From positions 124,001 through 188,000 of the forward strand of contig NZ_JAUSTE010000002.1 of NCBI RefSeq assembly GCF_030812675.1: a stretch of DNA of 64,000 nt. The letters run 5' to 3'. This stretch comes from Sinomonas atrocyanea. GTDB lineage: Bacteria > Actinomycetota > Actinomycetes > Actinomycetales > Micrococcaceae. A program made the position numbers and the translations under genes. The notes under the pieces were generated by a model. That model made no database searches. It had not been told where the DNA came from and was given only the letters and a program-made list of their open reading frames with translations. Position 1 is the stretch's first letter. Each line of letters begins with the position of its first letter. Positions 1 to 64,000 of the stretch are shown here, in pieces.

Positions 1-503
1 AGGAAGCGCAGGTCCCGGCGGATGAGCACCACGAGGAACACCGCGACGACGAGGAAGGCGCCCGTGGTGCAGAACTCGTACATGTTGCCCCACGGCACCC
101 GGCCGGCCGCGATGCCGCGGCTGAGCACGCCGGCCGCGTGGATCAGGAGGCCGAGGATGCTCAGGGCGACGCCGACACGGGCGCCCTTGCGGCGCGAGCG
201 GTACTTGAGGTCGGCGTCGGCCACCTCCACGACGCCGGAACCCGAGGCCTTCGACGGGGCGGGGCTGGAGCTGTCCACCGTCGTGGTGCCGCCGCCGGCG
301 CCGGCGAGCACGGCCTGCTTGGCCTCCGCCTTCGCGGCGGACTGCGCCTTCTCTCCGGCCAGCAGGGCGGCGTCGCGCTGGGCGACCTTCCCGCTGGTGG
401 CCATGTCCCACGCGAAGGCGAGGAACGCGACGACGTATGTTCCGGCGGCAAGCAGCATGAACAGCTCGCTGTACGCACCGAGAGTGAAATTGATCTGCGG
501 CAT
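1..503 (-). CDS. ccsB: Cytochrome c biogenesis protein CcsB/ResC (partial, N-terminal part)
   Basis: This is the N-terminal 167 or so residues of a heme-handling membrane protein; the gene runs off the left edge. Translation shows a first membrane segment at about residues 11-30, a polar Ala/Lys-rich stretch, a second hydrophobic segment, and then WGNMYEF near residue 140, typical of the start of the CcsA/ResC heme-binding core. In system II cytochrome c maturation this protein works with ResB to deliver heme to apocytochromes outside the membrane. The ATG at 503 overlaps the resB stop (TGATG), so the two are translationally coupled. The usual length is 330-380 residues, so about half is missing here. 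Confidence 0.9.
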   Translation of the reverse strand, partial: MPQINFTLGAYSELFMLLAAGTYVVAFLAFAWDMATSGKVAQRDAALLAGEKAQSAAKAEAKQAVLAGAGGGTTTVDSSSPAPSKASGSGVVEVADADLKYRSRRKGARVGVALSILGLLIHAAGVLSRGIAAGRVPWGNMYEFCTTGAFLVVAVFLVVLIRRDLRF

Positions 504-2332
504 CAGGCGTCCTTCTGAGTACTGGCCGAGGTGGTTGTACTGGCCGACGTGGTTGTACTTGCCGACGTGGTGTTGCTGGCCGACGGGGTCTTCGCATTCC
601 CAGTCTGCGCCCCCGGGTCCTCGCCGGGAACGTCCCAGGCCTTGGCGAGCGCGGCGCGCACGGCCCGGCCCTCGGCGGCCAGGCCGCCGTGGTCCTCGCC
701 GCGGGTGAGGAGGCCGTACTCGATCATGGTGCGCCCGTCCTCGTGCTGGCCCACCCGCACCCACAGGCGCCGCCGGGTCAGGAAGAGGGAGCAGATGAGT
801 CCGGCCAGGGAGAACAGGGCGAAGCCGAGGGCCCATTCCTGTCCCGGGTTGTGGTGGATGTCGAGGGCAACGTAGCGCTTGAGGCCGTCGAAGCTGATCG
901 ACCCCTGCCCGTTCGGCAGGCTGTAGGACTGGCCCGCGCCCAGCACGATGCCCCCGGCAGGCTTGTCGCGGCCGTTGACCTGGGTCAGCTTGGCGACGTC
1001 GAGCGCGTAGACGTTCTGGGGCTTGCCCTTGTCGAGCCCGAGGTCGCCCACGTACGAGTTCAGGTTGAGCTGGACGTTGAGCGGATCGGGATCGGCGCTG
1101 AAGGCGACGTTGTTCGCGCCCTTCTCGGCGGTCGGGAGGAAGAATCCCACGAAGCCGAGCTGGGTGGGCTTGGCGTCGGGGACCTTGATGACGACCGTCG
1201 AGGTGTAGACGGCGTCGGTCGGGATGGCCGGAACAGGGCCCTGGAAGGCCACCTTCCCGTCGCCGCCGCGGACCGTCACCACCGGCGCGTAGCCGTTGCC
1301 GACGAGGTAGACGTCCGTGGCGCCGATCGAGATCGGGTCGTTGACCTTGAGGTCCTGCTGCCGCTCCGGATCGCCTGGCGAGTCCCGCGTGGTCACGTGC
1401 GCGGTGAAGTCGAGCGGCTGGCCGAACTGCTTGACCGACTCGCGGTCGTAGCGGACGTCGAACTTGTCCAGGCGGAGCGAGTACGGGGCGAGCCAGCTGG
1501 ACTGGAAGTCGGTGCCCGGGTTGAACGTGTCGTACCCGACGAGGGTGTTGACGAACGACTCGCCCTCGATCAGGGTGCGCTGGCCGCTGTAGCCGAACAG
1601 GCCGCCGATCGCCACAGACACGAGCACGCCCACGAGCCCGGAGTGGAAGCAGAGGTTTCCGAACTCCTTGAGGTAGCCCTTCTCGGCCCCCACGGAGTGG
1701 AACGCGGACGCACGACGGCGAGCACCGCCGTCGGGCGCGTCCGTCGCCTCGGTCTCGGGCGCGGCAGGGCGGAGGTCGACGCGGTAGCCGCGCTTCTTGA
1801 GGAGGGCTGCGGCCTGCTCGGCGGCATCCGCCGCGGCGAGGCCGCGCGCGGCCGGGACCACGAGCGTGCCGTAGACCGGCATGCGGGACAGCCGGGCGGG
1901 GGTGCGCGGCGGCTTCGAGCGCCAGGACTTCCAGTGGGCGATCGCCCGCGGGACGACGCAGCCGATCAGCGAGATGAACAGCAGCAGGTAGATGGCCGAG
2001 AACCAGACCGACGAGTAGACGTCGAACATCTGGAGCTTGTCCAGGAGCGGCCCGTAGTCGGCGTGGTCCTTGAGGTACTGGGTCACGACGGCCGGGTTCG
2101 TGGGCCGCTGGGGGAACAGCGATCCGGGAACGGCGGCGACGGCCAGGAGCAGGAGGAGGAAGAGCGCCGTGCGCATGCTCGTCAGCTGGGTCCAGGCCCA
2201 GCGGAGCATGCCCACCACCCCCAAGGCGGGCAGGGCTACGTCGGTGCCCGCGGCCTGCCTGCCCTTGCGGCCCTTGGCGGGCTTCGGGCTCTTCTTGTCC
2301 TGGGTCTCAGGCTTTGACTTCGTCTCACTCAT
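503..2332 (-). CDS. resB: Cytochrome c biogenesis protein ResB
   Basis: ResB is the partner of CcsB in heme delivery to c-type apocytochromes. The 609-residue protein has a Lys-rich cytoplasmic start, hydrophobic segments near residues 50-65 and 105-125, a third at about 220-240 (LVGVLVSVAIGGLFGY), a large extracytoplasmic domain, and a final membrane segment (WALGFALFSLAGLICSLF) near residue 515. This is the ResB architecture. The tail is low-complexity Thr/Ser (repeats of SASTTT) and probably disordered. The ATG at 2332 overlaps the ccdA stop as TGATG. I chose it over the longer upstream open frame, which reads through ccdA out of frame. Confidence 0.93.
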   Translation of the reverse strand: MSETKSKPETQDKKSPKPAKGRKGRQAAGTDVALPALGVVGMLRWAWTQLTSMRTALFLLLLLAVAAVPGSLFPQRPTNPAVVTQYLKDHADYGPLLDKLQMFDVYSSVWFSAIYLLLFISLIGCVVPRAIAHWKSWRSKPPRTPARLSRMPVYGTLVVPAARGLAAADAAEQAAALLKKRGYRVDLRPAAPETEATDAPDGGARRRASAFHSVGAEKGYLKEFGNLCFHSGLVGVLVSVAIGGLFGYSGQRTLIEGESFVNTLVGYDTFNPGTDFQSSWLAPYSLRLDKFDVRYDRESVKQFGQPLDFTAHVTTRDSPGDPERQQDLKVNDPISIGATDVYLVGNGYAPVVTVRGGDGKVAFQGPVPAIPTDAVYTSTVVIKVPDAKPTQLGFVGFFLPTAEKGANNVAFSADPDPLNVQLNLNSYVGDLGLDKGKPQNVYALDVAKLTQVNGRDKPAGGIVLGAGQSYSLPNGQGSISFDGLKRYVALDIHHNPGQEWALGFALFSLAGLICSLFLTRRRLWVRVGQHEDGRTMIEYGLLTRGEDHGGLAAEGRAVRAALAKAWDVPGEDPGAQTGNAKTPSASNTTSASTTTSASTTTSASTQKDA

Positions 2333-3081
2333 CAGACGGGCAGCTCCACGGTTCCGATCCAGATCTGCAGCTGGCTGATCCAGTAGGTCCACACCCCGGA
2401 GACCATGAGGACTCCGACAAGGATCAGCAGGCCGCCGCCGGCCCCCTGGAGGGCGCGGCGGTGCTTCTTGAAGAACGCCATGGCCCCGAGGCCGCGGCGC
2501 AGGCCCAGGGCAATGAGCAGGAACGGCACACCCAGCCCGAGGCAGTAGAAGAACGTCAGCAGGGCGCCCTTGTATGCGCTCGGCCCGTCCGAGAAGGCGA
2601 GGACCTGCACGGCAGCGAGGGTCGGCCCGATGCAGGGGACCCAGCCGAGGCCGAACGTGATGCCCAGGAGCGGGGCGCCCCAGAGGCCGGCGGGCGGTCG
2701 GGCGTGGACGCGCGCCTCCCGCTGGAAGATGCCGAGGCCGCCCATGAAGACGATCCCCATGAGCACCACGACGATCCCGAGCACGCGTGTGAGCCATCCG
2801 GAGGAGATGGCGAGCCACGAGCCGAGCTGGCCGAACACCGCGCCGGTCGCGACGAAGACCACGGTGAAGCCGAGCACGAACAGGCCGATGCCGGCGACCA
2901 TGCGGCCGCGGCGCTGCTTGGCCAGGTCCACGCCCGTCAGGCCGGTGACGTACCCGAGGTAGCCGGGCACGAGCGGCAGGACGCACGGCGAGAGGAACGA
3001 GACGACGCCTGCGAGCAGGGCCACGGGCAGCGCGAGCAGGAGGGAGCCGTTGAGGACGGTGTCGCTGAAGATCCCGCCCAC
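2332..3081 (-). CDS. ccdA: Thiol-disulfide transporter CcdA
   Basis: CcdA carries reducing equivalents across the membrane to the thioredoxin-like protein encoded just upstream. The 249-residue product has about six hydrophobic segments and the two reactive cysteines in their family contexts: SFLSPCVLPL (Cys33) and GLGWVPCIGP. The GTG start at 3081 shares its first base with the TAG stop of the upstream gene, giving tight coupling. The length fits the short bacterial CcdA form. Order phosphatase-ResA-CcdA-ResB-CcsB matches the conserved actinobacterial cytochrome c maturation operon. Confidence 0.93.
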   Translation of the reverse strand: MGGIFSDTVLNGSLLLALPVALLAGVVSFLSPCVLPLVPGYLGYVTGLTGVDLAKQRRGRMVAGIGLFVLGFTVVFVATGAVFGQLGSWLAISSGWLTRVLGIVVVLMGIVFMGGLGIFQREARVHARPPAGLWGAPLLGITFGLGWVPCIGPTLAAVQVLAFSDGPSAYKGALLTFFYCLGLGVPFLLIALGLRRGLGAMAFFKKHRRALQGAGGGLLILVGVLMVSGVWTYWISQLQIWIGTVELPV

Positions 3082-3728
3082 TATTCGGCCGCCGCGGACG
3101 TGATGAGGGCCTTGAGCGTGCCCTTGTCGAGCTGGCCGAGCACGCGCGAGGCCACCCGCCCCTGCTTGTCCAGCACGATCGTGGTGGGCACGGCCCCGGG
3201 CGGGACGGCGCCGGACATGGCCAGCAGCACCTGGCCGTCCTTGTCGTTGAAACTCGGATAGGTGAGCTTGAAGCTCTGCTCGAAGGCCTCCGCCGTGCCC
3301 TTCTCGTCGCGGAGGTTGACGCCGTAGAAGGCCACTCCCTGCGGCTTGAACTCGGTGTGCAGCGCCTCGAGCTCGGGCGCCTCGAGGCGGCACGGGGCGC
3401 ATGCGGCGAACCAGAAGTTCAGCACCGTCACGTGCCCGGCGAGGTCCTTGGAGCTGACCTTCGTGCCGTCGTAGAGCGTGCCGTCGAAGTCGACCGGAGG
3501 CTTGCGCGTGTCCTTCGCGTACTCCGTCACCGAGCCGTCGCCGGCCACGTAGTTCTTGTTGTCCCCCGCGCGCGCCTGCTGGGCGAGCGGGTCGGAGGCC
3601 GCGCAGCCCGAGAGCGTGGCGACGAGGAGGGCCGCCGCGGCACCCGTCGCGGCGAGCATCCGGCGGCGGGTCGGACGGATGGAGGCTGCGGGGGCGGCGG
3701 ACCCGAGGGGCAGCTCGGCACGGGACAT
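3081..3728 (-). CDS. TlpA/ResA-type thioredoxin lipoprotein
   Basis: Membrane-anchored thiol-disulfide oxidoreductase, likely reducing the apocytochrome CXXCH motif before heme attachment. The N-terminus has an Arg cluster (RPTRRR), a hydrophobic stretch and a lipobox LSGC with Cys42; the arginines hint at Tat export, which is inference. The redox centre is FWFAACAPC (Cys110/Cys113) in a TlpA/AhpC-TSA fold, with the family's PTTIVLD cis-Pro region. I chose ATG 3728 over ATG 3746 because an AGGAG lies six bases before it; the 3746 start would begin directly at the preceding stop. Confidence 0.92.
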   Translation of the reverse strand: MSRAELPLGSAAPAASIRPTRRRMLAATGAAAALLVATLSGCAASDPLAQQARAGDNKNYVAGDGSVTEYAKDTRKPPVDFDGTLYDGTKVSSKDLAGHVTVLNFWFAACAPCRLEAPELEALHTEFKPQGVAFYGVNLRDEKGTAEAFEQSFKLTYPSFNDKDGQVLLAMSGAVPPGAVPTTIVLDKQGRVASRVLGQLDKGTLKALITSAAAE

Positions 3729-3746
3729 CTGGTGCTCCTGGGGCAT

Positions 3747-4415
3747 TCAGGCCCCCGGGGTCGTGGCCGCGCCCGGCAGCAGCCGGGCGGCGGGCTCGGT
3801 GTAGCGGACGGAGGTCACGGCGCCCGTGAGGGTGTCGATCGTGAGGGAGGTCAGGGAGGCGAGCGTGCACTCGCGCCTGCGCGGATCGTGGGGCAGGGGC
3901 CTGCCCTCGGCCTTGAGGCGGGCCAGCCAGATGGGCAGCTGGTGCGCCACGAGGATGGCCTCCGCACCCTCGCCGCCCAGCTCGGCGGCCCGGCGGGCGG
4001 CGTCCCGTGCGGCCTCGAGGACCCGGGCCGCCTGCTCCTCGTAGGGCTCGCCCCAGGAGGGCCGGAGGGGGTTCACGAGGTAGGGCCAGTGCTTGGGCTT
4101 GAGGAGCTCGCGCGGGGTGACCTTGAGCCCCTCGAAGTGGTTCTCCGCCTCGATGATGCGCGGCTCGGTCCGGACGGTGAGATTGAGCACCTTGGCGCTC
4201 GGCTCCGCGGTCTCCTGGGCCCGGGTCAGGGGCGAGGCCGCGAGCAGGACCACCCGAGCGCCGTCGAGCGCACGCTGCGCGAAGTGGGAGGCGACCGTAT
4301 TGGCCATCTGGCGGCCTCGCTCGGACAGGTGGAAGTCCGGCAGCCGGCCGTAGAGCACGCCAGCGGGGTTGTACACCTCGCCGTGGCGCAGCAGATGGAC
4401 GGTCGAAGAGGGCAT
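3747..4415 (-). CDS. Histidine phosphatase family protein (phosphoglycerate mutase-like)
   Basis: A 222-residue member of the histidine phosphatase superfamily. The catalytic RHG motif is at residues 10-12 (LLRHGEV), the second active-site His lies in VAHQLPI near residue 160, and Arg/Glu residues of the phosphate pocket are present (SPLTRAQETAEP). The substrate cannot be read from sequence. It is the first gene of the cytochrome c maturation operon, the position held by a similar gene in mycobacteria. A possible promoter with a palindrome lies just upstream at about 4478-4494. Confidence 0.9.
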   Translation of the reverse strand: MPSSTVHLLRHGEVYNPAGVLYGRLPDFHLSERGRQMANTVASHFAQRALDGARVVLLAASPLTRAQETAEPSAKVLNLTVRTEPRIIEAENHFEGLKVTPRELLKPKHWPYLVNPLRPSWGEPYEEQAARVLEAARDAARRAAELGGEGAEAILVAHQLPIWLARLKAEGRPLPHDPRRRECTLASLTSLTIDTLTGAVTSVRYTEPAARLLPGAATTPGA

Positions 4416-4477
4416 GGCTCCAGTTTCTCAAACGTGGTGGGCGGCCGTGAAATCGCAGGAGACGGCCCTGCCCGAGA

Positions 4478-4494
4478 TTCTACAAAGGGTAGAA
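4478..4494. promoter_or_regulatory. Palindrome over the likely promoter of the cytochrome c operon
   Basis: TTCTAC-AAAGG-GTAGAA is a perfect 6-bp inverted repeat with a 5-bp centre. On the minus strand its first arm forms TAGAAT, a close match to a -10 box, 63 bases upstream of the phosphatase start. No convincing -35 is visible. The geometry suggests a repressor site that blocks polymerase. The regulator is unknown. Confidence 0.4.
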
Positions 4495-4582
4495 CTATCA
4501 CGCCCACCCTAGAGTTCCCTGTGTAACGTGGGCCACAGCCGCTTGCGGTCCATGCATCTGCATGTTTTGATGGAATCAGCGG

Positions 4583-4602
4583 TTAGTTGACGCTTCAATC
4601 AA
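4583..4602. promoter_or_regulatory. MarR-type operator-like palindrome upstream of YceI
   Basis: TTAGTTGACGCTTCAATCAA contains the perfect palindrome TTGA-CGCT-TCAA, extended imperfectly on both sides. This resembles MarR-family operators (AGTTGA-N4-TCAACT). It lies 36-55 bases before the YceI start codon, where a promoter would be. No MarR gene is adjacent. Assignment to MarR is inference from motif shape. Confidence 0.4.
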
Positions 4603-4637
4603 AAGTGCTCCGGCACACCTACTCAGGAGGAACCACA

Positions 4638-5186
4638 GTGACTCTGCCCCACGGCCTCACCCCCGGAACCTGGACCCTCGACGGCTCGCACAGCGAGATC
4701 GGCTTCACCGTCCGCCACGCCGGCATCTCCAAGGTGCGCGGCCGCTTCAACGAGGCCACCGCCACGGTGTCGGTCGGCTCGACCGCCGCGGACACCACCG
4801 CCACCGCCGTCGTCAAGACCGCGTCCTTCGACTCGGGCGACGCCAACCGCGACGGCCACGTCAAGGGCCCCGACTTCTTCGACGTCGAGCAGTTCCCGGA
4901 GATGACCTTCGAGGCCACCTCGATCGAGGCGAAGGGTGACGAGTTCGACGTCACCGGCAACCTCACGATCAAGGGCGTCACCCGGCCCGTCACCATCGAG
5001 ACCGAGTTCAACGGCGTGGCGGTGGACCCCTTCGGCGCCACCCGCGCCGGCCTCTCCGGCGAGACGACGATCTCCCGCAAGGACTTCGGCCTGACCTGGA
5101 ACGCGGTCCTCGAGGCCGGCGGCGTCCTCGTCTCCGACAAGGTCGTGATCTCCCTGGACCTCGCGTTCATCGCACCCCAGGCCTGA
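4638..5186 (+). CDS. YceI family protein
   Basis: A 182-residue YceI-like protein, a lipocalin-like beta barrel that in characterised members binds isoprenoid or other amphipathic molecules. The opening TWTLDGSHSEIGFTVRHAGISKVRG and the later ITGVTRPV-type strand (IKGVTRPVTIETEFNG) are family hallmarks. No signal peptide is present, so this is probably the cytoplasmic actinobacterial form. The GTG at 4638 was chosen because AGGAGG stands seven bases upstream; the ATG at 4587 has no such site and would run across the palindrome. Confidence 0.92.
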   Translation: MTLPHGLTPGTWTLDGSHSEIGFTVRHAGISKVRGRFNEATATVSVGSTAADTTATAVVKTASFDSGDANRDGHVKGPDFFDVEQFPEMTFEATSIEAKGDEFDVTGNLTIKGVTRPVTIETEFNGVAVDPFGATRAGLSGETTISRKDFGLTWNAVLEAGGVLVSDKVVISLDLAFIAPQA

Positions 5187-5225
5187 TCCTCCGTAGTCCG
5201 GAATGACTGCCCGGGCCTGAGGGGA

Positions 5226-6084
5226 TCAGGCCCGCGGCGATCGGGCCTGCGGCCCCCCGTCCACGACGGTGACCGTGAGCGGCATGCGGCTGGCCCTGCG
5301 GAGGCGCCCTGTCAGGAGGCTGCGCAATCCGCGGGCCACCAGCGTCGGCCCGCGGAGGTCCCGGAACTCGGGGGCCCCGTGGTGACGAGGTGGAGCAGGG
5401 GGCGCGCGGCGTCGTCGGGAGCCTGTCCCCAGAGGCCCACGACGACCTGCAGCGCCCCCAGGCGCTGCTCTAGCCGCGCTGGGCGGTGACGCGGCCCAGC
5501 AGGTCCGTCATGACGAGGCCGGGGTTGAACCCGTGGACCCGGACCCCCGTGCCCTTGGCCTCCCGCTGCAGCGTCTCTGTGAACTGCCGCACCCAGCGCT
5601 TGGACGAGGCGTAGGCGTTCTGCAGCGCCACCGGCCCGCGGTCGCCCTGACCGTAGAGGTTGACGAGGTCGCCGTGGCCCTGGGCGAGGAACACGGGCAG
5701 GGCAGTCCGGGCGCCATGGAAGGTCCCGAGGATGTTCGTGCGGACCACTCTCTCGAAGTCCTCCGGCGGAGTGGAGGCGGTGGGCCCGTAGACGCCCGAG
5801 GTGCCGGCGTTGTTCACCCAGATGTCGAGCATGCCGTGGGCGAGGGCCTCATCCCGGAGTGCCTCGACGTCCGCCATGGCGCCCGTGTCGCAGCGGCGCC
5901 CGTGCACCGTGAGGCCCTCCGCCCGCAGGAGGTCGACGGCCGCCCGGACGTGGTCGTCCGATCTGGACGCGAGCACCACCGTGGCGCCGTGGCGGCCCAG
6001 CAGCCGCGCCATCGCGAGCCCCAGGCCTCGCGTCGATCCAGTGACCACGGCCACCCGTCCGTGCAGCGGGGCCCCTGCGCCCAT
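5226..6084 (-). pseudogene. Short-chain dehydrogenase/reductase, frameshifted in its C-terminal third
   Basis: From ATG 6084 an intact SDR frame runs 204 codons to a TAG at 5472: TGSTRGLG cofactor motif near residue 13, NNAG, and the catalytic YASSK (QNAYASSKRW). Family members usually continue to about 250-290 residues. Past the stop the reading continues in two other frames: about 30 residues (QRLGALQVVVGLWGQAPDD and following) and then about 50 (APEFRDLRGPTLVARGLRSL and following) ending at a TGA at 5226-5228. Two single-base losses, near 5471-5480 and near 5371-5378, both in G/C runs, would restore one frame. It may be a true pseudogene or an assembly error. RBS and catalytic half are intact. 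Confidence 0.7.
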
Positions 6085-6140
6085 GCGCCCTCCGTCTCCC
6101 CCGGCCCGCTCCGCGGCAGAGCCCGATAGTCCGGTGCGCC

Positions 6141-6497
6141 TCAGTGGGAGGGCATCGTGCGGTGGTGGGCCTCCACGGCTGGCCGGACGGCCGCGGCCGT
6201 CACCCCTGCTGCGACGATCCCCGCGATCCAGGACGTCCAGGCCGCGCCGGTGTGGTCGGAGTAGGCGCCCATCCAGGGCGAGGCGAAGAGCAGCACGCCC
6301 AGGGCGCACTGCGCGTACTCGAGCCACGGGGTGCCGGGCATCGACAGGTTCAGCGCCGCCGCGGCAACCAGGAGGATGCCGAAGACCAGCATGAGGGTCC
6401 TCGAGCCGGCCGTCTGCGCAGTCCACAGGACCGCCACCGCGGCATAGAGGCCGCAGACGCCCGCGACGTAGTCCTCCCACCGGCTCCATGTCTTCAT
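6141..6497 (-). CDS. SPW-repeat small membrane protein
   Basis: A 118-residue integral membrane protein with four hydrophobic segments. The stretch LEYAQCALGVLLFASPWMGA contains the SPW signature of the SPW-repeat family. No biochemical function is known for the family. ATG 6497 follows a GGAAGG-type ribosome binding site (GGAAGGGCA). It sits between two minus-strand SDR genes, 32 bases after the upstream one and 56 before the downstream one, so the three may share a transcript. Confidence 0.85.
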   Translation of the reverse strand: MKTWSRWEDYVAGVCGLYAAVAVLWTAQTAGSRTLMLVFGILLVAAAALNLSMPGTPWLEYAQCALGVLLFASPWMGAYSDHTGAAWTSWIAGIVAAGVTAAAVRPAVEAHHRTMPSH

Positions 6498-6529
6498 TGC
6501 CCTTCCTTCCCTTTCTTCCTTCCCGGGGC

Positions 6530-7312
6530 TCACCAGACGGCGTCGCCGCGGATGACGGCGTCGCTTCCGCCGTCGACGTAGACGATCTGGCCGCAGAGGT
6601 GGGTGTTCTCCTCGCCTCCGAGCCACGCCAGGGCGCGGGCCACGACGACCGGCTCGGCGATGCCGTTCAGGGGCATCGGGACCCTCTCGAGCAGCGCCTG
6701 CCGCTGCTCGTCCGTGGAGATCATCGCGGCGGTCATGGGCGTGGCGATGATTCCGGGGGCGACGGCGTTGAGGGGGATCCCGGCGCCGGCCCACTCCGGC
6801 GAGGCCGCCTGCCGGCGGACCCAGCGCGAGAGCGCGAGCTTGGTCGAGGAGTAGATCAGGCCACCGGTTGTCTCGGGGGCCTTGGCGAGGACCTCTGCGC
6901 GGGCCAGCGCCGCCGGTTCGTCCTCGGCGGTGAGCAGCGAGACCAGTTCCGCGTCGCTCGGCAGCAGCGCCGCCATCGACGACACCAGCACGGCCCTCGG
7001 CGATGGCGATCCGGCCAGGAGCGGGCGGAGTCCCGCGAGCGTGGCGAGGGTCCCGAAGTAGTTGACGGCGACGGTGGCCGGGGCCGGTGCCGCCAGCCCC
7101 GCGACGGCGTACACGGAGTCGATCCGGCCGCCGCTGAGCCGGCGCACGCCCTCGGCCAGGGCAGCCCGGCCTTCGGGCCCCGAAAGGTCGGCGACCACGT
7201 CGGCGTCGTGGACGTCGACGCCGATGACGGCCTCGCCCCGCTGTGCGAGCAGATCCCGGGTTGCCCTGCCGATGCCCGACGCCGACCCGGTCACCACTGC
7301 TGTCCGAGGCAT
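6530..7312 (-). CDS. SDR family oxidoreductase
   Basis: Classical short-chain dehydrogenase of 260 residues, complete. TGSASGIG at residues 9-16 binds the dinucleotide. VDVHDADVV includes the acidic residue after strand 2 expected for NAD preference. The active-site Tyr-Lys lies in YSSTK (near residue 155) and the C-terminal CGQIVYVDGG is typical. It resembles 3-alpha-hydroxysteroid dehydrogenase-like SDRs, where a short insert follows the catalytic Ser, but the substrate is not determinable. Probable first gene of a three-gene run with the SPW protein and the frameshifted SDR. Confidence 0.9.
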   Translation of the reverse strand: MPRTAVVTGSASGIGRATRDLLAQRGEAVIGVDVHDADVVADLSGPEGRAALAEGVRRLSGGRIDSVYAVAGLAAPAPATVAVNYFGTLATLAGLRPLLAGSPSPRAVLVSSMAALLPSDAELVSLLTAEDEPAALARAEVLAKAPETTGGLIYSSTKLALSRWVRRQAASPEWAGAGIPLNAVAPGIIATPMTAAMISTDEQRQALLERVPMPLNGIAEPVVVARALAWLGGEENTHLCGQIVYVDGGSDAVIRGDAVW

Positions 7313-7520
7313 GATCCGCTCCTCCTGGCACCGGGATCCCCGCCTCCCACTCTCCGACGCGCCCCCGGAGCGGGCCAGAGTCGAAGGGCCTGACGGCCCT
7401 GTTCCCCAAGCGGTGGCGTCGGTCCGCCGTACGCTCTCGTGCGGTGGCCTAAGGCCCTATCAGGCGGATCGGCACGGTCCTACCCTCGGTGGCATCAGGC
7501 CAGCGATCGAGGAGGCAGAC

Positions 7521-8165
7521 GTGAGCGCTGAGGTCACGATCATCGGCAGCGGAAGGATGGCCCGAGGGCTCGCGCAGACGGCCCTGCGGGGCGGGCGTGC
7601 CGTCCAGATCCTGGGCCGCGATGGGGGCCAGACCCGCGACCTCGTGGAGTCGCTCGGCGCGGGCGCCAGCGGCGGAGTCATCGGTGCCCCTGTGGAAGGC
7701 GGGCTGGTCATCCTGGCCGTCCCCTACCGGGAGGTCGCCAATGTGGTGCGCGAGCTCGGCGACGCGGTCGACGGGCGTGTGGTCGTGGACATCGCGAACC
7801 CCGTGGACGTCGCGACCTTCGACGGGCTCCTCACGCCAGCGGGGACGTCGGCGGCGGAAGAGGTCGCCACGATGGTCCGGGGCCGCGCCGAGGTGGTCAA
7901 GGCCTTCAACACCGTCTTCGCCGCGACCCTCGAGGCCGGTTCGGCGGGAGGCCAGCATCTGGACGTCTTCATCGCGGGAGACTCGGAGACTGCCAAGGAG
8001 AAGGTGAGCGCGCTGGTCGCCAAGGCCGGGATGCGGCCGATCGACGCAGGACCGCTGCGCCGCTCGCGCGAGCTGGAGGCGTTCATGCTCCTGATCTTCG
8101 GCCTCCAGGTCAGCCCGGCCCACGAGACCTTCAACTGGGACACCTCGCTGCGGATCTTCCCCTAG
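7521..8165 (+). CDS. NADPH-dependent F420 reductase-like oxidoreductase (NADP-binding)
   Basis: A 214-residue Rossmann protein of the F420H2:NADP oxidoreductase-like group (NAD(P)-binding, Pyrroline-5-carboxylate reductase-like fold). The N-terminus VTIIGSGRMARGLAQTAL carries the GxGxxA-type motif; AFNTVFA and FIAGDSETAKEKV match the family's central part, and EAFMLLIFGLQV the C-terminus. Many relatives have lost F420 use, so the cofactor is uncertain. The GTG at 7521 has GGAGG eight bases upstream; the long open frame before it is not coding. Divergent from the SDR gene at 7312. Confidence 0.88.
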   Translation: MSAEVTIIGSGRMARGLAQTALRGGRAVQILGRDGGQTRDLVESLGAGASGGVIGAPVEGGLVILAVPYREVANVVRELGDAVDGRVVVDIANPVDVATFDGLLTPAGTSAAEEVATMVRGRAEVVKAFNTVFAATLEAGSAGGQHLDVFIAGDSETAKEKVSALVAKAGMRPIDAGPLRRSRELEAFMLLIFGLQVSPAHETFNWDTSLRIFP

Positions 8166-8252
8166 GCCATCGCGCGTCATCCCGCCGGCCCCGCTCGGCC
8201 CTTCGCCGGCAGAACGATTGAGACTCCGGCCCGCGGGTACGTCAGGTGGTAT

Positions 8253-8273
8253 CCCCGGGCGCGGAGCCCGGGG
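8253..8273. terminator. GC-rich hairpin, possible terminator
   Basis: Perfect 8-bp stem CCCCGGGC / GCCCGGGG with a 5-base loop, 88 bases after the upstream oxidoreductase stop and 33 before the next small gene. No T-run follows, so termination is only suggested. Confidence 0.4.
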
Positions 8274-8305
8274 GGTTCGCCGACGCGGATGAAGGGAACC
8301 CGACC

Positions 8306-8482
8306 ATGGCACATGAGCCGCTCGAATTGGCCTTTGCCTTCTTCGAAGCGTCCCAGAAGGAGGGCACCAGCTCCGCCGAGATCGCGGGATGCCTCGAGCA
8401 GGCGCGCACCACGGCGCTGCTGAGCATCGCCGAAAGCCTTGCCGTCATCGCGGCGGCAACGGTGGAGGAACCGACCAGCTGA
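8306..8482 (+). CDS. Small hypothetical protein (58 aa)
   Basis: A short acidic reading frame, MAHEPLELAFAFFEASQKEG at the start, rich in Ala and Glu and predicted helical (LEQARTTALLSIAESLAVIA). It has no membrane segment or Cys. A GAAGGGA ribosome-binding-like sequence lies nine bases upstream. I do not recognise a family. The composition and the start signal favour a real gene, but only protein-level conservation would settle it. It stands alone between an oxidoreductase and a Tyr/Gln-rich membrane protein. Confidence 0.55.
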   Translation: MAHEPLELAFAFFEASQKEGTSSAEIAGCLEQARTTALLSIAESLAVIAAATVEEPTS

Positions 8483-8651
8483 CCGCGGCCCTGCGCGGGC
8501 TGACCGTGCAGCAGGGCCGCCGCGCGCGGCACGCCCTCACTGACATCAGGGAGGGGTGCCGGGCCGGTGCCCTCTGGCGCTACAGTGGGGTCAACGCGGC
8601 GGGGGCGCGTAGCCGTTCCCCCGTCGGGCCACCTTCAACGATTGGACCCGC

Positions 8652-9524
8652 ATGAGCACGCCCCCTGTCCCGCCGAACGGCGCCGAGCAGCACCACGGGG
8701 ATCAGCAGCCCGGGCCCGAGCAGGCTGGCCAGGGACAGGCAGGGCAGCGACCGGGGCAGGGCCAGCCGGGACGGCCCGCGCCGAAGTACGGACAGTACGC
8801 TCCCGGATACGGGGAGGCGCAGCAGCAGGCGCCAGCGTACGGCCAGCAGCAGCCCCCAACGTACGGCCAGCAGCAGCCGCCGGCCTACGGACAACAGCAA
8901 CCGCCGGCCTACGGCCAGGCGTGGCAGCAGCCGGGTGCCCCGGGCTACGGAGCCCCGGGCTACGGGCCTCAGGGGTACGGCGCCCCTGGCTACGGCCCCC
9001 AGGGCTATGGCACCCCCGCCCCCGGCCCGGACGCCCAGCGCACGGCGGTGCGCCGGGCCTCCCTGCTGATCTTCATCACGGCGGCCGCCGAGGTCGTCAT
9101 CGGCCTCTTCGCCACGCTTGTCACCCTCAACACGCCGACGTCCGCCCTACGGACCCTCTTCAACGACGCCGGCGGCGCCTCGTCCGGCATCACCTTCGAG
9201 CAGTTCCGCCAGATCATCAGCACGTTCGTGTGGCTCGCCCTGGCAGGAGTCGTGGTCAACGCCGTCGTGCTCGTGCTGTGCGGGGTCTTCCTGATGCGCG
9301 GGCGGAAGTGGGCCCGGACCCTCGGCACCGTCTTCCTCTGCCTCACCCTCGGCGCCTTCCTCGCGGGCGGGGTGTTCTCCCTCATCACGATCGGCCTCGC
9401 AGTCGCATCGATCGTGCTCCTGTTCAGGCCCGCGGTGACGGCCTTCCTCACCGCCCAGAACCAGTTCGCCAATCCCTACACGCCCCCGAAGGGACCGACC
9501 TTCGGCAATCCCTACGGACAGTGA
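8652..9524 (+). CDS. Gln/Pro/Tyr-rich tail membrane protein
   Basis: A 290-residue protein in two parts. Residues 1-125 are disordered and repetitive: three and a half copies of an 8-residue unit YGQQQPPA (about residues 63-90) and two copies of APGYGPQGYG (about 97-118). Residues 135-265 hold four hydrophobic segments. Such N-terminal low-complexity plus four-helix proteins are common in actinobacteria and resemble DUF4064/DUF4870-like membrane proteins, with no known role. The next gene has the same design and starts five bases after this stop, so the two are co-transcribed. Confidence 0.85.
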   Translation: MSTPPVPPNGAEQHHGDQQPGPEQAGQGQAGQRPGQGQPGRPAPKYGQYAPGYGEAQQQAPAYGQQQPPTYGQQQPPAYGQQQPPAYGQAWQQPGAPGYGAPGYGPQGYGAPGYGPQGYGTPAPGPDAQRTAVRRASLLIFITAAAEVVIGLFATLVTLNTPTSALRTLFNDAGGASSGITFEQFRQIISTFVWLALAGVVVNAVVLVLCGVFLMRGRKWARTLGTVFLCLTLGAFLAGGVFSLITIGLAVASIVLLFRPAVTAFLTAQNQFANPYTPPKGPTFGNPYGQ

Positions 9525-9528
9525 CGCC

Positions 9529-10236
9529 ATGAGCCAGCAGCCCACGCCGCCCCCGTACCAGCCCGGTCCGCCGGCATACCAGCCGGGCCCCCCGGCCTAC
9601 CAGGGCGCGCCGCAGCCCGGCGGAGCGCCCGCCTACGGTCCTCCCCCACCCCAGGGCTCATACCAGGGGCCGTGGCCGAGCCAGCTGCCCAGCGGCTCCT
9701 TCCCTGGAATGCCGGCCGTCGGGATCGCGCGGCCGCTCACCATCACCCTCGCCGCCTGGTTCCTCGTCGCGAGCTCCATCGCGCCGCTGGCCGGCATCCC
9801 GGCGATCCTCGACTGGATGGGCACCTACATGCACACCAGCCTGATGCAGGCCACCACCCGGGCCAACAGGGCCAACGCGGCCGCCTTCGCCAGCCAGTTC
9901 ACGGCCATCATGACCCCCGCCCTGTGGGTCTCCGCCCTCGTCGGGGTGGCCGTCACCGTGCTGATCGCGCTCGGGATCCGGGCCGGGATGAACTGGGTGC
10001 GGATCCTGCTCACGGTGTTCGCGGGCCTCTCGGTCCTCGGCTATGTCAGCAACCTTGCGCTCTCCGCGGTTCTGCCCACCGCGGGCGCCTTCCCGATGCC
10101 GGCCTTCGTCTACGTCCTCTCGTTCCTCTCGGGGGCGCTGTACATCGCCGCAGCGGTGCTCACGTGGCTGCGGCCCTCGAGCCAGTACATCGCCGCCCGC
10201 CGGGCAGCGAAGCTCGGCGGCGGCTACCTCCGCTGA
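9529..10236 (+). CDS. Pro/Tyr-rich tail membrane protein, partner of the preceding gene
   Basis: A 235-residue protein: residues 1-60 carry a Pro/Tyr-rich tail with repeats of YQPGPPA, followed by four membrane segments (about residues 65-90, 125-150, 160-180, 195-215). The layout matches the gene immediately upstream, and the pair probably arose by duplication of a common architecture, although the membrane parts are too diverged to align confidently by eye. ATG at 9529 is four bases after the upstream stop. Function unknown. Confidence 0.85.
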   Translation: MSQQPTPPPYQPGPPAYQPGPPAYQGAPQPGGAPAYGPPPPQGSYQGPWPSQLPSGSFPGMPAVGIARPLTITLAAWFLVASSIAPLAGIPAILDWMGTYMHTSLMQATTRANRANAAAFASQFTAIMTPALWVSALVGVAVTVLIALGIRAGMNWVRILLTVFAGLSVLGYVSNLALSAVLPTAGAFPMPAFVYVLSFLSGALYIAAAVLTWLRPSSQYIAARRAAKLGGGYLR

Positions 10237-10275
10237 CCCTCCGGGCCCAGCGGGCGCTGGCGCACGACGGCGGCC

Positions 10276-10290
10276 CCCGCCTCAGGCGGG
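10276..10290. terminator. Hairpin at the convergent 3' ends of the membrane protein and rex
   Basis: CCCGCC-TCA-GGCGGG: a 6-bp stem with 3-base loop, overlapping the rex stop codon at 10282-10284. Could end both convergent transcripts. No T-run. Confidence 0.35.
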
Positions 10291-11040
10291 CTGCCCGCCC
10301 GGGTGCGGAACGTCGTCGTACGACGGATCGGGGTCCGAAGGCGTGCCCGTCTCCCCGCCTGCCTCTCCGCGCTGGGCGTGGTAGGCGAGGATCTGGAGCT
10401 CGGTGGCCATGTCCACCTTCCGCAGCGTCACCCCGGGCGGGACCTGCAGGATGGTGGGCGCAAAGCTGAGGATGCTGCGGACGCCCACGGCGACCACGCG
10501 GTCGCACACCTCCTGGGCCACGGACGCCGGGAGGGCGAGGACGGCCATGTTCGCGCGGGTGCGCTGGAAGACAGCCTCCAGGTTGGCGGCGTCGGAGATG
10601 CGGAGCCAACCGATCTCGTTGCCGATGATCTGCGGGTCGGTGTCGAGCAGCGCGACGACGTCGAAGCCGCGTGTACCGAAGCCGCCGTACCTGGCCAGGG
10701 CGCGGCCGAGGTTGCCGGCGCCCACGATCGCGACGCGCCAGTCGCGCGTCAGGCCGAGGGCCACGGAGAGGTGCTGGCGGAGGTTCTCGACCTCGTACCC
10801 CACGCCGCGGGTGCCATAGGAGCCGAGCTGCGAGAGGTCCTTGCGCAGGGTCGCGGAGCTGACCCCGGACGCCTCGGCGAGCGCATCCGAGGAGACCCGG
10901 TCCACCCCGTCCGCGAGGAACGAGTTGAGGGCACGCAGGTAGACGGTCAGGCGGGAGACGACCGCGGGCGGCAGCTGCTTCCCGTCGGTCGCGGGCGCGG
11001 CGCCTCGGCTTCCCGACTGGGACCGTCCTGCCACTGCCAC
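10282..11040 (-). CDS. rex: Redox-sensing transcriptional repressor Rex
   Basis: Rex senses the NADH/NAD+ ratio and represses fermentative and respiratory genes when NADH is low. The 252-residue protein has the N-terminal winged helix with the recognition region SGVSSATLRKDLSQLGSYGTRG (about residues 58-79), the Rossmann motif VAIVGAGNLGRAL (about 103-115), and the C-terminal domain-swap helix region LRKVDMATELQILAYH. The start is a GTG at 11040 preceded by GAGGGA; a GTG two codons later is possible. No TTGTGAA-type Rex operator was seen in the nearby promoter regions. Confidence 0.95.
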   Translation of the reverse strand: MAVAGRSQSGSRGAAPATDGKQLPPAVVSRLTVYLRALNSFLADGVDRVSSDALAEASGVSSATLRKDLSQLGSYGTRGVGYEVENLRQHLSVALGLTRDWRVAIVGAGNLGRALARYGGFGTRGFDVVALLDTDPQIIGNEIGWLRISDAANLEAVFQRTRANMAVLALPASVAQEVCDRVVAVGVRSILSFAPTILQVPPGVTLRKVDMATELQILAYHAQRGEAGGETGTPSDPDPSYDDVPHPGGQPA

Positions 11041-11186
11041 CTCATTCCCTCGCGGGCCACGCGCGTGCGCGCTCTACGCTCGGACGCCGCCGTCGCGGCG
11101 GCCCCATTCACTCTAGGACCGGGGCGCCCCGGGCACCAAAAGGGCCGCCGCCCTCCGCCGCCGGGCCGTCCGCCGCGCGCCGGCGG

Positions 11187-11441
11187 TCAGCCCTGACGGG
11201 ACGCATCGACGGTGCGCCGCAGCCGGGCCTCGTTGATCCGCCAGAAATCCCGCTGGACGCCGTCCACGAGCACCACCGGCACCTCCTCGGCGAACCGGTC
11301 GCGCAGGACGGGGTCGTCGTCGATGCTGCGCTCCTCCCAGCCGAGGCCGGCGTCCGACGCCACCCGTCCGACCACGTCCCTGGCCTCTTCGCACAGGTGG
11401 CACTGGCTCTTCGTCACGAGAACGATCTCGGGGATGCGCAT
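11187..11441 (-). CDS. Glutaredoxin-like protein
   Basis: An 84-residue thioredoxin-fold protein of the glutaredoxin/DUF836 type. It has the redox motif CHLC at residues 14-17 (KSQCHLCEEA) and the cis-Pro region VPVVLVDG near residue 55. The conserved GlnArgAspPheTrp segment (QRDFWRI) takes the place of the usual glutathione-binding loop, so it may work with mycothiol or another thiol, which is inference. It lies between rex (same strand) and a divergently transcribed HAD phosphatase, an arrangement also seen in mycobacteria. Confidence 0.88.
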   Translation of the reverse strand: MRIPEIVLVTKSQCHLCEEARDVVGRVASDAGLGWEERSIDDDPVLRDRFAEEVPVVLVDGVQRDFWRINEARLRRTVDASRQG

Positions 11442-11495
11442 GCCTCCACGGTAGCGCGCGGCTGTGGCCGAGCTGTGAATCGCTAGACTCGGACC

Positions 11496-12305
11496 ATGCC
11501 CGCAGAGAAGAAGGCGCTGGATCCAGCGCGCCCGGCGCCCGTGGGGCGCCAGGTCGAGGCGGCCTTCTTCGACGTGGACAACACCCTCATGAAGGGCGCC
11601 AGCCTCTTCCACGTGGCCCGCAAGATGTACGAGCGCGGCGCCTTCACCCTGCGCGACGCGGCCGGGTTCGCCTGGAAGCACCTCGCGTTCCTGTTCCGCG
11701 GCGAGAGCCTCGAGGATGTCCGCTCCATCGAGGCCTCCGCGCTGGCGCTCGGCGCCGGGATCCTCGCGGTCGACGTCGAGACGATCGGCCACGAGGTCTA
11801 CGACGAGTTCATCGAGTCGCGCATCTGGCCGGGCACCAAGGCCCTCGCCGAGCAGCACCTGCGCGTGGGCCGGCGGGTGTGGCTTGTGACGGCGACGCCC
11901 ATCGAGGTTGCCACCGTGATCGCCGACAGGCTGGGGCTCACCGGGGCGCTGGGAACCGTGGGCGAGATCGAGGACGGCGCCTACACCGGCCGCCTGGTGG
12001 GCGAGATCCTGCATGGGAAGGCCAAGGCCGCGGCGGCCTCAGAGCTCGCCGAGCGGGAGGGCCTCGACCTCGAGCGCTGCTGGGCCTACTCGGACTCGCA
12101 CAACGACATCCCGCTGCTGACGCTCGTGGGGCACCCCGTGGCCATCAACCCCGACGCGCGGCTGCGTTCGCACGCGAACGCGCACAACTGGCCCATCTAC
12201 GACTTCCGCGCCGGGCGCCGGGCCGCCACGCTCGGGCTCAAGGCCGCCACCGTCGGCGGCGCGCTGTACGGGCTCTGGCGCGGCTACGCCCGCTTCCGCC
12301 GCTAG
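11496..12305 (+). CDS. HAD-IB family hydrolase (SerB-like phosphatase)
   Basis: A 269-residue phosphatase of HAD subfamily IB. The nucleophile motif is FFDVDNTLM with Asp26 and Asp28; motif II is WLVTATP near residue 130; motif III/IV is YSDSHNDIPLL near residue 195. These define the SerB-like group, which includes phosphoserine phosphatases and lipid phosphatases, and the substrate cannot be chosen between them. The C-terminal tail (AALGLKAATVGGALYGLWRG-like) is mildly hydrophobic and could touch the membrane. No clear Shine-Dalgarno; the ATG at 11496 is close to the expected promoter, so leaderless translation is possible. Confidence 0.9.
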   Translation: MPAEKKALDPARPAPVGRQVEAAFFDVDNTLMKGASLFHVARKMYERGAFTLRDAAGFAWKHLAFLFRGESLEDVRSIEASALALGAGILAVDVETIGHEVYDEFIESRIWPGTKALAEQHLRVGRRVWLVTATPIEVATVIADRLGLTGALGTVGEIEDGAYTGRLVGEILHGKAKAAAASELAEREGLDLERCWAYSDSHNDIPLLTLVGHPVAINPDARLRSHANAHNWPIYDFRAGRRAATLGLKAATVGGALYGLWRGYARFRR

Positions 12306-12363
12306 CCCGAACTCACCCCGTGCGCGCGAGGTCACCCGCGGGAAGAACGTGGCCCGGACGCAC

Positions 12364-12398
12364 GTGAGGCCCGCTCCCACGGAGGGAACGGGCCTCAC
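12364..12398. terminator. Bidirectional terminator between HAD phosphatase and bS22
   Basis: Perfect 10-bp inverted repeat GTGAGGCCCG / CGGGCCTCAC with a 15-base loop, placed between the convergent 3' ends of the HAD phosphatase and the bS22 gene. It can serve both strands. There is no long T-tract. Confidence 0.65.
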
Positions 12399-12428
12399 CC
12401 ACCATCGCCCCTCAAGGGGGCGGCGCGC

Positions 12429-12527
12429 CTACTTCTTGTTGCGGCGCTGGTGACGAGTCTTGCGAAGCAGCTTGCGGTGCTTCTTCTTGGCCATGCGCTT
12501 GCGGCGCTTCTTGATAACCGAACCCAT
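12429..12527 (-). CDS. Small ribosomal protein bS22 (AURKAIP1/COX24 domain, 32 aa)
   Basis: The frame encodes 32 residues beginning [20 protein letters not shown] and ending RRNKK; more than half are Lys or Arg. This is the actinobacterial short protein carrying the AURKAIP1/COX24 domain, identified as bS22 in mycobacterial ribosome structures. It is easy to miss because of its length. It follows the excisionase-like HTH gene on the same strand, the same neighbour pair as in Mycobacterium (HTH then bS22). A spaced AAGGAA lies upstream of the start. Confidence 0.93.
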
Positions 12528-12646
12528 GAAAAGTTCCTTACCGTAGTTGGTGCCCCGGGCTGCTGGCCGGGTCGCGCGCAAGGGCGCCGTTCAACCAACT
12601 GCTGGTGACGTGACGTGAAACGTTCCTGAACAGGATACCGTACGCG

Positions 12647-12850
12647 TCAGGCCGACTCGGTCCTGCCGTCCACGACCGAGTTCTTCAGGTACTGCTCGAC
12701 CGCCGCCTCGGGAACCCGGTAGGAGCGGCCGAAGCGCACGGCAGGCATCTCCCCCGAGTGCACCAGACGGTAGACCGTCATCTTCGACACCCGCATCATC
12801 TCCGCGACCTCAGCGACTGTGAGGAACCGCGACGAGGAGAAATCAGACAT
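12647..12850 (-). CDS. Excisionase-family helix-turn-helix protein
   Basis: A 67-residue MerR-like/excisionase HTH: FLTVAEVAEMMRVSKMTVYR forms the helix-turn-helix and MPAVRFGRSYRVPEAAVEQYL the wing and recognition end. Despite the family name it is not a phage marker here: the same gene stands before bS22 in many actinobacteria (chromosomal BldC-like regulators are close relatives). It starts 10 bases after the DAHP synthase stop, so it is probably co-transcribed with it and shares its leader control. Confidence 0.9.
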   Translation of the reverse strand: MSDFSSSRFLTVAEVAEMMRVSKMTVYRLVHSGEMPAVRFGRSYRVPEAAVEQYLKNSVVDGRTESA

Positions 12851-12860
12851 ACAAACAACT

Positions 12861-14006
<1,146 letters not shown>

Positions 14007-14066
14007 GGGGTCCTGTCCTTCATCTGCAGGCCCCGCGGGGTCCAGAGCCTGCCGTTGGTATGGCAA

Positions 14067-14094
14067 AGGGCAAGGACCGTGAGGTCCCTGCCCT
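14067..14094 (-). terminator. Attenuator hairpin in the DAHP synthase leader
   Basis: On the minus strand AGGGCAGGGACC-TCAC-GGTCCTTGCCCT forms a 12-bp stem with one G.U pair and a 4-base loop, followed by TTTGCC. It lies between the leader peptide stop (14124) and the DAHP synthase start (14006). The short T-run makes it a moderate intrinsic terminator at best, as is usual in high-GC genomes. A 12-base segment immediately 5' of it (14095-14106) is complementary to leader codons 10-14. Confidence 0.7.
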
Positions 14095-14123
14095 GTTGGC
14101 TCTGGAAGTCGGTACGCGAAACT

Positions 14124-14177
14124 CTACGCTTGGCCCTCCAGAGCCAACGCAAAATACGCATACCAACGCTTGAACAT
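14124..14177 (-). CDS. Aromatic-rich leader peptide of the DAHP synthase operon
   Basis: A 17-codon frame MFKRWYAYFALALEGQA ends in TAG 118 bases before the DAHP synthase start. Five of its first nine residues are Phe, Trp or Tyr (F2, W5, Y6, Y8, F9), the end products of the pathway. A promoter-like pair TTGGCG (14208-14213) and TAGCCT (14184-14189), spaced 18 bases, would start transcription at the A of this ATG, so the peptide is predicted leaderless. No good Shine-Dalgarno exists. The peptide and the hairpin downstream fit transcription attenuation by ribosome stalling. Not tested. Confidence 0.75.
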   Translation of the reverse strand: MFKRWYAYFALALEGQA

Positions 14178-14183
14178 GCGCTC

Positions 14184-14213
14184 AGGCTAGCCCGTACGGT
14201 CCGCCGTCGCCAA
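14184..14213 (-). promoter_or_regulatory. Predicted promoter of the DAHP synthase leader
   Basis: On the minus strand TTGGCG and TAGCCT are separated by 18 bases, and six bases separate TAGCCT from the leader ATG at 14177. The expected start site falls on that ATG. The hexamers are only fair matches to the housekeeping consensus. Confidence 0.45.
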
Positions 14214-14273
14214 ACGCCGCATCAGGACATGCCGTAATACTCCGAAGTTTCCGGCGCGTCCTGATGCGGCGTT
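14213..14273 (-). terminator. Long inverted repeat after gdhA
   Basis: Perfect 16-bp arms AACGCCGCATCAGGAC (14213-14228) and its complement (14258-14273) around a 29-base centre. The repeat begins 15 bases beyond the gdhA stop, so a terminator for gdhA is the simplest reading. The loop is unusually long and no T-run follows. Its distal arm touches the -35 region predicted for the DAHP synthase leader. Confidence 0.55.
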
Positions 14274-14287
14274 GAGGGGACGGGAGA

Positions 14288-15640
<1,353 letters not shown>

Positions 15641-15795
15641 TCACAGGGGTTGGGGCTCGCGGCCGGCCTTTCCCCACCGACCGCGCTGCCATTCTCGCAC
15701 CGGCCTGGGACGTCCCGAGATTTGACCGTTTCGCGGGCGTTCGTCAAGATGATCGACAGGGCAGCGCCGAGCGCCGCCCTGTGCTCAGGAAAAGG

Positions 15796-15809
15796 GCCGA
15801 CTTCAGTCC
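15796..15809. promoter_or_regulatory. DosR-box-like site upstream of the ANTAR gene
   Basis: GCCGACTTCAGTCC contains the perfect palindrome GACTTCAGTC and matches the core of the DosR consensus GGGACTWWAGTCCC except at the outer bases. It lies 49 bases before the ANTAR gene start. Weak on its own; see the related sites at 17328-19476. Confidence 0.35.
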
Positions 15810-15857
15810 ACGCGGCCGACGCTCCTGCGACGGCCGTGCCCCCGAAGGAGCACACCG

Positions 15858-16580
15858 ATGGCCGCCCGGCCCGAGCCACGTCCCGCCACGCACGACCTTC
15901 TCCACCTGCTGCTGGCGTACTCCGGGCTCGATGCCTTCCTCTCCGCTCTCGCAGAGCGCACGGGCCGCCGGCTCGCCCCGCTGGGCCGCCCCGACGCCGC
16001 GCTGGCCCTCTACCGCCGCAACCGTCCCGTCCTCACGGCCGGGGGCGCCTCCTCGCTCGTCCGGCTCACCCGGGAGCGCCTGGCGGACGACGACGCGTAC
16101 CTCGCCTCCGCGCTCGAGCACTCCCGGTCTGCGTCCGAGGAGCGGCTGCCCGAGGCCTGGGCGTCGGGAATCGCGTGGGGCGTCGACGCTGGGCTGTTCG
16201 TGGCGCCCGTCGCCGCCGGGCCCACGGCCACGGCGGCGCTCGTCCTCGTGGGCACGCCGCCGGCGGGCGCGGCCGCCCGGCGTGCCGCGCTCGCCCTGCT
16301 CGGCCGGGCCCGCAATGAGGCCTCGTGGGCACTGCGGATGGCCGTGCGGCTCGCGGACGAGGCAGACCTCGCGGAGCACCGGGCGCACGCGATGCAGAAC
16401 CGGACCGTCATCGACGTCGCCATCGGAGCGATCATGGCCCAGAGCCGCTGCTCCGCGGACGAGGCCTTCGACGTGCTGCGGCGGGCGTCGAACAACCGCA
16501 ACGTCAAGCTGCACACCGTCGCGGCCGAGCTCGTCCAGCGCATCCATCCGGTGCTGCCGCAGACGGCCTTCGCCGACTGA
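15858..16580 (+). CDS. GAF-ANTAR domain protein
   Basis: A 240-residue protein with a diverged N-terminal GAF-like sensory region (about residues 10-160) and a C-terminal ANTAR RNA-binding domain (about 175-232): AMQNRTVIDVAIGAIMAQSR, then SADEAFDVLRRASNNRNVKL and HTVAAELVQ, which match the ANTAR pattern of Ala, Arg, Ile-x-x-A-x-G-x-[IL]M and Asn-x-Lys-Leu. ANTAR proteins bind tandem hexaloop RNA hairpins and prevent termination. The ligand of the GAF part is unknown. No ANTAR target hairpin pair was recognised nearby. ATG preceded by GAAGGAGCAC. Confidence 0.88.
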   Translation: MAARPEPRPATHDLLHLLLAYSGLDAFLSALAERTGRRLAPLGRPDAALALYRRNRPVLTAGGASSLVRLTRERLADDDAYLASALEHSRSASEERLPEAWASGIAWGVDAGLFVAPVAAGPTATAALVLVGTPPAGAAARRAALALLGRARNEASWALRMAVRLADEADLAEHRAHAMQNRTVIDVAIGAIMAQSRCSADEAFDVLRRASNNRNVKLHTVAAELVQRIHPVLPQTAFAD

Positions 16581-16618
16581 GCTGGCCCGGGCCGGCCCAG
16601 CCCGTCCCCCGGCCGGCC

Positions 16619-17044
16619 TCAGCCCGCCCTGCGCATCCCGGAGGCAAGCAGGGCATCGAGCGAGCTGAACGCCTCGTAGGCAACACGGGCTCCCGGAGCA
16701 TGCGGGAGCGAGCCGAGCCCGGCGTCCTGCTCGAAGCGGCGCTGCGCGGCACGCACCGTGGAACGGGCCGCGTCCGTGTCCCCCGGGTGGCGCAGGAGGC
16801 TGACCACCACGCTCTGCAGCGGCCGCAGCGCCGCCTCGAGCGCCTTGGCCTCGCGCCCGTTGCCGCGGTCCCGTTCGTGCCGGCGCCGCAGGTTGATCAG
16901 GTCCCAGGCCTCGAGCGCGCCGAGGCACGCGGCCTCGGTGCGCGCGCGGCCGTCCGGGGCGCCCTCCAGGACGAGCAGGGTGCGGACGCTCTCCCAGCGG
17001 GCCAGGAGGCCGCGGCGGCGGGGAGTCATGGGCGAGACGCTCAT
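16619..17044 (-). CDS. Hypothetical protein, paralogue of the 18458-19048 product
   Basis: A 141-residue, Arg/Ala/Leu-rich, predicted all-helical soluble protein; no family recognised. It aligns by eye with the C-terminal half of the protein encoded at 18458-19048: ALRPLQSVVVSLLRHPGDTD against ALQSVRGVLQPLTLRPGDLP, then AARSTVRAAQRRFEQD against AARTAVTKARLRLQHN, and the ends YEAFSSLDALLASG against GQAFAALEAFLAPG. The ATG at 17044 overlaps the upstream stop (ATGA), so it forms a two-gene unit with the 87-residue protein. DosR-box-like sites lie at the head of that unit. Confidence 0.75.
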   Translation of the reverse strand: MSVSPMTPRRRGLLARWESVRTLLVLEGAPDGRARTEAACLGALEAWDLINLRRRHERDRGNGREAKALEAALRPLQSVVVSLLRHPGDTDAARSTVRAAQRRFEQDAGLGSLPHAPGARVAYEAFSSLDALLASGMRRAG

Positions 17045-17304
17045 GAGAGCTGCCCTTCCCCGGCTCCCGGGAGGGCCTGTCCACCGGCTTCCGCCTCCCA
17101 GACGCCGTCCCTCCACCGGAGCGATTCGGGTGGCGCGGTTCCCGCCGTCGAGAGCACAGCTTCTGCGACGCCGCCTCCGCGGAGCTGGTTGTCGATCAGC
17201 TGCGAGGCGAGGATGCGGGCGGATTCGGGCGACGCTGCCCGGAACTGGACGGGGTGCGACCAGCGGGACGCAGGATTGATGAACGTGAGCTCGTAGTGCG
17301 GCAT
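17041..17304 (-). CDS. Hypothetical protein (87 aa)
   Basis: A short protein starting MPHYELTFINPASRWSHPVQ. It contains a plausible helix SARILASQLIDNQL, then a beta-rich end with SLRWRDGVWEAE. No known domain recognised. ATG 17304 is preceded by AGGAGAC in good position. Its stop overlaps the start of the 141-residue gene (ATGA), indicating translational coupling. Two DosR-box-like sequences (17328-17339 and 17370-17383) lie in the 87-base gap between this start and the regulator gene, in the expected promoter position. Confidence 0.75.
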   Translation of the reverse strand: MPHYELTFINPASRWSHPVQFRAASPESARILASQLIDNQLRGGGVAEAVLSTAGTAPPESLRWRDGVWEAEAGGQALPGAGEGQLS

Positions 17305-17327
17305 CGTCGGGTCTCCTCTGCACGTGC

Positions 17328-17339
17328 GGGCTTTTAGCC
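17328..17339. promoter_or_regulatory. DosR-box-like palindrome upstream of the 87-aa gene
   Basis: GGGCTTTTAGCC, with the palindrome GGCT-TTT-AGCC, 24 bases before the 87-aa gene start. It shares the GGxCTTTTAG core with the repeats at 18248-18298. Confidence 0.35.
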
Positions 17340-17369
17340 AGCATCTCTGCCCCGTGCGGAGGGTCCACA

Positions 17370-17383
17370 GGGGAAAAGGTCCC
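17370..17383. promoter_or_regulatory. Second DosR-box-like site upstream of the 87-aa gene
   Basis: GGGGAAAAGGTCCC, whose complement GGGACCTTTTCCCC fits the GGGAC...CCC frame of DosR boxes. It lies 66-79 bases before the 87-aa gene start and just beyond the regulator stop. Confidence 0.35.
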
Positions 17384-17391
17384 TGCCCGGC

Positions 17392-18111
17392 TCAGCGCCT
17401 GCGAGGGGCGCGCCCGGCCTGGCCGTCCCCGTTCCTGGCGGCCACGTGGAGCGCAGCCTGGGTCCGGTGCTTGAGTCCGAGCTTGGTCAGGACCGAGGAG
17501 ACGTAGTTCTTCGCGGTCTTCTCCGCGAGGTCGAGCTCCCGGGCGATCTGCCGGTTGGTCAGGCCCTCGGCGATGAGGTCCAGCACCCGGTGCTCCTGCG
17601 GGGTCAGCGAGTCGACGAGGGGGTCCCTGGGCTCGGCCGACGAGAGCCGGGCCTTCGCGCGCGCCTCGGCGCCGGGTTCGAAGAGCGGCTCCCCGGCAGC
17701 GGCGCGGCCGATGGCCTCCACGAGGGCAGCTGCCGGGGTGTCCTTCGGGAAGTACCCGGCCGCACCTGCGAGCACCGCCTCGAGGACGGCCTGGTCATCG
17801 TGGGCGTCATTGAGGATGATGCACTGCACGCTCGGCGCCGCGGACCTGAGCCTGCGGCACACTTCGATCCCGATCCCGTCCGTCAGCAGCGTCCCGAGGA
17901 CCGCCACATGGGGCTCGAGCCGCGGGACCTGGGCGAGGCCGTCGCGTACTGAACCGGATTCCCCGACGACCGTCATCCCTGCGCTCTCGAGGAGTCCCCG
18001 CAGGCCGAGGCGGACCACCTCGTGGCGGTCGAGGATGAACACGCGGACGGACGCACCTGCTGGACTTCCGCTCCCGGTGCCGGAATCACGGCGCTCCATG
18101 CCGACCCCCAT
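17392..18111 (-). CDS. NarL/DosR-type response regulator with degenerate receiver
   Basis: A 239-residue LuxR-type regulator. The C-terminal HTH (SLTPQEHRVLDLIAEGLTNR, QIARELDLAEKTAKNYVSSV) is close to DosR/DevR, including the TNRQIA and KTAKNYVS segments and the ending KLGLKHRTQAAL. The receiver also follows DosR but key residues are replaced: the acidic pair reads Asp28-Arg29 instead of Asp-Asp, the phospho-acceptor Asp is Gly73 (VAVLGTLLTDG), and the switch Thr is Asn101; Lys123 remains. It therefore probably does not respond to phosphorylation. No histidine kinase is adjacent. Boxes resembling its own predicted target flank it. Confidence 0.9.
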   Translation of the reverse strand: MGVGMERRDSGTGSGSPAGASVRVFILDRHEVVRLGLRGLLESAGMTVVGESGSVRDGLAQVPRLEPHVAVLGTLLTDGIGIEVCRRLRSAAPSVQCIILNDAHDDQAVLEAVLAGAAGYFPKDTPAAALVEAIGRAAAGEPLFEPGAEARAKARLSSAEPRDPLVDSLTPQEHRVLDLIAEGLTNRQIARELDLAEKTAKNYVSSVLTKLGLKHRTQAALHVAARNGDGQAGRAPRRR

Positions 18112-18457
18112 CTCGCCGCGGCGGCAGCCCCTTCGCTGCAGCCCACGTCATCGTAGGTCCGGGCGCTCGCAGGGGGTCAGGGCACAAGGTCACTGGCGCC
18201 GGAGAGCGGCCGCGCGGCAGAGGCCCGCGCGGCGCGGTGGGAGGCCAGGACCTTTTGTCAAAACGGAGGACTTTTAGCAGGACCCGGGACTTTTGGCCCT
18301 CCAAGGACGGGGCGACGGTCGGAGACTCTGGAAGGGAGCCGCAGCGATCCGGGTCCCCACGGCATCGGGGCCGACGAGCCGCGGCCGCTGCACCACGTCC
18401 TGATCCAGCCCCTGCCCCAGCGCTGCTGGCGCGGGCTGGCGAATTGAGCGGAAACCC
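18112..18457. other. Intergenic region (346 bases) with clustered regulator boxes
   Basis: Divergent region between the DosR-like regulator and the 196-aa gene. It holds three DosR-box-like repeats at 18248-18298. The rest is high-GC with no open frame I consider coding. Confidence 0.6.
18248..18299. promoter_or_regulatory. Three phased DosR-box-like direct repeats
   Basis: GGACCTTTTGTC (18248), GGACTTTTAGCA (18268) and GGACTTTTGGCC (18287) share GGACYTTTNG and begin 20 and 19 bases apart, about two helical turns. The third, as GGGACTTTTGGCCC, fits the DosR/DevR consensus form GGGACTWWNGNCCC. They lie about 160 bases before the 196-aa gene and 137 or more before the regulator start, so either could be the target. 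Confidence 0.6.
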
Positions 18458-19048
18458 ATGAAGAGAGCCCCAGCACTCGCACACTACCGCACCCGCACCG
18501 CAGAAGCGGCGCTGCACGCCCACCCCTCGAGCCACGTTCCCCCGGTTCCGCCGCGCCCGGCCACCGAGGAGGAACTGGCCGGCCGGTGGAACCGCCTGCA
18601 CGCCACCTTGGTCCGCGCCGGGCTCGATGAGGAGCAGGCCTGGACCGAGGTGGCGCGCATCGCGGCAGGAGAGCTGTGGTCCGAGGCCGCGGACCAGCTG
18701 CGCGGGCACCGCGCCGCGGCCCAGCGGGAGGACGCCCGGGCGTTCGCGCTCGCCCTGCAGTCCGTCCGCGGCGTCCTGCAGCCGCTGACCCTGCGGCCGG
18801 GCGACCTGCCCGCCGCCCGCACGGCCGTGACGAAGGCGCGCCTCCGGCTCCAGCACAACGGCGAGCTCCTGCAGCGGCTGCAGCGGCCCCACCCCGCCTT
18901 CGAGCGGACCGGGCAGGCCTTCGCGGCCCTCGAGGCCTTCCTCGCCCCCGGGGCGAGGCCCTCGGTCGCCGGGGCCGGCTCCCCCGACGCTGATCTCCGC
19001 CCGCGGCCGCGGCGCGGGCACGTCTCCAGGTCGGGGTCGCGCGGCTGA
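18458..19048 (+). CDS. Hypothetical protein (196 aa), paralogue of the 16619-17044 product
   Basis: An Ala/Arg/Leu-rich soluble protein with a variable, Pro-rich start, a helical middle (GRWNRLHATLVRAGLDEEQA) and a C-terminal part similar to the 141-residue protein at 16619-17044 (shared RPGDLPAARTAV-like core and the ending AFAALEAFLAPG). The final 35 residues are basic and probably disordered. No domain recognised. It is the gene nearest, on the plus strand, to the three DosR-like repeats, and so a likely member of the same regulon. Confidence 0.75.
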   Translation: MKRAPALAHYRTRTAEAALHAHPSSHVPPVPPRPATEEELAGRWNRLHATLVRAGLDEEQAWTEVARIAAGELWSEAADQLRGHRAAAQREDARAFALALQSVRGVLQPLTLRPGDLPAARTAVTKARLRLQHNGELLQRLQRPHPAFERTGQAFAALEAFLAPGARPSVAGAGSPDADLRPRPRRGHVSRSGSRG

Positions 19049-19150
19049 AGCGGCGCGGGGTCCCCAGAGGCTCGGCTGCCCAACCGGAACGGAACCCGGC
19101 TCGTATGTCCGCCTGACTCGGATGTCGGAGGCGGCAGGGATGATCCAGCC

Positions 19151-19456
19151 ATGAGTGAGCTGAACAAGATCGGCGAGCCCGAGCCGGACCCGATCGTGGC
19201 GCCGGTCGGGGAGGCCGGCCGGAAGGGGGCCGTCCGCGCGCACCGTCCCCTTCCGGTGTGGGTGCGGCTGACGTTCGACGACGGCCGCCCGGACCGCACC
19301 GAGAAGGGCTTCGCGCTGGGCTGGAGCGGGCAGCACGTGCTCGTGCAGGTGCTCTGGGGCATGTCCTACTACCGCGGGGCGCGCGAGTTCTGGGTCGAGG
19401 CCGACCAGGTGCGGCGACGGCACCTCGAACCCCAGTGGCTCGGACGCTCCGCCTGA
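19151..19456 (+). CDS. Hypothetical protein (101 aa)
   Basis: Compact protein with an acidic, variable start and a conserved-looking core: PVWVRLTFDDGRPDRTEKGF and LGWSGQHVLVQVLWGMSYYR, ending in EADQVRRRHLEP. The pattern suggests a small beta-barrel (Trp/Val-rich strands). I do not recognise a named family. ATG 19151 has no strong Shine-Dalgarno (weak GGCAGGGATG further up). It stands between the 196-aa gene and the alcohol dehydrogenase, on the same strand as both. Confidence 0.7.
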   Translation: MSELNKIGEPEPDPIVAPVGEAGRKGAVRAHRPLPVWVRLTFDDGRPDRTEKGFALGWSGQHVLVQVLWGMSYYRGAREFWVEADQVRRRHLEPQWLGRSA

Positions 19457-19462
19457 GCGCCA

Positions 19463-19476
19463 GGGGCCCTTGGCCC
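19463..19476. promoter_or_regulatory. Possible DosR-like box upstream of the alcohol dehydrogenase
   Basis: GGGGCCCTTGGCCC shares GGG...CTTGGCCC with the box at 18286 and lies about 100 bases before the dehydrogenase start. Palindromic GC-rich sequence occurs by chance in this genome, so support is weak. Confidence 0.25.
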
Positions 19477-19574
19477 GTACCGCGGTCCGGGCACCACCGC
19501 TAGCGTCGAAGCCGTGGGGGCTCCCTGCCCTCTGTGCGGACACCCGCTGCACCATCCCCTGAGGAGGTTCCACC

Positions 19575-20630
19575 ATGAAGGCGCTCGTCTACCACGGCCC
19601 GGGCCAGAAGGCCTGGGAAGAGGTGCCCGACCCGGTCATCAAGGATCCGACGGACGCGATCGTGAAGGTGGAGACCACCACGATCTGCGGTACGGACCTG
19701 CACATCCTCAAGGGGGACGTCCCGGCGGTCACGGACGGTCGGATCCTCGGCCACGAGGGGGTCGGCGTCGTGACCGAGACGGGCCCCGACTGCACCCGCG
19801 TCAAGGTCGGCGACCGGGTGATCATCTCCTGCATCAGCAAGTGCATGGAATGCGACTTCTGCACCGCCGGCCTCACCTCCCACTGCCGCACCCTGGGCGG
19901 CATCGGCTGGATCTTCGGCCACCTCATCGACGGCACCCAGGCCGAGTACGTGCGGGTCCCCTTCGCCGACAACGGGCTCATCCCGCTGCCCGACGGCGTC
20001 ACTGCGGAACAGGGCGCGATGCTCAGCGACATCCTGCCCACCGGCTACGAGATCGGCGTCCTCTACGGCAAGGTCGGCCCCGGTGACGAGGTCGCGGTCA
20101 TCGGCTCCGGTCCGGTGGGCCTCGCGTCGATCATGACGGCGGGCCCGGCCGGCGCCGCGAAGGTCATCGCCGTGGACGGCAACGAGTACCGGCTCGAGCA
20201 GGCCAGGGCGTTCGGCGCGACCGACACGCTCCGGGCCGGAGAGGGCGTGGACGTCGCGGCCGAGATCAAACGGCTCAGCCGCGACGGGCTGGGCGTGGAC
20301 GTCGCGATCGAGGCCGTGGGGATCCCCGCGACCTTCGGCGCGGCGCTCGGCGCGATCCGCCCGGGCGGCCGTGTCGCCAACGTCGGCGTGCACGGCAAGC
20401 CGGTCGACTTCCCGCTCGACCGCGACTGGATCAACAACATCACCGTCACCACGGGCCTCGTGAACGCGACGACCGCCCCGGAGCTGCTCGCCAAGATCAC
20501 CGCGGGCGAGATCGACCCCGGCAAGTTCGTCACCCACAGGTTCGCGTTCGGCGAGATCATGGCGGCCTACGACACCTTCGCCAACGCCGCCTCCGAGCAC
20601 GCGCTCAAGGTGGTCATCAACGCCGCGTGA
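19575..20630 (+). CDS. Zinc-dependent alcohol dehydrogenase (medium-chain, class III-like/secondary alcohol type)
   Basis: A 351-residue medium-chain dehydrogenase. Catalytic zinc ligands: Cys38 (TTICGTDLH), His60-Glu61 (LGHEGVG) and Asp151 or a neighbour. A partial structural-zinc loop follows (CISKCMECDFCTAGLTSHC, about residues 93-111). The NAD(P) loop is VIGSGPVGL near residue 177, with VDGNEYRLEQA after strand 2 suggesting NAD(H). The group includes isopropanol and formaldehyde-type dehydrogenases; substrate unknown. The start has a strong GAGGAGG. A 13-bp hairpin terminates it. A role in fermentation or hypoxia is inference from neighbours. Confidence 0.92.
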   Translation: MKALVYHGPGQKAWEEVPDPVIKDPTDAIVKVETTTICGTDLHILKGDVPAVTDGRILGHEGVGVVTETGPDCTRVKVGDRVIISCISKCMECDFCTAGLTSHCRTLGGIGWIFGHLIDGTQAEYVRVPFADNGLIPLPDGVTAEQGAMLSDILPTGYEIGVLYGKVGPGDEVAVIGSGPVGLASIMTAGPAGAAKVIAVDGNEYRLEQARAFGATDTLRAGEGVDVAAEIKRLSRDGLGVDVAIEAVGIPATFGAALGAIRPGGRVANVGVHGKPVDFPLDRDWINNITVTTGLVNATTAPELLAKITAGEIDPGKFVTHRFAFGEIMAAYDTFANAASEHALKVVINAA

Positions 20631-20635
20631 GCGGT

Positions 20636-20665
20636 GGCCGAGCGGGGCTCCGGCCCCGCTCGGCC
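20636..20665. terminator. Terminator between alcohol dehydrogenase and thiolase
   Basis: Perfect 13-bp stem GGCCGAGCGGGGC with 4-base loop TCCG, six bases after the dehydrogenase stop and 13 before the convergent thiolase 3' end. It can serve both genes. Confidence 0.75.
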
Positions 20666-20677
20666 CCCTGGGCCCCC

Positions 20678-21868
20678 TCAGACGGCCTCGAGCACGCTGA
20701 CGTAGTTGGCGATCGCCAGGCCGCCCATGTTGTGCACCGCGGCCCGCCGGGCGCCGGGCAGCTGCATCTCCCCCGCAGTCCCCGCCAACTGCATGGCCGT
20801 GATGACGTGCTGGGAGACGCCGGTCGCGCCGACGGGGTGGCCCTTGGCCTTCAGGCCGCCGGAGAGGTTCACCGGCAGCCGGCCGCCGCGGAAGACCGAG
20901 CCGTCCTCGATGGCCACGCTGCCCTTGCCGCGCTCGGCCAGGCCCATGGCCTCGTACATGACCAGCTCGGCGATCGTGAAGCAGTCGTGCACCTCGGCGA
21001 GGTCGAGGTCCGCGAGCCCCACGCCGGCCATCCCGAGTGCCCGGGACCAGGCCGCGCGGCTGCCGGCGAACTCGAGCGGGTCCCGCTTGGCGGCCGGCAG
21101 GAAGTCGTTGGCGTGGCCGAAGCCGGCCAGGCGCACCGGAGCGGCGGCGGCGCCCGACGGCGCGTGGTCGGCCGAGAGTACGACTGCTGCGGCGCCGTCG
21201 GACACCGGGGAGCAGTCCGTGCGGCGCAGGGGCGCGTCGATGAGGGGGTTCTTCTCGGAGACGGTGCGGCAGAACTCGACGCCGAAGTCGCGGTGCATCT
21301 GGGCGTACGGGTTGGCCATGCCGTTGTGGTGGTTCTTGGCCGCGATCGAGCCGAGCACGTCCGATACGGCGCCGTAGCGCTCCTCGTAGGCGCGGGCGAC
21401 CTCGGCGAACAGGCCAGTGAAGCCGGTGCGCGAGGGGTGGCCCGCGGACTCGTAGCCCGCGGCGAGGAGCGCGGCGCCGACCGTGTCCGCCCCGGCGGAG
21501 GTCATCTTCTCCGCCCCGATGACGAGGACGTTCCGGGCGGTCCCGGCGAGCAGTGCCTTCACGCCCTGCTGGAACGCGCCGGAGCCGGAGGCGCAGGCGT
21601 TCTCGACCCGCGTTGCGGGGACGTTCGCGAGCTCGTCGGAGACCTGGAGGGCGAGCGAGGAGGTGAACGCGAGCGGCACCATGCCGGCGTTGTAGTTGCC
21701 CACGTAGATCTCGTCGATCTGGCCCGGCTCGAGGCCGGAGTTGGCGATGGCCTCGGCGGCCGCGGCGACGATGAGCGACTCGAGCGTCTGGTCCTCGAGC
21801 TTGCCGAAGCGCGTGTGGCCCCAGCCGGTGAGCAGGACGTCGGTGCCGAACTGGTCCTTGAGCGCCAT
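20678..21868 (-). CDS. Thiolase family protein (SCP2-type acetyl-CoA acyltransferase)
   Basis: A 396-residue thiolase. The nucleophile Cys is in ENACASGS near residue 90, the His of the active site in EVHDCFTIAEL, and the third motif is GLKAKGHPVGATG, in the SCP2/SCPx-like order rather than the classical CxG end. Such enzymes cleave or make 3-oxoacyl-CoA. With the two CoA-transferase subunits upstream it makes a ketone-body or 3-oxoacid module. ATG 21868 overlaps the upstream stop (TGATG). Confidence 0.92.
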   Translation of the reverse strand: MALKDQFGTDVLLTGWGHTRFGKLEDQTLESLIVAAAAEAIANSGLEPGQIDEIYVGNYNAGMVPLAFTSSLALQVSDELANVPATRVENACASGSGAFQQGVKALLAGTARNVLVIGAEKMTSAGADTVGAALLAAGYESAGHPSRTGFTGLFAEVARAYEERYGAVSDVLGSIAAKNHHNGMANPYAQMHRDFGVEFCRTVSEKNPLIDAPLRRTDCSPVSDGAAAVVLSADHAPSGAAAAPVRLAGFGHANDFLPAAKRDPLEFAGSRAAWSRALGMAGVGLADLDLAEVHDCFTIAELVMYEAMGLAERGKGSVAIEDGSVFRGGRLPVNLSGGLKAKGHPVGATGVSQHVITAMQLAGTAGEMQLPGARRAAVHNMGGLAIANYVSVLEAV

Positions 21869-22569
21869 CAGAGCGCCACCTCCACGCGCGCCTCGTCCGC
21901 CGAGGCCGCATCGTCCGCCTCGGGCGCGACGTCGAACTCCGCGCCCGTCTTCTCCCGCAGCTCCTCGAGCCCGACACCGGGGGCGCGGCGCACGAGCGTG
22001 AGCCGCCGTGCGCCGTCGGCCGCCGCTGCCACGTCGAAGACGGCGAGGTCCGTGACAATCCGGTCCACGACGCCGACCCCGGTGAGCGGCAGGCTGCACT
22101 CGGCGACGATCTTGGGCGTGCCGTCCTTGGCGACGTGCTCGGTGAGGACGACGACGCGCGGGGTCCCCGCGACGAGGTCCATCGCCCCGCCCATGCCCTT
22201 GACCATCTTCCCGGGGATCTGCCAGTTCGCGAGGTCGCCGTTGCCCGCGACCTGCATCGCGCCGAGGATCGCAACCTTGACGTGGCCGCCGCGGATCATG
22301 CCGAAGCTCGTCGCCGAGTCGAAGATCGAGCCTCCCGGCAGGACGGTGACGGTCTGCTTGCCGGCATTGATGAGGTCGGCGTCCTCGTCGCCCTCATACG
22401 GGAACGGGCCCATGCCGAGCAGGCCGTTCTCGCTCTGCAGGTGCACAGTCACGCCGTCGGGGAGGTGGTTGGCCACGAGGGTCGGGATGCCGATCCCGAG
22501 GTTCACGTAGTCGCCGTCGGAAAGCTCGGTGGCGGCGATGGCCGCCATCTCGTCGCGGGTCCAGGCCAT
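21868..22569 (-). CDS. scoB: 3-oxoacid CoA-transferase subunit B
   Basis: Moves CoA from succinyl-CoA to a 3-oxoacid such as acetoacetate. The 233-residue beta subunit shows [15 protein letters not shown] (about residues 22-36) and the catalytic Glu in [12 protein letters not shown] (about 46-57), followed by [22 protein letters not shown] 22569 is preceded by AGAAGGAGGGCCATCCC. A stretch of 14-bp tandem repeats separates it from subunit A. The C-terminal 20 residues are acidic and variable. Confidence 0.93.
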
Positions 22570-22582
22570 GGGATGGCCCTCC

Positions 22583-22666
22583 TTCTGGGAGTCAGGTTCT
22601 GGGGGTCAGGTTCTGGGAGTCAGGTTCTGGGAGTCAGGTTCTGGGAGTCACCTTCTGGAGGTCACG
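22583..22666. repeat. 14-bp tandem repeats between scoA and scoB
   Basis: Five or so copies of TTCTGGGAGTCAGG (22583, 22597, 22611, 22625, 22639, the last two changed at one or more bases) followed by an imperfect sixth. On the minus strand they form the untranslated leader of scoB, whose Shine-Dalgarno starts just after. Unique spacers are absent, so this is not a CRISPR array. Confidence 0.85.
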
Positions 22667-22682
22667 CGAGGTGACTCCCAGA
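22640..22682. terminator. Hairpin beside the tandem repeats
   Basis: TCTGGGAGTCACCT (22640-22653) and its exact complement (22669-22682) form a 14-bp stem with a 15-base loop. The first arm is itself part of a repeat unit. It could attenuate transcription between scoA and scoB or stabilise the scoA 3' end. Confidence 0.5.
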
Positions 22683-22706
22683 AGCTGACCTTCAGATGGA
22701 CGCGGG

Positions 22707-23441
22707 TCAGCCGGCGACGGCCGCGGCCGCCTTCTCGGGCTCGGGCCGCGGGCGCGTGGTGACCTGCTCGATGTGCTTCGCCCGGTCGCTCGCCTGGAGG
22801 AGCCGCTGGACGTACACGCCCGGGGTCACGATGTGGTTGGGGTCGAGCGCTCCGGCGGGGACGATGTGCTCGGCCTCCGCGACCGTGAGCCGGCCGGCCG
22901 TCGCGACGACCGGGTTGAAGTTCCGCGCCGTGTACCGGTACACGAGGTTGCCGGCGGTGTCCGCTGTGTGGGCGTGCACGAGCGCGACGTCGGCCACGAT
23001 CCCGCGCTCCTGGACGTACAGCTCGCCGTCGAACGTCTCGTGCGGCTTGCCCTCGGCGACGAGGGTCCCCACGCCGGTCTTCGTGTAGAAGGCCGGGATG
23101 CCGGCCCCGCCGGCGCGCAGGCGCTCGGCGAGCGTGCCCTGCGGGGTGAACTCGACCTCGAGCCGGCCGGCGAGGTACTGCTCGGCGAACAGCCGGTTCT
23201 CGCCGACGTAGCTCGCGATGACCTTGGCGACCTGCCCGGCCTCGATGAGCACGCCGAGGCCCTTGCCGTCCACGCCCATGTTGTTCGAGACGACCGTCAG
23301 GCCCGTCACGCCGGAGTCCCGCACGGCGTCGATGAGGTCGGCGGGGATGCCGCTCAGGCCGAAGCCTCCCACGGCCAGGGTCATACCGTCGGCGAGCGCC
23401 CCGGCGAGGGACTCGGCGGCGTCGGTGTACAGGGTGGGCAT
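22707..23441 (-). CDS. scoA: 3-oxoacid CoA-transferase subunit A
   Basis: Alpha subunit of the 3-oxoacid CoA-transferase, 244 residues. Motifs: VGGFGLSGIPADLIDAV (about residues 23-39) with the glycine-rich CoA-binding turn, LTVVSNNMGVDGKGLG, and the end VTPGVYVQRLL. The ATG at 23441 has GAGGAGG six bases upstream; an ATG 39 bases earlier lacks one. It is the first gene of the unit scoA-scoB-thiolase and faces an IclR regulator, with operator-like sites between. Confidence 0.93.
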   Translation of the reverse strand: MPTLYTDAAESLAGALADGMTLAVGGFGLSGIPADLIDAVRDSGVTGLTVVSNNMGVDGKGLGVLIEAGQVAKVIASYVGENRLFAEQYLAGRLEVEFTPQGTLAERLRAGGAGIPAFYTKTGVGTLVAEGKPHETFDGELYVQERGIVADVALVHAHTADTAGNLVYRYTARNFNPVVATAGRLTVAEAEHIVPAGALDPNHIVTPGVYVQRLLQASDRAKHIEQVTTRPRPEPEKAAAAVAG

Positions 23442-23482
23442 GGGCTCCTCCTCGAGCTGACGGTGTCCTGCGGCCCGCACCG

Positions 23483-23496
23483 GCCACGTTGTGGAC
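23483..23496. promoter_or_regulatory. IclR operator candidate 1 (scoA side)
   Basis: GCCACGTTGTGGAC, an imperfect palindrome CCAC-N3-GTGG, 42 bases before the scoA start. Its inverted relative lies at 23588-23601. Confidence 0.55.
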
Positions 23497-23522
23497 TGTT
23501 CTGGTCAGCGAGCCTAGGCACG

Positions 23523-23538
23523 TGTTGCGCGCGTCACA
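23523..23538. promoter_or_regulatory. Weak CRP-like site
   Basis: TGTTGCGCGCGTCACA has the right half TCACA of the actinobacterial CRP/GlxR motif and a degraded left half. Position, between divergent genes, is suitable. Low support. Confidence 0.2.
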
Positions 23539-23587
23539 AGGGATGTGCGGCGCTGACGTTCACGTCGTGGCAGCGGCGCCGTAGAAT

Positions 23588-23601
23588 GTCCACATTGTGG
23601 C
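23588..23601. promoter_or_regulatory. IclR operator candidate 2 (iclR side)
   Basis: GTCCACATTGTGGC contains the perfect palindrome CCACA-T-TGTGG and is nearly the reverse complement of the site at 23483-23496. It lies 22-35 bases before the IclR start, where binding would block the regulator's own promoter. Confidence 0.6.
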
Positions 23602-23622
23602 GGATTTCTGCTGAGGGAGGCC

Positions 23623-24399
23623 ATGTCCGGGATCCAGGGCACCCAGGTGGTGGGGCGGGTGGCCCTCGTCCTGCGGGTCATCGCGCGCACCGGCGGCGCG
23701 GGCCTGTCGCTCGCTGGGATCGTGCGCGCCTCCGGCCTCACGCGTCCGACCGTCCATCGGCTGCTCAAGGCCCTCGCCGCGGACGGGCTGCTGGACTTCG
23801 ACGAGGCCTCCGGGCGCTGGCACCTTGGCCCTGAGCTGTACGTCATGGGCACGGTCGCCGCGGGCAGGTTCGCCGTCGAGCACCTCGCCCGCCCCGCCCT
23901 CCGCCGGCTCGCCGAGGCCACCGGCGAGTCCGCGTTCCTCTCGATCCGCCGGGGCGAGGAGACCGTGTGCCTCGCGCGCGAGGAGGGCAGCTTCCCGGTG
24001 CGCTCGTTCGTGCTGTACGAGGGCAAGCGCTTCCCGCTCGGCGTCGCCTCGGCCGGGATCGCGATCCTCGCCTTCCTCCCCGCCGGAGAGGCCGAGCCGA
24101 TCATCGAGGACGACCGCGAGCGCATCGCGGAGTACGGCCCCACCCATGCCGCGGCCCCCCTGCGGGAGCGGCTGGCGGAGACCCGCGAACTCGGCTACTC
24201 GGTGAACCCGGGGCTCGTGGTCGAGGGGTCCTACGGGCTGGGGGCCGCGGTGTTCGACCCTTCCGGGCGGCCGGCGTGGGCCCTCTCGCTCACGGGCATC
24301 GAGCCGCGCTTCCGGCCGGGCCGGCGCGAGGAGCTCGGCCAGGAGCTCCTCGCCGAGGCCCACCGGCTCTCGACGGCGATCGCCTCGCCGCGGCCCTGA
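23623..24399 (+). CDS. IclR family transcriptional regulator
   Basis: A 258-residue IclR protein: winged helix at residues 5-70 (VALVLRVIARTGGAGLSLAG, SGLTRPTVHRLLKALAADGL) and the C-terminal effector domain (AFLSIRRGEETVCLAREEG, RFPLGVASAGIAILAFLP, LGYSVNPGLVVEG). Divergent from the CoA-transferase and thiolase unit, it most probably controls it; ketoadipate-pathway regulators (PcaR type) are one analogy, but the substrate of the module is uncertain. GAGGGAGG precedes the start. Confidence 0.92.
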   Translation: MSGIQGTQVVGRVALVLRVIARTGGAGLSLAGIVRASGLTRPTVHRLLKALAADGLLDFDEASGRWHLGPELYVMGTVAAGRFAVEHLARPALRRLAEATGESAFLSIRRGEETVCLAREEGSFPVRSFVLYEGKRFPLGVASAGIAILAFLPAGEAEPIIEDDRERIAEYGPTHAAAPLRERLAETRELGYSVNPGLVVEGSYGLGAAVFDPSGRPAWALSLTGIEPRFRPGRREELGQELLAEAHRLSTAIASPRP

Positions 24400-24453
24400 C
24401 GGCTGCCCGCCCCGGCCGAGCAGCCCGCACGATGACGGTGCTCCCCGGTCGGC

Positions 24454-25191
24454 TCAGGCCGCCGCGCCGCCGAGGTGCCGGGCGAAGAACGCGAGCGAGC
24501 TCGCGTCCTCGTGGTCCGGGACGTCGCCGTGGACCCCGGGATTGGCGTGCAGCGTCTTGTCCTTCGAGCCGACCAGGTCGAACAGGCGCAGTGCGCTGAC
24601 GCGGGAGACGAGCGGATCGTCCCACTGCATGACGAACTGGAGCGGCACCCGGATCGCCCGGGCGCTCTCCGCCACGGTCTCGCCGATCAGGCCCAGAACG
24701 GCGGCCTGGATGCGTCCTTCCGCCGCGACGAGCGGGAAGCCGATGGCGGCGCCGAGGGAGTAGCCCCAGTACCCGGCGTGGGCAGCGCCGGCCACGCCTT
24801 CCGCCTCGAGGGCGTCGAGCAGCAGGCCCCACTCGGGGACCGCGTCGTGGGCCACGGCCGCGTTGAGGTCGGCGACGGCGACGCCGAAGTCCGGGCTGCC
24901 CTGCGCGTCCCGCATGCGCTCGATCCGCTGCTCGAGGTCCGCCGTCCTGGGCCGGCCGCCGTGGCCGGGGGCGTCCAGCGCGGCCACCGCGTAGCCGCTG
25001 TCCACGAGGGCCTCGGCGCGGGCACGCATCCCCGGCGCCTGGGTGCTCTGCCCTCCCCCGTGGCCCAGCAGCACGAGGGGCCGCGCGGCGGCGTCCTCCG
25101 TGCCCCAGAGCACCCCGGTGGCGGTGTCCCCGATCCGGAACGCACGTCTGGCGGCCGCGCCTGCCGGCGCCGAACCGATGTACTGCAGCAT
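24454..25191 (-). CDS. Alpha/beta hydrolase (dienelactone hydrolase-like)
   Basis: A 245-residue serine hydrolase. The oxyanion region is VLLGHGGGQ; the nucleophile elbow is GYSLGAAIGFP with Ser near residue 147; the acid residue follows in MQWDDPLVSR and the His in NPGVHGDVPDHED. ATG 25191 has GAGGAGGAG at the right distance. The substrate is not evident. Divergent from the terpene-cyclase-fold gene; no operon partner. Confidence 0.88.
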   Translation of the reverse strand: MLQYIGSAPAGAAARRAFRIGDTATGVLWGTEDAAARPLVLLGHGGGQSTQAPGMRARAEALVDSGYAVAALDAPGHGGRPRTADLEQRIERMRDAQGSPDFGVAVADLNAAVAHDAVPEWGLLLDALEAEGVAGAAHAGYWGYSLGAAIGFPLVAAEGRIQAAVLGLIGETVAESARAIRVPLQFVMQWDDPLVSRVSALRLFDLVGSKDKTLHANPGVHGDVPDHEDASSLAFFARHLGGAAA

Positions 25192-25273
25192 GTCGGTCTC
25201 CTCCTCGAACCCCCGCCGTGAAAGGTCCCGTGGGAGGCTTGCCGCCCCACATGGTGCGAGTAGCCTAGCCTCC

Positions 25274-26254
25274 ATGGGGGACGATCTCACCGGATGGCTC
25301 CTCGACGCCGATCCCTCCCTGCGATGGCAGGTCGAGCGCGACCTGGCCGGTGCCGCGCCCGGGGTCTGGCAGGCCACCCGGACCAGGGTGGCGACCGAGG
25401 GCGATGGAGCCCGGCTGCTCGCGCTCCAGGACCCCGACGGGCAGTGGGCCGGGGGCGCGTTCTTCCCCGCGGACTTCGACTTCCACGGCACGGAGGCGGC
25501 TCCGGAGGCCGGCCAACCCTGGACGGCGACGACGTGGACGCTCACGACCCTGCGCGAGTGGGGCCTCGACGCCGCGGCCCTGGCTGGGACCGCGGAGAAG
25601 CTCGCCGCCAGCTGCCGCTGGGAGTACGACGACCTGCCCTACTGGGGCGGCGAGGTCGACGCCTGCATCAACGCCGCCACGCTCGCCAACGGCGCCTGGC
25701 TCGGGGCGGACGTCGGGGCGCTCGCCCAGTGGTTCGTGGACCACCAGACGCCTGAGGGCGGGTGGAACTGCGAATGGGTCAACGGCTCGGTCCGCTCGTC
25801 GTTCGACTCGACCCTGAGCTGCCTGCGGGGCATCCTCGCGTTCGAACAGTCCGGCCAGGGGCGCACGACGGCCGTCGAGGGGCTCCGCGAGGCCCGCAGG
25901 GCCGGCGAGGAGTACCTCCTGGCCCGGCGCCTGCTGTACCGCGCCACCACGGGCGAGCTGGTCCGTCCGCGGTTCCGGGTGCTCGCGTACCCCTTCCGCT
26001 GGCACTACACCGCACTCCGCGCGCTGGACTACTTCCGTGCGGCGGCCCTCCACGACGGCGCGGCCCCTGATCCGCGCCTCGAGGACGCCGTTGCCCTGGT
26101 CCGCGGCAGGCGGCGTCCCGACGGCACGTGGGTGCAGGAGCACCGGTACCCGGGGCGGACGTGGTTCGACGTCGACGTCCCTCCCGGGGAGCCCTCGAAG
26201 TGGCTTACGTTCCACGCCGCCCGGGTCCTGGACTGGTGGGACGGGCGCGCCTGA
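25274..26254 (+). CDS. Squalene cyclase/prenyltransferase-fold protein
   Basis: A 326-residue protein rich in Trp, Ala and Leu with repeats suggestive of the alpha-alpha toroid of the terpene cyclase/prenyltransferase superfamily: DPDGQWAGGAF, CRWEYDDLPYW, TPEGGWNCEWVNGS (QW-like) and RRRPDGTWVQEH. The DxDD or DxDDTA cyclase motif is absent, so catalysis as a cyclase is doubtful. Homologues occur as unnamed conserved proteins in actinobacteria. The ATG at 25274 lacks a clear Shine-Dalgarno; the frame opens further upstream but shows no better start. Confidence 0.8.
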   Translation: MGDDLTGWLLDADPSLRWQVERDLAGAAPGVWQATRTRVATEGDGARLLALQDPDGQWAGGAFFPADFDFHGTEAAPEAGQPWTATTWTLTTLREWGLDAAALAGTAEKLAASCRWEYDDLPYWGGEVDACINAATLANGAWLGADVGALAQWFVDHQTPEGGWNCEWVNGSVRSSFDSTLSCLRGILAFEQSGQGRTTAVEGLREARRAGEEYLLARRLLYRATTGELVRPRFRVLAYPFRWHYTALRALDYFRAAALHDGAAPDPRLEDAVALVRGRRRPDGTWVQEHRYPGRTWFDVDVPPGEPSKWLTFHAARVLDWWDGRA

Positions 26255-26257
26255 GGG

Positions 26258-26788
26258 CTACTTGCGGCGCCCGAACTTCGGCAGGTTCGCCATGAGTTCC
26301 GTGGCCCGGGCGGCAGCCCGCTCGACCGTGCGCTGGATCTGTGCGGGGCGGCTCCCCTCCGGCCTCGCCTCGAGCCGCTCGGCCGGCGCGGGCACGACGG
26401 CGGCCGGCACCAGCGCGGCCTCCTCGCCGGGGCGAGGGCCGGGAGCGGCGGGCTCGACGGGAGGCGCCTCGGCCGGCACCGGGCCGGCCGCAGCGGCGGG
26501 CGGGACGGCAGCGGCGGCCGGGGACGGCGCCGTCGTGCGCAGGCCCGCGAGCCAGCCGCCGACCTCGTCGAGCGGCTCCAGCCGGAGGGCGTAGAAGCGC
26601 TTCTGCCCCTGGGCTCGGGTGGTCACGAGGCCCGCGTCGCGGAGGACCTTGAGGTGCTTGGACACCGTCGGCTGGCTCGCGGCGAGGGCCTCGACGAGTT
26701 CGCCCACTGCCTTGTCACCGGTCCGCAGCGTGTCGAGGATGTCCCTCCGCGTGCGGTCAGCGATGACGGCGAAGATGTCAGTCACCAT
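26258..26788 (-). CDS. ArsR-family regulator with long Ala/Pro-rich tail
   Basis: Residues 1-90 form an ArsR-type winged helix: IFAVIADRTRRDILDTLRTG, ELVEALAASQPTVSKHLKVL and DAGLVTTRAQGQKRFYALRL. There is no metal-binding Cys pair, so it is not a metal sensor of the known types. Residues 90-150 are an Ala/Pro/Glu linker, and the end (VERAAARATELMANLPKFGRRK) is basic. The signature ASQPTVSKHL groups it with activator-of-polysaccharide or SdpR-like helices. Three bases separate its stop from the convergent cyclase-fold gene. Confidence 0.87.
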   Translation of the reverse strand: MVTDIFAVIADRTRRDILDTLRTGDKAVGELVEALAASQPTVSKHLKVLRDAGLVTTRAQGQKRFYALRLEPLDEVGGWLAGLRTTAPSPAAAAVPPAAAAGPVPAEAPPVEPAAPGPRPGEEAALVPAAVVPAPAERLEARPEGSRPAQIQRTVERAAARATELMANLPKFGRRK

Positions 26789-26824
26789 GCTTCCAGCCTA
26801 CCCATCCCGGCGAGGGCCGCGGGC

Positions 26825-28063
26825 TCAGTCGAACCACGGATCGAGGCCGTGCAGCGGGAAGATCTCCTTGCGGGTGGCCATGACGGCGCGGTCCACCGGG
26901 TCGTTCGGGTTGAAGCCGATCTCCCACGAGCGCCACCACGTGTCGGCGTCCTCCCCCATGAGCGCCGGGGCGTTCCTGCCGTACTTCTCGTGCACGTAGT
27001 CGCGCCACGGCTGGGGCGTCGGCGTGCGGAGGTTCACGGGATGCCCCGCCGCGATCCCGACTAGGTGGGCCCACGCACGCGGGACGACCTGGACGACCTC
27101 GTAGCCGCCGCCGCCCGTGGCGATCCAGCGGCCGCCGCAGAACCGGCGGGCGAGCGCCGAGAGGGACAGCGCAGCCTCGCGCTGGGCGTCCACCGTGACC
27201 TTGAGGTTGGTCAGGGGGTCGAGGTGGTGGGAGTCGCAGCCGTGCTGGCTCACGATCACCTCGGGCCGGAACGCCTCGACGAGCTGGGGGACGACGGCGT
27301 GGAAGGCCCGGAGCCAGCCTGCGTCCCGGGTGCCGGCGGGCAGGGCGACGTTGACCGCGGTGCCCTCCGCGTGCGGGCCGCCCACCTCGTTCGGGAAGCC
27401 GGATCCGGGGAAGAGCGTCAGGCCGCTCTCGTGGAGCGAGATCGTCAGGACGCGCGGCTCGTCCCAGAAGATGCGCTCCGTGCCGTCGCCGTGGTGGGCA
27501 TCCGTGTCGATGTACGCCACCCGCTCCACGCCCCGGTCCAGGAGCCGGCGGATCGCCGCGGCGGCGTCGTTGTAGATGCAGAAGCCGCTGCCGCGGTCGG
27601 CGGCGGCGTGGTGCATGCCCCCGGCGAAGTTGACGGCGTGCACCGCGGAGCCGTCGAGGACGGCGTCGGCCGCGGCCAGCGATCCCCCGACGATCCGGGC
27701 GCTCGCCTCGTGCATGCCGGCGAAGGCTGGATCGTCCTCGGTCCCGAGTCCGCGGCCCGGCTCGGGCTCGGACGGGTTCTCGCTCACACGGCGGACGGCG
27801 GCGATGTACTCGCGCGTGTGGACCGTGGCGAGCTCGTCGTCGGTGGCCACGGGCGGCTCGACGACGCGCACCACCGGCAGGCCGAACAGCCCGAGCTCCT
27901 CGCACAGCCGCGCGGTCAGGTCCAGGCGCGCCGGGCTCATGGGGTGGTGCGGGCCGAAGTCGTAGGCGAGGACGTCCTCGCTCCACGCGACGACGGTGGG
28001 GTACTCGACCCTGCGGACGGCGCTGGCGGGGCCGCTGGCCTGCTGCGCTGCGCCGTCGGACAT
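26825..28063 (-). CDS. acuC: Acetoin utilization protein AcuC (class I histone deacetylase-like)
   Basis: A 412-residue zinc deacylase of the histone deacetylase superfamily. Catalytic region: FAGGMHHAAADRGSGFCIYN (His-His pair about residues 145-160), zinc site Asp-x-His in YIDTDAHHGDGTE, and HGCDSHHLDPLTNLKV. In bacteria AcuC deacetylates acetyl-CoA synthetase or related proteins, and an acs gene is present at 60137, which is far away, so a functional link is inference. ATG 28063. Divergent from the potassium transporter genes. Confidence 0.94.
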   Translation of the reverse strand: MSDGAAQQASGPASAVRRVEYPTVVAWSEDVLAYDFGPHHPMSPARLDLTARLCEELGLFGLPVVRVVEPPVATDDELATVHTREYIAAVRRVSENPSEPEPGRGLGTEDDPAFAGMHEASARIVGGSLAAADAVLDGSAVHAVNFAGGMHHAAADRGSGFCIYNDAAAAIRRLLDRGVERVAYIDTDAHHGDGTERIFWDEPRVLTISLHESGLTLFPGSGFPNEVGGPHAEGTAVNVALPAGTRDAGWLRAFHAVVPQLVEAFRPEVIVSQHGCDSHHLDPLTNLKVTVDAQREAALSLSALARRFCGGRWIATGGGGYEVVQVVPRAWAHLVGIAAGHPVNLRTPTPQPWRDYVHEKYGRNAPALMGEDADTWWRSWEIGFNPNDPVDRAVMATRKEIFPLHGLDPWFD

Positions 28064-28136
28064 GCGCCTAGGCTACCGGAGACCCCCTCGCGTGCGGTCC
28101 TCGGGGGCCGTTGGTGGTTTACTGTGACACGAAGCC

Positions 28137-28159
28137 GCCGCCCGGGCCCTCCGGGCGGC
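28137..28159 (+). other. Leader hairpin of the potassium transporter gene
   Basis: GCCGCCCGG / CCGGGCGGC, a 9-bp stem with 5-base loop, 27 bases before the transporter ATG. Could affect translation or be a short terminator; no T-run. Confidence 0.35.
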
Positions 28160-28185
28160 CAGGACGCACACAGGACACGCTCTCC

Positions 28186-29598
28186 ATGGCCCAGACGAAG
28201 CCGACATGGCAGCCCATGCCGCAGCGCGAGGGCCTCGGTCCCCTCACGGGCCTGCGGGACTTCGTGGACCGCCTCGCGGCGTCGTCTCCCGCACGGCTCG
28301 CGATGCTCGCGTTCGCCGCCGTCATCATCGTCTTCACGCTCCTGCTCTCCCTGCCCGCCTCCTCCGCGGACGGCCACGTCACGCCCCTGCACGAGGCCCT
28401 CTTCACCGCCGCGTCCGCGGTGTGCGTGACCGGCCTGACCGTGGTCTCCACGGCCGCGCACTGGACGTTCTTCGGCCAGCTCGTGATCCTGGTCGGCATC
28501 TTCGTGGGAGGCCTCGGCACACTCACGATCGCCTCGCTCCTGACCCTCATGGTGAGCCGGCGGCTCGGGCTGCGCAGCAAGCTGATCGCCCAGGAGGCGC
28601 TGAACAACTCGAGCCGGCTCGGGGAGGTCGGCGAGCTGCTGCGGATCGTGATCATGACCTCGATCGTGATCGAGGGCTCCCTCGCTGTGGTGCTCACCGG
28701 GCGGTTCCTGGCCCTCGGCGAGGGCTGGTGGACGGCGGTGTGGCACGGCGTCTTCTACTCGATCTCGGCCTTCAACAACGCGGGATTCACGCCCCACTCG
28801 GACGGGATCGTGCCGTACGAGGAGGACCTGTGGATCCTCGTCCCGCTGGCCCTGGGCGCGTTCGTCGGCTCGCTCGGCTTCCCGGTGATCCTCGGGCTGC
28901 GCCAGGCCGGCTTCCGCTGGCGGCGGTGGAGCCTGCACGTCAAGCTGACCATCCAGGTCTCCGCGATCCTCGTGGCGGTCGGCAGCGTCCTGTGGGGCTG
29001 GATGGAGTGGGACAATCCCCGCACGATCGGCAGCATGGGCGTGGGGGAGAAGATCATCCACGCGGTCTTCGCGTCGATCATGACCCGCTCGTGCGGCTTC
29101 AACCTCGTGGACCAGAACCATCTGGAGGGCACCACCCGGCTGCTCACGGACGCCCTCATGTTCGCCGGCGGCGGCTCCGCGTCCACGGCGGGCGGCATCA
29201 AGGTCACGACGATCGCCGTGCTGTTCCTCGCCATCGTGGCGGAGGGCCGCGGGGACAGCGACGTGAAGGTGTACGGGCGCACCATCCCGCAGAGTGCTCT
29301 GCGGGTGGCCATCTCCGTGATCGTCGCCGGGGCCACGCTCGTCCTCGTCGGCTCGTTCCTGATGTCCGCCATCACCCAGCAGTCGCTGGACCGGGTCCTG
29401 TTCGAGGTGATCTCTGCCTTCGCGACGTGCGGGCTGAGTTCGGGGCTGAGCGCGGAGTCGCCCCCGGCCGGCATGTACGTCCTGACCGCCCTCATGATCG
29501 CCGGCCGCCTCGGCACGATCACGCTCGCCTCCGCCCTCGCGGTCCGCCAGCGCATCCAGCTGTACCACTACCCGGAAGAGAGGCCGATCATTGGCTAA
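28186..29598 (+). CDS. TrkH/KtrB family potassium transporter
   Basis: A 470-residue potassium channel-like transporter. The four pore loops are visible: SAVCVTGLTVV, SAFNNAGFTPHS, SIMTRSCGFNLV and SAFATCGLSSGL, with the single Gly of each filter. About ten hydrophobic segments. It is assembled with a cytosolic gating protein encoded just after. I used the ATG at 28186, the first Met after a low-complexity start; a GTG further up is possible. No strong Shine-Dalgarno. Confidence 0.93.
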   Translation: MAQTKPTWQPMPQREGLGPLTGLRDFVDRLAASSPARLAMLAFAAVIIVFTLLLSLPASSADGHVTPLHEALFTAASAVCVTGLTVVSTAAHWTFFGQLVILVGIFVGGLGTLTIASLLTLMVSRRLGLRSKLIAQEALNNSSRLGEVGELLRIVIMTSIVIEGSLAVVLTGRFLALGEGWWTAVWHGVFYSISAFNNAGFTPHSDGIVPYEEDLWILVPLALGAFVGSLGFPVILGLRQAGFRWRRWSLHVKLTIQVSAILVAVGSVLWGWMEWDNPRTIGSMGVGEKIIHAVFASIMTRSCGFNLVDQNHLEGTTRLLTDALMFAGGGSASTAGGIKVTTIAVLFLAIVAEGRGDSDVKVYGRTIPQSALRVAISVIVAGATLVLVGSFLMSAITQQSLDRVLFEVISAFATCGLSSGLSAESPPAGMYVLTALMIAGRLGTITLASALAVRQRIQLYHYPEERPIIG

Positions 29599-30289
29599 TC
29601 CCACGCCCAGCGCCACGGGCGCCAGCCGGCGGCCCAACCCCTCGGCCCCGGTCCTCGTCATCGGCCTCGGCCGCTTCGGCGCGGCCACCGCCGAGCAGCT
29701 CGTCAAGCAGGGCCGCGAGGTCCTCGCGATCGAGCGCGACATCAATCTCGTCCAGAAGTGGTCGGGGACCCTGACCCACGTGGTGCAGGCGGACGCGACG
29801 AACATCGACGCCCTCCGGCAGCTCGGCGCCCAGGAGTTCCAGTCCGCGGTGGTGGGCGTGGGCACGTCGATCGAGTCCTCCGTGCTCATCACCGCCAACC
29901 TCGTGGACCTCGGGATCGAGCACCTGTGGGTCAAGGCGATCACGCCCTCCCACGGCAAGATCCTCACCCGCATCGGCGCCAACCACGTGATCTACCCGGA
30001 GGCCGACGCCGGGGTGCGCGCCGCCCACCTCGTCAGCGGGCGGATGCTCGACTTCATCGAGTTCGACGACGACTTCGCGATCGTGAAGATGTACCCGCCC
30101 AAGGAGACCCAGGGGTTCACCCTCGCCGAGTCCGCGGTCCGCTCCAAGTACGGGGTCACGATCGTGGGGGTCAAGAGCCCCGGCGAGGACTTCACGTACG
30201 CCCAGCCCCACACCAAGGTCACGAGCCGGGACATGCTCATCGTCTCCGGCCATGTGGACCTGCTCGAACGGTTCGCGGCGCGCCCCTAG
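29591..30289 (+). CDS. TrkA/KtrA potassium uptake regulatory protein
   Basis: A 232-residue gating ring protein: N-terminal RCK domain with the Rossmann motif VLVIGLGRFGAATAEQL (about residues 20-36) and the acidic residue at the end of the second strand (AIERD), binding nucleotides, then a C-terminal TrkA-C domain (VVGVKSPGEDFTYAQPHT). It starts with TTG at 29591, overlapping the transporter gene by 8 bases, with GAAGAGAGG upstream, so it is translationally coupled. TTG starts are rare in this window. Confidence 0.92.
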   Translation: MANPTPSATGASRRPNPSAPVLVIGLGRFGAATAEQLVKQGREVLAIERDINLVQKWSGTLTHVVQADATNIDALRQLGAQEFQSAVVGVGTSIESSVLITANLVDLGIEHLWVKAITPSHGKILTRIGANHVIYPEADAGVRAAHLVSGRMLDFIEFDDDFAIVKMYPPKETQGFTLAESAVRSKYGVTIVGVKSPGEDFTYAQPHTKVTSRDMLIVSGHVDLLERFAARP

Positions 30290-30310
30290 GCATCGGCGTC
30301 TCTGCGGCCG

Positions 30311-30324
30311 GGCGGGGCCCCGCC
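30311..30324. terminator. Palindrome after the potassium transporter genes
   Basis: GGCGGGGCCCCGCC, 22 bases after the trkA stop, a short 5-bp stem with a 4-base loop, followed by GCTCTTGCTT, somewhat T-rich. Weak terminator candidate. Confidence 0.35.
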
Positions 30325-30330
30325 GCTCTT

Positions 30331-30355
30331 GCTTCGGGTGCTCCTGCACGGGTAA
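30331..30355 (+). promoter_or_regulatory. Sigma-B/F-like promoter of the catalase gene
   Basis: GCTT, 15 bases, then GGGTAA fits the general-stress sigma pattern (GTTT-N14-16-GGGTAT) of actinobacteria, 119 bases before the catalase start. Fits a stress-induced gene; the match is not strong. Confidence 0.4.
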
Positions 30356-30473
30356 GCCTCCTCAGACCGCCTGTCCGGGGGCCCGGGTGGATCGATGTCT
30401 GGGGAGGCAGCAGCCGTCGTGACGATGGCCCTCGGAAGTCCCTGCGGCAGACGCACACCTTCGAGGAGCACGA

Positions 30474-32681
30474 ATGCCCGAGAACGAGAACATCCAGATC
30501 CCCGGCTCCCCCGGGGCCGTTCCGCCCGAGGTCGCGGAACAGACGACGCCGCACGAACCCCTGCCGCCCAAGCCGGACCAGCGCGGGCCCGAGCAGGTCT
30601 CCCCGACGGGCACGCCGACCGGCGCACCGGAGACCTCCCGAGCCCAGTCGGGGCCCTTCCTGACCACGGCGCAGGGTGCCAGACTCCCCGACACCGACCA
30701 TTCCCTGAAGGCGGGCGCGCGGGGGCCGATCCTGCTGCAGGACCACCACCTGCGCGAGAAGATCACGCACTTCGACCACGAGCGCATCCCGGAGCGCGTG
30801 GTGCACGCCCGCGGCTCGGCCGCGCACGGCGTCTTCCGCTCCTATGGCACCGCGGCGAACATCACCAAGGCCGGATTCCTCGCGAAGGACGTCGAGACGC
30901 CGGTCTTCGTGCGCTTCTCCACGGTCCTCGGCTCGCGCGGCTCGGCGGACGCCGTCCGCGACACCCGGGGGTTCGCCACGAAGTTCTACACCGACGAGGG
31001 GACCTATGACCTCGTCGGCAACAACATCCCTGTCTTCTTCATCCAGGACGGGATCAAGTTCCCCGACGTGGTGCACGCGGCCAAGCCGCATCCGGACCGT
31101 GAGATCCCGCAGGCGCAGAGCGCGCACGACACCTTCTGGGACTTCGTCTCGCTGCACACCGAGGCCCAGGCGCACACGATGTGGAACATGTCCGACCGGG
31201 CGCTCCCGCGGTCCCTGCGCACCATGGAGGGCTTCGGCGTCCACACCTTCCGCTTCGTCGCGGCCGACGGCGGGACCACGCTCGTCAAGTTCCACTGGAA
31301 GCCGAAGCAGGGCGTGCATTCGCTGCTGTGGGAGGAAGCCCAGATCATCAACGGCATGGACCCCGACTTCCACCGCCGCGATCTGGCCGACTCCATCGAG
31401 GCCGGCGCCTGTCCCGAGTGGGAGCTGGGGGTGCAGACGTTCCCTGACACCGAGGACCAGATGTTCGAGGGCATCGACCTGCTCGATCCCACCAAGTTCG
31501 TCCCCGAGGAGCTCGCTCCCGTGCAGCCGATCGGGCTCATGACGCTGACCAGGAACCCGGTGAACTTCTTCGCCGAGACCGAGCAGGTCGCCTTCCACCC
31601 GGGCCACCTCGTCCCCGGCATCGACGTGACCAACGATCCGCTGCTCCAGGCGAGGCTGTTCTCCTACCTCGACACGCAGATCTCGCGGCTCGGGGGCCCC
31701 AACTTCAGCCAGATCCCGATCAACCGCCCTCAGGCCCCGGTCAACGACATGCTGCGCGACGCCATGCACCAGAGCGCAGTGCACACCGGAGTGGCGCCCT
31801 ACCGGCCCAACTCGCTCGATGGCGGCTGCCCCTTCCGTGCCGGTGCGGACGCGGGGGCCTACGTGGAGGTGCCGGAGCCGGTCGCCGCCTCCGTGAAGGA
31901 GCGCGCGCCCCAGTCGTCCTTCGAGGACCACTTCAGCCAGGCGGGGCTGGTCTTCCGGAGCCTCAGCCCCGTGGAGAAGGACCACGTGATCCAGGCCTAC
32001 ACCTTCGAGTTGGGCAAGTGCTTCGAGACGGCAGTCCGCGAACGGCAGCTGCAGGCGCTGGCCAACATCGATGCGGCCCTCTGCGCCGCGGTGGCCGCCG
32101 GGCTCGGCCTGCCCGCACCGGAGCCTTCCGAGGCCCCCACCGACGCCGCGGAGAGTCCGGCCCTGTCCCAGCTCGCGGGCACGTGGCCGGTGGCGGGGAG
32201 GGTCATCGGGATCGTCGCGGACGGCTCGAGTGACCTCGCTGCCGTGGAGGCGGCCCGCGAGGCCGCCGTCGCGGCCGGCATGGTCCCGCTCGTCGTGGCG
32301 CCATCGGGGGGCTCGCTCGGCGACGGCGGCGTGACGGTCCAGCGGACCTACCTCACCGCGCGCTCCATCGAGTTCGACGCGCTCCTCCTCGCCGGCACCG
32401 CCGCGCCGGCGCCCGACGCGCGCCAGGGGCTGGATGCCGAGGCCGCTGGGGCCCAGGACCACTCGGTCGATCCGCGCGTGGCGCTGCTGCTCACCGAGGC
32501 CTTCCGGCATGCCAAGGCGATCGCGGGGCTCGACGGGGCCGAGCCGGTGCTCACAGCGGCGGGGATCCGCGCGGGGGCGCCCGGCGTCGTCGTCGGCGAT
32601 GTCCCGGCAGTCATGGAGGAACTGACCACGCTCCTGGCCGCCCACCGCGTCTGGGAGCGCTTCCCGGCGGCGAGCGCCTAA
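30474..32681 (+). CDS. katE: Large-subunit catalase (HPII type)
   Basis: A 735-residue heme catalase of the large-subunit clade (clade 2). Catalytic His in RVVHARGSAAHGVF (about residues 107-120), the distal Asn in DLVGNNIPVFFI, and the proximal heme Tyr in ARLFSYLDTQI. Beyond about residue 590 the C-terminus carries the flavodoxin/DJ-1-like domain of large catalases (GRVIGIVADGSSDLAAVEAA to the end). N-terminal 60 residues are Pro/Glu-rich, as in HPII. Decomposes hydrogen peroxide. A good hairpin closes the gene at 32706. Confidence 0.95.
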   Translation: MPENENIQIPGSPGAVPPEVAEQTTPHEPLPPKPDQRGPEQVSPTGTPTGAPETSRAQSGPFLTTAQGARLPDTDHSLKAGARGPILLQDHHLREKITHFDHERIPERVVHARGSAAHGVFRSYGTAANITKAGFLAKDVETPVFVRFSTVLGSRGSADAVRDTRGFATKFYTDEGTYDLVGNNIPVFFIQDGIKFPDVVHAAKPHPDREIPQAQSAHDTFWDFVSLHTEAQAHTMWNMSDRALPRSLRTMEGFGVHTFRFVAADGGTTLVKFHWKPKQGVHSLLWEEAQIINGMDPDFHRRDLADSIEAGACPEWELGVQTFPDTEDQMFEGIDLLDPTKFVPEELAPVQPIGLMTLTRNPVNFFAETEQVAFHPGHLVPGIDVTNDPLLQARLFSYLDTQISRLGGPNFSQIPINRPQAPVNDMLRDAMHQSAVHTGVAPYRPNSLDGGCPFRAGADAGAYVEVPEPVAASVKERAPQSSFEDHFSQAGLVFRSLSPVEKDHVIQAYTFELGKCFETAVRERQLQALANIDAALCAAVAAGLGLPAPEPSEAPTDAAESPALSQLAGTWPVAGRVIGIVADGSSDLAAVEAAREAAVAAGMVPLVVAPSGGSLGDGGVTVQRTYLTARSIEFDALLLAGTAAPAPDARQGLDAEAAGAQDHSVDPRVALLLTEAFRHAKAIAGLDGAEPVLTAAGIRAGAPGVVVGDVPAVMEELTTLLAAHRVWERFPAASA

Positions 32682-32705
32682 GCGGCCCCCCGCACCGTGG
32701 CCGGC

Positions 32706-32743
32706 GCCGTCCTACGCCGCCCTCAGAGGCGGCGGAGGACGGC
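32706..32743. terminator. Terminator between catalase and uracil-DNA glycosylase
   Basis: GCCGTCCT and AGGACGGC flank CGCCGCC and GGCGGCG to give a 15-bp interrupted stem with a 6-base loop. It includes the UDG stop codon (32723-32725) and sits 24 bases beyond the catalase stop. Confidence 0.6.
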
Positions 32744-33556
32744 GTCGAGCATCTCCTCGGTCAGCCGCCTCGTGGACGTGTTGTGGGGACTCACGTGGTA
32801 GCTGCCCAGTAGCCGGACGCCGCCACCGCCGGGAAGGCCCAGGACCGTCTCTGCGCTGTGGCCGAAGGCGGGCTTGGGCCGGGGCACCGCCCAGCCGAGC
32901 CGGCGCGCCGCGGCGAGGGCCGCGCTCCACGCCACCCCGCCGAGCGCCAGGACGGAGTCCAGTCCCCCAGCCGAGGCGGCGGTGAGGTCGAGGTCGCGGT
33001 CGAGCCAGTGCCCGCACGTGGCGAGCTCGGCCGGCGTCGGCCGGTTCGCCGGAGGTGCGCAGCGCACCGAGGCGACGATCCGGATGCCGGTGAGCACGAG
33101 CCCGTCCCCTGCCGCCGAGGAGGTGGCCTGGTTGGCGTAGCCGGTGCGGTGGAGGGCCGCGTAGAGCCAGTCGCCGGAGCGGTCCCCCGTGAACATGCGC
33201 CCCGTCCGGTTCGTCCCGTTCGCGGCGGGAGCGAGGCCCAGCACGAGCTTCGACGCGGCGGGGTCGCCGAACGAGGGGCCGGGGCGGCCCCAGTAGGGCT
33301 GGTCCGCGAACGCGGCACGGCGCCCCGAGACCGCAACCGCCTCGCGCCACTGGACCAGGCGCGGGCACGCCCGGCACACCGAGCTCAGCGCGTCCACGTC
33401 CTGGACCGTGTCGGCGGCGGCCGCGAGGCGGGAGACGTCCGCGGCGTCGTGGGCGACCGGCGTGCTGGCGGTGGCCGGGTCCCCAGGCCATCCCGTGCCC
33501 GGCGGGACGGGCGAGGGGAACAGCGCTGCGGTGGCGGGGTGGGGCTCGAGGGTCAT
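32723..33556 (-). CDS. Uracil-DNA glycosylase, family 5 (UdgB-like)
   Basis: A 277-residue UDG of the iron-sulfur type. Fe-S cysteines begin with [10 protein letters not shown] near residue 60. The active-site motif is [19 protein letters not shown] with the family-5 context, and the second motif is [12 protein letters not shown]. Family 5 enzymes remove uracil, hypoxanthine and other deaminated bases from DNA. ATG 33556 is four bases after the stop of the upstream hydrolase, so they form a transcription unit. Confidence 0.88.
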
Positions 33557-33560
33557 CTCT

Positions 33561-34355
33561 TCACGCTAGCGGCCGGGGCATGGCCTCGTCCCAGAGCGCG
33601 GCGAGGGACGCCGCGACGCGCTCCGGCTCGGCGCGGTGCGGAGGGTCGAAGTGGTGCCTGCCGGGGAACACCTCGAGCCGGAACCGGGGGAAGACGCCGG
33701 AGAGCCGGTCGGCGATCTCGCCGTAGTCGTCGGGGTTGGAGAGGCCTCCGAGGGCGAAGTAGACCGGGCGGTCGAACCGCTCCAGGGCGCTGCGGTCGAG
33801 GCTGTACGTGGAGAACGTGGCCAGGAAGGCCCGGATGCCCGCGGGCCGAAGGGCCATCCAGGGCGGCTGTTCCCCGCCCGGCACCGGCAGGCCCGCCGTC
33901 ACGCCGGGGCGCACGCCGAGACGGACGAACCGGGCCATGAACTCATCCGGCGGGAGCCCGTCCAGGTGGGCGTACTGCTTCCAGAGGGCGCGGTGGGCGG
34001 GACTCCATTCCCAGTTCCCCGCCCACGCCGGCTCGAGCAGCGCGAGCGACTCGAGCAGCTCGGGGTGTCTCGCCGCGACGGCGAGGGCTGAGGCTCCCCC
34101 GCCGGAGTACCCCACGAGATGGAAGGTGTCCCAGTGCAGCTCACGGGCTGCGCGCACGACGCCGGCCACCTCCTTGTCGAGGGAATAGTCGGCGGGCGGC
34201 GTGGTCCCGGCATAGACCTCGAGGTCCTTGGCGACGGGCTGGACCGCAGCCCCGAGCCTGGCCTGCAGGGCCGCGATGAGCGCCCCGTAGGCCGGGGCTG
34301 CGGGGAGGACGGTGCCGGGGAGGAGGAGGACACGGTGTACGGCTGCGGTGTTCAT
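33561..34355 (-). CDS. Alpha/beta hydrolase
   Basis: A 264-residue alpha/beta hydrolase: [14 protein letters not shown] near the start as oxyanion region, nucleophile in [15 protein letters not shown] (Ser near residue 101), acid in [15 protein letters not shown], and His in [17 protein letters not shown]. Usual size for esterase or lipase-like hydrolases; substrate unknown. ATG 34355. UdgB follows directly. Upstream, on the other strand, is the HD/LuxR gene with a duplicated 14-mer between the two. Confidence 0.87.
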
Positions 34356-34421
34356 GTCCCAAGGATCCGTCTGCTCGGGCCGCGCCGCATCGCGCGATCG
34401 CGCTATGCCGCCCCGCTGCCC

Positions 34422-34449
34422 GGCCGACGCTGTACGGCCGACGCTGTAC
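34422..34449. repeat. Perfect 14-bp tandem duplication
   Basis: GGCCGACGCTGTAC occurs twice in a row, 31 bases before the HD/LuxR start. Could be a paired regulator site or slippage product. Confidence 0.6.
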
Positions 34450-34479
34450 GGGCGCCTCCGCCCGCGCGATCATCGTCGC

Positions 34480-35991
34480 ATGACGCGCCCGTTGCGCCTG
34501 GCCGAATTCGCCGCCGCCGCATCCCTCGCCACCGACCTCGGCATGGGCCAGCCGCTCGAGCAGGGCCTGCGGACCTGTCTCACGGCCCTCGAACTGGCAG
34601 ATGCCGCGGGCGTGGACCGTGGCCTGCTGCCCGAGGTGTACTACACCGCGCTCCTGCGGTTCCTCGGCTGCACCGCCGACGCGGCCGCGGCAGCGGCGCT
34701 CGCGGGCGGCGACGAGATCGCGCTGCGTGCCGCGATCGCGCCCGTGCTCGGCGCGCCGCCGCGGGAGTTCCTCCGCGCAGTCCTGCCCGGGCTCGCCCCC
34801 GACCGCGCCCTCCTGCCCCGCCTCGGGGCCGCGGCGGTCTTCCTCGCCCGGGGCCGGGAGACGCTCCGCGCCGGGGTCCGCGCCCACTGCGAGGCCGGCG
34901 AGGTCCTCGCCGCACGGCTCGGCCTTCCCCCGGGGACGAGGGCGGCGCTGAGGGCAGCATTCGAGACCTGGGACGGCCGGGGCTTCCCCGACGGCGTGGC
35001 CGGCGAGGAGATCCCGCTTCCCGCGCGGATCGCGTTCGCTGCCCGTGACATCGAGGTCATCGGACGGCTCCGGGGCCGGGAGGCCCTGAGCGCGGCGCTC
35101 CGGGACCGGTCGGGGCGCTCCCTCGACCCGGAGCTGGTGGGCACCGCCCTGAGGCACCTCGACGGGCTTCTCGACGCCGCCGGCACCGAGCGGCCCTGGG
35201 ACGAGGCCCTGCGCCGCGAGCCCGCGCCGCTCGCCGTCCTCCCGGCGGACCGGATGGACGAGGTCCTCGCGGTGCTCGCCGACTTCGCGGACCTCAAGGT
35301 GCCCGCCCGCGCCGGGTTCTCGCGCGACGTCGCCGCGCTCGCCGCCTCCGCGGCCCCCGACCATGCCGAGGCCGTGCGCCGTGCGGGCCTGGTGCAGGAC
35401 CTCGGGCGGGTGGCGGTCCCGGCGGGACCGGCGTCCGGGTCGCTGGAGGTGTCCGAGCGGCTCCGGCTGCACCCGTACTACAGCGAGCGCATCCTGGCCC
35501 GGATCCCGGCCACGGCGCCGCTCGCGCGGCTGGCGGGCCTGCACCACGAACGGCTCGACGGCTCCGGCTACTACCGGGGCGCCACGGCCGGGGACCTGCC
35601 GTGGGAGGCCAAGGTCCTTGCTGCCGCGGACGCGTTCCGGGAACTGCTCATCGCCCCGGCCGGCCGGCAGCAGGTCCCCCTCGCGGACGCCGCAGAGGCC
35701 CTCAGCCGGGAGGCACCGGACCGCCTCGACCGCGAGGCGGTCGACGCCGTCCTCGCCGCCGCAGGGGCGAGGGGCCGCCGCACACGGCCGGCGTGGCCGG
35801 CGGGCCTCACCGCGCGGGAAGTCGACGTCCTCCGCCTCCTCTGCCGCGGCGCGACCAAGAAGGAGGTCGCTGCCGCCCTGGGGATCTCGCCGGCGACCGC
35901 GGACCACCACGTGCGCCACATCTACAGCAAGACCGGGTGCTCCACGCGGGCCGGAGCAGCCCTGTATGCCGCGGGCCATGACCTCCTCTGA
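34480..35991 (+). CDS. HD domain phosphohydrolase-like protein with C-terminal LuxR HTH
   Basis: A 503-residue protein. It has two diverged HD/HD-GYP-like halves: the first around residues 140-190 (RAHCEAGEVLAARLG, FETWDGRGFPDGV), the second around 300-380 (GLVQDLGRVAVP, LHPYYSERIL, HHERLDGSGYYRG). The His-Asp of the second half reads Gln-Asp (VQDLGR), so metal binding may be lost there. The end is a LuxR-type HTH (LTAREVDVLRLLCRGATKKE, VAAALGISPATADHHVRHIY). A ligand-sensing regulator is likely; hydrolase activity is uncertain. Confidence 0.86.
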   Translation: MTRPLRLAEFAAAASLATDLGMGQPLEQGLRTCLTALELADAAGVDRGLLPEVYYTALLRFLGCTADAAAAAALAGGDEIALRAAIAPVLGAPPREFLRAVLPGLAPDRALLPRLGAAAVFLARGRETLRAGVRAHCEAGEVLAARLGLPPGTRAALRAAFETWDGRGFPDGVAGEEIPLPARIAFAARDIEVIGRLRGREALSAALRDRSGRSLDPELVGTALRHLDGLLDAAGTERPWDEALRREPAPLAVLPADRMDEVLAVLADFADLKVPARAGFSRDVAALAASAAPDHAEAVRRAGLVQDLGRVAVPAGPASGSLEVSERLRLHPYYSERILARIPATAPLARLAGLHHERLDGSGYYRGATAGDLPWEAKVLAAADAFRELLIAPAGRQQVPLADAAEALSREAPDRLDREAVDAVLAAAGARGRRTRPAWPAGLTAREVDVLRLLCRGATKKEVAAALGISPATADHHVRHIYSKTGCSTRAGAALYAAGHDLL

Positions 35992-36003
35992 GGCTGGCCG
36001 GGA

Positions 36004-36849
36004 TCAGCCCTGCGGTGCGCGGCTGAGCTCGCGGGTGATCTCGTCCGAACGTTCGACGGCGGCGCGGGCCCCCTCGGCGATGATCCCGGGCAGGCCCCGC
36101 TCGTCGAAGACCCGGATGGCCTGCTCGGTGGTGCCCTTGGGGCTCGTCACGGCGCGCCGGAGGGCGGCGGGGTCCGCGCCGGGCTCGTCCAGCATGTACC
36201 CGGCCCCGACCACGGTCTCGCGGGCCAGCTGGAGGGCGAGCCCGGGCTCGAGGCCCAGCGACTCGCCGGCCTTGGCCATGGCCTCGGCGAGGTAGAAGGC
36301 GTACGCGGGGCCGGAGCCGCTCACCGCGCTCACGGCGGCGATCTGGTCCTCGGAAACCTCCACCACGAGCCCGAGACCGCTGAAGAGCTTCTTGACGTGC
36401 TCGACCTGGTCGGTGGTGGCGTGCGTTCCGCGCGCGACGGCGACCACGCCCTTGCCGAGCCGGGAGGGGGTGTTGGGCATGGTGCGGATCACCGGCTGGC
36501 CTTCGGGGAGCTCACCCTCGAGCTGCTCGACCGACACGGCGGCGGCGACGCTCACCACGACGGCTCCGGGGCTGAGCACCGGCGCGATCTCGCGTGCCAC
36601 GGCCGCGACCCCGACGGGCTTGACGCCGATGACGACGATCGAGGCCCCGCGGGCTGCCTGCGCGTTGGAGTCGCCCTCCTCGTCCCAGGCCATGACGGTC
36701 ACGCCGTAGCGTTCAGCCAGCTCGGAGGCGCTCTCCCTGCGCCGCACCGTGGCGACGATGTCCGTCTTGGGGAAGCCGGCCGCGAGCAGGCCGCCCATGA
36801 TGGCCCCGTTCATGGAACCCGTGCCGAGGAATGCGATCTTGTTGCTCAT
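36004..36849 (-). CDS. proC: Pyrroline-5-carboxylate reductase
   Basis: Last step of proline synthesis: reduction of pyrroline-5-carboxylate with NAD(P)H. The 281-residue protein has the Rossmann motif IAFLGTGSMNGAIMGG (residues 5-20), VIGVKPVGVAAV, the MPNTPSRLGKG loop near residue 127, and the substrate signature AVSAVSGSGPAYAFYLAEAM with TVVGAGYMLDEPGADPAALR. It ends 12 bases from the convergent HD/LuxR gene. The 311 bases upstream hold two strong hairpins. Confidence 0.95.
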   Translation of the reverse strand: MSNKIAFLGTGSMNGAIMGGLLAAGFPKTDIVATVRRRESASELAERYGVTVMAWDEEGDSNAQAARGASIVVIGVKPVGVAAVAREIAPVLSPGAVVVSVAAAVSVEQLEGELPEGQPVIRTMPNTPSRLGKGVVAVARGTHATTDQVEHVKKLFSGLGLVVEVSEDQIAAVSAVSGSGPAYAFYLAEAMAKAGESLGLEPGLALQLARETVVGAGYMLDEPGADPAALRRAVTSPKGTTEQAIRVFDERGLPGIIAEGARAAVERSDEITRELSRAPQG

Positions 36850-36987
36850 GCCCCCATCCTGCCAGCCGAGCGCGGCGGCCGCATGCTGGCCGGTGGCACC
36901 TTTCCCAGCCTTTTCCCACCCTCGCCCCGGTGTTCTCCCATACTCCGTCCCTACAGTAATAACTACCTCACAGGGTGCGAGTGATGG

Positions 36988-37073
36988 GGCGGTCAGTCTC
37001 CCCCCAAGACTGACCGCCAGGCACTGGCAGTTCGGATGTATGGTCCCCTAACCTTCCCCGAACTGCCAGTGCC
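36988..37073 (+). ncRNA. Paired hairpins, candidate 6C-like small RNA
   Basis: Two perfect stems in tandem: GGCGGTCAGTCT / AGACTGACCGCC (12 bp, 36988-37018) with loop CCCCCCA, and GGCACTGGCAGTTCGG / its complement (16 bp, 37020-37073) with a 22-base loop containing TCCCC. Six cytosines in a hairpin loop is the hallmark of the actinobacterial 6C RNA, which has two such hairpins; only the first is typical. Alternative: a double terminator for the minus-strand isomerase, although no T-run follows. Strand is inferred from the C-rich loop. The 311-base gap between proC and the isomerase is otherwise empty. Confidence 0.4.
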
Positions 37074-37160
37074 GAACTCGTTTAAGGGGTCCTCGTCCTC
37101 AAGGGCGCGCGGACTGCTCCGGCGCCGGCCCCGGGCAGAGGCCGCCGCCGAAGCCCCTGC

Positions 37161-38063
37161 CTAGATTCCGCTGCCGGCGTCGAGGCGGGCGCGCTGGCCC
37201 AGATGGGTGCGGGCGAATTCGAGGGTCTCGGCGAGCATGCGCTCGCGCTCCCCCGCCACCTTGGCCTTGCGCGTGCTGATCTCGGCGACCACCGCGCCGT
37301 CGAATCCGTTCCCGCCCAGGTGCGCGAGGCACTCCGCGACCCGCTGCGTCCCCTGGCCGGGGAGGAGGTGCTCATCGCGGAACGAGCGTCCGGACCCGTC
37401 GGTCAGGTGGACGTGCCGCAGCGTGCTGCCGAGCGCCTTGATCGCCGCGAGGCTGTCCTCGCGCGCGGTGGCCGCGTGCGAGAAGTCCCACGTGACGTCC
37501 TGGTAGCCCTGTCCGATCGGGTCCCAGTGCGGGAGGTAGGCGAGGGTCTCGCGGCCGCGGACGCGCCAGGGGTACATGTTCTCGACCGCGATCCGGACCC
37601 CGTACGCGTCGGAGAGGTCCCGGACACCGTGCGCGAACGTCTCCGCGTAGTTGCCCTGCCAGCGGAACGGCGGGTGCACCACCACGGTCTCGCAGCCGAC
37701 GTCGACCGCCATCTTGCAGGACTGGCTGATCTTGTTCCACGGCGACCCCCACACCTGCTGGGTCAGCAGGAGCGTGGGCGCATGGATGGACACGATCGGC
37801 TGGTCGTAGTGCTGCGCGAGCTGGATGAGCTCCTCGGCCTTCTGGCTCGTGGAGTTGTTGGTCACCATGACCTCGACGCCGTCGAAGCCGAGGTCGGCGG
37901 CCACCGCGAAGGCGTCGTGGACGCTCAGCGGATAGACCGAGGCGCTCGAGAGGGCCACCGGGATCTCCCCTCCGTCCGGGCGCTGGTCCGCCTCTGGTGC
38001 CGCCTGGGGTGCTGTCTCCACGTGGGTTCCCGCTTCCGCTCCGGTGCCGCTGGATGAGTTCAT
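37161..38063 (-). CDS. Sugar phosphate isomerase/epimerase (xylose isomerase-like TIM barrel)
   Basis: A 300-residue TIM-barrel protein of the AP-endonuclease 2 / sugar isomerase superfamily. Metal ligands are likely in TVVVHPPFRWQG (His), IAVENMYPWRV (Glu), DVTWDFSHA (Asp, His), LRHVHLTDG (His) and VVAEISTRKA (Glu). The actual substrate is not known. Residues 1-35 are an extra acidic, disordered start. ATG 38063 overlaps the Ppx stop by four bases (ATGA), matching the mycobacterial gene order Ppx-TIM barrel-ProC. Confidence 0.9.
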   Translation of the reverse strand: MNSSSGTGAEAGTHVETAPQAAPEADQRPDGGEIPVALSSASVYPLSVHDAFAVAADLGFDGVEVMVTNNSTSQKAEELIQLAQHYDQPIVSIHAPTLLLTQQVWGSPWNKISQSCKMAVDVGCETVVVHPPFRWQGNYAETFAHGVRDLSDAYGVRIAVENMYPWRVRGRETLAYLPHWDPIGQGYQDVTWDFSHAATAREDSLAAIKALGSTLRHVHLTDGSGRSFRDEHLLPGQGTQRVAECLAHLGGNGFDGAVVAEISTRKAKVAGERERMLAETLEFARTHLGQRARLDAGSGI

Positions 38064-39079
38064 ACGCGCGCCCTCGAGGGGTGCATGCGCTCTGACCGCC
38101 GACGCTCGCTCTGGATGGGCCCGATGTGGGCCGGGGGCTCGAGCGGGCCGTCGTGGACAAGCTGGTCGAGCCGGCGCAGGATCAGGCCCTCGCGCAGGGC
38201 CCAGGGGCAGATCTCGAGTTCCTCGACCTCGAACTGCTCCATCGCCGCCTCGGCGGCGAGGGCGCCGGCGAGGAGCTGGGGGGCGCGCGCCTCCGAGACC
38301 CCGGGGAGGTGGACCCGGTCGGAGGCCGCCATCGCGGAGATGCGCTGGGCCCACAGGCCGAGGTCGGTCCGCTGCAGGACGCGCCGCACGTACGGCCCTG
38401 CGCCCGACGGCGCGGCGCCGGCGATGCGGGCGAGCGAGCGGAAGGTCTTGGAGGTCCCGGTGACCAGGTTGGGCCGGCCGGCCTTCTCGAAGCCCTTGAC
38501 CACCGGCCGCAGCGTGTCCCGGAGGTGCTTGCGCAGCTCCTTGATGCTCTTGGCGGTCGGGGGGTCCTGGGCCAGCCAGTCGCGCGTAAGGCGCTGGGCG
38601 CCGAGCGGGACGGAGGTCGCGACGGCGGGCAGCGAATCGTGCCCCATCGCCATCTCGAACGAGCCGCCGCCGATGTCGAGGTCGAGGATGGTCCCGGCGC
38701 CCCAGCCGTACCAGCGCCGGACGGCGAAGAAGGTCATCGCGGCCTCCTCGGGCCCGGTGAGCTCCTGCAGCGTCACGCCGGCCTCCTGCTGGACCCGGTC
38801 GAGGACGGCGTCGCCGTTGGGCGCCTCGCGGATCGCGGAGGTGCAGAACGCGAGGAGGTCCTCGGCGTGGTGCCGGCCGGCGAACGCCCAGGCCTCCTGG
38901 ACGAAGTCGACGAGCTCCTTCTGGCCGCGCTCGCTGATGCTGCCGTCCTGCTCGAGGTACCGCACGAGGGAGAGCGGCCGCTTGTGCGAGGCGTAGGCCA
39001 CCGGCTGCGCACCCGGATGGGCGTCCACCAGGAGCAGGTGCACGGTGTTCGAGCCGATGTCGAGGACGCCTAGCCGCAT
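38060..39079 (-). CDS. Ppx/GppA phosphatase family protein
   Basis: A 339-residue exopolyphosphatase or pppGpp phosphohydrolase relative with the ASKHA fold. Phosphate-binding loop VLDIGSNTVHLLLVD (residues 5-19), catalytic Glu near ELTGPEEAAMTF, second loop LDIGGGSFEMAMG (about residues 140-152). Polyphosphate, (p)ppGpp, or both may be substrates; the mycobacterial homologues favour short polyphosphate. The stop overlaps the start of the TIM-barrel gene. Confidence 0.93.
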   Translation of the reverse strand: MRLGVLDIGSNTVHLLLVDAHPGAQPVAYASHKRPLSLVRYLEQDGSISERGQKELVDFVQEAWAFAGRHHAEDLLAFCTSAIREAPNGDAVLDRVQQEAGVTLQELTGPEEAAMTFFAVRRWYGWGAGTILDLDIGGGSFEMAMGHDSLPAVATSVPLGAQRLTRDWLAQDPPTAKSIKELRKHLRDTLRPVVKGFEKAGRPNLVTGTSKTFRSLARIAGAAPSGAGPYVRRVLQRTDLGLWAQRISAMAASDRVHLPGVSEARAPQLLAGALAAEAAMEQFEVEELEICPWALREGLILRRLDQLVHDGPLEPPAHIGPIQSERRRSERMHPSRARV

Positions 39080-39086
39080 GTGCCCA

Positions 39087-39611
39087 TTATTCCCCGGCTG
39101 GACCCGCCGGGCCGTCCTGGCCCAGCTCGCCCGGCTCGGCGGGGCGGAAGTCGCGCAGCACGGCGGCCACGTGCTCCGCGTTCAGCTCGAAGCCGTAGGC
39201 GCTGCCCGGGTTCAGCACCAGGCCGAGTTCGCTGCCGAGGTTCTGCAGCAGCAGGGCGCCCTGGGTCTGCACCACGGTCGGCGCGTGCTCGAGGAAGTCC
39301 GGCCGGATCCGCGCGCGGTGGGTGAAGGCCGCGACCACGGGCTGGCCCTCGCCGTTGGAGAGGATGAGCGGCTCGACTGTGTCCCCACCCCCCGCCTCCC
39401 CCGCCGGCTCCGGCACGAGGAGGCACACGAGGCTGTTGAGGAAGACCAGGATGGACTGCTGGGCGTCGTCGTCCGCCCCGGAGGCCGTTGCCGAGGCCAG
39501 TGCGGCCTCGAGCTCGGTCAGGGGCACCGGATCGAGGTGCGCGGGCACCGCCGTCGGGTCCGCGGACGACGCCGCGTGCTCGCCGCCAGTGACCGGCTCG
39601 CCGTCGTGCAT
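39087..39611 (-). CDS. SseB-family protein
   Basis: A 174-residue acidic protein with the SseB N-terminal domain fold: LDPVPLTELEAALASATASG, QQSILVFLNSLVCLLVPEPA, PLILSNGEGQPVVAAFTHRA and PTVVQTQGALLLQNLGSELG, ending in LVLNPGSAYGFELNAEHV, the typical Gly-Leu-Val-Leu-Asn-Pro. Function unknown in actinobacteria. It directly follows topA: GTG at 39617 overlaps the topA stop as GTGA, and ATG 39611 is two codons later. I took the ATG; the GTG is an equal candidate. Confidence 0.88.
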   Translation of the reverse strand: MHDGEPVTGGEHAASSADPTAVPAHLDPVPLTELEAALASATASGADDDAQQSILVFLNSLVCLLVPEPAGEAGGGDTVEPLILSNGEGQPVVAAFTHRARIRPDFLEHAPTVVQTQGALLLQNLGSELGLVLNPGSAYGFELNAEHVAAVLRDFRPAEPGELGQDGPAGPAGE

Positions 39612-39613
39612 GC

Positions 39614-42394
39614 TCACTTGGCACCCGCCTTCGCTCGGCCGCCCGACGACCGCCGGGCGGGCTTCTTGGCGGGCCCCTTGGCCCGCTTCTCCGCGAGGAG
39701 CTCGATGGCGTGCTCCCGCGTCAGTTCCTCGATCGCGGTGGACCGGGGAACGGTGATGTTCGTCTCGCCGTCGGTGATGTACGGGCCGAAGCGGCCCTCC
39801 TTGACCACGATGGGTTTTCCTGAGGCCGGGTCGTCGCCGAACTCGGCCAGCGGGGCCGCGGCCGTCCGGCCGCCGCGGGTCTTGGGCTGGGAGTAGATCT
39901 CGAGCGCCTGCTCGAGGGTGATCGTGAAGATCTCCTCCTCGGAGCCAATCGAGCGCGAGTCCGTGCCCTTCTTCAGGTACGGTCCGAACCGGCCGTTCTG
40001 CACCGTGATCGCGGTGCCCTCCGCGTCCTCGCCGAGGCGGCGCGGGAGCGTGAGGAGCTGCAGCGCCTGCTCGAGGGTCACGGTGTCCAGGGTCATCGAC
40101 TTGAACAGGCTGGCCGTGCGGGGCTTGACCTTGACGGGCTTCTTGGGCGGCTTCGGCTTGCCGTTCTTGTAGTACTCGACCGGCTGCGCCGCGAGCTGCT
40201 CGGGGGTCATCTCGGGGATCACCTCGGTGACGTAGGCCCCGTACCGGCCGTTCTTGGCGACCACGGTGTGCCCGGTGTGGGGGTCCTGGCCGAGGACGCG
40301 CTCCTCGGGGCCCGCGCTCTCCATGAGCTCGAGCGCCTTCTCGGCGGTGAGCTCGTCCGGGGCGAGGTCCTCGGGAACGTTGGCCCGCTCGGGCACGGTG
40401 CCCTCGGGGGCGTCCGCTGGGAGGGGCTTCTCGAGGTACGGCCCGTACTTGCCGACGCGCAGCACGATGCCGGGGGCGATCTCGACCGAGTTGACCTCGC
40501 GCGCGTCGATCTCGCCGAGGCCGCTCACGATCGTGGTCAGTCCCGGGTTGGTCCCGTCGCCGAAGTAGAAGTGGCTGAGCCAGTCGGCGCCGGCCTGCTG
40601 GCCGGCGGCGATCTTGTCGAGGTCCTCCTCCATCTCGGCGGTGAAGTCGTAGTCGACGTAGTCGTGGAAGTGCTCCTCGAGCAGCCGGACCACCGAGAAC
40701 GCGATCCAGCTCGGCACGAGCGCCGTGCCGCGGGTGCGCACGTAGCCGCGGTCCATGATCGTGGAGATCGTCGCCGCGTAGGTGGACGGGCGCCCGATCC
40801 CGCGCTCCTCGAGCGTCTTCACGAGCGAGGCCTCGGTGTAGCGCGGGGGCGGGGAGGTCTGGTGGCCGTTGGCGGCGATGTCGAGGGCGTCGAGGGCCTG
40901 CCCCTGGGCGAGGACCGGGAGGCGGCCGCCCTCGCCGGACCCTGCCCCTGCGCCGTTCGCGGCGCTCTCGGCGTCTTCGCGGACCTCGTCGCGGCCCTCC
41001 TCGTACGCGGCGAGGAAGCCGCGGAACGTGATGACGGTGCCGGACGCGGCGAACTCGGCGTCCCGGCCGGCCGCGTCGCCCGAGACGGCCGTCGCGCCGA
41101 GGCGGACCGTCGCGGTGGAGCCCTTCGCGTCCTCCATCTGCGAGGCGACCGTGCGCTTCCAGATGAGCTCGTAGAGGCGGAACTCGTCCCCGCGGAGCTG
41201 CTTGGCGACCTGGGCGGGGGTGCGGAAGGAGTCGCCCGAGGGGCGGATGGCCTCGTGGGCCTCCTGGGCGTTCTTGGACTTGGACGCGTACACGCGGGGC
41301 CGCGACGGGATGTACTCCGCGCCGTAGAGCTCCGAGGCCTGCCGCCGCGCGGCCGTGACGGCCTGGTCGGACAGCGCCGTCGAGTCGGTACGCATGTAGG
41401 TGATGTAGCCGTTCTCGTACAGGCGCTGGGCGACCTGCATCGTCACCTTCGCGGAGAAGCGCAGCTTGCGCGCCGCCTCCTGCTGCAGGGTGGAGGTGGT
41501 GAAGGGGGCGGCGGGGCGCCGGGTGTAGGGCTTCTCCTCGACGGAGCGGACGGCGAACGCTGCGTCCCGCAGGCCCTCTGCGAGGGCGGTGGCGGTCGCC
41601 TCCGTGAGGAGCTCGGCGTTCTTGGCCTTGAGCTGGCCGCGGTCGTCGAAGTCGCGGCCGGTGGCGACCTTCTTCCCGTCCACCTGCGCGAGGCGCGCCT
41701 GGAAGCTCTGGCGGGAGGCGGCGTCGTCCGTGCCCTCCGCCGCGGGGGCGAGGGTCGCGAGGAGGTCCCAGTAGCTCGCGGCGCGGAACGCCATGCGTTC
41801 CCGTTCGCGCTCCACCACGAGCCGGGTGGCCACCGACTGCACGCGGCCCGCGGAGAGGCCGCCGGCGACCTTGCGCCAGAGCACCGGGGAGATCTCGTAG
41901 CCGTACAGGCGGTCCAGGACGCGGCGCGTCTCCTGGGCGTCCACGAGCGACTCGTCGACGTCGCGCAGCTCCGCCATGGCGCGCTGGATCGCTTCCTTGG
42001 TGATCTCGGGGAACGTCAGGCGGTGCACGGGCACCTTGGGCTTGAGCACCTCGAGCAGGTGCCACGCGATGGCCTCGCCCTCGCGATCGCCATCGGTGGC
42101 GAGGTAGAGCTCGTCGGCGTCCTTGAGCTTGGCCTTGAGCTCGGCGACCTTCTTCTTCTTGTCCGGCGAGACGACGTAGTACGGCTCGAAGCCGTGCTCG
42201 ATGTCCACGGCGAACTTGCCCACCGAGGACTTCTTCAGCTCGGCGGGCAGGTCCGAGGGCTGGGGGAGGTCGCGGATGTGGCCCATCGACGCGTCGACTT
42301 CGAAGCCGTCGCCCAGGTACTGGGCGATCGTCTTGCTCTTGGCCGGCGACTCGACGATCACGAGCTTCTTGCCGGTTCTAGCCTTCGTGGCCAC
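39614..42394 (-). CDS. topA: DNA topoisomerase I
   Basis: Type IA topoisomerase of 926 residues that relaxes negative supercoils. Toprim domain starts LVIVESPAKSKTIAQYLG, with the acidic DGDREGEAIAWH; the active-site Tyr is in YITYMRTDST. C-terminal third: repeated topo-C domains (VGKYGPYLEKP, VAKNGRYGAYV, VQNGRFGPYLKK, VKEGRFGPYI), then a Lys/Ala tail. This is the actinobacterial form without zinc fingers. The start is GTG 42394 with AGGAG four bases before it; the TTG 15 bases earlier is discounted. Confidence 0.96.
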   Translation of the reverse strand: MATKARTGKKLVIVESPAKSKTIAQYLGDGFEVDASMGHIRDLPQPSDLPAELKKSSVGKFAVDIEHGFEPYYVVSPDKKKKVAELKAKLKDADELYLATDGDREGEAIAWHLLEVLKPKVPVHRLTFPEITKEAIQRAMAELRDVDESLVDAQETRRVLDRLYGYEISPVLWRKVAGGLSAGRVQSVATRLVVERERERMAFRAASYWDLLATLAPAAEGTDDAASRQSFQARLAQVDGKKVATGRDFDDRGQLKAKNAELLTEATATALAEGLRDAAFAVRSVEEKPYTRRPAAPFTTSTLQQEAARKLRFSAKVTMQVAQRLYENGYITYMRTDSTALSDQAVTAARRQASELYGAEYIPSRPRVYASKSKNAQEAHEAIRPSGDSFRTPAQVAKQLRGDEFRLYELIWKRTVASQMEDAKGSTATVRLGATAVSGDAAGRDAEFAASGTVITFRGFLAAYEEGRDEVREDAESAANGAGAGSGEGGRLPVLAQGQALDALDIAANGHQTSPPPRYTEASLVKTLEERGIGRPSTYAATISTIMDRGYVRTRGTALVPSWIAFSVVRLLEEHFHDYVDYDFTAEMEEDLDKIAAGQQAGADWLSHFYFGDGTNPGLTTIVSGLGEIDAREVNSVEIAPGIVLRVGKYGPYLEKPLPADAPEGTVPERANVPEDLAPDELTAEKALELMESAGPEERVLGQDPHTGHTVVAKNGRYGAYVTEVIPEMTPEQLAAQPVEYYKNGKPKPPKKPVKVKPRTASLFKSMTLDTVTLEQALQLLTLPRRLGEDAEGTAITVQNGRFGPYLKKGTDSRSIGSEEEIFTITLEQALEIYSQPKTRGGRTAAAPLAEFGDDPASGKPIVVKEGRFGPYITDGETNITVPRSTAIEELTREHAIELLAEKRAKGPAKKPARRSSGGRAKAGAK

Positions 42395-42558
42395 GGTACT
42401 CCTCGCCAAACTGCTGCAGATCTCCCGTGCCCTGGCAGACCCGGAGCAGGCCGGCGTCGTGGCACGAGGGGGCGCGGCGGAGCGCCGCGCAAGTCCCTAG
42501 TTCACCATACGACGGCCGCCCACGCGCAAGCCGGGCCTGGAGCTGTGGACAGCCGGCC

Positions 42559-43293
42559 TCAGGAGCCCGCGACGGCGGCGGGGTGCGCCGCGCCGCCCGA
42601 GGACGCCCGCCCCGGGGCTTCCGCGCCGGGCTTGCGGGCCGCGCCCCGGCGCGCGGCGGGGCGCCGCCCCTCGCCCGCCTCCTTGGGCGCAGACTTCACC
42701 GCCTCGCGCACCTCGGGCAGCATCGACCAGACGAAGTACATGCGCTCGGTGTCCTCGTCCCCGGGATGCTCCTCGAGCTCGAACTCGTCCATGAGCTCGA
42801 GCATCCGCTGCTTGAAGCGGGCCCGCTGCTCGAGGGTGAGCTTGAGGACGTTGCCCGAGATCATCATGACGGGGGACTCGTCCGGCTCGCCTCGCCGCCG
42901 GGCCGCGTCGCGGTGCTTGGCGTGGCTGGCGATGCGCGTGCGCAGCGAGTCGATCTCCATGTCGATGATCGCGAGGCCCGGGGTCTGGCCGGTCGTGGCC
43001 GTGTCCAGGTTCAGGTCGGTGCCGGCGGCCTTCCAGCGCCGCTCCCGGCCGTCGCCGTCGCTCGGCGCGTCCACCACGATGCCCCACTTCTTCAGGGCGC
43101 GGAGGTGATAGCTCATCGCACTCGGGGTGAGCCCGGTGAACGCTGCCAGTTCGGTGGCGGTGCGGCTTTCCTGGCTCGAGTAGAGCTCGTTGATGGCCTC
43201 GAGGCGGGCCGCGTGGGCGAGCGCGCGGATGGCCTTGGGGTCTGTGATCCGGACCGGGTTCTCGGTGCGGGAACTGCGCTTCTTGTCCGTCAT
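42559..43293 (-). CDS. ArsR-family winged-helix regulator
   Basis: A 244-residue protein. The N-terminal ArsR helix-turn-helix is at residues 15-90: AIRALAHAARLEAINELYSS, ELAAFTGLTPSAMSYHLRAL, KKWGIVVDAPS. The middle is a helical dimerisation region (SLRTRIASHAKHRDAARRR) and the tail (about 200-244) is Ala/Lys/Arg/Pro-rich. No Cys metal site. Upstream is a palindrome at its likely promoter (43320-43341). The start has no clear Shine-Dalgarno (AAAAGCAGC). Confidence 0.85.
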   Translation of the reverse strand: MTDKKRSSRTENPVRITDPKAIRALAHAARLEAINELYSSQESRTATELAAFTGLTPSAMSYHLRALKKWGIVVDAPSDGDGRERRWKAAGTDLNLDTATTGQTPGLAIIDMEIDSLRTRIASHAKHRDAARRRGEPDESPVMMISGNVLKLTLEQRARFKQRMLELMDEFELEEHPGDEDTERMYFVWSMLPEVREAVKSAPKEAGEGRRPAARRGAARKPGAEAPGRASSGGAAHPAAVAGS

Positions 43294-43319
43294 GCTGCTT
43301 TTTCGTTGTGCCGGTATTG

Positions 43320-43341
43320 GAGTGTAATAAACGCCACACTC
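43320..43341. promoter_or_regulatory. Palindrome upstream of the ArsR gene
   Basis: GAGTGT...ACACTC, a 6-bp inverted repeat with a 10-base centre, 27 bases before the ArsR start; the minus-strand TTTATTACACT region around it could hold the -10 box. Fits self-repression. Confidence 0.4.
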
Positions 43342-43350
43342 GGGGCGATG

Positions 43351-45018
43351 TCAAGCTGTCTCTTCACGGTTTGCCCTCCCCGCGTCATGGGCGTCTCCGG
43401 CGGCGGTTCCGGCCGGGTCTCCGGCCCCGGTTCCGGCCGGAAGGAGGAAGCCGTCGGCGACCAGGTTCGCGGCCTCGGCGAGGAGGCCCGGGCGGAAGCC
43501 CTCGTCGTCGCGGTCCAGGAGCGCCGCGAGCGCGGACGCGATCTGCCCGGCCGTGAGCCCGCCGTCGCACGCCGAGACGAAGCCGGCCAGCTCGGTGCTC
43601 AGCAGGCTCGTGCGGCGGAACCCCGCGCCCTGGCGCAGGAGGATCACCCCGGGATGCTCCGCCCCGGGCCGCTGATGGCGCTCCTCGGTGACGTCGTCCG
43701 CGACGACGAGGCGCTCGGCTGCCAGGTCGGGGTGGGCGGCGAGCCAGTCGGCACGCTCCACGGCCGAGGCCCAGTGCGGCCCGATCGGCTGCTCGAGCGG
43801 ATGGGTGAGCTCCTCGAAGCGGTCCAGGCGGGCCTGGCCCGGCGCGGGGCGCCGCAGCCAGATCGCGCCGAAGCCGATCGCGGCGGTCCCGCGGGCCGCG
43901 AAGTCCGCGAGGTAGGCGGCGTAGGCCTCCTCGTAGGCGGCGGCGTCGCGCTGCTGCGAGGCGTCGGCGAGCCACGTCTCCGCGTACTGCCCGGGGCCGA
44001 CCTGCTCGCGCTGGAGGACCCACGCGTCGACGTCCGCGGGCACCCAGGAGCGGACGCGCCGGTGCCACGGTGCGCCGGCCGGGATCTCCCAGTTGCCCAG
44101 CAGCTGCGCGGTGCCTCCCTCGGCCAGCACGGCGGGCAGCCCCGCCACGAGACGGGCCACGAGCTCGTCCCCGGCCAGCCCGCCGTCGCGGTAGGTGAAC
44201 TGGTCCTCGGCCCGCTCGCCCGGGCCCCGCGGGGTGATGACGAACGGCGGGTTGGAGACCACGAGGTCGAACAGCTCCCCCGCGACCGGGCCGAGCAGGC
44301 TGCCGCGGCGGAGCTCGACGCGGTCTCCGAGGCGCTTCGGGTCGAGGCCGAGGACGCCCGCGTTGAGGACGAGGTTGAAGCGGGTGAACGCGAGCGCCCG
44401 TTCGGAGATGTCCGTCGCGACCACGTGGCGCGCGTGGCCGAGCAGGTGGAAGGCCTGGATCCCGCAGCCGGTGCCGAGGTCCAGCGCGCGCCCGACCCGG
44501 CGTCTGGCCGTGGTCTGGACGAGGGTGGTCGAGGCGTGCCCGATCCCCAGCACGTGGTCCGTGCGGAGGACCCCGGCACGCTGGTGGGCAGCGAGGTCGG
44601 AGGCCACCCAGATCTCCTTCGCCCCGTCGCCGGCGTCCCATGCGTAGGGGCGGAGGTCGACGGCCGCGGCGAGCCCCCCGCCGTCGGCCGCCGGCTCGGC
44701 CAGCCCGAGCGCGCGGAGGCCGTCCGCACCGAGCGCGGGGAACACGGCGTCGAGCCCCGCCGCCGGCAGGGGCCGGGCGAGGAGGAAGAAGCGCACGACG
44801 GCGCCGAGCGGGGTCCGCGCGGGATCCTCGCCGGCGGCGCGGGTCGCCGCGAGCGCCGGCACGATCTGGTCTCGGGAGAGGGCCGCGTGCGCCTCGGGGC
44901 CGAGGAGCTCGGCGACCGCGTCGACCGTGTAGTGCGCGGCGGCGAGGTCGTGGGCCAGCGCGCGCAGCAGCTCGGGCCGGTCTGAGGCGGGGGCGTCGTC
45001 CGGGGTGGTTGAACTCAC
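43351..45018 (-). CDS. Class I SAM-dependent methyltransferase (NPPF motif)
   Basis: A 555-residue protein. N-terminal 155 residues resemble the helical DUF7059-like domain (ALSRDQIVPALAATRAAG). The SAM-binding motif I is RALDLGTGCGIQAFHLLG (about residues 176-193), motif IV is VVSNPPFVITPRG, the signature of N6-adenine or N5-glutamine methyltransferases. The C-terminal 190 residues are a further domain (GFVSACDGGLTAGQIASALA). Substrate unknown, probably RNA, DNA or protein Gln. The convergent end is 57 bases from ArsR. Divergent from the lipoprotein gene. Confidence 0.87.
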   Translation of the reverse strand: MSSTTPDDAPASDRPELLRALAHDLAAAHYTVDAVAELLGPEAHAALSRDQIVPALAATRAAGEDPARTPLGAVVRFFLLARPLPAAGLDAVFPALGADGLRALGLAEPAADGGGLAAAVDLRPYAWDAGDGAKEIWVASDLAAHQRAGVLRTDHVLGIGHASTTLVQTTARRRVGRALDLGTGCGIQAFHLLGHARHVVATDISERALAFTRFNLVLNAGVLGLDPKRLGDRVELRRGSLLGPVAGELFDLVVSNPPFVITPRGPGERAEDQFTYRDGGLAGDELVARLVAGLPAVLAEGGTAQLLGNWEIPAGAPWHRRVRSWVPADVDAWVLQREQVGPGQYAETWLADASQQRDAAAYEEAYAAYLADFAARGTAAIGFGAIWLRRPAPGQARLDRFEELTHPLEQPIGPHWASAVERADWLAAHPDLAAERLVVADDVTEERHQRPGAEHPGVILLRQGAGFRRTSLLSTELAGFVSACDGGLTAGQIASALAALLDRDDEGFRPGLLAEAANLVADGFLLPAGTGAGDPAGTAAGDAHDAGRANREETA

Positions 45019-45069
45019 TACGGAAGTCTAGGCGGATCCGCGCGGCCGGTGCGGGGGCAGAATGGTCGC

Positions 45070-45660
45070 ATGAGCCGCTCCGCCGCCGCGCGACCCGCCA
45101 GGGCGAGGACCCTGCAGGCTTGCCTCGGGGTGCTCCTCGCGGCCGGCGCGTCCGGCTGCGCGTACCAGTACGACGACGGGCTGCCGCCCCTGGGCCAGCG
45201 CAGCGCCGCGGCGGCCGCCTCGGCGGCGGCCAGCGCGTCGGCGGCGGCCGCCGAGCACGACCGCAGGTCGCGGGTGGCGCGGGGCATCGCGACGGCCGCG
45301 CCCCTGGACCAGCCGCTGGCCGGGGAGGCCCTGCAGGCGTGGGCGTCCACGGTCCTGCCGGACACCTCGGGGGTGTCGCTGGCCCGCGACGCGAGCACGG
45401 CGTGGCCGGGCAGGCCGGCGCGGCGCATGGGCGTCGCGGCACAGCCGGGCCCGGCGACCCTGCGCGTCGCGTGCCGGGGCGAGGGCCTGGCAGACGTGCG
45501 CCTCACCGCGGGCGACGTGCAGCTGCTGGACTTCACGTTCGCGTGCAACCGCCCGTGGTCGCGGCCTGTCGAGGTCCCGGCCGGGGGCCGTCTCGACGTG
45601 CAGTTCAGCGCCCCGGGCGACGCGGCCGCCAACGTGGCGTACCGGCTCACCCGGCCGTGA
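45070..45660 (+). CDS. Putative lipoprotein
   Basis: A 196-residue exported protein: basic start, hydrophobic core [12 protein letters not shown] with lipobox Cys about residue 30. An Ala-rich linker (residues 45-65) follows. The mature part has two or three short beta-like stretches ([30 protein letters not shown]) resembling small actinobacterial surface lipoproteins. No named domain. It overlaps the 3' end of trhO by 14 bases in convergent fashion. The ATG at 45070 has weak GGGGGCAG upstream. Confidence 0.78.
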
Positions 45661-46594
45661 CGCGCGCGGATGCCCCTTCTGCCGCGCCTTCCGCCTGCTG
45701 GCACCCGTCCGGGCACCGGAGGGTCTCGGGGGACGAGGCGCACTGCGGGCAGTAGAGGGTCAGCCGGCGGCACGCGGGGTCGGAGCAGTTGTGGAAGTCG
45801 GGCGTCGGAGCGGCGCAGCGCGCGCACCGGCCGATCGTGGCGGCGTCCTCGCTGAACTCGAGGTGCATGCGCCGGTCGAAGACGTAGAGCGAGCCTTCCC
45901 ACAGGCCGGCGTCGCCGTAGGCCTCGCCGTACCGCACGATCCCGCCGTCGAGCTGGTACACCTCCCGGAAGCCGCGGCGCCGCATGTGCGCGGTGAGGAC
46001 CTCGCAGCGGATGCCGCCCGTGCAGTAGGTCACGACGGGGCGGTCCTTGAGGTCGTCGTACTTGCCGGAGTCGAGTTCGGCGAGGAAGTCGTGGGTCGTG
46101 GAGGTGTCGGGGACGATCGCGCCCTTGAAGCGTCCGATCTGTGCCTCGAAGGCGTTGCGCCCGTCGAAGAACACGACCTCGCGCCGGGCGTCCTCGGCGG
46201 CGCTGCCCGAGGCGACGAGGTCGTGGAGCTGCTCGGGGGTGAGCCGTTCGCCGCCGCCGACCACGCCCTCGTCGCCGACCTCCAGTTCGCCGGGCGCGCC
46301 GAAGGACACCAGCTCGGGACGCGCCTTCACGGACAGGCGGGGGAAGTCCGCGGCGCTGCCCTCGGACCACTTCACGTCGAGGTTCCGGAACCCGGGGTAC
46401 TCCTTGGTGGCCCGCAGGTACCGCTTGACGGCGCTGAGCTCGCCGCCCACGGTGGCGTTGATGCCGTCCGGGGAGACGATGATCCTGCCCCTGACTCCGA
46501 GCGCCTCGCAGAGGGTTCGCTGCCAGAGCCGGACTGCCTCGGGGTCCGCCAGCGGGGTGAAGCAGTAGAAGAGGACGATACGGTGCAGGGCCAC
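45647..46594 (-). CDS. trhO: tRNA uridine(34) hydroxylase TrhO (rhodanese family)
   Basis: A 315-residue protein, formerly UPF0176. It hydroxylates U34 of tRNAs in an oxygen-dependent step to cmo5U precursors. The N-terminal acylphosphatase-like part ([16 protein letters not shown]) precedes a rhodanese domain with the catalytic loop CTGGIRCE near residue 190. The C-terminal Cys-rich region [20 protein letters not shown] and YCPQCA binds zinc, a longer form than the E. coli one. The C-terminus overlaps the convergent lipoprotein gene. A 16-bp palindrome lies just upstream of its start. Confidence 0.92.
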
Positions 46595-46629
46595 CCATCA
46601 AGGGTACCGGCGGCCCCGCCGCGGCCCCG

Positions 46630-46645
46630 GTGACAGTTCTGTCAC
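46630..46645. promoter_or_regulatory. Perfect 16-bp palindrome in divergent promoter region
   Basis: GTGACAGTTCTGTCAC is perfectly symmetric (7-bp arms, 2-base centre). It sits between trhO (start at 46594) and the GNAT gene (start at 46682) and could control either. The regulator is unknown. Confidence 0.45.
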
Positions 46646-46681
46646 GGCCCTTATCAGGCTCGCGTCGTTGCGGTTATCGTC

Positions 46682-47377
46682 ATGGCTATGGGAGAGCCAT
46701 CGCTGAGCGAACTTCTGGGCATCTGGGTCGAAGGCTGGGCCTCCACGCGCCACTATCCGGTCCAGGACGTCGGGGCGTTCAAGACCGTGCAGCTCACGGA
46801 CAAGTCCGGCGACTGGGAGGCCTTCGCGGCCGATCCGAGCGAGCAGGAGTTCGCCGGGCTCGCCGCCTTCGTCGCGGAGTCCTCGCCCCGGCTGATGACC
46901 GTGCTCACCGACGACCTGGGCGCCTACCGCGCCCTCGGCGAGAAGCACGGCCTCGTCGTCCTCGCCGCGGACCAGGAGCTCATGATCATGGACTTCGAGG
47001 GCAAGGACGTCGAGGCGCCCTGGCTCAACGACGACGAGCTCAAGCTGACCACCGACTACGAGGACCACAGCGCCACGGTGACGGTCGCGACCGCCGACGG
47101 CACGCTGGCCGCGCGCGGCCACGTGGCCGTGGCGCACGGGTACGCGGTGTTCGACCGGATCATCACCGAGCCGGCTTTCCGCCGCCGGGGCCTGGGCAGC
47201 TTCGTCATGCGGGCCCTCACGGCGGCGATGAGTGAGCACAACCTCGACCAGGGACTGCTCATCGCGTCCACCGACGGCCAGCACCTCTACCACCACCTCG
47301 GCTGGAGCGACGTGTCCCAGGTGCTGGTGCTCACCAACGCCGGCAACACCCAGGGCGGTTCGCTCTCCGCGGACTGA
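46682..47377 (+). CDS. GNAT family N-acetyltransferase
   Basis: A 231-residue protein. The C-terminal 100 residues carry the GNAT fold: ARGHVAVAHGYAVFDRIITE, then the acetyl-CoA loop PAFRRRGLGSFVMRALTAAM with the Arg/Gly-rich signature, and HLYHHLGWSDVSQVLV. The N-terminal 120 residues are an unassigned extra domain. The substrate is unknown. ATG 46682 was used; another ATG two codons later is equally plausible. It precedes the helicase gene, 58 bases before its start. Confidence 0.87.
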   Translation: MAMGEPSLSELLGIWVEGWASTRHYPVQDVGAFKTVQLTDKSGDWEAFAADPSEQEFAGLAAFVAESSPRLMTVLTDDLGAYRALGEKHGLVVLAADQELMIMDFEGKDVEAPWLNDDELKLTTDYEDHSATVTVATADGTLAARGHVAVAHGYAVFDRIITEPAFRRRGLGSFVMRALTAAMSEHNLDQGLLIASTDGQHLYHHLGWSDVSQVLVLTNAGNTQGGSLSAD

Positions 47378-47435
47378 GACCGCCCCCGGCGCCCCACGGT
47401 CCGGCGCGTCCGGCCGGTGCTGGAAGAATGCTGGT

Positions 47436-49781
47436 GTGGCCGCGCACGACTCCCTCCTCTCGCTCCTGGGCCGGTCCTCGGCCCCGGAGGAGCTGCGGCA
47501 TCTGCGCACGATCCCCGCACGATCGGCCCGGTATGCGCCCTGGCCGGCGTGGGCCCACCCGGACCTGGTCGAGGCGTACCGGCGCCTCGGCGTCGAGACG
47601 CCCTACATCCACCAGGTCGAGGCGGCCGACCTCGCCCACGCCGGCCGCCACGTGGTGCTCGCCACCGGGACCGCGTCGGGCAAGTCCCTCGCATACCAGC
47701 TCCCCGCGCTGGACGCCGTCCACCGCTCGGAGCTGCGCGTGGCAGAGCAGCCCGGACGGATCCACGACGACGGCGCCGCCGTGCTCTACCTGTCCCCCAC
47801 CAAGGCGCTGGCGGCCGACCAGCTCACGGCCATCCGTTCGCTCGGGCTGCGCACGGTCCGCGCCGAGACCTACGACGGCGACACCGAACAGTCGGCCCGG
47901 CGGTGGATCCGGGACCACGCGAACGTCATCCTCGCCAACCCGGACATGCTCCACTTCGGCATCCTGCCGAACCACCCCTGGTGGGCCGCGTTCTTCCGGC
48001 GCCTGAAGTTCGTGGTCATCGACGAGGCCCACTCGTACCGCGGCGTCTTCGGGTCGCATGTTGCCAACCTCCTGCGGCGGCTCCGGCGGGTCTGCGCGTA
48101 CTACGGCGCCGCCCCCGTCTTCATCGCGGCCTCCGCAACCTCCGGGGACCCGGAGGGCTCGGTGGGGCGGCTGATCGGCGACGCCGTCACAGCAGTCACC
48201 GAGGACGGCTCGCCGCACGGGGCCACCGAGGTGGCCTTCTGGGAGCCGGCCCTGACCGACGCCCGCGGGGAGAACGGCGCTCCGCAGCGGCGCACGGCGA
48301 TCGCCGAGAGCGCGGATCTGCTGGCCAACCTCGTCTCGGCACACGTGCGGACCATCGCCTTCATCAAGTCGCGCCGCGGGGCCGAGACGATCTCCTCGAT
48401 CGCGCAGCGGCTCGTCGACGAGGTCGATCCGAGCCTCCCCGGGCGCATCGCCGCGTACCGGTCCGGGTACCTGCCGGAGGAGCGGCGCGAGCTCGAGCGG
48501 CGGCTGCGCTCCGGGGAGCTGCTGGGGGTCGCGAGCACCTCGGCGCTGGAGCTCGGCATCGACATCTCGGGGCTCGATGCGGTCCTCGTGGCGGGCTGGC
48601 CCGGCACGCGGGCCTCGCTGTTCCAGGAGATCGGCCGAGCCGGGCGCTCGGGCCAGGACGCGCTCGCTGCGTTCGTCGCCAGCGACGACCCCCTCGACAC
48701 CTATCTCGTGAACCACCCGGAGGCGATCTTCGACACCTCGGTCGAGGCCACCGTCCTCGATCCGTCCAACCCCTACGTCCTCGGCCCGCACCTGTGCGCT
48801 GCCGCGGCCGAAAGGCCCATCACCGCCTCCGACCTCGCCCTGTTCGGCCCCACCAGCGAGCGCCTCCTGGACCAGCTCGTGGCCCAGGGATACCTGCGGA
48901 AGAGGCCGGGCGGATGGTTCTGGACCCACCCGGAGAGCGCCGCGGGCATGGTGAGCCTCCGGGCGGACGACGGCGGCCCCGTGAGCATCATCGAGGCCGA
49001 GACCGGACAGCTGCTGGGCTCCATGGATTCGCCCCAGACGCACTACCAGGCCCATCAGGGCGCCATCTATGTCCACCAGGGCGCGAGCTACCTCGTGGAA
49101 GAGCTCAACGAGGCCGAGCACTGCGTGGTGGTCCGGCGGGTGAACCCCGACTACTACACGACCGCGCGGGACCTCACCACGGTCGAGGTCCTCGGCGAGG
49201 AGCGCAGCGAGCAGTGGGGCCCGGTGGGCGTCCACTTCGGCGAGGTCAGGGTGACGACGCAGGTCGTCTCCTTCCAGCGCAAGGCGCTCATCTCCAACGA
49301 GGTCCTCGGCGAGGAGCCGCTCGAACTCGGCGCACGGGACCTCTTCACCAAGGCGGTCTGGCTCACCCTGCCCGAGCCGACGCTCGCGGCGGCGGGACTG
49401 ATCGCTGCGCAGTTCCCCGGCGCCCTCCACGCCGCCGAGCACGCGTCGATCGGCCTCCTGCCCCTCGTCGCCTCGAGCGACCGGTGGGACGTGGGCGGGG
49501 TGTCCACCGCCCTGCATGCCGACACTGAGCAGCCCACCATCTTCGTCTACGATGGGCACCCCGGCGGGGCGGGCTTCGCCGAACGCGGGTTCGAGCGCAT
49601 CAGGGTGTGGCTGCGGGCGACCCTGGACGCCATCGAGGCCTGCGAGTGCGACGCCGGGTGCCCCTCGTGCGTCCAGAGCCCCAAGTGCGGCAATAAGAAC
49701 AACCCCCTGGACAAGGCCGGGGCAGTGGCCCTCCTGCGTGCGGTCCTCCTCCAGGCGGACCTTGCCGCCGAGCTGGTCTGA
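47436..49781 (+). CDS. DEAD/DEAH-box helicase of the MrfA/Hrq1 type
   Basis: A 781-residue SF2 helicase. Motif I LATGTASGKSLAYQLPA (about residues 74-90), motif II VIDEAHSYRG, motif III SATSGDPEG, motif V STSALELGIDISGLDAVL and motif VI QEIGRAGRSGQDA. A C-terminal DUF1998-type region holds the cysteine cluster CECDAGCPSCVQSPKC that binds iron-sulfur or zinc in MrfA, a mitomycin-repair 3'-5' helicase. The GTG at 47436, with GGAAG upstream, is the start. It is the helicase of the helicase/secretion neighbourhood and ends 25 bases from the convergent Tad cluster. Confidence 0.93.
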   Translation: MAAHDSLLSLLGRSSAPEELRHLRTIPARSARYAPWPAWAHPDLVEAYRRLGVETPYIHQVEAADLAHAGRHVVLATGTASGKSLAYQLPALDAVHRSELRVAEQPGRIHDDGAAVLYLSPTKALAADQLTAIRSLGLRTVRAETYDGDTEQSARRWIRDHANVILANPDMLHFGILPNHPWWAAFFRRLKFVVIDEAHSYRGVFGSHVANLLRRLRRVCAYYGAAPVFIAASATSGDPEGSVGRLIGDAVTAVTEDGSPHGATEVAFWEPALTDARGENGAPQRRTAIAESADLLANLVSAHVRTIAFIKSRRGAETISSIAQRLVDEVDPSLPGRIAAYRSGYLPEERRELERRLRSGELLGVASTSALELGIDISGLDAVLVAGWPGTRASLFQEIGRAGRSGQDALAAFVASDDPLDTYLVNHPEAIFDTSVEATVLDPSNPYVLGPHLCAAAAERPITASDLALFGPTSERLLDQLVAQGYLRKRPGGWFWTHPESAAGMVSLRADDGGPVSIIEAETGQLLGSMDSPQTHYQAHQGAIYVHQGASYLVEELNEAEHCVVVRRVNPDYYTTARDLTTVEVLGEERSEQWGPVGVHFGEVRVTTQVVSFQRKALISNEVLGEEPLELGARDLFTKAVWLTLPEPTLAAAGLIAAQFPGALHAAEHASIGLLPLVASSDRWDVGGVSTALHADTEQPTIFVYDGHPGGAGFAERGFERIRVWLRATLDAIEACECDAGCPSCVQSPKCGNKNNPLDKAGAVALLRAVLLQADLAAELV

Positions 49782-49806
49782 CCCAGGCTGGCTGACCATC
49801 CGGGCC

Positions 49807-50226
49807 TCACCCGCTGCCAGGACTGGGCGGGGGCCCGGCCCGTGCACGCGCCACGGCGGGACCCCAGAGGGCGCCCGTGTCCAGCTCGACCGTGACCCGG
49901 ACAGTGCTCCCGGGCTTCTCCACGGTGCAGGATGCGAGGGCGGCGCCGTTGAGCTCTGCCACGCTCTGGGCCGTCGCGCATGCGGCCCCGGGACGGAGGC
50001 CGCGCTCGGCGTCGGCTGCGGCGAGCGCGGCCAGGTCCGCCGCCGCGCCGGCCCGCGATGACGCCGCGAGGGCCTGGCCGAGCAGCACGAGGGCGGCACA
50101 GGCCAGGATGAGGACCATCCCGAGCCCGAGGGCCAGGACCGTTCCCGACCCGGCCTCGGCGCACCGGCTGCTGGCGCAGTCGGCCCGGCGCACGCACCCG
50201 CCGCCCGGCGTAGGCGTGCGGCTCAC
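49807..50226 (-). CDS. Helicase/secretion-neighbourhood TadE-like protein
   Basis: A 139-residue pilus-assembly-like protein. An N-terminal basic segment with Cys, then the hydrophobic type III signal-like helix GSGTVLALGLGMVLILACAA (about residues 25-44), then SRAGAAADLAALAAADAERG. The sequence order matches the small TadE-type protein (Rv3654c) of mycobacterial Tad loci. It is the last gene of the operon. The GTG at 50226 overlaps the upstream stop (GTGA). Probable minor pilin. Confidence 0.85.
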   Translation of the reverse strand: MSRTPTPGGGCVRRADCASSRCAEAGSGTVLALGLGMVLILACAALVLLGQALAASSRAGAAADLAALAAADAERGLRPGAACATAQSVAELNGAALASCTVEKPGSTVRVTVELDTGALWGPAVARARAGPPPSPGSG

Positions 50227-50606
50227 GGCGGGGCCTCCCTGCTCAGGCTGGCGGTGGCCTGCGCGCGCAGCCCGGCCGCCGCCGCCACGGGTCCAGGCAC
50301 CGCAGTGCTGACCCGGACGGTGACTACTCCGGCAGAGGCATCGATCGAGTGCTCGGTGCCGGCTCCGGCGACCCGGGCGATCTCGCGCGCCACCGTGCCG
50401 GGGTCCTCCCCTCGGGCGACCGCACGCGCGCCGGCCCTCGCAGCCTCCTCCACTCTCACCTGGCACACGGCCGCGGAGAGGGCGCCGAGGAGGAAGCCGA
50501 GCAGGAGGATCACAGCCGGGACCGCCACCGCGAACTCGGCGGTGACCGAGCCCCGCGGGGACGCCGGGCCCTCGTGGGCGCCGGCGGCCCCACGGACCCG
50601 CCTCAC
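50223..50606 (-). CDS. TadE family minor pilin-like protein
   Basis: A 127-residue protein with the cleavage and transmembrane start ASPRGSVTAEFAVAVPAVIL, containing the Glu typical of type IV-like pilin processing (residue about 24), a hydrophobic helix, then VEEAARAGARAVARGEDPGT, the usual TadE region. GTG 50606 overlaps the stop of the upstream pilin gene and its own stop overlaps the next start: both GTGA. Confidence 0.88.
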   Translation of the reverse strand: MRRVRGAAGAHEGPASPRGSVTAEFAVAVPAVILLLGFLLGALSAAVCQVRVEEAARAGARAVARGEDPGTVAREIARVAGAGTEHSIDASAGVVTVRVSTAVPGPVAAAAGLRAQATASLSREAPP

Positions 50607-51124
50607 GGCAGTGCGAGGGCTTGGCGGATGATCGCTAGGAGGAAGCCCCGCACCTCGTCACTGCGCATGATGACCACGAGCAGGCCCGCGAAGGCCACGG
50701 CGCCCAGGGTGGCAATCGCATATTCCGCCGTTGCCATCCCGCGCTCCCCAGCGGCCCTGCCCTCGAGCCAGAGCCGCAGGAGCTGCACACGGACGGCTGT
50801 CCTCCGCCGCACCCGGGTGCCCAGGACGCGCGACCGGCGGCGGGGCCTCCGACGCACTCCACGGCCGTCCCGCGGCCCGGGCAACGCGGCCGGACGGGCT
50901 CCGAGCTCGGAAGCGCGCGCGGCGGCCTCCTCCCGGTCCTGGCCGCGCCGCTCCACGCTGCGCGGGCCGCCCGGAGGGAACAGCTCGATGATCCGGCAGG
51001 TCTCCCCCGACGCCCCGAGGGCGTCGGGCCGGGGGCCGGCACCCGGGGCGAGCTCGAGCCGTGCGGGTTCGCCGGATTGGTCGGGGCGGGCCCTGACGCC
51101 GTTCCGATGTGGCAGTGCGGACAT
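50603..51124 (-). CDS. DUF4244 protein (Flp pilin-like) with long basic N-terminal extension
   Basis: The C-terminal 50 residues, ERGMATAEYAIATLGAVAFA and following, are the DUF4244/Flp-pilin-like domain: a processed-type helix with the Glu after Ala-Thr-Ala. Residues 1-120 are Arg/Pro-rich and poorly ordered, longer than the usual 60-100-residue proteins. An ATG at 51124 with AGGAGGAACC upstream gives this long form; no good internal start exists before the domain, although a late GTG is not excluded. First of three co-translated pilin-like genes, 147 bases after TadC. Confidence 0.85.
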   Translation of the reverse strand: MSALPHRNGVRARPDQSGEPARLELAPGAGPRPDALGASGETCRIIELFPPGGPRSVERRGQDREEAAARASELGARPAALPGPRDGRGVRRRPRRRSRVLGTRVRRRTAVRVQLLRLWLEGRAAGERGMATAEYAIATLGAVAFAGLLVVIMRSDEVRGFLLAIIRQALALP

Positions 51125-51271
51125 GGTTCCTCCTTGATGGGTCGGACGCAGCCGTGGTGCAGGCTCCAGGGAGGGGCGTGCCGGCGCGCCGTGGGATGCC
51201 CTGCCTCGCGGCGGGCCGTGGCGCCGTGGGCGCCGCCTGCCCGAGGTGGACAGGAGATCGTGGCGGCGGGG

Positions 51272-51886
51272 TCACCCGCCGGGCAGCATCGCCAACAGCA
51301 CCGGCACGACTCCGAGGCATAGGAAGGCCGGAAGGGAGCAGACCCCTAGGGGGATGACGAGCCGGACCCCCAGTGCGGCAGCGCGCTTCTCGAGCTCGCG
51401 GTGCCTGCTCCGCCGCAGCTGCCGTGCCCGCGAGTACAGCAATTCGGCTGAAGGGGCTCCGGTGGACGCCGCGAAGCCCAGGGCCTCACGGAGCTCGTCG
51501 ATGGCGGACCCGGGCACCGCGTCAGGCCACGCATGGTCCCAACCGGTCCCCAAGCGCAGGGCAGCGGAGGCCCTCAGCAGAGCAGGGCCCGGTCCGTCGG
51601 CGACGCCGGCAGCCACCTCGAGCGCCCGCGGCAGGGCCAGGCCCGCCTCGAGCATGGCGCCGAGCAGCTCGAGCAGGAGGGGCACCTCATCGGATCGTGC
51701 GGCCAGTCGTCGCCCTTGGCCGCCGGCCCGGTGGGACAGCGTCCGGCCGTCCTCGCCCGCGAGCGCCGCCTCGCCGATGGCGGGCTGGACACCCAGAAGT
51801 CGCTCCGCTCGCCGTCGGCCGCCCGCGAGCGCGAGGGCGGCTCCCGCCCCGGCGGCAGCGAGGCCGAGGGCCAGGAGGGCGCTCAT
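51272..51886 (-). CDS. Type II secretion system F-like protein (TadC)
   Basis: Inner-membrane platform protein, 204 residues. One N-terminal segment (LLALGLAAAGAGAALALAGG), a cytoplasmic T2SSF domain (DEVPLLLELLGAMLEAGLAL to REALGFAASTGAPSAELLYS), and two closely spaced hydrophobic segments at the end (LVIPLGVCSLPAFLCLGVVP). The Arg/Lys-rich junction before the end is typical. ATG 51886 overlaps the TadB stop. It assembles the Tad pilus with TadB and the ATPase. Confidence 0.87.
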   Translation of the reverse strand: MSALLALGLAAAGAGAALALAGGRRRAERLLGVQPAIGEAALAGEDGRTLSHRAGGQGRRLAARSDEVPLLLELLGAMLEAGLALPRALEVAAGVADGPGPALLRASAALRLGTGWDHAWPDAVPGSAIDELREALGFAASTGAPSAELLYSRARQLRRSRHRELEKRAAALGVRLVIPLGVCSLPAFLCLGVVPVLLAMLPGG

Positions 51887-52668
51887 CGTGCCTCCGACGC
51901 GGACCGCACGAGCCGGTCCGACCACCAGCGCCCGGCCACCGTCAGCGCTGCCCCGAGGCCGAGGCACACCGCCCCCAGCGGCGTGGAGAGCAGGATCCCG
52001 AACGGGTCCGCGCCCATCAGCATCCCGAGTCCGAGCCCTGCCACGGGGAGGACGCTCAGCACCTTCGCGGTGGCCCGGGGGCCGGCGAGGGCCACCGCCC
52101 GTGCTGCAACCGCGTCTGCGTCGGCCTCGAGCTGGGCCGCGAGCCTCTCGAGGACGTCGGCAAGGGCACTCCCCGAGGCCTCCGCGGCCTCGATGCAGGC
52201 CGCCACGCTGCGCCAGATGCCGGGCACCGCTCCGGCGGCCCGCGGAGAGGAGGGATCGCGGTCGCCCACCGCCGCCCGGAGGGCCGCCGCGACCGGGCGC
52301 CCCAGGTCCGCGGCCATGGCGGCCGACCGCAGCATACGAGGGGTGAGGTCTGCGCTCCCCCGCTCCCCGACCCGGTATGCCGCGGCGGCCTGCCGCCACA
52401 TCTGCTCCGGCGTGCGGCCCGCGCGCAGCAGGGCGGCGAGCTGCCCGACCAGGATGGCCGCGTGCTGGAACTCCTCGGCCGGCCGCTCACTGTGCCTCCC
52501 CGCGCCGAGTCCCGCTCGTCGCGGGTGCAGCCGCTCGGGCCCCCGGGGGACACCGTGGGTGCGGAGGCGGCGCCGGTACGCGCTCGTCGCCCCTGGCCCG
52601 GCGCCGAGGCGCCAACTGGCGAACAGCAGCACAGCGATCGTGGCACCCACGACGGATCCGACGCTCAC
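51883..52668 (-). CDS. Type II secretion system F-like protein (TadB)
   Basis: A 261-residue F-domain protein: segment near the start (VVGATIAVLLFASWRLGAG), cytoplasmic T2SSF domain (FQHAAILVGQLAALLRAGRT to EADADAVAARAVALAGPRAT), and two C-terminal segments (VLSVLPVAGLGLGMLMGADP, LLSTPLGAVCLGLGAALTVA). The motif MGADPFG is common in TadB. GTG start at 52668 overlaps the ATPase stop (GTGA), and the stop overlaps tadC. Confidence 0.87.
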   Translation of the reverse strand: MSVGSVVGATIAVLLFASWRLGAGPGATSAYRRRLRTHGVPRGPERLHPRRAGLGAGRHSERPAEEFQHAAILVGQLAALLRAGRTPEQMWRQAAAAYRVGERGSADLTPRMLRSAAMAADLGRPVAAALRAAVGDRDPSSPRAAGAVPGIWRSVAACIEAAEASGSALADVLERLAAQLEADADAVAARAVALAGPRATAKVLSVLPVAGLGLGMLMGADPFGILLSTPLGAVCLGLGAALTVAGRWWSDRLVRSASEAR

Positions 52669-53843
52669 GCGGCCGCCCCCAGCGCGCGGGGAAGGGCCAG
52701 TTCCGCGGCGAGCCGGACCCAGCCGGGTCCCGGTTCCGAGGCCCGGGCCGTCCCGGAGACGCGGCGCAGGGCATCGGTGACCGTGAGCCCGTCCGGTCCT
52801 TGGGTGACCACGGCAATGCTCGCGACCCGTCGTCCCTCCGGTGCCCTCTCCAGGTGCACTACAGCGTCCAGGGCACTCGAAGCCTGGAGGAAGGTGGCTT
52901 CGCGGGTGAGCCCCGCGAGCGCCCCCAGTGCGGCAAGCCGTGCCACGACGGAGGCCGCCGCATTGGCATGGACTGTCCCCGCCCCGCTGTGCCCCGTGTT
53001 GAGCGCGGAGAGGAGGTCCCGGACTTCGGCGCCGCGGCACTCGCCCACGACGAGCCAGTCCGGGCGCATCCGCAGCGCCTCCCGCACGAGCCGGCCGAGG
53101 TCAACCCCGCCGGCGCCTTCGACATTGCCATGGCGCGCTTCCAGGCCGACGGCGTGGCCGTGGTCGGGGACCAGTTCGGCGGCGTCTTCCACCAGCACGA
53201 TCCGGTCGCCGGAAGGGACCAGGCCGAGGAGGGTGCTCAGCAGTGTGGTTTTGCCTGACCCGGTGGACCCGCTCACGAGGAAGCTCCTCCGCTGCGCCAC
53301 CAGGGCCTCGAGCACGGTTCTCTGGTCCGGCAGCACCGTGCCTGCCGCCTCCAACTCATCCAGGGTCATCGGCCGCGCACGCCGGATGCGGATGGAGAGC
53401 AGCGTTCCGCCGGTGGAGACGGGCGGCAGCACGGCGTGGACCCGGTAGCCTCCGGGAAGCCGCACGTCGACGCACGGCGAGGAGTCGTCGAGCCGGCGCC
53501 CCGCCGCCGCCACGAGGCGGACGGCGAGGGCGCGCAGGGCCTCCTCCGAGGGGAAGGACACCGCGCTCCGTTCGAGTCCGTGCCCCCTGTCGAGCCACAC
53601 GCTCTCCGGTGCGTTGACGAACAGATCCGTCACCGCGGGATCGTTGGCGAGCACCTGCAGGGGCCCGAGCCCGCGCAGCTCGGCCATGATGGTCTCCACA
53701 GCGGCGAGTGCGCCGGCTGTGCCCAGCACGCGGCCGCTGCTCTGGAGGGCAGCCGCGACCCGCGCGGGGGTCACCGGCCCCGGGGTCGAGAGCACCGATC
53801 TGCGCACTGCGTCCAGCAGCTCCGCGTCGATCTGGCCCCTCAC
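52665..53843 (-). CDS. TadA/CpaF-type secretion ATPase
   Basis: A 392-residue type II/IV secretion ATPase. Walker A: LVSGSTGSGKTTLLSTLLG (about residues 195-213). Asp box IVLVEDAAELVPDH, Walker B-like region MRPDWLVVGECRGAEVRDLL with the catalytic Glu, His box SGAGTVHANAAASVV. It provides energy for pilus assembly. Upstream of the core, residues 50-110 (LGPLQVLANDPAVTDLFVNA) are the usual N-terminal domain. GTG 53843 overlaps the CpaE-like stop (GTGA). It is coupled to TadB and TadC. Confidence 0.93.
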   Translation of the reverse strand: MRGQIDAELLDAVRRSVLSTPGPVTPARVAAALQSSGRVLGTAGALAAVETIMAELRGLGPLQVLANDPAVTDLFVNAPESVWLDRGHGLERSAVSFPSEEALRALAVRLVAAAGRRLDDSSPCVDVRLPGGYRVHAVLPPVSTGGTLLSIRIRRARPMTLDELEAAGTVLPDQRTVLEALVAQRRSFLVSGSTGSGKTTLLSTLLGLVPSGDRIVLVEDAAELVPDHGHAVGLEARHGNVEGAGGVDLGRLVREALRMRPDWLVVGECRGAEVRDLLSALNTGHSGAGTVHANAAASVVARLAALGALAGLTREATFLQASSALDAVVHLERAPEGRRVASIAVVTQGPDGLTVTDALRRVSGTARASEPGPGWVRLAAELALPRALGAAA

Positions 53844-55009
53844 CGCGCGACCCTCCGACCGCGGCCGGCGAGCCTGGCACCCATGGCGAGGGCCGCGGCG
53901 TCGTCCGCGGGAGCCGGCGGAACCTGCTCGGGCAGCGCCTCGAGCACCGCGGCGGCGAGCCGCCGCAGGGACCTCGAGCGCGCCAGCTCCATGAGGCGCC
54001 CGCCCTCCGCGGCGCCCGCGGCACGCCGGAGGTGCGGAATCCGGGTCACGAGCGGGCAGCCGACGAGCCCGGCCAGCTGCTCGGCATCGACACCTTCGGC
54101 CGTGCGTCCGCGGACCACGATGCCCTGCGGCACCGGGGGCAGCTCATGGACGAGCTGGGCGGCGGACAGGGCCCCGCCCAAGGTCCCGGGAACGACGACG
54201 AGGATCCGGTCGCTGGCCCATCCGAAGTCCTCGAGCCCTTCCCGCCCTCGTCCGACATCGACGACGACGAGGTCGAACGCCGACCGTGCCGCCTCGACCA
54301 CCCCGGAGACCGCGGACGCAGGGACGCGAACCGCACGGCGCGGCCCTGCGGGCCAGGACAGCACCGCGGCGCCTCCCGCCCGCGGCAGCGACGCGGCGAG
54401 CTGGTCAGGGTTGATGGCCCCGCTGGCGGAGGCGAGGTCCGGCCAGCGCAGGCCCTCGAGCGGCTGCTCGCCCAGGACGGCCTCGAGCCCTCCCGCGAGC
54501 CTGTCGCCGTCCACGAGCAGCACCCGGGAGCCGTGGTGCGCCGCGGCGCCGGCGAGCAGCACCGCCGTCGTGCTGGCACCCGCGCCCCCGCATCCCCCGA
54601 CGACGCCGACGACGACCCCGGACGGCCCCTCCGCGCCCCTCCTGCCCAGGAACTCCACGAGCCAGCCAGCAGCCTCCGGCAGCTCGGCCACATGGTCGAT
54701 CCCGAGTGCCGCCGCCCTGTCCCAGAGCAGACGGCGCTGGCCCGCACCGCCGACGAGGACGGTCGAGCCGCGCCGCTGCGGCGGTACCTCGCCGACGTCG
54801 GCGCCGAGCAGCACCAGGTCCGCTCTGGTCCAGAGGCCTGCGTCGCCTCCCACAGCCGGGACCCCCTCGAAGACGACGCCTGCCACCGCCGCCGCCCTCG
54901 CGCACTCATCCCGGAGGGTAGCGTCGCCGGTGACACAGCACACGACCGGCCCCGCCTCGGGGATCCATCGCCCCGTGCCGTCCGACTGTTCCTGCTCGTT
55001 CCTCGCCAT
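53840..55009 (-). CDS. CpaE-like/septum site-determining protein (Ssd)
   Basis: A 389-residue MinD/ParA-like ATPase of the helicase/secretion neighbourhood. Residues 20-120 form a degenerate receiver-like domain (VVCCVTGDATLRDECARAA). The deviant Walker A reads VVGVVGGCGGAGASTTAVLL: the lysine positions of the usual KGGxGKT are Gly/Cys and Ala, so nucleotide hydrolysis may be altered or absent, as in other actinobacterial members. FDLVVVDVGRGREGLEDF is the Walker B region. It may place the secretion apparatus at the septum, as suggested for mycobacterial Ssd. ATG 55009; an ATG 27 bases earlier is possible. Confidence 0.88.
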   Translation of the reverse strand: MARNEQEQSDGTGRWIPEAGPVVCCVTGDATLRDECARAAAVAGVVFEGVPAVGGDAGLWTRADLVLLGADVGEVPPQRRGSTVLVGGAGQRRLLWDRAAALGIDHVAELPEAAGWLVEFLGRRGAEGPSGVVVGVVGGCGGAGASTTAVLLAGAAAHHGSRVLLVDGDRLAGGLEAVLGEQPLEGLRWPDLASASGAINPDQLAASLPRAGGAAVLSWPAGPRRAVRVPASAVSGVVEAARSAFDLVVVDVGRGREGLEDFGWASDRILVVVPGTLGGALSAAQLVHELPPVPQGIVVRGRTAEGVDAEQLAGLVGCPLVTRIPHLRRAAGAAEGGRLMELARSRSLRRLAAAVLEALPEQVPPAPADDAAALAMGARLAGRGRRVAR

Positions 55010-55123
55010 GCCGTCCAGACTTCCCAGTCCGGGCATCCGCCGGAACCGACCGGGCCGCCCATGTGGACAAATCGCCTCGGATGAAGCTGTGGAGGACGAG
55101 TGAAGCCGTGCGGACAGGGAAGA

Positions 55124-56797
55124 ATGGGAGGCGTGTACCAGCTCGTCGCCCCCGCATCGGACGGCGGAGTGCTGCTGCAGCGCCTCGACCGGGCTTGTGC
55201 ACCAGCCGGTCCTGCGCGGACTGTGTCCGGCAGCGGGTTCGCAGAGCTCGTCCGGCAGGTCGATGCCCGCGAGCACCCACGGTGGGTGTGGCAGCGCACC
55301 TCCGACTGGTACCCGCGGCTCCTCGCAGCGGGCGTCGAGGTCGAGCGGTGCCATGACCTCACCCTCAGCGCCGCGATCCTCGCCCACTCGTCCTACACGG
55401 CCGGCAGCGGCTACACGCCGTCGATCCCGGTTGGCAGTCTCCTCGACGAGCCGGACGCCGGGCGGGGAGCGTGGCCCGCCCAGCACCAGGACGCCCTGTT
55501 CGAGGCCCGGCCCACCGGCGTCGGCGCCGACGCGGCCACCGCGGAACTCGCGGCCCAGCTGGCCGCGGTCGCCGCGTCGCCGCGCCGCCAGCGGCTCGCC
55601 CTGCTGCTCGCGGCGGAGTCCGCGGGGGCCCTCGCCGCAGCGGAGATGCAGCATTCGGGCGTCCCGTGGGATGCGGCAGTCCACGATGCGCTCCTCGCCG
55701 AACGGCTCGGTCCGCGGCCGCAGGGGACGGCACGGCCCGCCCTGCTCGAGGCCAAGGCCGCGGAGCTCCGCGACCTCCTGGGCGCCCCACGCCTCAACCC
55801 GGATTCACCGCAGGAGCTCATCCGCGCGCTCCACCGGGCCGGCATCGAGGCGAACACCACGCGTGCCTGGGAGCTGCGGAGGTTCACCCACCCGGCGGTC
55901 GCCCCGCTGCTCGAGTACAAGAAGATGGCGCGGCTGCTCGCCGCCAACGGCTGGTCGTGGCTGGACACGTGGGTCTCGGACGGCCGCTTCCGGCCGGAGT
56001 ACGTGGTGGGCGGTGTCGTGACCGGGCGCTGGGCCTCACGCGGCGGAGGCGCGATGCAGATCCCTGCCGAGGTCCGGTCCGCGGCCCGGGCACACCCGGG
56101 GCACCGACTCATCGTGGCGGATGCCTCGCAGCTCGAACCGCGGGTCCTCGCGGCCCTGGCGGCCGATGAGGCGATGGCCGGTGCCGCGCGTGGGCGAGAC
56201 CTCTACGCGGGGATCGCGGCCGCGGGCTTCGGCGGCGACCGGGCCCAGGCGAAGGTCGCCCTCCTCGGGGCCATCTACGGCGCGACCACTGGTGAGTCGG
56301 GCCGGCTGATGCCGCAGCTCACGCGCCTGTATCCGCGGGCCGTCGCGCTCGTGGAGCAGGCGGCACGGGACGGCGAGCGGGGGCTCACGGTGACGACCCA
56401 CCTGGGCCGGAGCACCCCTCCCCCGTCGCCGCGCTGGCTCGCGTCCCAGCGCACCACGAGTGCCCAGGAGCAGCACCGTGCCGATGCGATCGCCCGCGAC
56501 AGGGGCCGCTTCACGCGCAACTTCGTGGTACAGGGGACGGCGGCCGAGTGGGCCGAGTGCTGGATGGCCGACCTGCGGGGGAGGCTGCGGCGCATCAGGT
56601 CGCACGGTCGCCGGGCGGAACTCGTCTACTTCCTCCACGACGAGGTCGTCGTCCATGCCGAGGACGCCGTCGCCGAGGAGTGCGCCGCCGCGGTCCAGGA
56701 CGCCGCGAAGACGGCCGGCCGGCTCCTGTTCCATGGCGCCCCCGTGGAGTTCCCCCTCAGCGTCGCCGTCGTCGAATCCTACGACCGTGCGAAGTAG
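55124..56797 (+). CDS. Bifunctional 3'-5' exonuclease/DNA polymerase (PolA-like)
   Basis: A 557-residue family A polymerase without the 5' nuclease domain. The N-terminal part is a diverged 3'-5' exonuclease-like domain (DLTLSAAILAHSSYT near residue 75). Polymerase motifs: GVVTGRWASRGGGAMQIPAEV, motif A LIVADASQLEPRVLAALA (Asp-x-Ser-Gln-x-Glu), motif B-like RDRGRFTRNFVVQGTAAEW and motif C FLHDEVVVH (His-Asp-Glu). Such short PolA-like proteins are common in actinobacteria, with an uncertain repair role. I chose ATG 55124 (AGGGAAGA before it) over GTG 55100 and GTG 55133. Confidence 0.9.
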   Translation: MGGVYQLVAPASDGGVLLQRLDRACAPAGPARTVSGSGFAELVRQVDAREHPRWVWQRTSDWYPRLLAAGVEVERCHDLTLSAAILAHSSYTAGSGYTPSIPVGSLLDEPDAGRGAWPAQHQDALFEARPTGVGADAATAELAAQLAAVAASPRRQRLALLLAAESAGALAAAEMQHSGVPWDAAVHDALLAERLGPRPQGTARPALLEAKAAELRDLLGAPRLNPDSPQELIRALHRAGIEANTTRAWELRRFTHPAVAPLLEYKKMARLLAANGWSWLDTWVSDGRFRPEYVVGGVVTGRWASRGGGAMQIPAEVRSAARAHPGHRLIVADASQLEPRVLAALAADEAMAGAARGRDLYAGIAAAGFGGDRAQAKVALLGAIYGATTGESGRLMPQLTRLYPRAVALVEQAARDGERGLTVTTHLGRSTPPPSPRWLASQRTTSAQEQHRADAIARDRGRFTRNFVVQGTAAEWAECWMADLRGRLRRIRSHGRRAELVYFLHDEVVVHAEDAVAEECAAAVQDAAKTAGRLLFHGAPVEFPLSVAVVESYDRAK

Positions 56798-56818
56798 CCG
56801 CGCCCGCGGCCGACGCGG

Positions 56819-57496
56819 CTAGGGGTCGACCCGGCGCTCCCGGGTCCGGTCCCAGGGGACGGCCCAGCCCAGGGCGGTGAACAGCGAATCGAGGACCATC
56901 GCGGTGAAGCCCCAGACGAGGACGCCATTGACTTCGAACCCGGGGCTCGCGAAGCGCGCTCCCCGGCGGTGGAGCACCGCCATGACGCGGTTGTCCGGGT
57001 CGAGCAGGTCCCGGACCGGGGTGCGGAACACCTGTGCGGACTCCCCGTAGTCCACCACGTCCACCGGAGACGGAGAGGACCACCACCCCACCACGGGGGT
57101 GACGAGGAAGTTGCTCACCGACATGCCCAGCGGCGGAAGCTCGCCCAGCACCTCGACCCCGGCAGGGTCAAGGCCCGTCTCCTCCCTGGCCTCGCGGAGG
57201 GCGCAGTCCACCAGGGTCGCGTCCTCGGGGTCCTGGCCTCCGCCGGGGAAGGCGACCTGGCCCGGGTGCGAGCCCAGGGTCGCGGCCCGCTCGAGGAGCA
57301 GGACGTCGAGATCGGCGGGGGCGAGGGGACGGCGCGAGACGGCCGGGACGTCGTCGAGGACGCCGAAGAGGACGAGGACGGCGGCTCTCCGCGCGGCCCC
57401 GGGCAGGGTCGCCGGGTGCCAGCGGCGGTCGAAGGGGTCGGTGTGGCCGGCGCTGATGGCGCGGACGAGCTCCGCGAGTTCGGCTCTGGCGCTCAC
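56819..57496 (-). CDS. CoA pyrophosphatase (NUDIX)
   Basis: A 225-residue NUDIX hydrolase of the CoA-diphosphatase group (NudL-like). The box is [20 protein letters not shown] then EETGL (G-x5-E-x7-REUxEExGU), preceded by the group signature [20 protein letters not shown]. It cleaves CoA or related dinucleotides. GTG 57496 overlaps the stop of nth (GTGA), so translation is coupled; nth and NUDIX are adjacent in mycobacteria too. The C-terminal [12 protein letters not shown] fits the family. It ends 21 bases from the convergent polymerase gene. Confidence 0.9.
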
Positions 57497-58341
57497 GGGT
57501 GCCGGTCCGACGTGGCATCCGGGAGTGGCTCCGGACCCGCTGGAGACGCCGCCGCGGCGGCCAGCGTCTCCGTGCGCCGGCGGATCGCGGCGGCGTCGGA
57601 GGAGTTGGCCACCATCTCGGCGTGGAGGTCCTCCCGGCCCGGGGCCATCTCGAACCGGAGCAGGCGCCGTGCCTTGGCTGGGTCGGTCTCCCCTTCACCG
57701 AACGAGGGGCACAGGGAGGCCACCGGGCACGCGCCGCAGGCAGGCTTCCGCGCGAGGCACACGCGCCGCCCATGGAACACCACGCGGTGGGAGAGCATGG
57801 TCCAGTCCCGCGGCTCGAACAGTTCCATCACGTCCCGCTCGATCACCACGGGGTCCTCCGAGGCCGTCCACCCGAAGCGCTTGGCCAGCCGCGCGAAATG
57901 GGTGTCCACGGTGATCCCGGGGACCCCGAAGGCATTCCCGAGCACCACGTTGGCCGTCTTGCGGCCGACGCCGGGCAGCGTCACCAGTTCTGCCAGTGTC
58001 CCGGGCACCTTGCCGTCGAATTCGTCGACGACCTTGCGGGCCAGCGTGTGGATGCTCCGCGCCTTGGCCCTGAAGAAGCCGGTTGGCCGGATGATCTCCT
58101 CGATGTCGGCGAGCTCGCCCTCCGAGAGGGCCAGCGCATCCGGGTACCGGGCGAACAGGACAGGGGTGACCTGATTGACCCGGACATCAGTGGTCTGCGC
58201 GCTCAGCACGGTGGCCACCAGGAGCTCGAACGGGTCCCGGAAGTCCAGCTCGGCATGCGCGTAGGGGTAGGCCTCGGCGAGCACCCGGTTGATCTTCCGG
58301 GCCCGTCGCTTGAGCGCCAGGGGGGTCTCGTCCTGGCTCAT
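57493..58341 (-). CDS. nth: Endonuclease III
   Basis: Base-excision glycosylase/AP lyase removing oxidised pyrimidines, 282 residues. Helix-hairpin-helix [20 protein letters not shown] with the catalytic Lys, then [12 protein letters not shown] with the catalytic Asp, and the iron-sulfur cluster [17 protein letters not shown] (Cys-x6-Cys-x2-Cys-x5-Cys). The C-terminal 70 residues are an extra, low-complexity tail. ATG 58341 matches the usual start by comparison with family members; a GTG at 58377 in the same frame overlaps the upstream stop and is an alternative. Confidence 0.94.
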
Positions 58342-58373
58342 CCGCCGGCGGCGAGGCTCGGCAGCGGTACCGC

Positions 58374-59810
58374 TCACGCGCGTTCGATTCCCGAGAGGTC
58401 TCGCAGGACCCCGACGCGCCCGTCGGGGCTCTGCACCACGAACTCCTGGCCACGGTCCTGGAGCGCGAGGATCCACTGCCCGGGCTCGAGGGTGAACACC
58501 GGCTGGCCGGTGGTGGCATCCACCGCAGTGCGGGGCTGGCTGACGGCGAACCAGAACGCCTCGTAGCGCGTGCCCTCGTCCTCGTACGGCCTGGTCGCCC
58601 CGATGTCCTCGGCGGCGGCGCTCCCCTGCCCGGCGACGCCGGAGTCTGTGGGCCCGCGGCCCGCGGCCGGGAACACTGCCGTGGCCGGTCCTGCACCCGC
58701 TGCCTCGACGACCTCCGTCGGGGCCACCGGTCCATCCGGCTCGGCGGACGGAGCGGGCACCGTGGGGGCCGCGGGCCGAGCGGCCGCGGCGGGCTCCGCG
58801 GAGCCGGTGTGTCCAACGGGTGCCGCGGCTTCAGCCGGGACACCAGGCTCAGCGGCGGCATCGGCCCCAGCGGAGGCACCGGCCCGAGCAGCGACACCAG
58901 GCTCGGCGGCAGTCTCTTCAGCGGTTGCCTCCCGCTCGGCAGGCTCCGCCGCGGCAGGCTCCACGGGGGCCTCCGATGCGGCGGGAGCACCGTAGGCCTC
59001 GCCGTCGGCTGCCCCGAAGACGCCGACGGCGCGCTCGGGCGCCCCATCGTCGTCGGGCGCGGGAGCGTTCGGCTCGGTGCCCGCGGCAGCCTCCACGGTC
59101 GGCGCCGGGGTCGTCCCTGCGAACGGCGCCACCGGGCCCCCGGTGCTCGGGCCGGCGCCGGGGACGGCGGCGGCCTCACCGGGCCGTCCGGGCGCCTGCG
59201 CAGCGGCCGGGCCGGTCCACTCGCCGGTGGCCGGGCTGCCCCACTCGTTCCCGGCGGCGCCGGAGCCGGCCGCAGCGCCGGCGCGTCCGCGCTGGGGCTT
59301 TGCAGCCCCGGCAGGGCGCGGCGCAGGGGGCACGGCGTCGCGCGCCATGACGTGCGCAGGCACCTCCGGCCGGCCCAGGAAGTCGACGGCGAAGACGGGG
59401 ATCAGCCGCGCGATCGTGGTGGCGGCGAGCATGGCAAGGCCCCCCAGCAGGCCCACCACGGCGCCGGGCGAGAGCGTGGTGACGGTGCCGAGGAAGTAGA
59501 ACGCGGCGCTCAGGACTGCGGCGACCGAGGCGAACTGGTCCACCGAGAGGGAGCCGACGCGCAGCCTCCGCGAGGGCTCGAGCCGACGCCAGGCGAACAG
59601 GGCCGCGGCCGCCACCGGGACGAGGATGCCGATCCCGAGGAAGTAAAGGCCCGCGGCGTTCCAGAGGTTCCCGACCCCGAACAGTGGCAGGAGGGAGGCC
59701 ACGAACGTGATGAGCACACCCCCGAACAGGGTCAGATCACGCGTGGTGAACGGTCCGAGCACGGACTCGCTGCGGCGCCCCTCGGACGGGCTCTGGCTGG
59801 GGTCAGACAT
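58374..59810 (-). CDS. Membrane protein with long Ala/Pro/Glu-rich linker
   Basis: A 478-residue protein. Residues 20-150 carry four hydrophobic segments ([76 protein letters not shown]). Residues 155-400 are a low-complexity Ala/Pro/Glu/Gly linker, and the last 70 are a conserved-looking beta-rich end ([40 protein letters not shown]). No family recognised. It directly precedes nth and shares a start region with the acs promoter on the other side. Linker composition is skewed and makes the protein hard to align. Confidence 0.82.
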
Positions 59811-60136
59811 GAGTCACTCCTTCGGTCTTGAGTTCAGCCTAGCCACACCGGCACGGGCGCACCTAGGCGGCTCCGGGCGCGACGGAGGCCGCCCGACGGG
59901 ATGGAGGACGACGGCGCGCGCCGGCCACTCGGCGTCGGGCGCCTACCGCCCGCCGCATGTCCGCGGCCGTCCGGCGCGGCAGTGTGACGCTCGCAACGTC
60001 GCCGCGACCCCATTGGGGCTACTGTTGACATCAGGCAGCCGGTGTGTGCGGCCTCACATCCGACGGTGGCGTCCTGCCCCGCGGCCGGGGCTGCAGGATC
60101 GGCTGGATCATGCGAGGAACGAGCCGAAAGGACACC
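59811..60136. other. Intergenic region (326 bases) between membrane protein and acs
   Basis: Divergent promoter region. A CRP/GlxR-like site is at 60043-60058. A TTGACA at about 60025-60030 has no matching -10 box. I see no reading frame that I would call a gene. Confidence 0.6.
60043..60058. promoter_or_regulatory. CRP/GlxR-like site upstream of acs
   Basis: TGTGTGCGGCCTCACA matches the TGTGA-N6-TCACA form with one mismatch in the left half. It lies 79-94 bases before the acs start. Cyclic-AMP receptor control of acs is known in other actinobacteria; here it is inference from the motif. Confidence 0.5.
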
Positions 60137-62122
60137 ATGGCCCACGAAACCGTCACGGGCGACGCCTTCGAGAACCTGCTCCGGGAGAAGCGCCAGTTCG
60201 CCCCCTCCCCCGAGTTCGCGGCGGGGGCGAACGTCCACGAGGGCATCTATGCCGAGGCGAACGCTGATCCCGAGGCCTTCTGGGCCGCCCAGGCGCGCGA
60301 GCGCCTGACGTGGTCGAAGGACTTCTCGCAGACCCTGGACTGGTCGGACCCGCCCTTCGCCAAGTGGTTCGTCGGCGGGGAGGTCAACGCCGCCTACAAC
60401 GCGCTCGACCGCCACGTCGAGAACGGCCTCGGCGACCGGGTCGCGATCCACTTCGAAGGGGAGCCGGGCGACACCGAGACGATCACCTATGCGGATCTGA
60501 CCGAGCGCGTCAAGCGCGCCGCGAACGCCTTCGAGTCGCTCGGCGTCGCCAATGGCGACCGTGTCGCCGTGTACCTGCCGATGATCCCCGAGGCCGTCGT
60601 GACGATGCTCGCCTGCGCGCGCATCGGGGCGATCCACTCCGTGGTCTTCGGCGGCTTCTCCTCCGAGGCCCTGCGCAGCCGCATCGACGACGCCGAGGCC
60701 AAGCTCGTGGTCACCGCAGACGGGACCTACCGCCGCGGCAAGCCCAGCCCGCTCAAGCCGGCGGTGGACGAGGCCCTCGCCGAGGACGGGCACACGGTCC
60801 AGCACGTCGTCGTGGTGGAGCGCAACGGCCAGGACGTGGCCTGGACCCAGGGCCGCGACCTGCGCTGGTCGGAGGTCATGGCCGCCGCCTCCCCCGAGCA
60901 CACCGCAGTTGGCCACGACGCCGAGCACCCGCTGTTCATCCTCTACACGTCCGGCACGACGGGGAAGCCCAAGGGCATCCTCCACACGACGGGCGGGTAC
61001 CTCACGCAGACCGCCTTCACCCATTCGGCCGTGTTCGACCTCAAGCCGGAGACGGACGTCTACTGGTGCACCGCGGACATCGGCTGGGTCACCGGGCACT
61101 CCTATGTGACCTACGCGCCCCTCGTGAACGGTGCCACCCAGGTCATGTACGAGGGCACGCCGGACTCGCCGCACCAGGGCCGCTGGTGGGAGATCGTCCA
61201 GAAGTACAAGGTCTCGATCCTCTACACCGCGCCCACCGCGATCCGCACCATGATGAAGTGGGGCTCGGACATCCCCGCCAAGTACGACCTCTCCTCGATC
61301 CGCGTCCTCGGCTCCGTGGGCGAGCCCATCAACCCCGAGGCATGGATGTGGTACCGCGAGGTGATCGGCGGCAACGGCGGGCGCCGCGAGGAGCGTGCCC
61401 CGATCGTGGACACCTGGTGGCAGACCGAGACCGGCGCGATCATGATCGCGCCGCTGCCCGGCGTCACGGCCACGAAGCCCGGCTCGGCCCAGGTTCCGCT
61501 GCCGGGCATCGCGGTCGACGTCGTCGACGAGGCCGGCCAGCCCGTGCCGAACGGGCACGGCGGCTTCCTCGTGCTCCGCAAGCCGTGGCCGGCCATGCTC
61601 CGCACCATCTGGGGCGACCCTGAGCGGTTCAAGGACACCTACTGGTCCCGCTTCGAGGGGATGTACTTCGCCGGCGACGGGGCGAAGAAGGACGACGACG
61701 GCGACATCTGGCTCCTGGGCCGGGTCGACGATGTCATGAACGTCTCGGGCCACCGCCTCTCCACCACCGAGATCGAGTCCGCGCTCGTCTCCCACCCGTG
61801 GGTCGCCGAGGCCGCGGTGGTGGGGGCCGCGGACGAGACGACGGGCCAGGCGGTCGTGGCCTTCGTGATCCTGCGGGGCGAGGCGAGCATCCCCGAGGGC
61901 GAGGACCCGGCGGCGGTGCTGCGGGCCCACGTGGGCCACGAGATCGGCCCGATCGCCAAGCCGCGCCACATCCTCGTGGTTCCGGAGCTGCCCAAGACCC
62001 GGTCGGGCAAGATCATGCGCCGCCTGCTCAAGGATGTGGCCGAGGGGCGCGACCCGGGCGACGCCACGACGCTGGCGGACCCGACGGTCATGCACAAGAT
62101 CGCCCAGGACCTGCGCAAGTAG
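60137..62122 (+). CDS. acs: Acetyl-CoA synthetase
   Basis: A 661-residue ANL enzyme that activates acetate through acetyl-AMP. Motifs: the P-loop-like [20 protein letters not shown] (about residues 270-289), [11 protein letters not shown] (about 430), and the hinge and catalytic-Lys region [20 protein letters not shown] and [16 protein letters not shown], where Lys (near residue 628) can be acetylated. AcuC, a deacylase that may control this Lys, is encoded elsewhere in the window. ATG 60137 has GAAAGGAC upstream. Near-certain identification. Confidence 0.97.
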
Positions 62123-62157
62123 GCCCGGCGGCGCGGACGGCAAACCGTGCACGACGG

Positions 62158-62187
62158 CGGCGCCTCGCCCGAGCGGGCGGGGCGCCG
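62158..62187. terminator. Terminator after acs
   Basis: 14-bp stem CGGCGCCTCGCCCG / CGGGCGGGGCGCCG with one G.U pair and a 2-base apex (effectively a 4-base loop). Placed between the convergent acs and cupredoxin 3' ends. No T-run. Confidence 0.6.
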
Positions 62188-62223
62188 CTGCGGTCGTTGC
62201 CGTGCAGTGCCCGGCGGTCCCCG

Positions 62224-63168
62224 CTAGGACCTCACGGCGATGTCCCCGACCATGCCCATCTCGTCGTGGAACTGGCAGATGTAGTGCCAGGTGCCGGCCG
62301 TGCCGAACGTCCACGTGAAGTGGTCCGGGCCCCCGCCCGCCTTGGGGAGGAGCGTGCCGGAGTCGACGGGCTTGCCGCCGGCGCGGGTGAGCTTGGTGAA
62401 CGTCACCGTGTGCGGGACGACCCCCTGATTGGCGCTCATGTCGAACGTCACCGTGGTCCCGGCCCTGATGTGGTCCAGGGACGGCATGAACCGCATGACC
62501 ATGGCTGTGTCGTCCATGGCCCCGACGAACACGTGCGTGGAGGTCGCCCTCTCCATCGTCTCGTGCATGAGGGCGTACCCGTCGCGGATGATGTGCCTGC
62601 TCTCCACGTGGGCGCGCCGGTCGTAGTAGGCCTGGCTGTGCGGGAGCGGGGACCCCTGGTGCCGGACGTGGACCACGATGTTCATCATCTGGCCGTGCAG
62701 GATGCAGTAGAAGGTGAAGGTTCCGTATTCGGCGAACTTGAGCTGGTACGTCCGCACGGTCGGGATCCCCGGCGTGGGCGGCGCGATCACGCCGGAGTTC
62801 ATCCACCGGGCCTTCGGGTCGAACAGGGGCCCGCCGACCGGCTTGAACGCGTCGGCCTCGAGGTTCGCGATCGAGGTCGGGGGCAGCGGCGGCGTGCCGT
62901 AGCTGACCGTATGGAGTTCGGCGCTGTTGGAGAGGAACCGGATCGAGTCTGCCTGGTGGATCCAGATCTCTCCCGGCAGGAACCGCATGCCCTGGATGGC
63001 CATGTCCTTGGACTGTTCGCCCACGAGGACGTTCCACGTCTGCGGGGCGGCCGCGGAGCCCGCCCCGGCCTGCGCCGGTGCGGTGCCGAGGAGGCCGATG
63101 AGCAGGGTGAGCAGGGCCGTGGCAACCACGGCGGGCGCCCGGAGCCGGGCGCGGGATGACGGTGACAT
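62224..63168 (-). CDS. Secreted two-domain cupredoxin
   Basis: A 314-residue exported protein. Signal peptide: basic start, AVVATALLTLLIGLLGTAPA, cleavage near AQAG (residue 35). Two cupredoxin-like beta-sandwich domains, each with a complete type 1 copper pattern: domain 1 SAELHTVSYG (His) and FYCILHGQMMNI (Cys-x2-His-x2-Met); domain 2 VVPHTVTFTK (His) and YICQFHDEMGMV (Cys-x2-His-x2-Met). Trinuclear multicopper-oxidase motifs are absent, so electron transfer or copper handling is likelier than oxidase activity. No redox partner is adjacent. ATG 63168. Confidence 0.86.
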   Translation of the reverse strand: MSPSSRARLRAPAVVATALLTLLIGLLGTAPAQAGAGSAAAPQTWNVLVGEQSKDMAIQGMRFLPGEIWIHQADSIRFLSNSAELHTVSYGTPPLPPTSIANLEADAFKPVGGPLFDPKARWMNSGVIAPPTPGIPTVRTYQLKFAEYGTFTFYCILHGQMMNIVVHVRHQGSPLPHSQAYYDRRAHVESRHIIRDGYALMHETMERATSTHVFVGAMDDTAMVMRFMPSLDHIRAGTTVTFDMSANQGVVPHTVTFTKLTRAGGKPVDSGTLLPKAGGGPDHFTWTFGTAGTWHYICQFHDEMGMVGDIAVRS

Positions 63169-63443
63169 TGGACTGCTCCCATGGTGAAGCAGTGGGCCCG
63201 GGCCCTTCCAGCGAGGGCTCCGGCTCGGAAGCGCCGGCGGGCGGAGGGCGCGGGCCGGCCACGCGGCGTCGTGCACCTCCAGCGGGGGTGCCGCCGCCTC
63301 GGCGCCGAGACTGCGCCGATCCAGGGTGCTGTCCTCCGGCCCCCTCGACCTCTGGCCCCCGCGAGGACACGCCACAGGATAGACCTCCGCGGCCTGCCGG
63401 GGAAGGCCAGTCCGGCGCGGCGCGGACGCCCTAGAGTGAAGCC

Positions 63444-63911
63444 ATGGCACAGACCCGCGGCACCGTCCTCGTCCTCAACGGCCCCAACCTGAACCTGCTG
63501 GGCACGCGCGAGCCGGAGAAGTACGGCACGCACACCCTCGCCGACATCGAGCGCCTCTGCACCGATGCGGCCCAGGCCCAGGGGCTGGACGCGCAGTGCT
63601 TCCAGTCGAACCATGAGGGCGCGCTCGTGGACGCGATCCACGCCGCCCGCGGCACGGCCCTCGGGATCGTGCTCAACGCCGGCGCCTACACCCACACCTC
63701 GGTGGCGATCCGCGACGCCGTCGCGGCCGTCCAGCTGCCGCTCGTCGAGGTGCACATCACGAACGTGCATGCCCGGGAGCCGTTCCGGCACCACTCCTAC
63801 CTCAGCGACATCGCCAAGGCCGTGATCGCTGGCGCCGGGGTGCTCGGCTACCGGTTCGCGATCGAGTACCTCGCGGACCTCACGGCGACCCGCAGGCCCC
63901 TGGACGTCTAG
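63444..63911 (+). CDS. aroQ: 3-dehydroquinate dehydratase, type II
   Basis: Third step of the shikimate pathway. A 155-residue dodecameric type II enzyme: [19 protein letters not shown] (residues 10-28) with the catalytic Tyr and Arg of the lid, [32 protein letters not shown] (substrate-binding loop), and [18 protein letters not shown] with the catalytic His. ATG 63444 with weak GTGAAG upstream. 49 kb from the DAHP synthase, not in one operon. Confidence 0.96.
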
Positions 63912-64000
63912 CTACTTCCGGGTGCAGACGCCGGGCTGGACCTGCTGGCTGAGGCCGGGAGCCTTGGTGGCCACGGGGGCCAGCTCCTCCATGGTGATCG
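63912..64000 (-). CDS. C-terminal end of an unidentified protein (partial)
   Basis: The last 28 codons of a minus-strand frame, ending in PGLSQQVQPGVCTRK and a TAG at 63912-63914. The stop is immediately next to the aroQ stop, convergent. Too little is visible to assign a family; the single Cys near the end is the only notable residue. Confidence 0.5.
   Translation of the reverse strand, partial: ITMEELAPVATKAPGLSQQVQPGVCTRK

Follow-up and report, generated by a model that had tools for sequence, protein, structure and literature searches.

The window, by which we mean the whole stretch of 64,000 nucleotides of Sinomonas atrocyanea DNA that was analyzed, carries on its minus strand a gene for a class I DAHP synthase of the aroFGH type (12861 to 14006; TIGR00034, 463 bits; PF00793, 282 bits), which we take as the regulated gene. 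It is preceded by a leader peptide open reading frame (ORF) of 17 codons plus a stop codon, MFKRWYAYFALALEGQA (14124 to 14177). The minus strand is the strand of the whole feature, and all the elements described below lie on it. The ATG of the DAHP synthase gene is at 14006, with a Shine-Dalgarno-like AAGGA at 14016 to 14020, and 117 nt separate the leader stop codon from this ATG. The aromatic codons of the leader are W5 (14165 to 14163), Y6 (14162 to 14160), Y8 (14156 to 14154), and F9 (14153 to 14151). An aromatic leader of 17 codons ahead of DAHP synthase had been proposed in the original prediction, every named piece of which was present in the sequence, and the frame of the leader turned out to be kept both within the genus and across families.

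Two promoter-like hexamers lie upstream of the leader, TTGGCG (−35-like, 14208 to 14213), with a TTTG-type box at the corresponding position in most of the Micrococcales relatives, and TAGCCT (−10-like, 14184 to 14189), which ends 6 nt before the leader ATG. The spacing between them is 18 nt and puts the predicted start of transcription on or next to the leader ATG, in agreement with the original prediction of a promoter pair with a start site on the ATG. A TAnnnT box ending 6 to 8 nt before the leader start was found in 127 of 161 relatives, compared with 2 of 161 for a control window further upstream, and just 8 of the 161 had a Shine-Dalgarno-like sequence before the leader. Since the TAnnnT spacing is conserved and such sequences are rare before the leader, the data fit a leaderless transcript that would start at the ATG. 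Upstream of the leader, in the same direction, lies gdhA. A long hairpin (CGCCGCATCAGGAC...GTCCTGATGCGGCG, 14215 to 14271) was observed 3' of gdhA and before the leader promoter, ending beside its −35 box.

RNA segments and their pairing

The leader and the region downstream of it comprise a series of segments with alternative partners. Segment A (GTTGGTATGCG, codons 4 to 7; 14157 to 14167) can pair with A' (CGCGTACCGAC; 14108 to 14118), located directly 3' of the leader stop codon; the mean z of this pairing was −1.44 in Micrococcales and was weaker elsewhere. Segment B (GTTGGCTCTGGAGG, codons 10 to 15; 14135 to 14148) has as its partner either segment C (CTTCCAGAGCCAAC; 14095 to 14108) or, within the ORF, B' (GGGCCA; 14131 to 14136), which forms a leader-internal hairpin with TGGCTC (14146 to 14141). 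The energy of the B:B' hairpin was below −4 kcal/mol in 158 of 160 leaders. The stretch GTTGGCTCTGGA (14148 to 14137) is the exact complement of TCCAGAGCCAAC (14106 to 14095), and the B:C helix reaches 14 bp when folded. Directly where C ends begins hairpin T (AGGGCAGGGACC/GGTCCTTGCCCT; 14067 to 14094), a terminator-like structure of 12 bp (14094 to 14083 with 14078 to 14067) and a TTGCC tail. Beyond it lie a small hairpin P (TGCC...GGCA; 14050 to 14065), whose loop contains CATACCAACG (14062 to 14053) and is not conserved in sequence, and segment D (14041 to 14049). The latter is a second copy of GGCTCTGGA, was absent from the original prediction, and is also complementary to TCCAGAGCC in C (14106 to 14098), so that C has two possible partners. 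When C pairs with D, hairpin P lies in the loop.

We then determined how far these pairings are conserved. Of 315 loci with usable upstream DNA, 191 yielded leaders, 161 of them distinct, and in these 161 relatives the RNA element is kept across Actinomycetes. The segment at codons 10 to 14 had been predicted to be complementary to the stretch just before the hairpin; in the window the complementarity is exact, and over 12 positions in the 161 leaders B:C showed 95% standard pairs, compared with 26 to 49% in slid registers. Compensatory changes included T-A/C-G at offsets −1 and +5, A-T/G-C at +8, and G-C/T-A at +9. In an alignment of 30 sequences, 13 pairs of B:C and hairpin T were changed on both sides, and the covariation score was 0.415, compared with 0.184 for shuffled alignments (none of 500 reached the observed value) and no more than 0.164 for slid ones. 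A 12-nt exact complement so near is rare in itself and conservation settles the question; the B:C pairing is therefore not due to chance. We also considered whether B:C might extend into hairpin T and rejected this, since the longer helix would need a mismatch and G-U pairs in some Micrococcales and is missing in the window.

Hairpin T itself, originally described as a 12-bp hairpin with a TTT tail, was borne out, since at 10 of 11 pairs both bases had changed, whereas its tail did not prove to be a real U-tract. The C:D pairing was found in 87% of the cells of the Micrococcales alignment and was better than in dinucleotide shuffles in three groups (z of −2.7, −1.9, and −1.4). Judged from these alignments, C is the switch segment, choosing between two conserved partners, B and D, and it is in this respect that the attenuator reading is refined. 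The second pairing of the original prediction, CGTTGGTATG with CATACCAACG, is literally present in the window but fared no better than shuffles (mean z of −0.21), and CATACCAAC, the sequence of that second pairing, occurred in just 2 of 111 Micrococcales leaders. The partner of the segment with the Trp-Tyr codons is, rather, CGCGTACCGAC, which follows the stop codon.

Leader peptides of the relatives

All 15 genomes of the genus have the leader ahead of the DAHP synthase gene, and the same leader region was found in Sinomonas notoginsengisoli (L001) and in another member of the genus (G009). Other Micrococcaceae genera have leaders of the MTNRWYAYFSLALEGPASN type, Microbacterium has MTRWYAYFESALEGPSRD, and leaders further out in the class read RRYPYFAQAPGGA, RWYWRFTSAPGGA, or YWRFIEAPGGA. 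In three groups the start of the ORF, its frame, and its aromatic codons are retained in differing sequence contexts, and the offsets of the aromatic codons from B are fixed, at −20/−17/−11/−8 or −17/−14/−8; the former are TGG, TAT, TAT, and TTT in Micrococcales, and the latter are TAT, TGG, and TTT in group f22. The leader codons for Tyr were TAT rather than TAC by 279 to 2 and those for Phe were TTT rather than TTC by 161 to 11, a bias opposite that of three neighboring genes of the window (TAC to TAT, 24 to 3; TTC to TTT, 31 to 1). The comparison that had been suggested together with the original prediction, in which relatives are examined for the leader frame, the aromatic codons, and compensatory changes, thus gave a positive result on a large sample.

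In two leaders, L162 (the same as L006; one extra base) and L189 (one base fewer), the frame is lost after the aromatic codons and the RNA segments are intact. These frame-shifted Micrococcaceae leaders constitute natural tests of peptide versus RNA. In one group of Mycobacteriales (L287, L289, L291, L294, and L297), the leaders are of the MQRAYFWFTEPALGGP type; there C folds directly onto an adjacent CCGGCTC to give a hairpin, and T is absent.

Distribution of the element

To describe the distribution of the element, we used a covariance model built from B, C, and T, with a strong match set at an E value of up to about 1e-15. In the window's own genome the single strong match was the present locus (E value of 4e-22). 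Among 197 genomes of the family there were 80 strong matches, and a comparison of the lists revealed that these were exactly the sampled genomes with a class I DAHP synthase, the element preceding the gene in all 80. The 117 family genomes without this enzyme gave no strong match and just four matches with E values of 2e-4 to 6e-4. The best matches in 297 genomes of the class again preceded DAHP synthase. In genomes of group f35 without a class I DAHP synthase (Streptosporangiaceae type), the element precedes a DAHP-synthase-like plus chorismate mutase protein and, in one case (L355), a stand-alone chorismate mutase. Its presence ahead of chorismate mutase genes too indicates that the element tracks the aromatic pathway and not one gene.

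Loci L348 to L355 have, at about position 190 to 300 in the orientation of the element, leaders such as MNRSFAFIEPAPG or MTCRYAFIEPAPGGP, and their DAHP synthase-like/chorismate mutase fusion is degenerate. A class I DAHP synthase was unmatched in 217 of 395 sampled family genomes, mostly smaller ones; family genomes without it presumably use another type of the enzyme.

In Rfam 15 no family scored above its gathering threshold, the best subthreshold match being 19.4 bits against the 80 needed. The literature search found no text mentioning RWYAYF and no earlier account of the element, neither for Arthrobacter nor among RNA motifs.

Comparison with known attenuators

In Corynebacterium glutamicum, a leader peptide named AroR, which contains Phe-Tyr-Phe, is reported to be encoded ahead of aroF (Neshat et al. 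2014, cited in PMC11802643, PMC4046766, and PMC7356990), and limitation of Phe, not of Tyr, is reported to increase aroF transcription (the same study, via PMC11802643). A C. glutamicum-like genome (L358) was located via a published aroF primer, its aroF start having 3 mismatches to the published one. Its leader is MFAARFYFMTGSGASPRKLAINCAS (MFAARFYFM...), followed by B (GGCTCCGG), C (CCGGAGTC), the hairpin, and then TTTTTT. The R-F-Y-F motif is shared by the leaders of L358, L259, and L284, of which L259, from the same genus as L358, was included in the covariation alignment. The aroR-aroF system thus has an aromatic leader before a class I DAHP synthase and the same leader-B-C-T order as the window. 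Since the region upstream of the C. glutamicum-like aroF has this same layout, the element of the window is a relative of AroR beyond mere functional likeness. The two differ in the leader, W-Y-A-Y-F in the window versus F-Y-F in aroR, and in the hairpin, which is without a U-tract in the window and a U6 terminator in the C. glutamicum-like genome; furthermore, a partner of C in the form of D is clear in the window.

The trp attenuators of Corynebacterium and Streptomyces (Seliverstov et al. 2005, PMC1262725) resemble the window in having a short leader ORF with codons for the product of the pathway and an alternative pairing. They differ in that their UGG codons are consecutive and their antiterminator shares a segment with a U-tract terminator, whereas the B:C helix of the window does not overlap its hairpin. 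According to the same 2005 survey, which dealt with Actinobacteria, phenylalanine or tyrosine genes are preceded by no conserved RNA structure (PMC1262725). In the pheA, pheST, and trp attenuators of gammaproteobacteria, ribosome stalling picks between two folds, as we propose for the window (general knowledge; PMC11802643), but terminator and antiterminator overlap in the classical way, unlike in the window, and the likeness is one of the mode of working, the two not being known to be related in sequence.

Proposed mechanism and its output

Taking the relatives and the identical layout of the C. glutamicum aroR-aroF region together, the leader-peptide attenuator reading of the original prediction is well supported, and we consider it highly likely that an AroR-aroF type attenuator that works through the ribosome lies ahead of the DAHP synthase gene. 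The aromatic-rich leader and the switchable fold very probably serve as a supply gauge for the enzyme catalyzing the first step in the synthesis of aromatic amino acids. Transcription would start on the leader ATG, and a ribosome would translate the leaderless peptide. The downstream edge of a ribosome lies about 14 nt from its A site. Given the offsets of the aromatic codons, a ribosome with W5 or Y6 in its A site would leave B free, while one at the stop codon would cover it. When charged Trp, Tyr, or Phe tRNA is short, the ribosome would thus be expected to stall at codons 5 to 9, and B, just ahead of it, would take C. With a good supply it would reach the stop codon and cover B, leaving C for D, and in the absence of a ribosome B would fold on itself and A on A', so that C would again be left for D. 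The B:C helix would accordingly represent the starvation (ON) state, with increased DAHP synthase expression, and C:D, closing around T, the OFF state, this direction of control being the one suggested by the arrangement.

As to what the switch acts on, B:C ends at 14095 and T starts at 14094, the two abutting and not overlapping, and the folding gave a formation probability of T of 0.95 to 0.98 in both states. Since B:C does not overlap T and T forms in either state, the arrangement does not provide a classical antiterminator that would exclude the terminator, and control of transcription rather than of translation is for the former reason put forward as a proposal. Hairpin T is strong but is followed by no real U-tract in the window (tail TTTGCC) or in most Micrococcales (TTCGCCATT). 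A U-tract does follow T in relatives L147, L279, and L358, and L301 has a classical CCCCG..CGGGGTTTTTT hairpin that takes in part of C. Provided that the element is an attenuator, the switch probably decides whether transcription ends at T or reads through it, as has been reported for aroF of C. glutamicum, an output favored by the C. glutamicum data and by the U-tracts in relatives; the main alternative, control of DAHP synthase translation via the downstream fold, is possible but less probable. We tentatively suggest, at somewhat less than even confidence, that the element represents a class-wide, nonclassical family of actinobacterial attenuators in which the helix built by stalling, B:C, butts end to end on T, C otherwise pairs across T with D, and the whole is reused before chorismate mutase genes. 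The nonclassical route would be either a helix plus stalled ribosome docked at the base of the terminator or a relay that reaches the ribosome binding site.

Alternative explanations

Such a relay, taken as an explanation in its own right, would make the element a translational attenuator: a further segment, E, would otherwise cover the Shine-Dalgarno region of the DAHP synthase gene, and B:C would free D, which would take E and open the start site. We regard it as rather unlikely. It is favored by the location of D beyond T, where the competition of C:D with B:C is possible just in read-through RNA, and the D:E and E:Shine-Dalgarno complementarities were on average better than those of shuffles (z of −0.7 to −1.6, with controls of about 0 in Micrococcales and f38). 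In Mycobacteriales the E:Shine-Dalgarno hairpin even appears to covary (GAGTGCC/GGCACTC, GTGTGCC/GGCACAC, GGGTGCC/GGCACCC, and AGGTGCC/GGCACCT). However, the support within each group is weak, one f22 control also reached −0.6, removal of C did not raise the access to the Shine-Dalgarno sequence in equilibrium folding (off/on of 0.42/0.38, 0.42/0.41, and 0.41/0.42), and clear terminators with a U-tract are present instead in some relatives.

The striking conservation of RWYAYFxLALEG in Micrococcaceae could also suggest an arrest peptide, the nascent chain halting the ribosome on a free aromatic amino acid in the manner of TnaC and tryptophan. What is conserved, however, are the nucleotides including wobble positions, CGTTGGTATGCGTATTTT being near-invariant over many genera; the conserved LALEG/APGG codons coincide exactly with segment B, the peptides of other families differ (RRYPYF, GYWRFI, and RFYF), and the RNA segments persist in the frame-broken leaders L162 and L189, all of which makes an arrest peptide very improbable. 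We give equally little credence to a metabolite- or tRNA-binding RNA, i.e., a riboswitch or a T-box-like element with an incidental short ORF. The high nucleotide conservation, the class-wide spread, and the lack of an Rfam match would be compatible with it, but no T-box or riboswitch model matches, the promoter spacing places the ATG at about +1, and the start, frame, and aromatic codons of the ORF are kept across different contexts in three groups. Finally, the position of gdhA, upstream and in the same direction, might make the structure a plain terminator or processing site of that gene and the ORF a product of chance. Yet gdhA has its own hairpin ahead of the leader promoter, and within the family the element goes with class I DAHP synthase, being carried by 80 of 80 genomes that encode the enzyme and not by those that lack it; this co-occurrence together with the covariation refutes the gdhA reading, to which we assign practically no probability.

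Significance and related leaders

Attenuation of the AroR type is already known; the larger point is that it is widespread, uncatalogued in Rfam, and arranged unlike a textbook attenuator. If the attenuator reading is true, leader-peptide control of the entry into the aromatic pathway is an old device, common among actinobacteria and not confined to the one Corynebacterium for which it was reported in the papers found. The three-partner switch of B, C, and D and the covariance model are now available for testing. The puzzle they pose is how expression is controlled by a switch that does not overlap a terminator, in a group with few recognized intrinsic terminators.

Betaproteobacterial class I DAHP synthase genes were also seen to be preceded by leaders, of a different kind, with FYFWF-type clusters (L016, L025, L029, L030, L031, L033, L034, L041, L044, and L049). 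These leaders have a classical GC-rich hairpin (e.g., CCGCCGG..CCGGCGG) and a long U-tract.

Follow-up and report, generated by a model that had tools for sequence, protein, structure and literature searches.

A putative small-RNA gene divergent from proC in Sinomonas atrocyanea, probably a member of an apparently undescribed family of tagged RNAs in the Micrococcaceae

In Sinomonas atrocyanea the region upstream of proC contains a conserved, divergently oriented small-RNA gene, described here as a member of a larger and apparently undescribed family in soil bacteria related to Arthrobacter. The DNA analyzed (termed the window) is the 64,000-nucleotide stretch at positions 124,001 to 188,000 of contig NZ_JAUSTE010000002.1, and coordinates below refer to it unless another locus is named. 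Comparisons between related sequences bring out the components of a candidate gene unit: a -10 box, a constant 5' tag, hairpins that undergo compensatory changes, an enrichment of C-runs in the loops, an array of half-sites with an 11-bp period, and both tandem and scattered paralogues. Taken as a whole, the best explanation--a small RNA encoded on the plus strand, belonging to a multi-copy family found across the Micrococcaceae, which would act in trans through its C-rich loops and be controlled by a response regulator--is considered fairly probable.

The locus and its two hairpins

The putative gene is situated within a 311-nt intergenic gap (36850-37160) between two minus-strand genes, namely proC, which encodes pyrroline-5-carboxylate reductase (36004-36849; Pfam PF14748 and PF03807), and a gene encoding a xylose-isomerase-like TIM-barrel protein (37161-38060; Pfam PF01261). 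A first-pass annotation had called this gap free of reading frames; its extent is confirmed, but small mechanical ORFs cross it (e.g., 36749-37051 on the plus strand). Beyond proC, the plus strand encodes a protein (34312-35991) that combines an HD domain (HD_5) with a DNA-binding domain of the LuxR type and that occupies this place in 10 of 15 genus loci.

An inverted-repeat search recovers both of the perfect stems that the same annotation had reported. Hairpin 1 (36988-37018, plus strand) consists of a 12-bp repeat (36988-36999 and 37007-37018) with 7 nt in between, which form the loop CCCCCCA; hairpin 2 (37020-37073, plus strand) consists of a 16-bp repeat (37020-37035 and 37058-37073) with 22 nt in between. 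As had likewise been observed, the second loop lacks a C6 run; it contains CCCC within GGTCCCCT, and on its 3' side further C residues occur in CTTCCCC, the last two of which are inside the stem. On the plus strand, the region 36980-37080 folds with an energy of -59.4 kcal/mol versus a mean of -30.8 for 200 dinucleotide shuffles (z = -8.2), none of which folds as well. Because the minus strand of the hairpin region also folds stably (z = -7.6), the strand of the RNA is not given by folding energy alone.

Other features point to the plus strand. The box TACAGT (36952-36957, plus strand), which corresponds to a family-wide TAnnnT at the same place, suggests a probable transcript start at about 36963-36966. 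Hairpin 2, the presumed terminator stem, is followed by a T-bearing tail, GAACTCGTTT (37074-37083, plus strand), similar to the tails of many relatives; its shortness counts against the interpretation as a small-RNA gene. The extent of the gene is taken from a match to model R1 (36962-37083, plus strand; that is, G000:C2:160962-161083; 140.8 bits), and model R2 likewise matches (78.7 bits, E = 4.4e-24). A gene that would be transcribed from about 36963 and end past hairpin 2 is very probable.

Conservation within the genus

A DNA search finds the RNA region next to proC, upstream and divergent, in all 15 of 15 Sinomonas genomes. The genus alignment (A3) contains 14 rows; it omits L010, which is identical to L009 over the RNA stretch. 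The 23-nt stretch ACCTCACAGGGTGCGAGTGATGG directly 5' of hairpin 1 (36965-36987, plus strand), termed here the tag, is invariant in all 14 rows and is preceded by a TAnnGT box. In the stems, by contrast, sequences change and pairing persists: 94.1% of cells are paired, and this share is lowered rather than raised by a one-base offset of row L020 in hairpin 1. Changes on both sides of a base pair occur at 12 of 28 pairs (49 cells)--at 8 of the 12 pairs in hairpin 1 and at 4 of the 16 in hairpin 2--an amount that none of 500 shuffles reaches, and slid controls yield at most 5 such pairs.

Two relatives, L016 and L019, have a second RNA copy (minus strand; 395-511 and 396-510, respectively) next to the isomerase end, which has been relocated; it looks as though two tandem copies had been parted by a rearrangement that broke the proC region between them.

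A family of tagged RNAs

The wider family is defined by a TAnnnT box 20-25 nt before the tag, by the tag GGTGCGAGTGA, and by a C-loop hairpin downstream, each of which is present in the window copy. Alignment A6 comprises 41 sequences chosen by hand from 68 matches, antisense and some duplicate or weak ones having been dropped; GGTGCGAGTGA is invariant in 41 of 41, a result that is partly circular in that copies were found via the tag. Over these 41 sequences 16 base pairs are predicted (13 in hairpin 2), and 11 of the 16 exhibit two-sided changes. Of 220 distinct copies, 214 have a TAnnnT at a distance of 10-32 nt 5' of the tag, versus 9 of 220 in a control window, where, as in the other counts, related sequences across copies and genomes are not independent of each other. 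At its start the tag may form a mini-hairpin (ACCT/GGGT in the window copy), beyond which it would be unpaired: as judged by eye, ACCT...AGGT occurs at this place in many copies. RNAalifold proposes CTC/GAG instead, a pairing that is only a candidate because both sides are nearly invariant.

Downstream of the tag are either one hairpin (short forms) or two (proC-linked forms), and among the first 60 sequence clusters 59 fold with z < -2 relative to mononucleotide shuffles. The loops are rich in C-runs: CCCC is found in hairpin loops of 79 of 120 clusters versus 44.0 on average and at most 55 in 500 trials with shuffled loops, and CCCCC in 68 versus a shuffled mean of 24.9; GGGG is found in only 5. 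By the folding used, 41 of the 120 lack a C4 loop. Some paralogues display the loop TTTCACCTCCTTAG, and five copies (L158, L166, L170, L184 and L197) contain CACCTCCTTAG or CGCCTCCTTGTC in a loop or arm; we take the former to resemble the anti-Shine-Dalgarno end of 16S rRNA and the latter two to be like its 3' end. When loops are parsed strictly, 3 of the 220 copies contain CCUCC.

Exact matches to the core tag GGTGCGAGTGATG are present in 76 of 100 Micrococcaceae genomes and 29 of 32 genera, a single genome containing as many as nine; the reversed pattern, used as a control, yields 9 matches in 8 of the 100 genomes. Tags are doubled in some genomes (15 bases apart), and several genera contain two tandem copies about 200-300 nt apart. 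At E ≤ 1, model R1 matches 90 of the 100 genomes and all 32 genera, where many matches are weak and some are possibly due to chance; within the S. atrocyanea genome itself, further R2 matches are weak (E = 0.38 and 0.62). When proC loci were sampled from 30 genera (one genome per genus), R1 matched those of 16 genera at E ≤ 0.1, and R2, which was partly built from these same sequences, matched those of the same 16 at E ≤ 1.3e-8, besides weaker matches (best E = 1.8e-4, in L082).

A longer tag pattern, sought in 246 genomes of the class, is present in 2, both of them Micrococcaceae. At E = 0.01, R2 matches 24 of 149 genomes sampled from the order, 10 of which are Micrococcaceae; the matches outside (best E = 6.8e-5, several of them partial) are read as chance, and an occurrence of the RNA there was rejected. 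A scan of named genomes returned at least 117 stretches, and among the 80 listed nearly all bear Micrococcaceae names, such as Arthrobacter, Pseudarthrobacter, Paenarthrobacter, Glutamicibacter, Zhihengliuella, Micrococcus and Kocuria, all of which we take to be members of this family. Two records titled otherwise, L130 (Sporosarcina beigongshangi) and L151 (Acidobacteria bacterium), harbor relatives of proC, of the isomerase gene and of ppx along with a tagged RNA, and are likely to be mislabelled or contaminated assemblies. In Zafaria, a tagged copy (L134, 1597, minus strand) adjoins a match to the cspA thermoregulator model (1625-1996, minus strand; E = 6.2e-8, below gathering). Literature searches found no paper describing the tagged RNAs, the letters of the tag being met only in one unrelated human-genetics paper; hence the family is apparently undescribed.

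Promoter repeats and candidate regulators

Upstream of the window copy is a promoter box (36901-36943, plus strand) with the 11-bp-spaced half-sites TTCCCAG, TTCCCA and TCCCA, likely a response-regulator site. A repeat matrix, among whose source sites was this very box, gives one strong match in the window, at 36901 (score 30.2), followed by a next best of 12.3; the maxima for shuffled 64-kb sequences are at most 17.4. Across 118 clusters there are four upstream half-sites resembling TTCMCAG (i.e., CACAG-like), with a conserved A at positions -45, -34, -23 and -12 from the T of the -10 box; the array keeps a strict 11-bp period, and its last half-site lies near the place of a -35 box. According to PMC4832192, PhoP of Mycobacterium tuberculosis binds 7-bp TCACAGC repeats separated by a 4-bp spacer. 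In the tagged family the period is 11 bp, and the window half-sites TTCCCAG and TTCCCA differ from TCACAGC.

Scoring the 14 OmpR-type regulator genes of the S. atrocyanea genome with the same matrix gives top values of 27.8 for L284 and 15.0 for L278, a PhoP-like gene, the boxes in both cases lying upstream of the gene or at its start. The closest solved relative of the L278 protein is M. tuberculosis PhoP (E = 1.3e-69), and 15 of 21 PhoP-like genes (≥60% identity) are preceded, at a distance of up to 180 bp, by CACAG-N6-CACAG-like repeats, versus a control rate of 0.004 per 180 bp; the same repeats precede 1 of 9 genes for weaker relatives. That the top score belongs to a different OmpR-type gene counts against the L278 protein. 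Moreover, a PhoP-like protein as the only regulator is not upheld, because 4 of the 9 genera (among 30) that lack such a protein at ≥60% identity keep the proC-linked RNA, versus 12 of the 21 genera that have one. The higher-scoring gene (L284, 1483-2232, minus strand) encodes an OmpR-type protein whose receiver part is unusual, and the 11-bp repeats directly upstream of it (2295, minus strand) are the second-best such set within the scanned stretches of this genome; this protein could be another regulator of the tagged family. The regulator of the tagged RNAs thus likely belongs to the OmpR family, and the chances are roughly even that a response regulator of the PhoP type, by binding to the 11-bp repeats, switches the RNA gene on.

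Relationship to 6C RNA

The first-pass annotation had suggested that the element is a 6C RNA (RF01066), a small actinobacterial RNA with two hairpins and C-runs in the loops, and the possibility of a divergent member of that family is prompted by the two adjacent hairpins, by the six C's in one loop, by the C5 or longer runs displayed in the wider tagged family, and by reports of 6C from many Actinomycetales (PMC4046766). The covariance search, however, does not support this label. Within the 64-kb window no Rfam family matches at its gathering threshold, and at 36800-37250 RF01066 has no match up to E = 10. Across the genome RF01066 has five sub-threshold matches (best 31.5 bits; gathering threshold 47 bits), none of them at the hairpin site. 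Over 61 Micrococcaceae genomes it matches 11 at E ≤ 0.1 and 1 above the cut-off, and the loci fetched in this way lack proC and, in 0 of 13 cases, contain the tag. Moreover, the 6C pattern has about six C's in each of two loops, a pattern that here only CCCCCCA follows, the second loop being without C6. A search of 14 related loci with Rfam 15 (6 up to E = 1 and 8 up to E = 0.1) found nothing on the RNA, apart from an animal family, GRIK4_3p_UTR (E = 0.22; L067, 1068-1154, plus strand), that overlaps the antisense strand of one copy. Membership in 6C, having failed the covariance test for window, site and genome alike, is not supported and was rejected; that the element is a divergent 6C RNA is very improbable. 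What stands of the earlier description is a plus-strand small RNA displaying C-runs in its loops, the name 6C being dropped.

Further differences from 6C (also called B11) concern the genomic place, the constant 5' tag, the long second stem, the tandem and scattered paralogues of the tagged family, and the promoter with its 11-bp repeats. In mycobacteria, according to PMC9569102, 6C is close to Ms1 RNA. The RF01066 matches in other Micrococcaceae genera (at the locus centre in L021, L022, L023 and L026), which mostly score below gathering, apparently have three consecutive C-loop hairpins rather than two, and 6C may exist in a triple-loop form. These results also caution that, in actinobacteria, two hairpins with C-loops do not suffice to call a 6C RNA.

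Terminators, a short peptide or a regulator of proC

The same annotation had offered an alternative in which the hairpins are two terminators of the minus-strand isomerase; the form considered here is a pair of intrinsic terminators or a bidirectional one. Strong GC-rich hairpins do lie downstream of the isomerase stop, and the two strands fold about equally well. On the minus strand, however, no T-run comes after either hairpin, and the sole terminator-like site within 36600-37400 is a different, weak 6-bp hairpin (36981-36967, minus strand). It is, moreover, in the plus direction that the order of promoter, tag and hairpin is conserved. Nor is the element always accompanied by the isomerase gene: this gene is located elsewhere in L016 and L019, its place is taken by ppx in several genera, and there are paralogues with neither this gene nor proC in the stretches examined. 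The strand, the tail and the synteny therefore led to rejection of the terminator reading, which is given hardly any probability. Just as little is given to the idea that the RNA is an mRNA for a short peptide encoded in the tag region (GTG CGA GTG ATG ...). By eye, a stretch of 12 open codons begins with the GTG at 36975 and runs up to a TGA within hairpin 1; past the tag, however, this frame is not kept among relatives, which differ in the length and sequence of hairpin 1, and the tag itself is fixed at all positions, third codon positions included.

A regulator dedicated to proC, whose divergent position would reflect control of proline synthesis, is somewhat less remote, though still improbable. 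Among the 80 listed named loci, 57 of 106 copies are divergent from proC within 800 bp and share its intergenic promoter region; yet 48 of the 106 are in loci without proC in the examined stretch. The RNA is encoded on the strand opposite to proC without overlapping its leader, in which there is no conserved complement. Pairing of the C-loop with a G-run before the proC start (GGATGGGGGCATG) looked promising in the S. atrocyanea genome and was dropped, as the G-run, present in some Sinomonas, is variable and not kept, and as the mRNA looks leaderless. The latter is suggested by a CAGGAT-like -10 box, read by eye, that is kept in the genus about 10 nt before the proC start. It is thus unlikely that proC is a target of the RNA.

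A possible mechanism

The preferred reading--a tagged small RNA acting on other transcripts--draws on B11/6C for its mechanism. By analogy with this RNA, each of whose two C-loops, according to PMC10470900, can repress a mycobacterial target via a G-run in the 5' leader or ribosome-binding site, the C-rich loops would pair in trans with G-rich ribosome-binding sites and thereby block translation of the target mRNAs. Such action, which would probably be common to both RNAs, is somewhat favored for the Sinomonas RNA; it plausibly works as 6C does, even though membership in 6C is not supported. The constant tag may serve as a protein handle, in stability, or as a second pairing site. A further likeness is to Mcr7 of M. 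tuberculosis, an ncRNA that PhoP drives (PMC4038636): as compared by description, both RNAs would be under a PhoP-type regulator and cover ribosome-binding sites. Mcr7 differs in its length of about 350 nt and in its predicted restriction to the M. tuberculosis complex.

Small RNAs present in several near-identical copies, often in tandem and with loops resembling the anti-Shine-Dalgarno sequence, occur as the sibling sRNAs of Neisseria and of other bacteria. The tagged family is likewise multi-copy and often tandem, with C-rich or anti-Shine-Dalgarno-like loops; the siblings belong to other phyla, and no homology is claimed. More speculatively, and with the balance leaning against it, the Micrococcaceae might hold a large regulon of tagged sRNAs, each combining a response-regulator promoter, a tag serving as a handle for an RNA-binding partner, and an exchangeable loop hairpin (either an anti-Shine-Dalgarno mimic or a C-run); new units would arise by tandem duplication, and targets would change with the loop.

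Implications

Few small RNAs of high-GC Gram-positive bacteria have so far been grouped into families and, to our knowledge, most of these bacteria have no known Hfq-like sRNA system. The tagged set is marked by one short invariant sequence with at most nine exact occurrences per genome and by common tandem copies, so that a single probe or pattern recovers all of it. The 11-bp promoter repeats would tie this set to a two-component signal, and, the tag being constant, the question of whether these bacteria have an RNA-binding partner for it becomes open to direct test.
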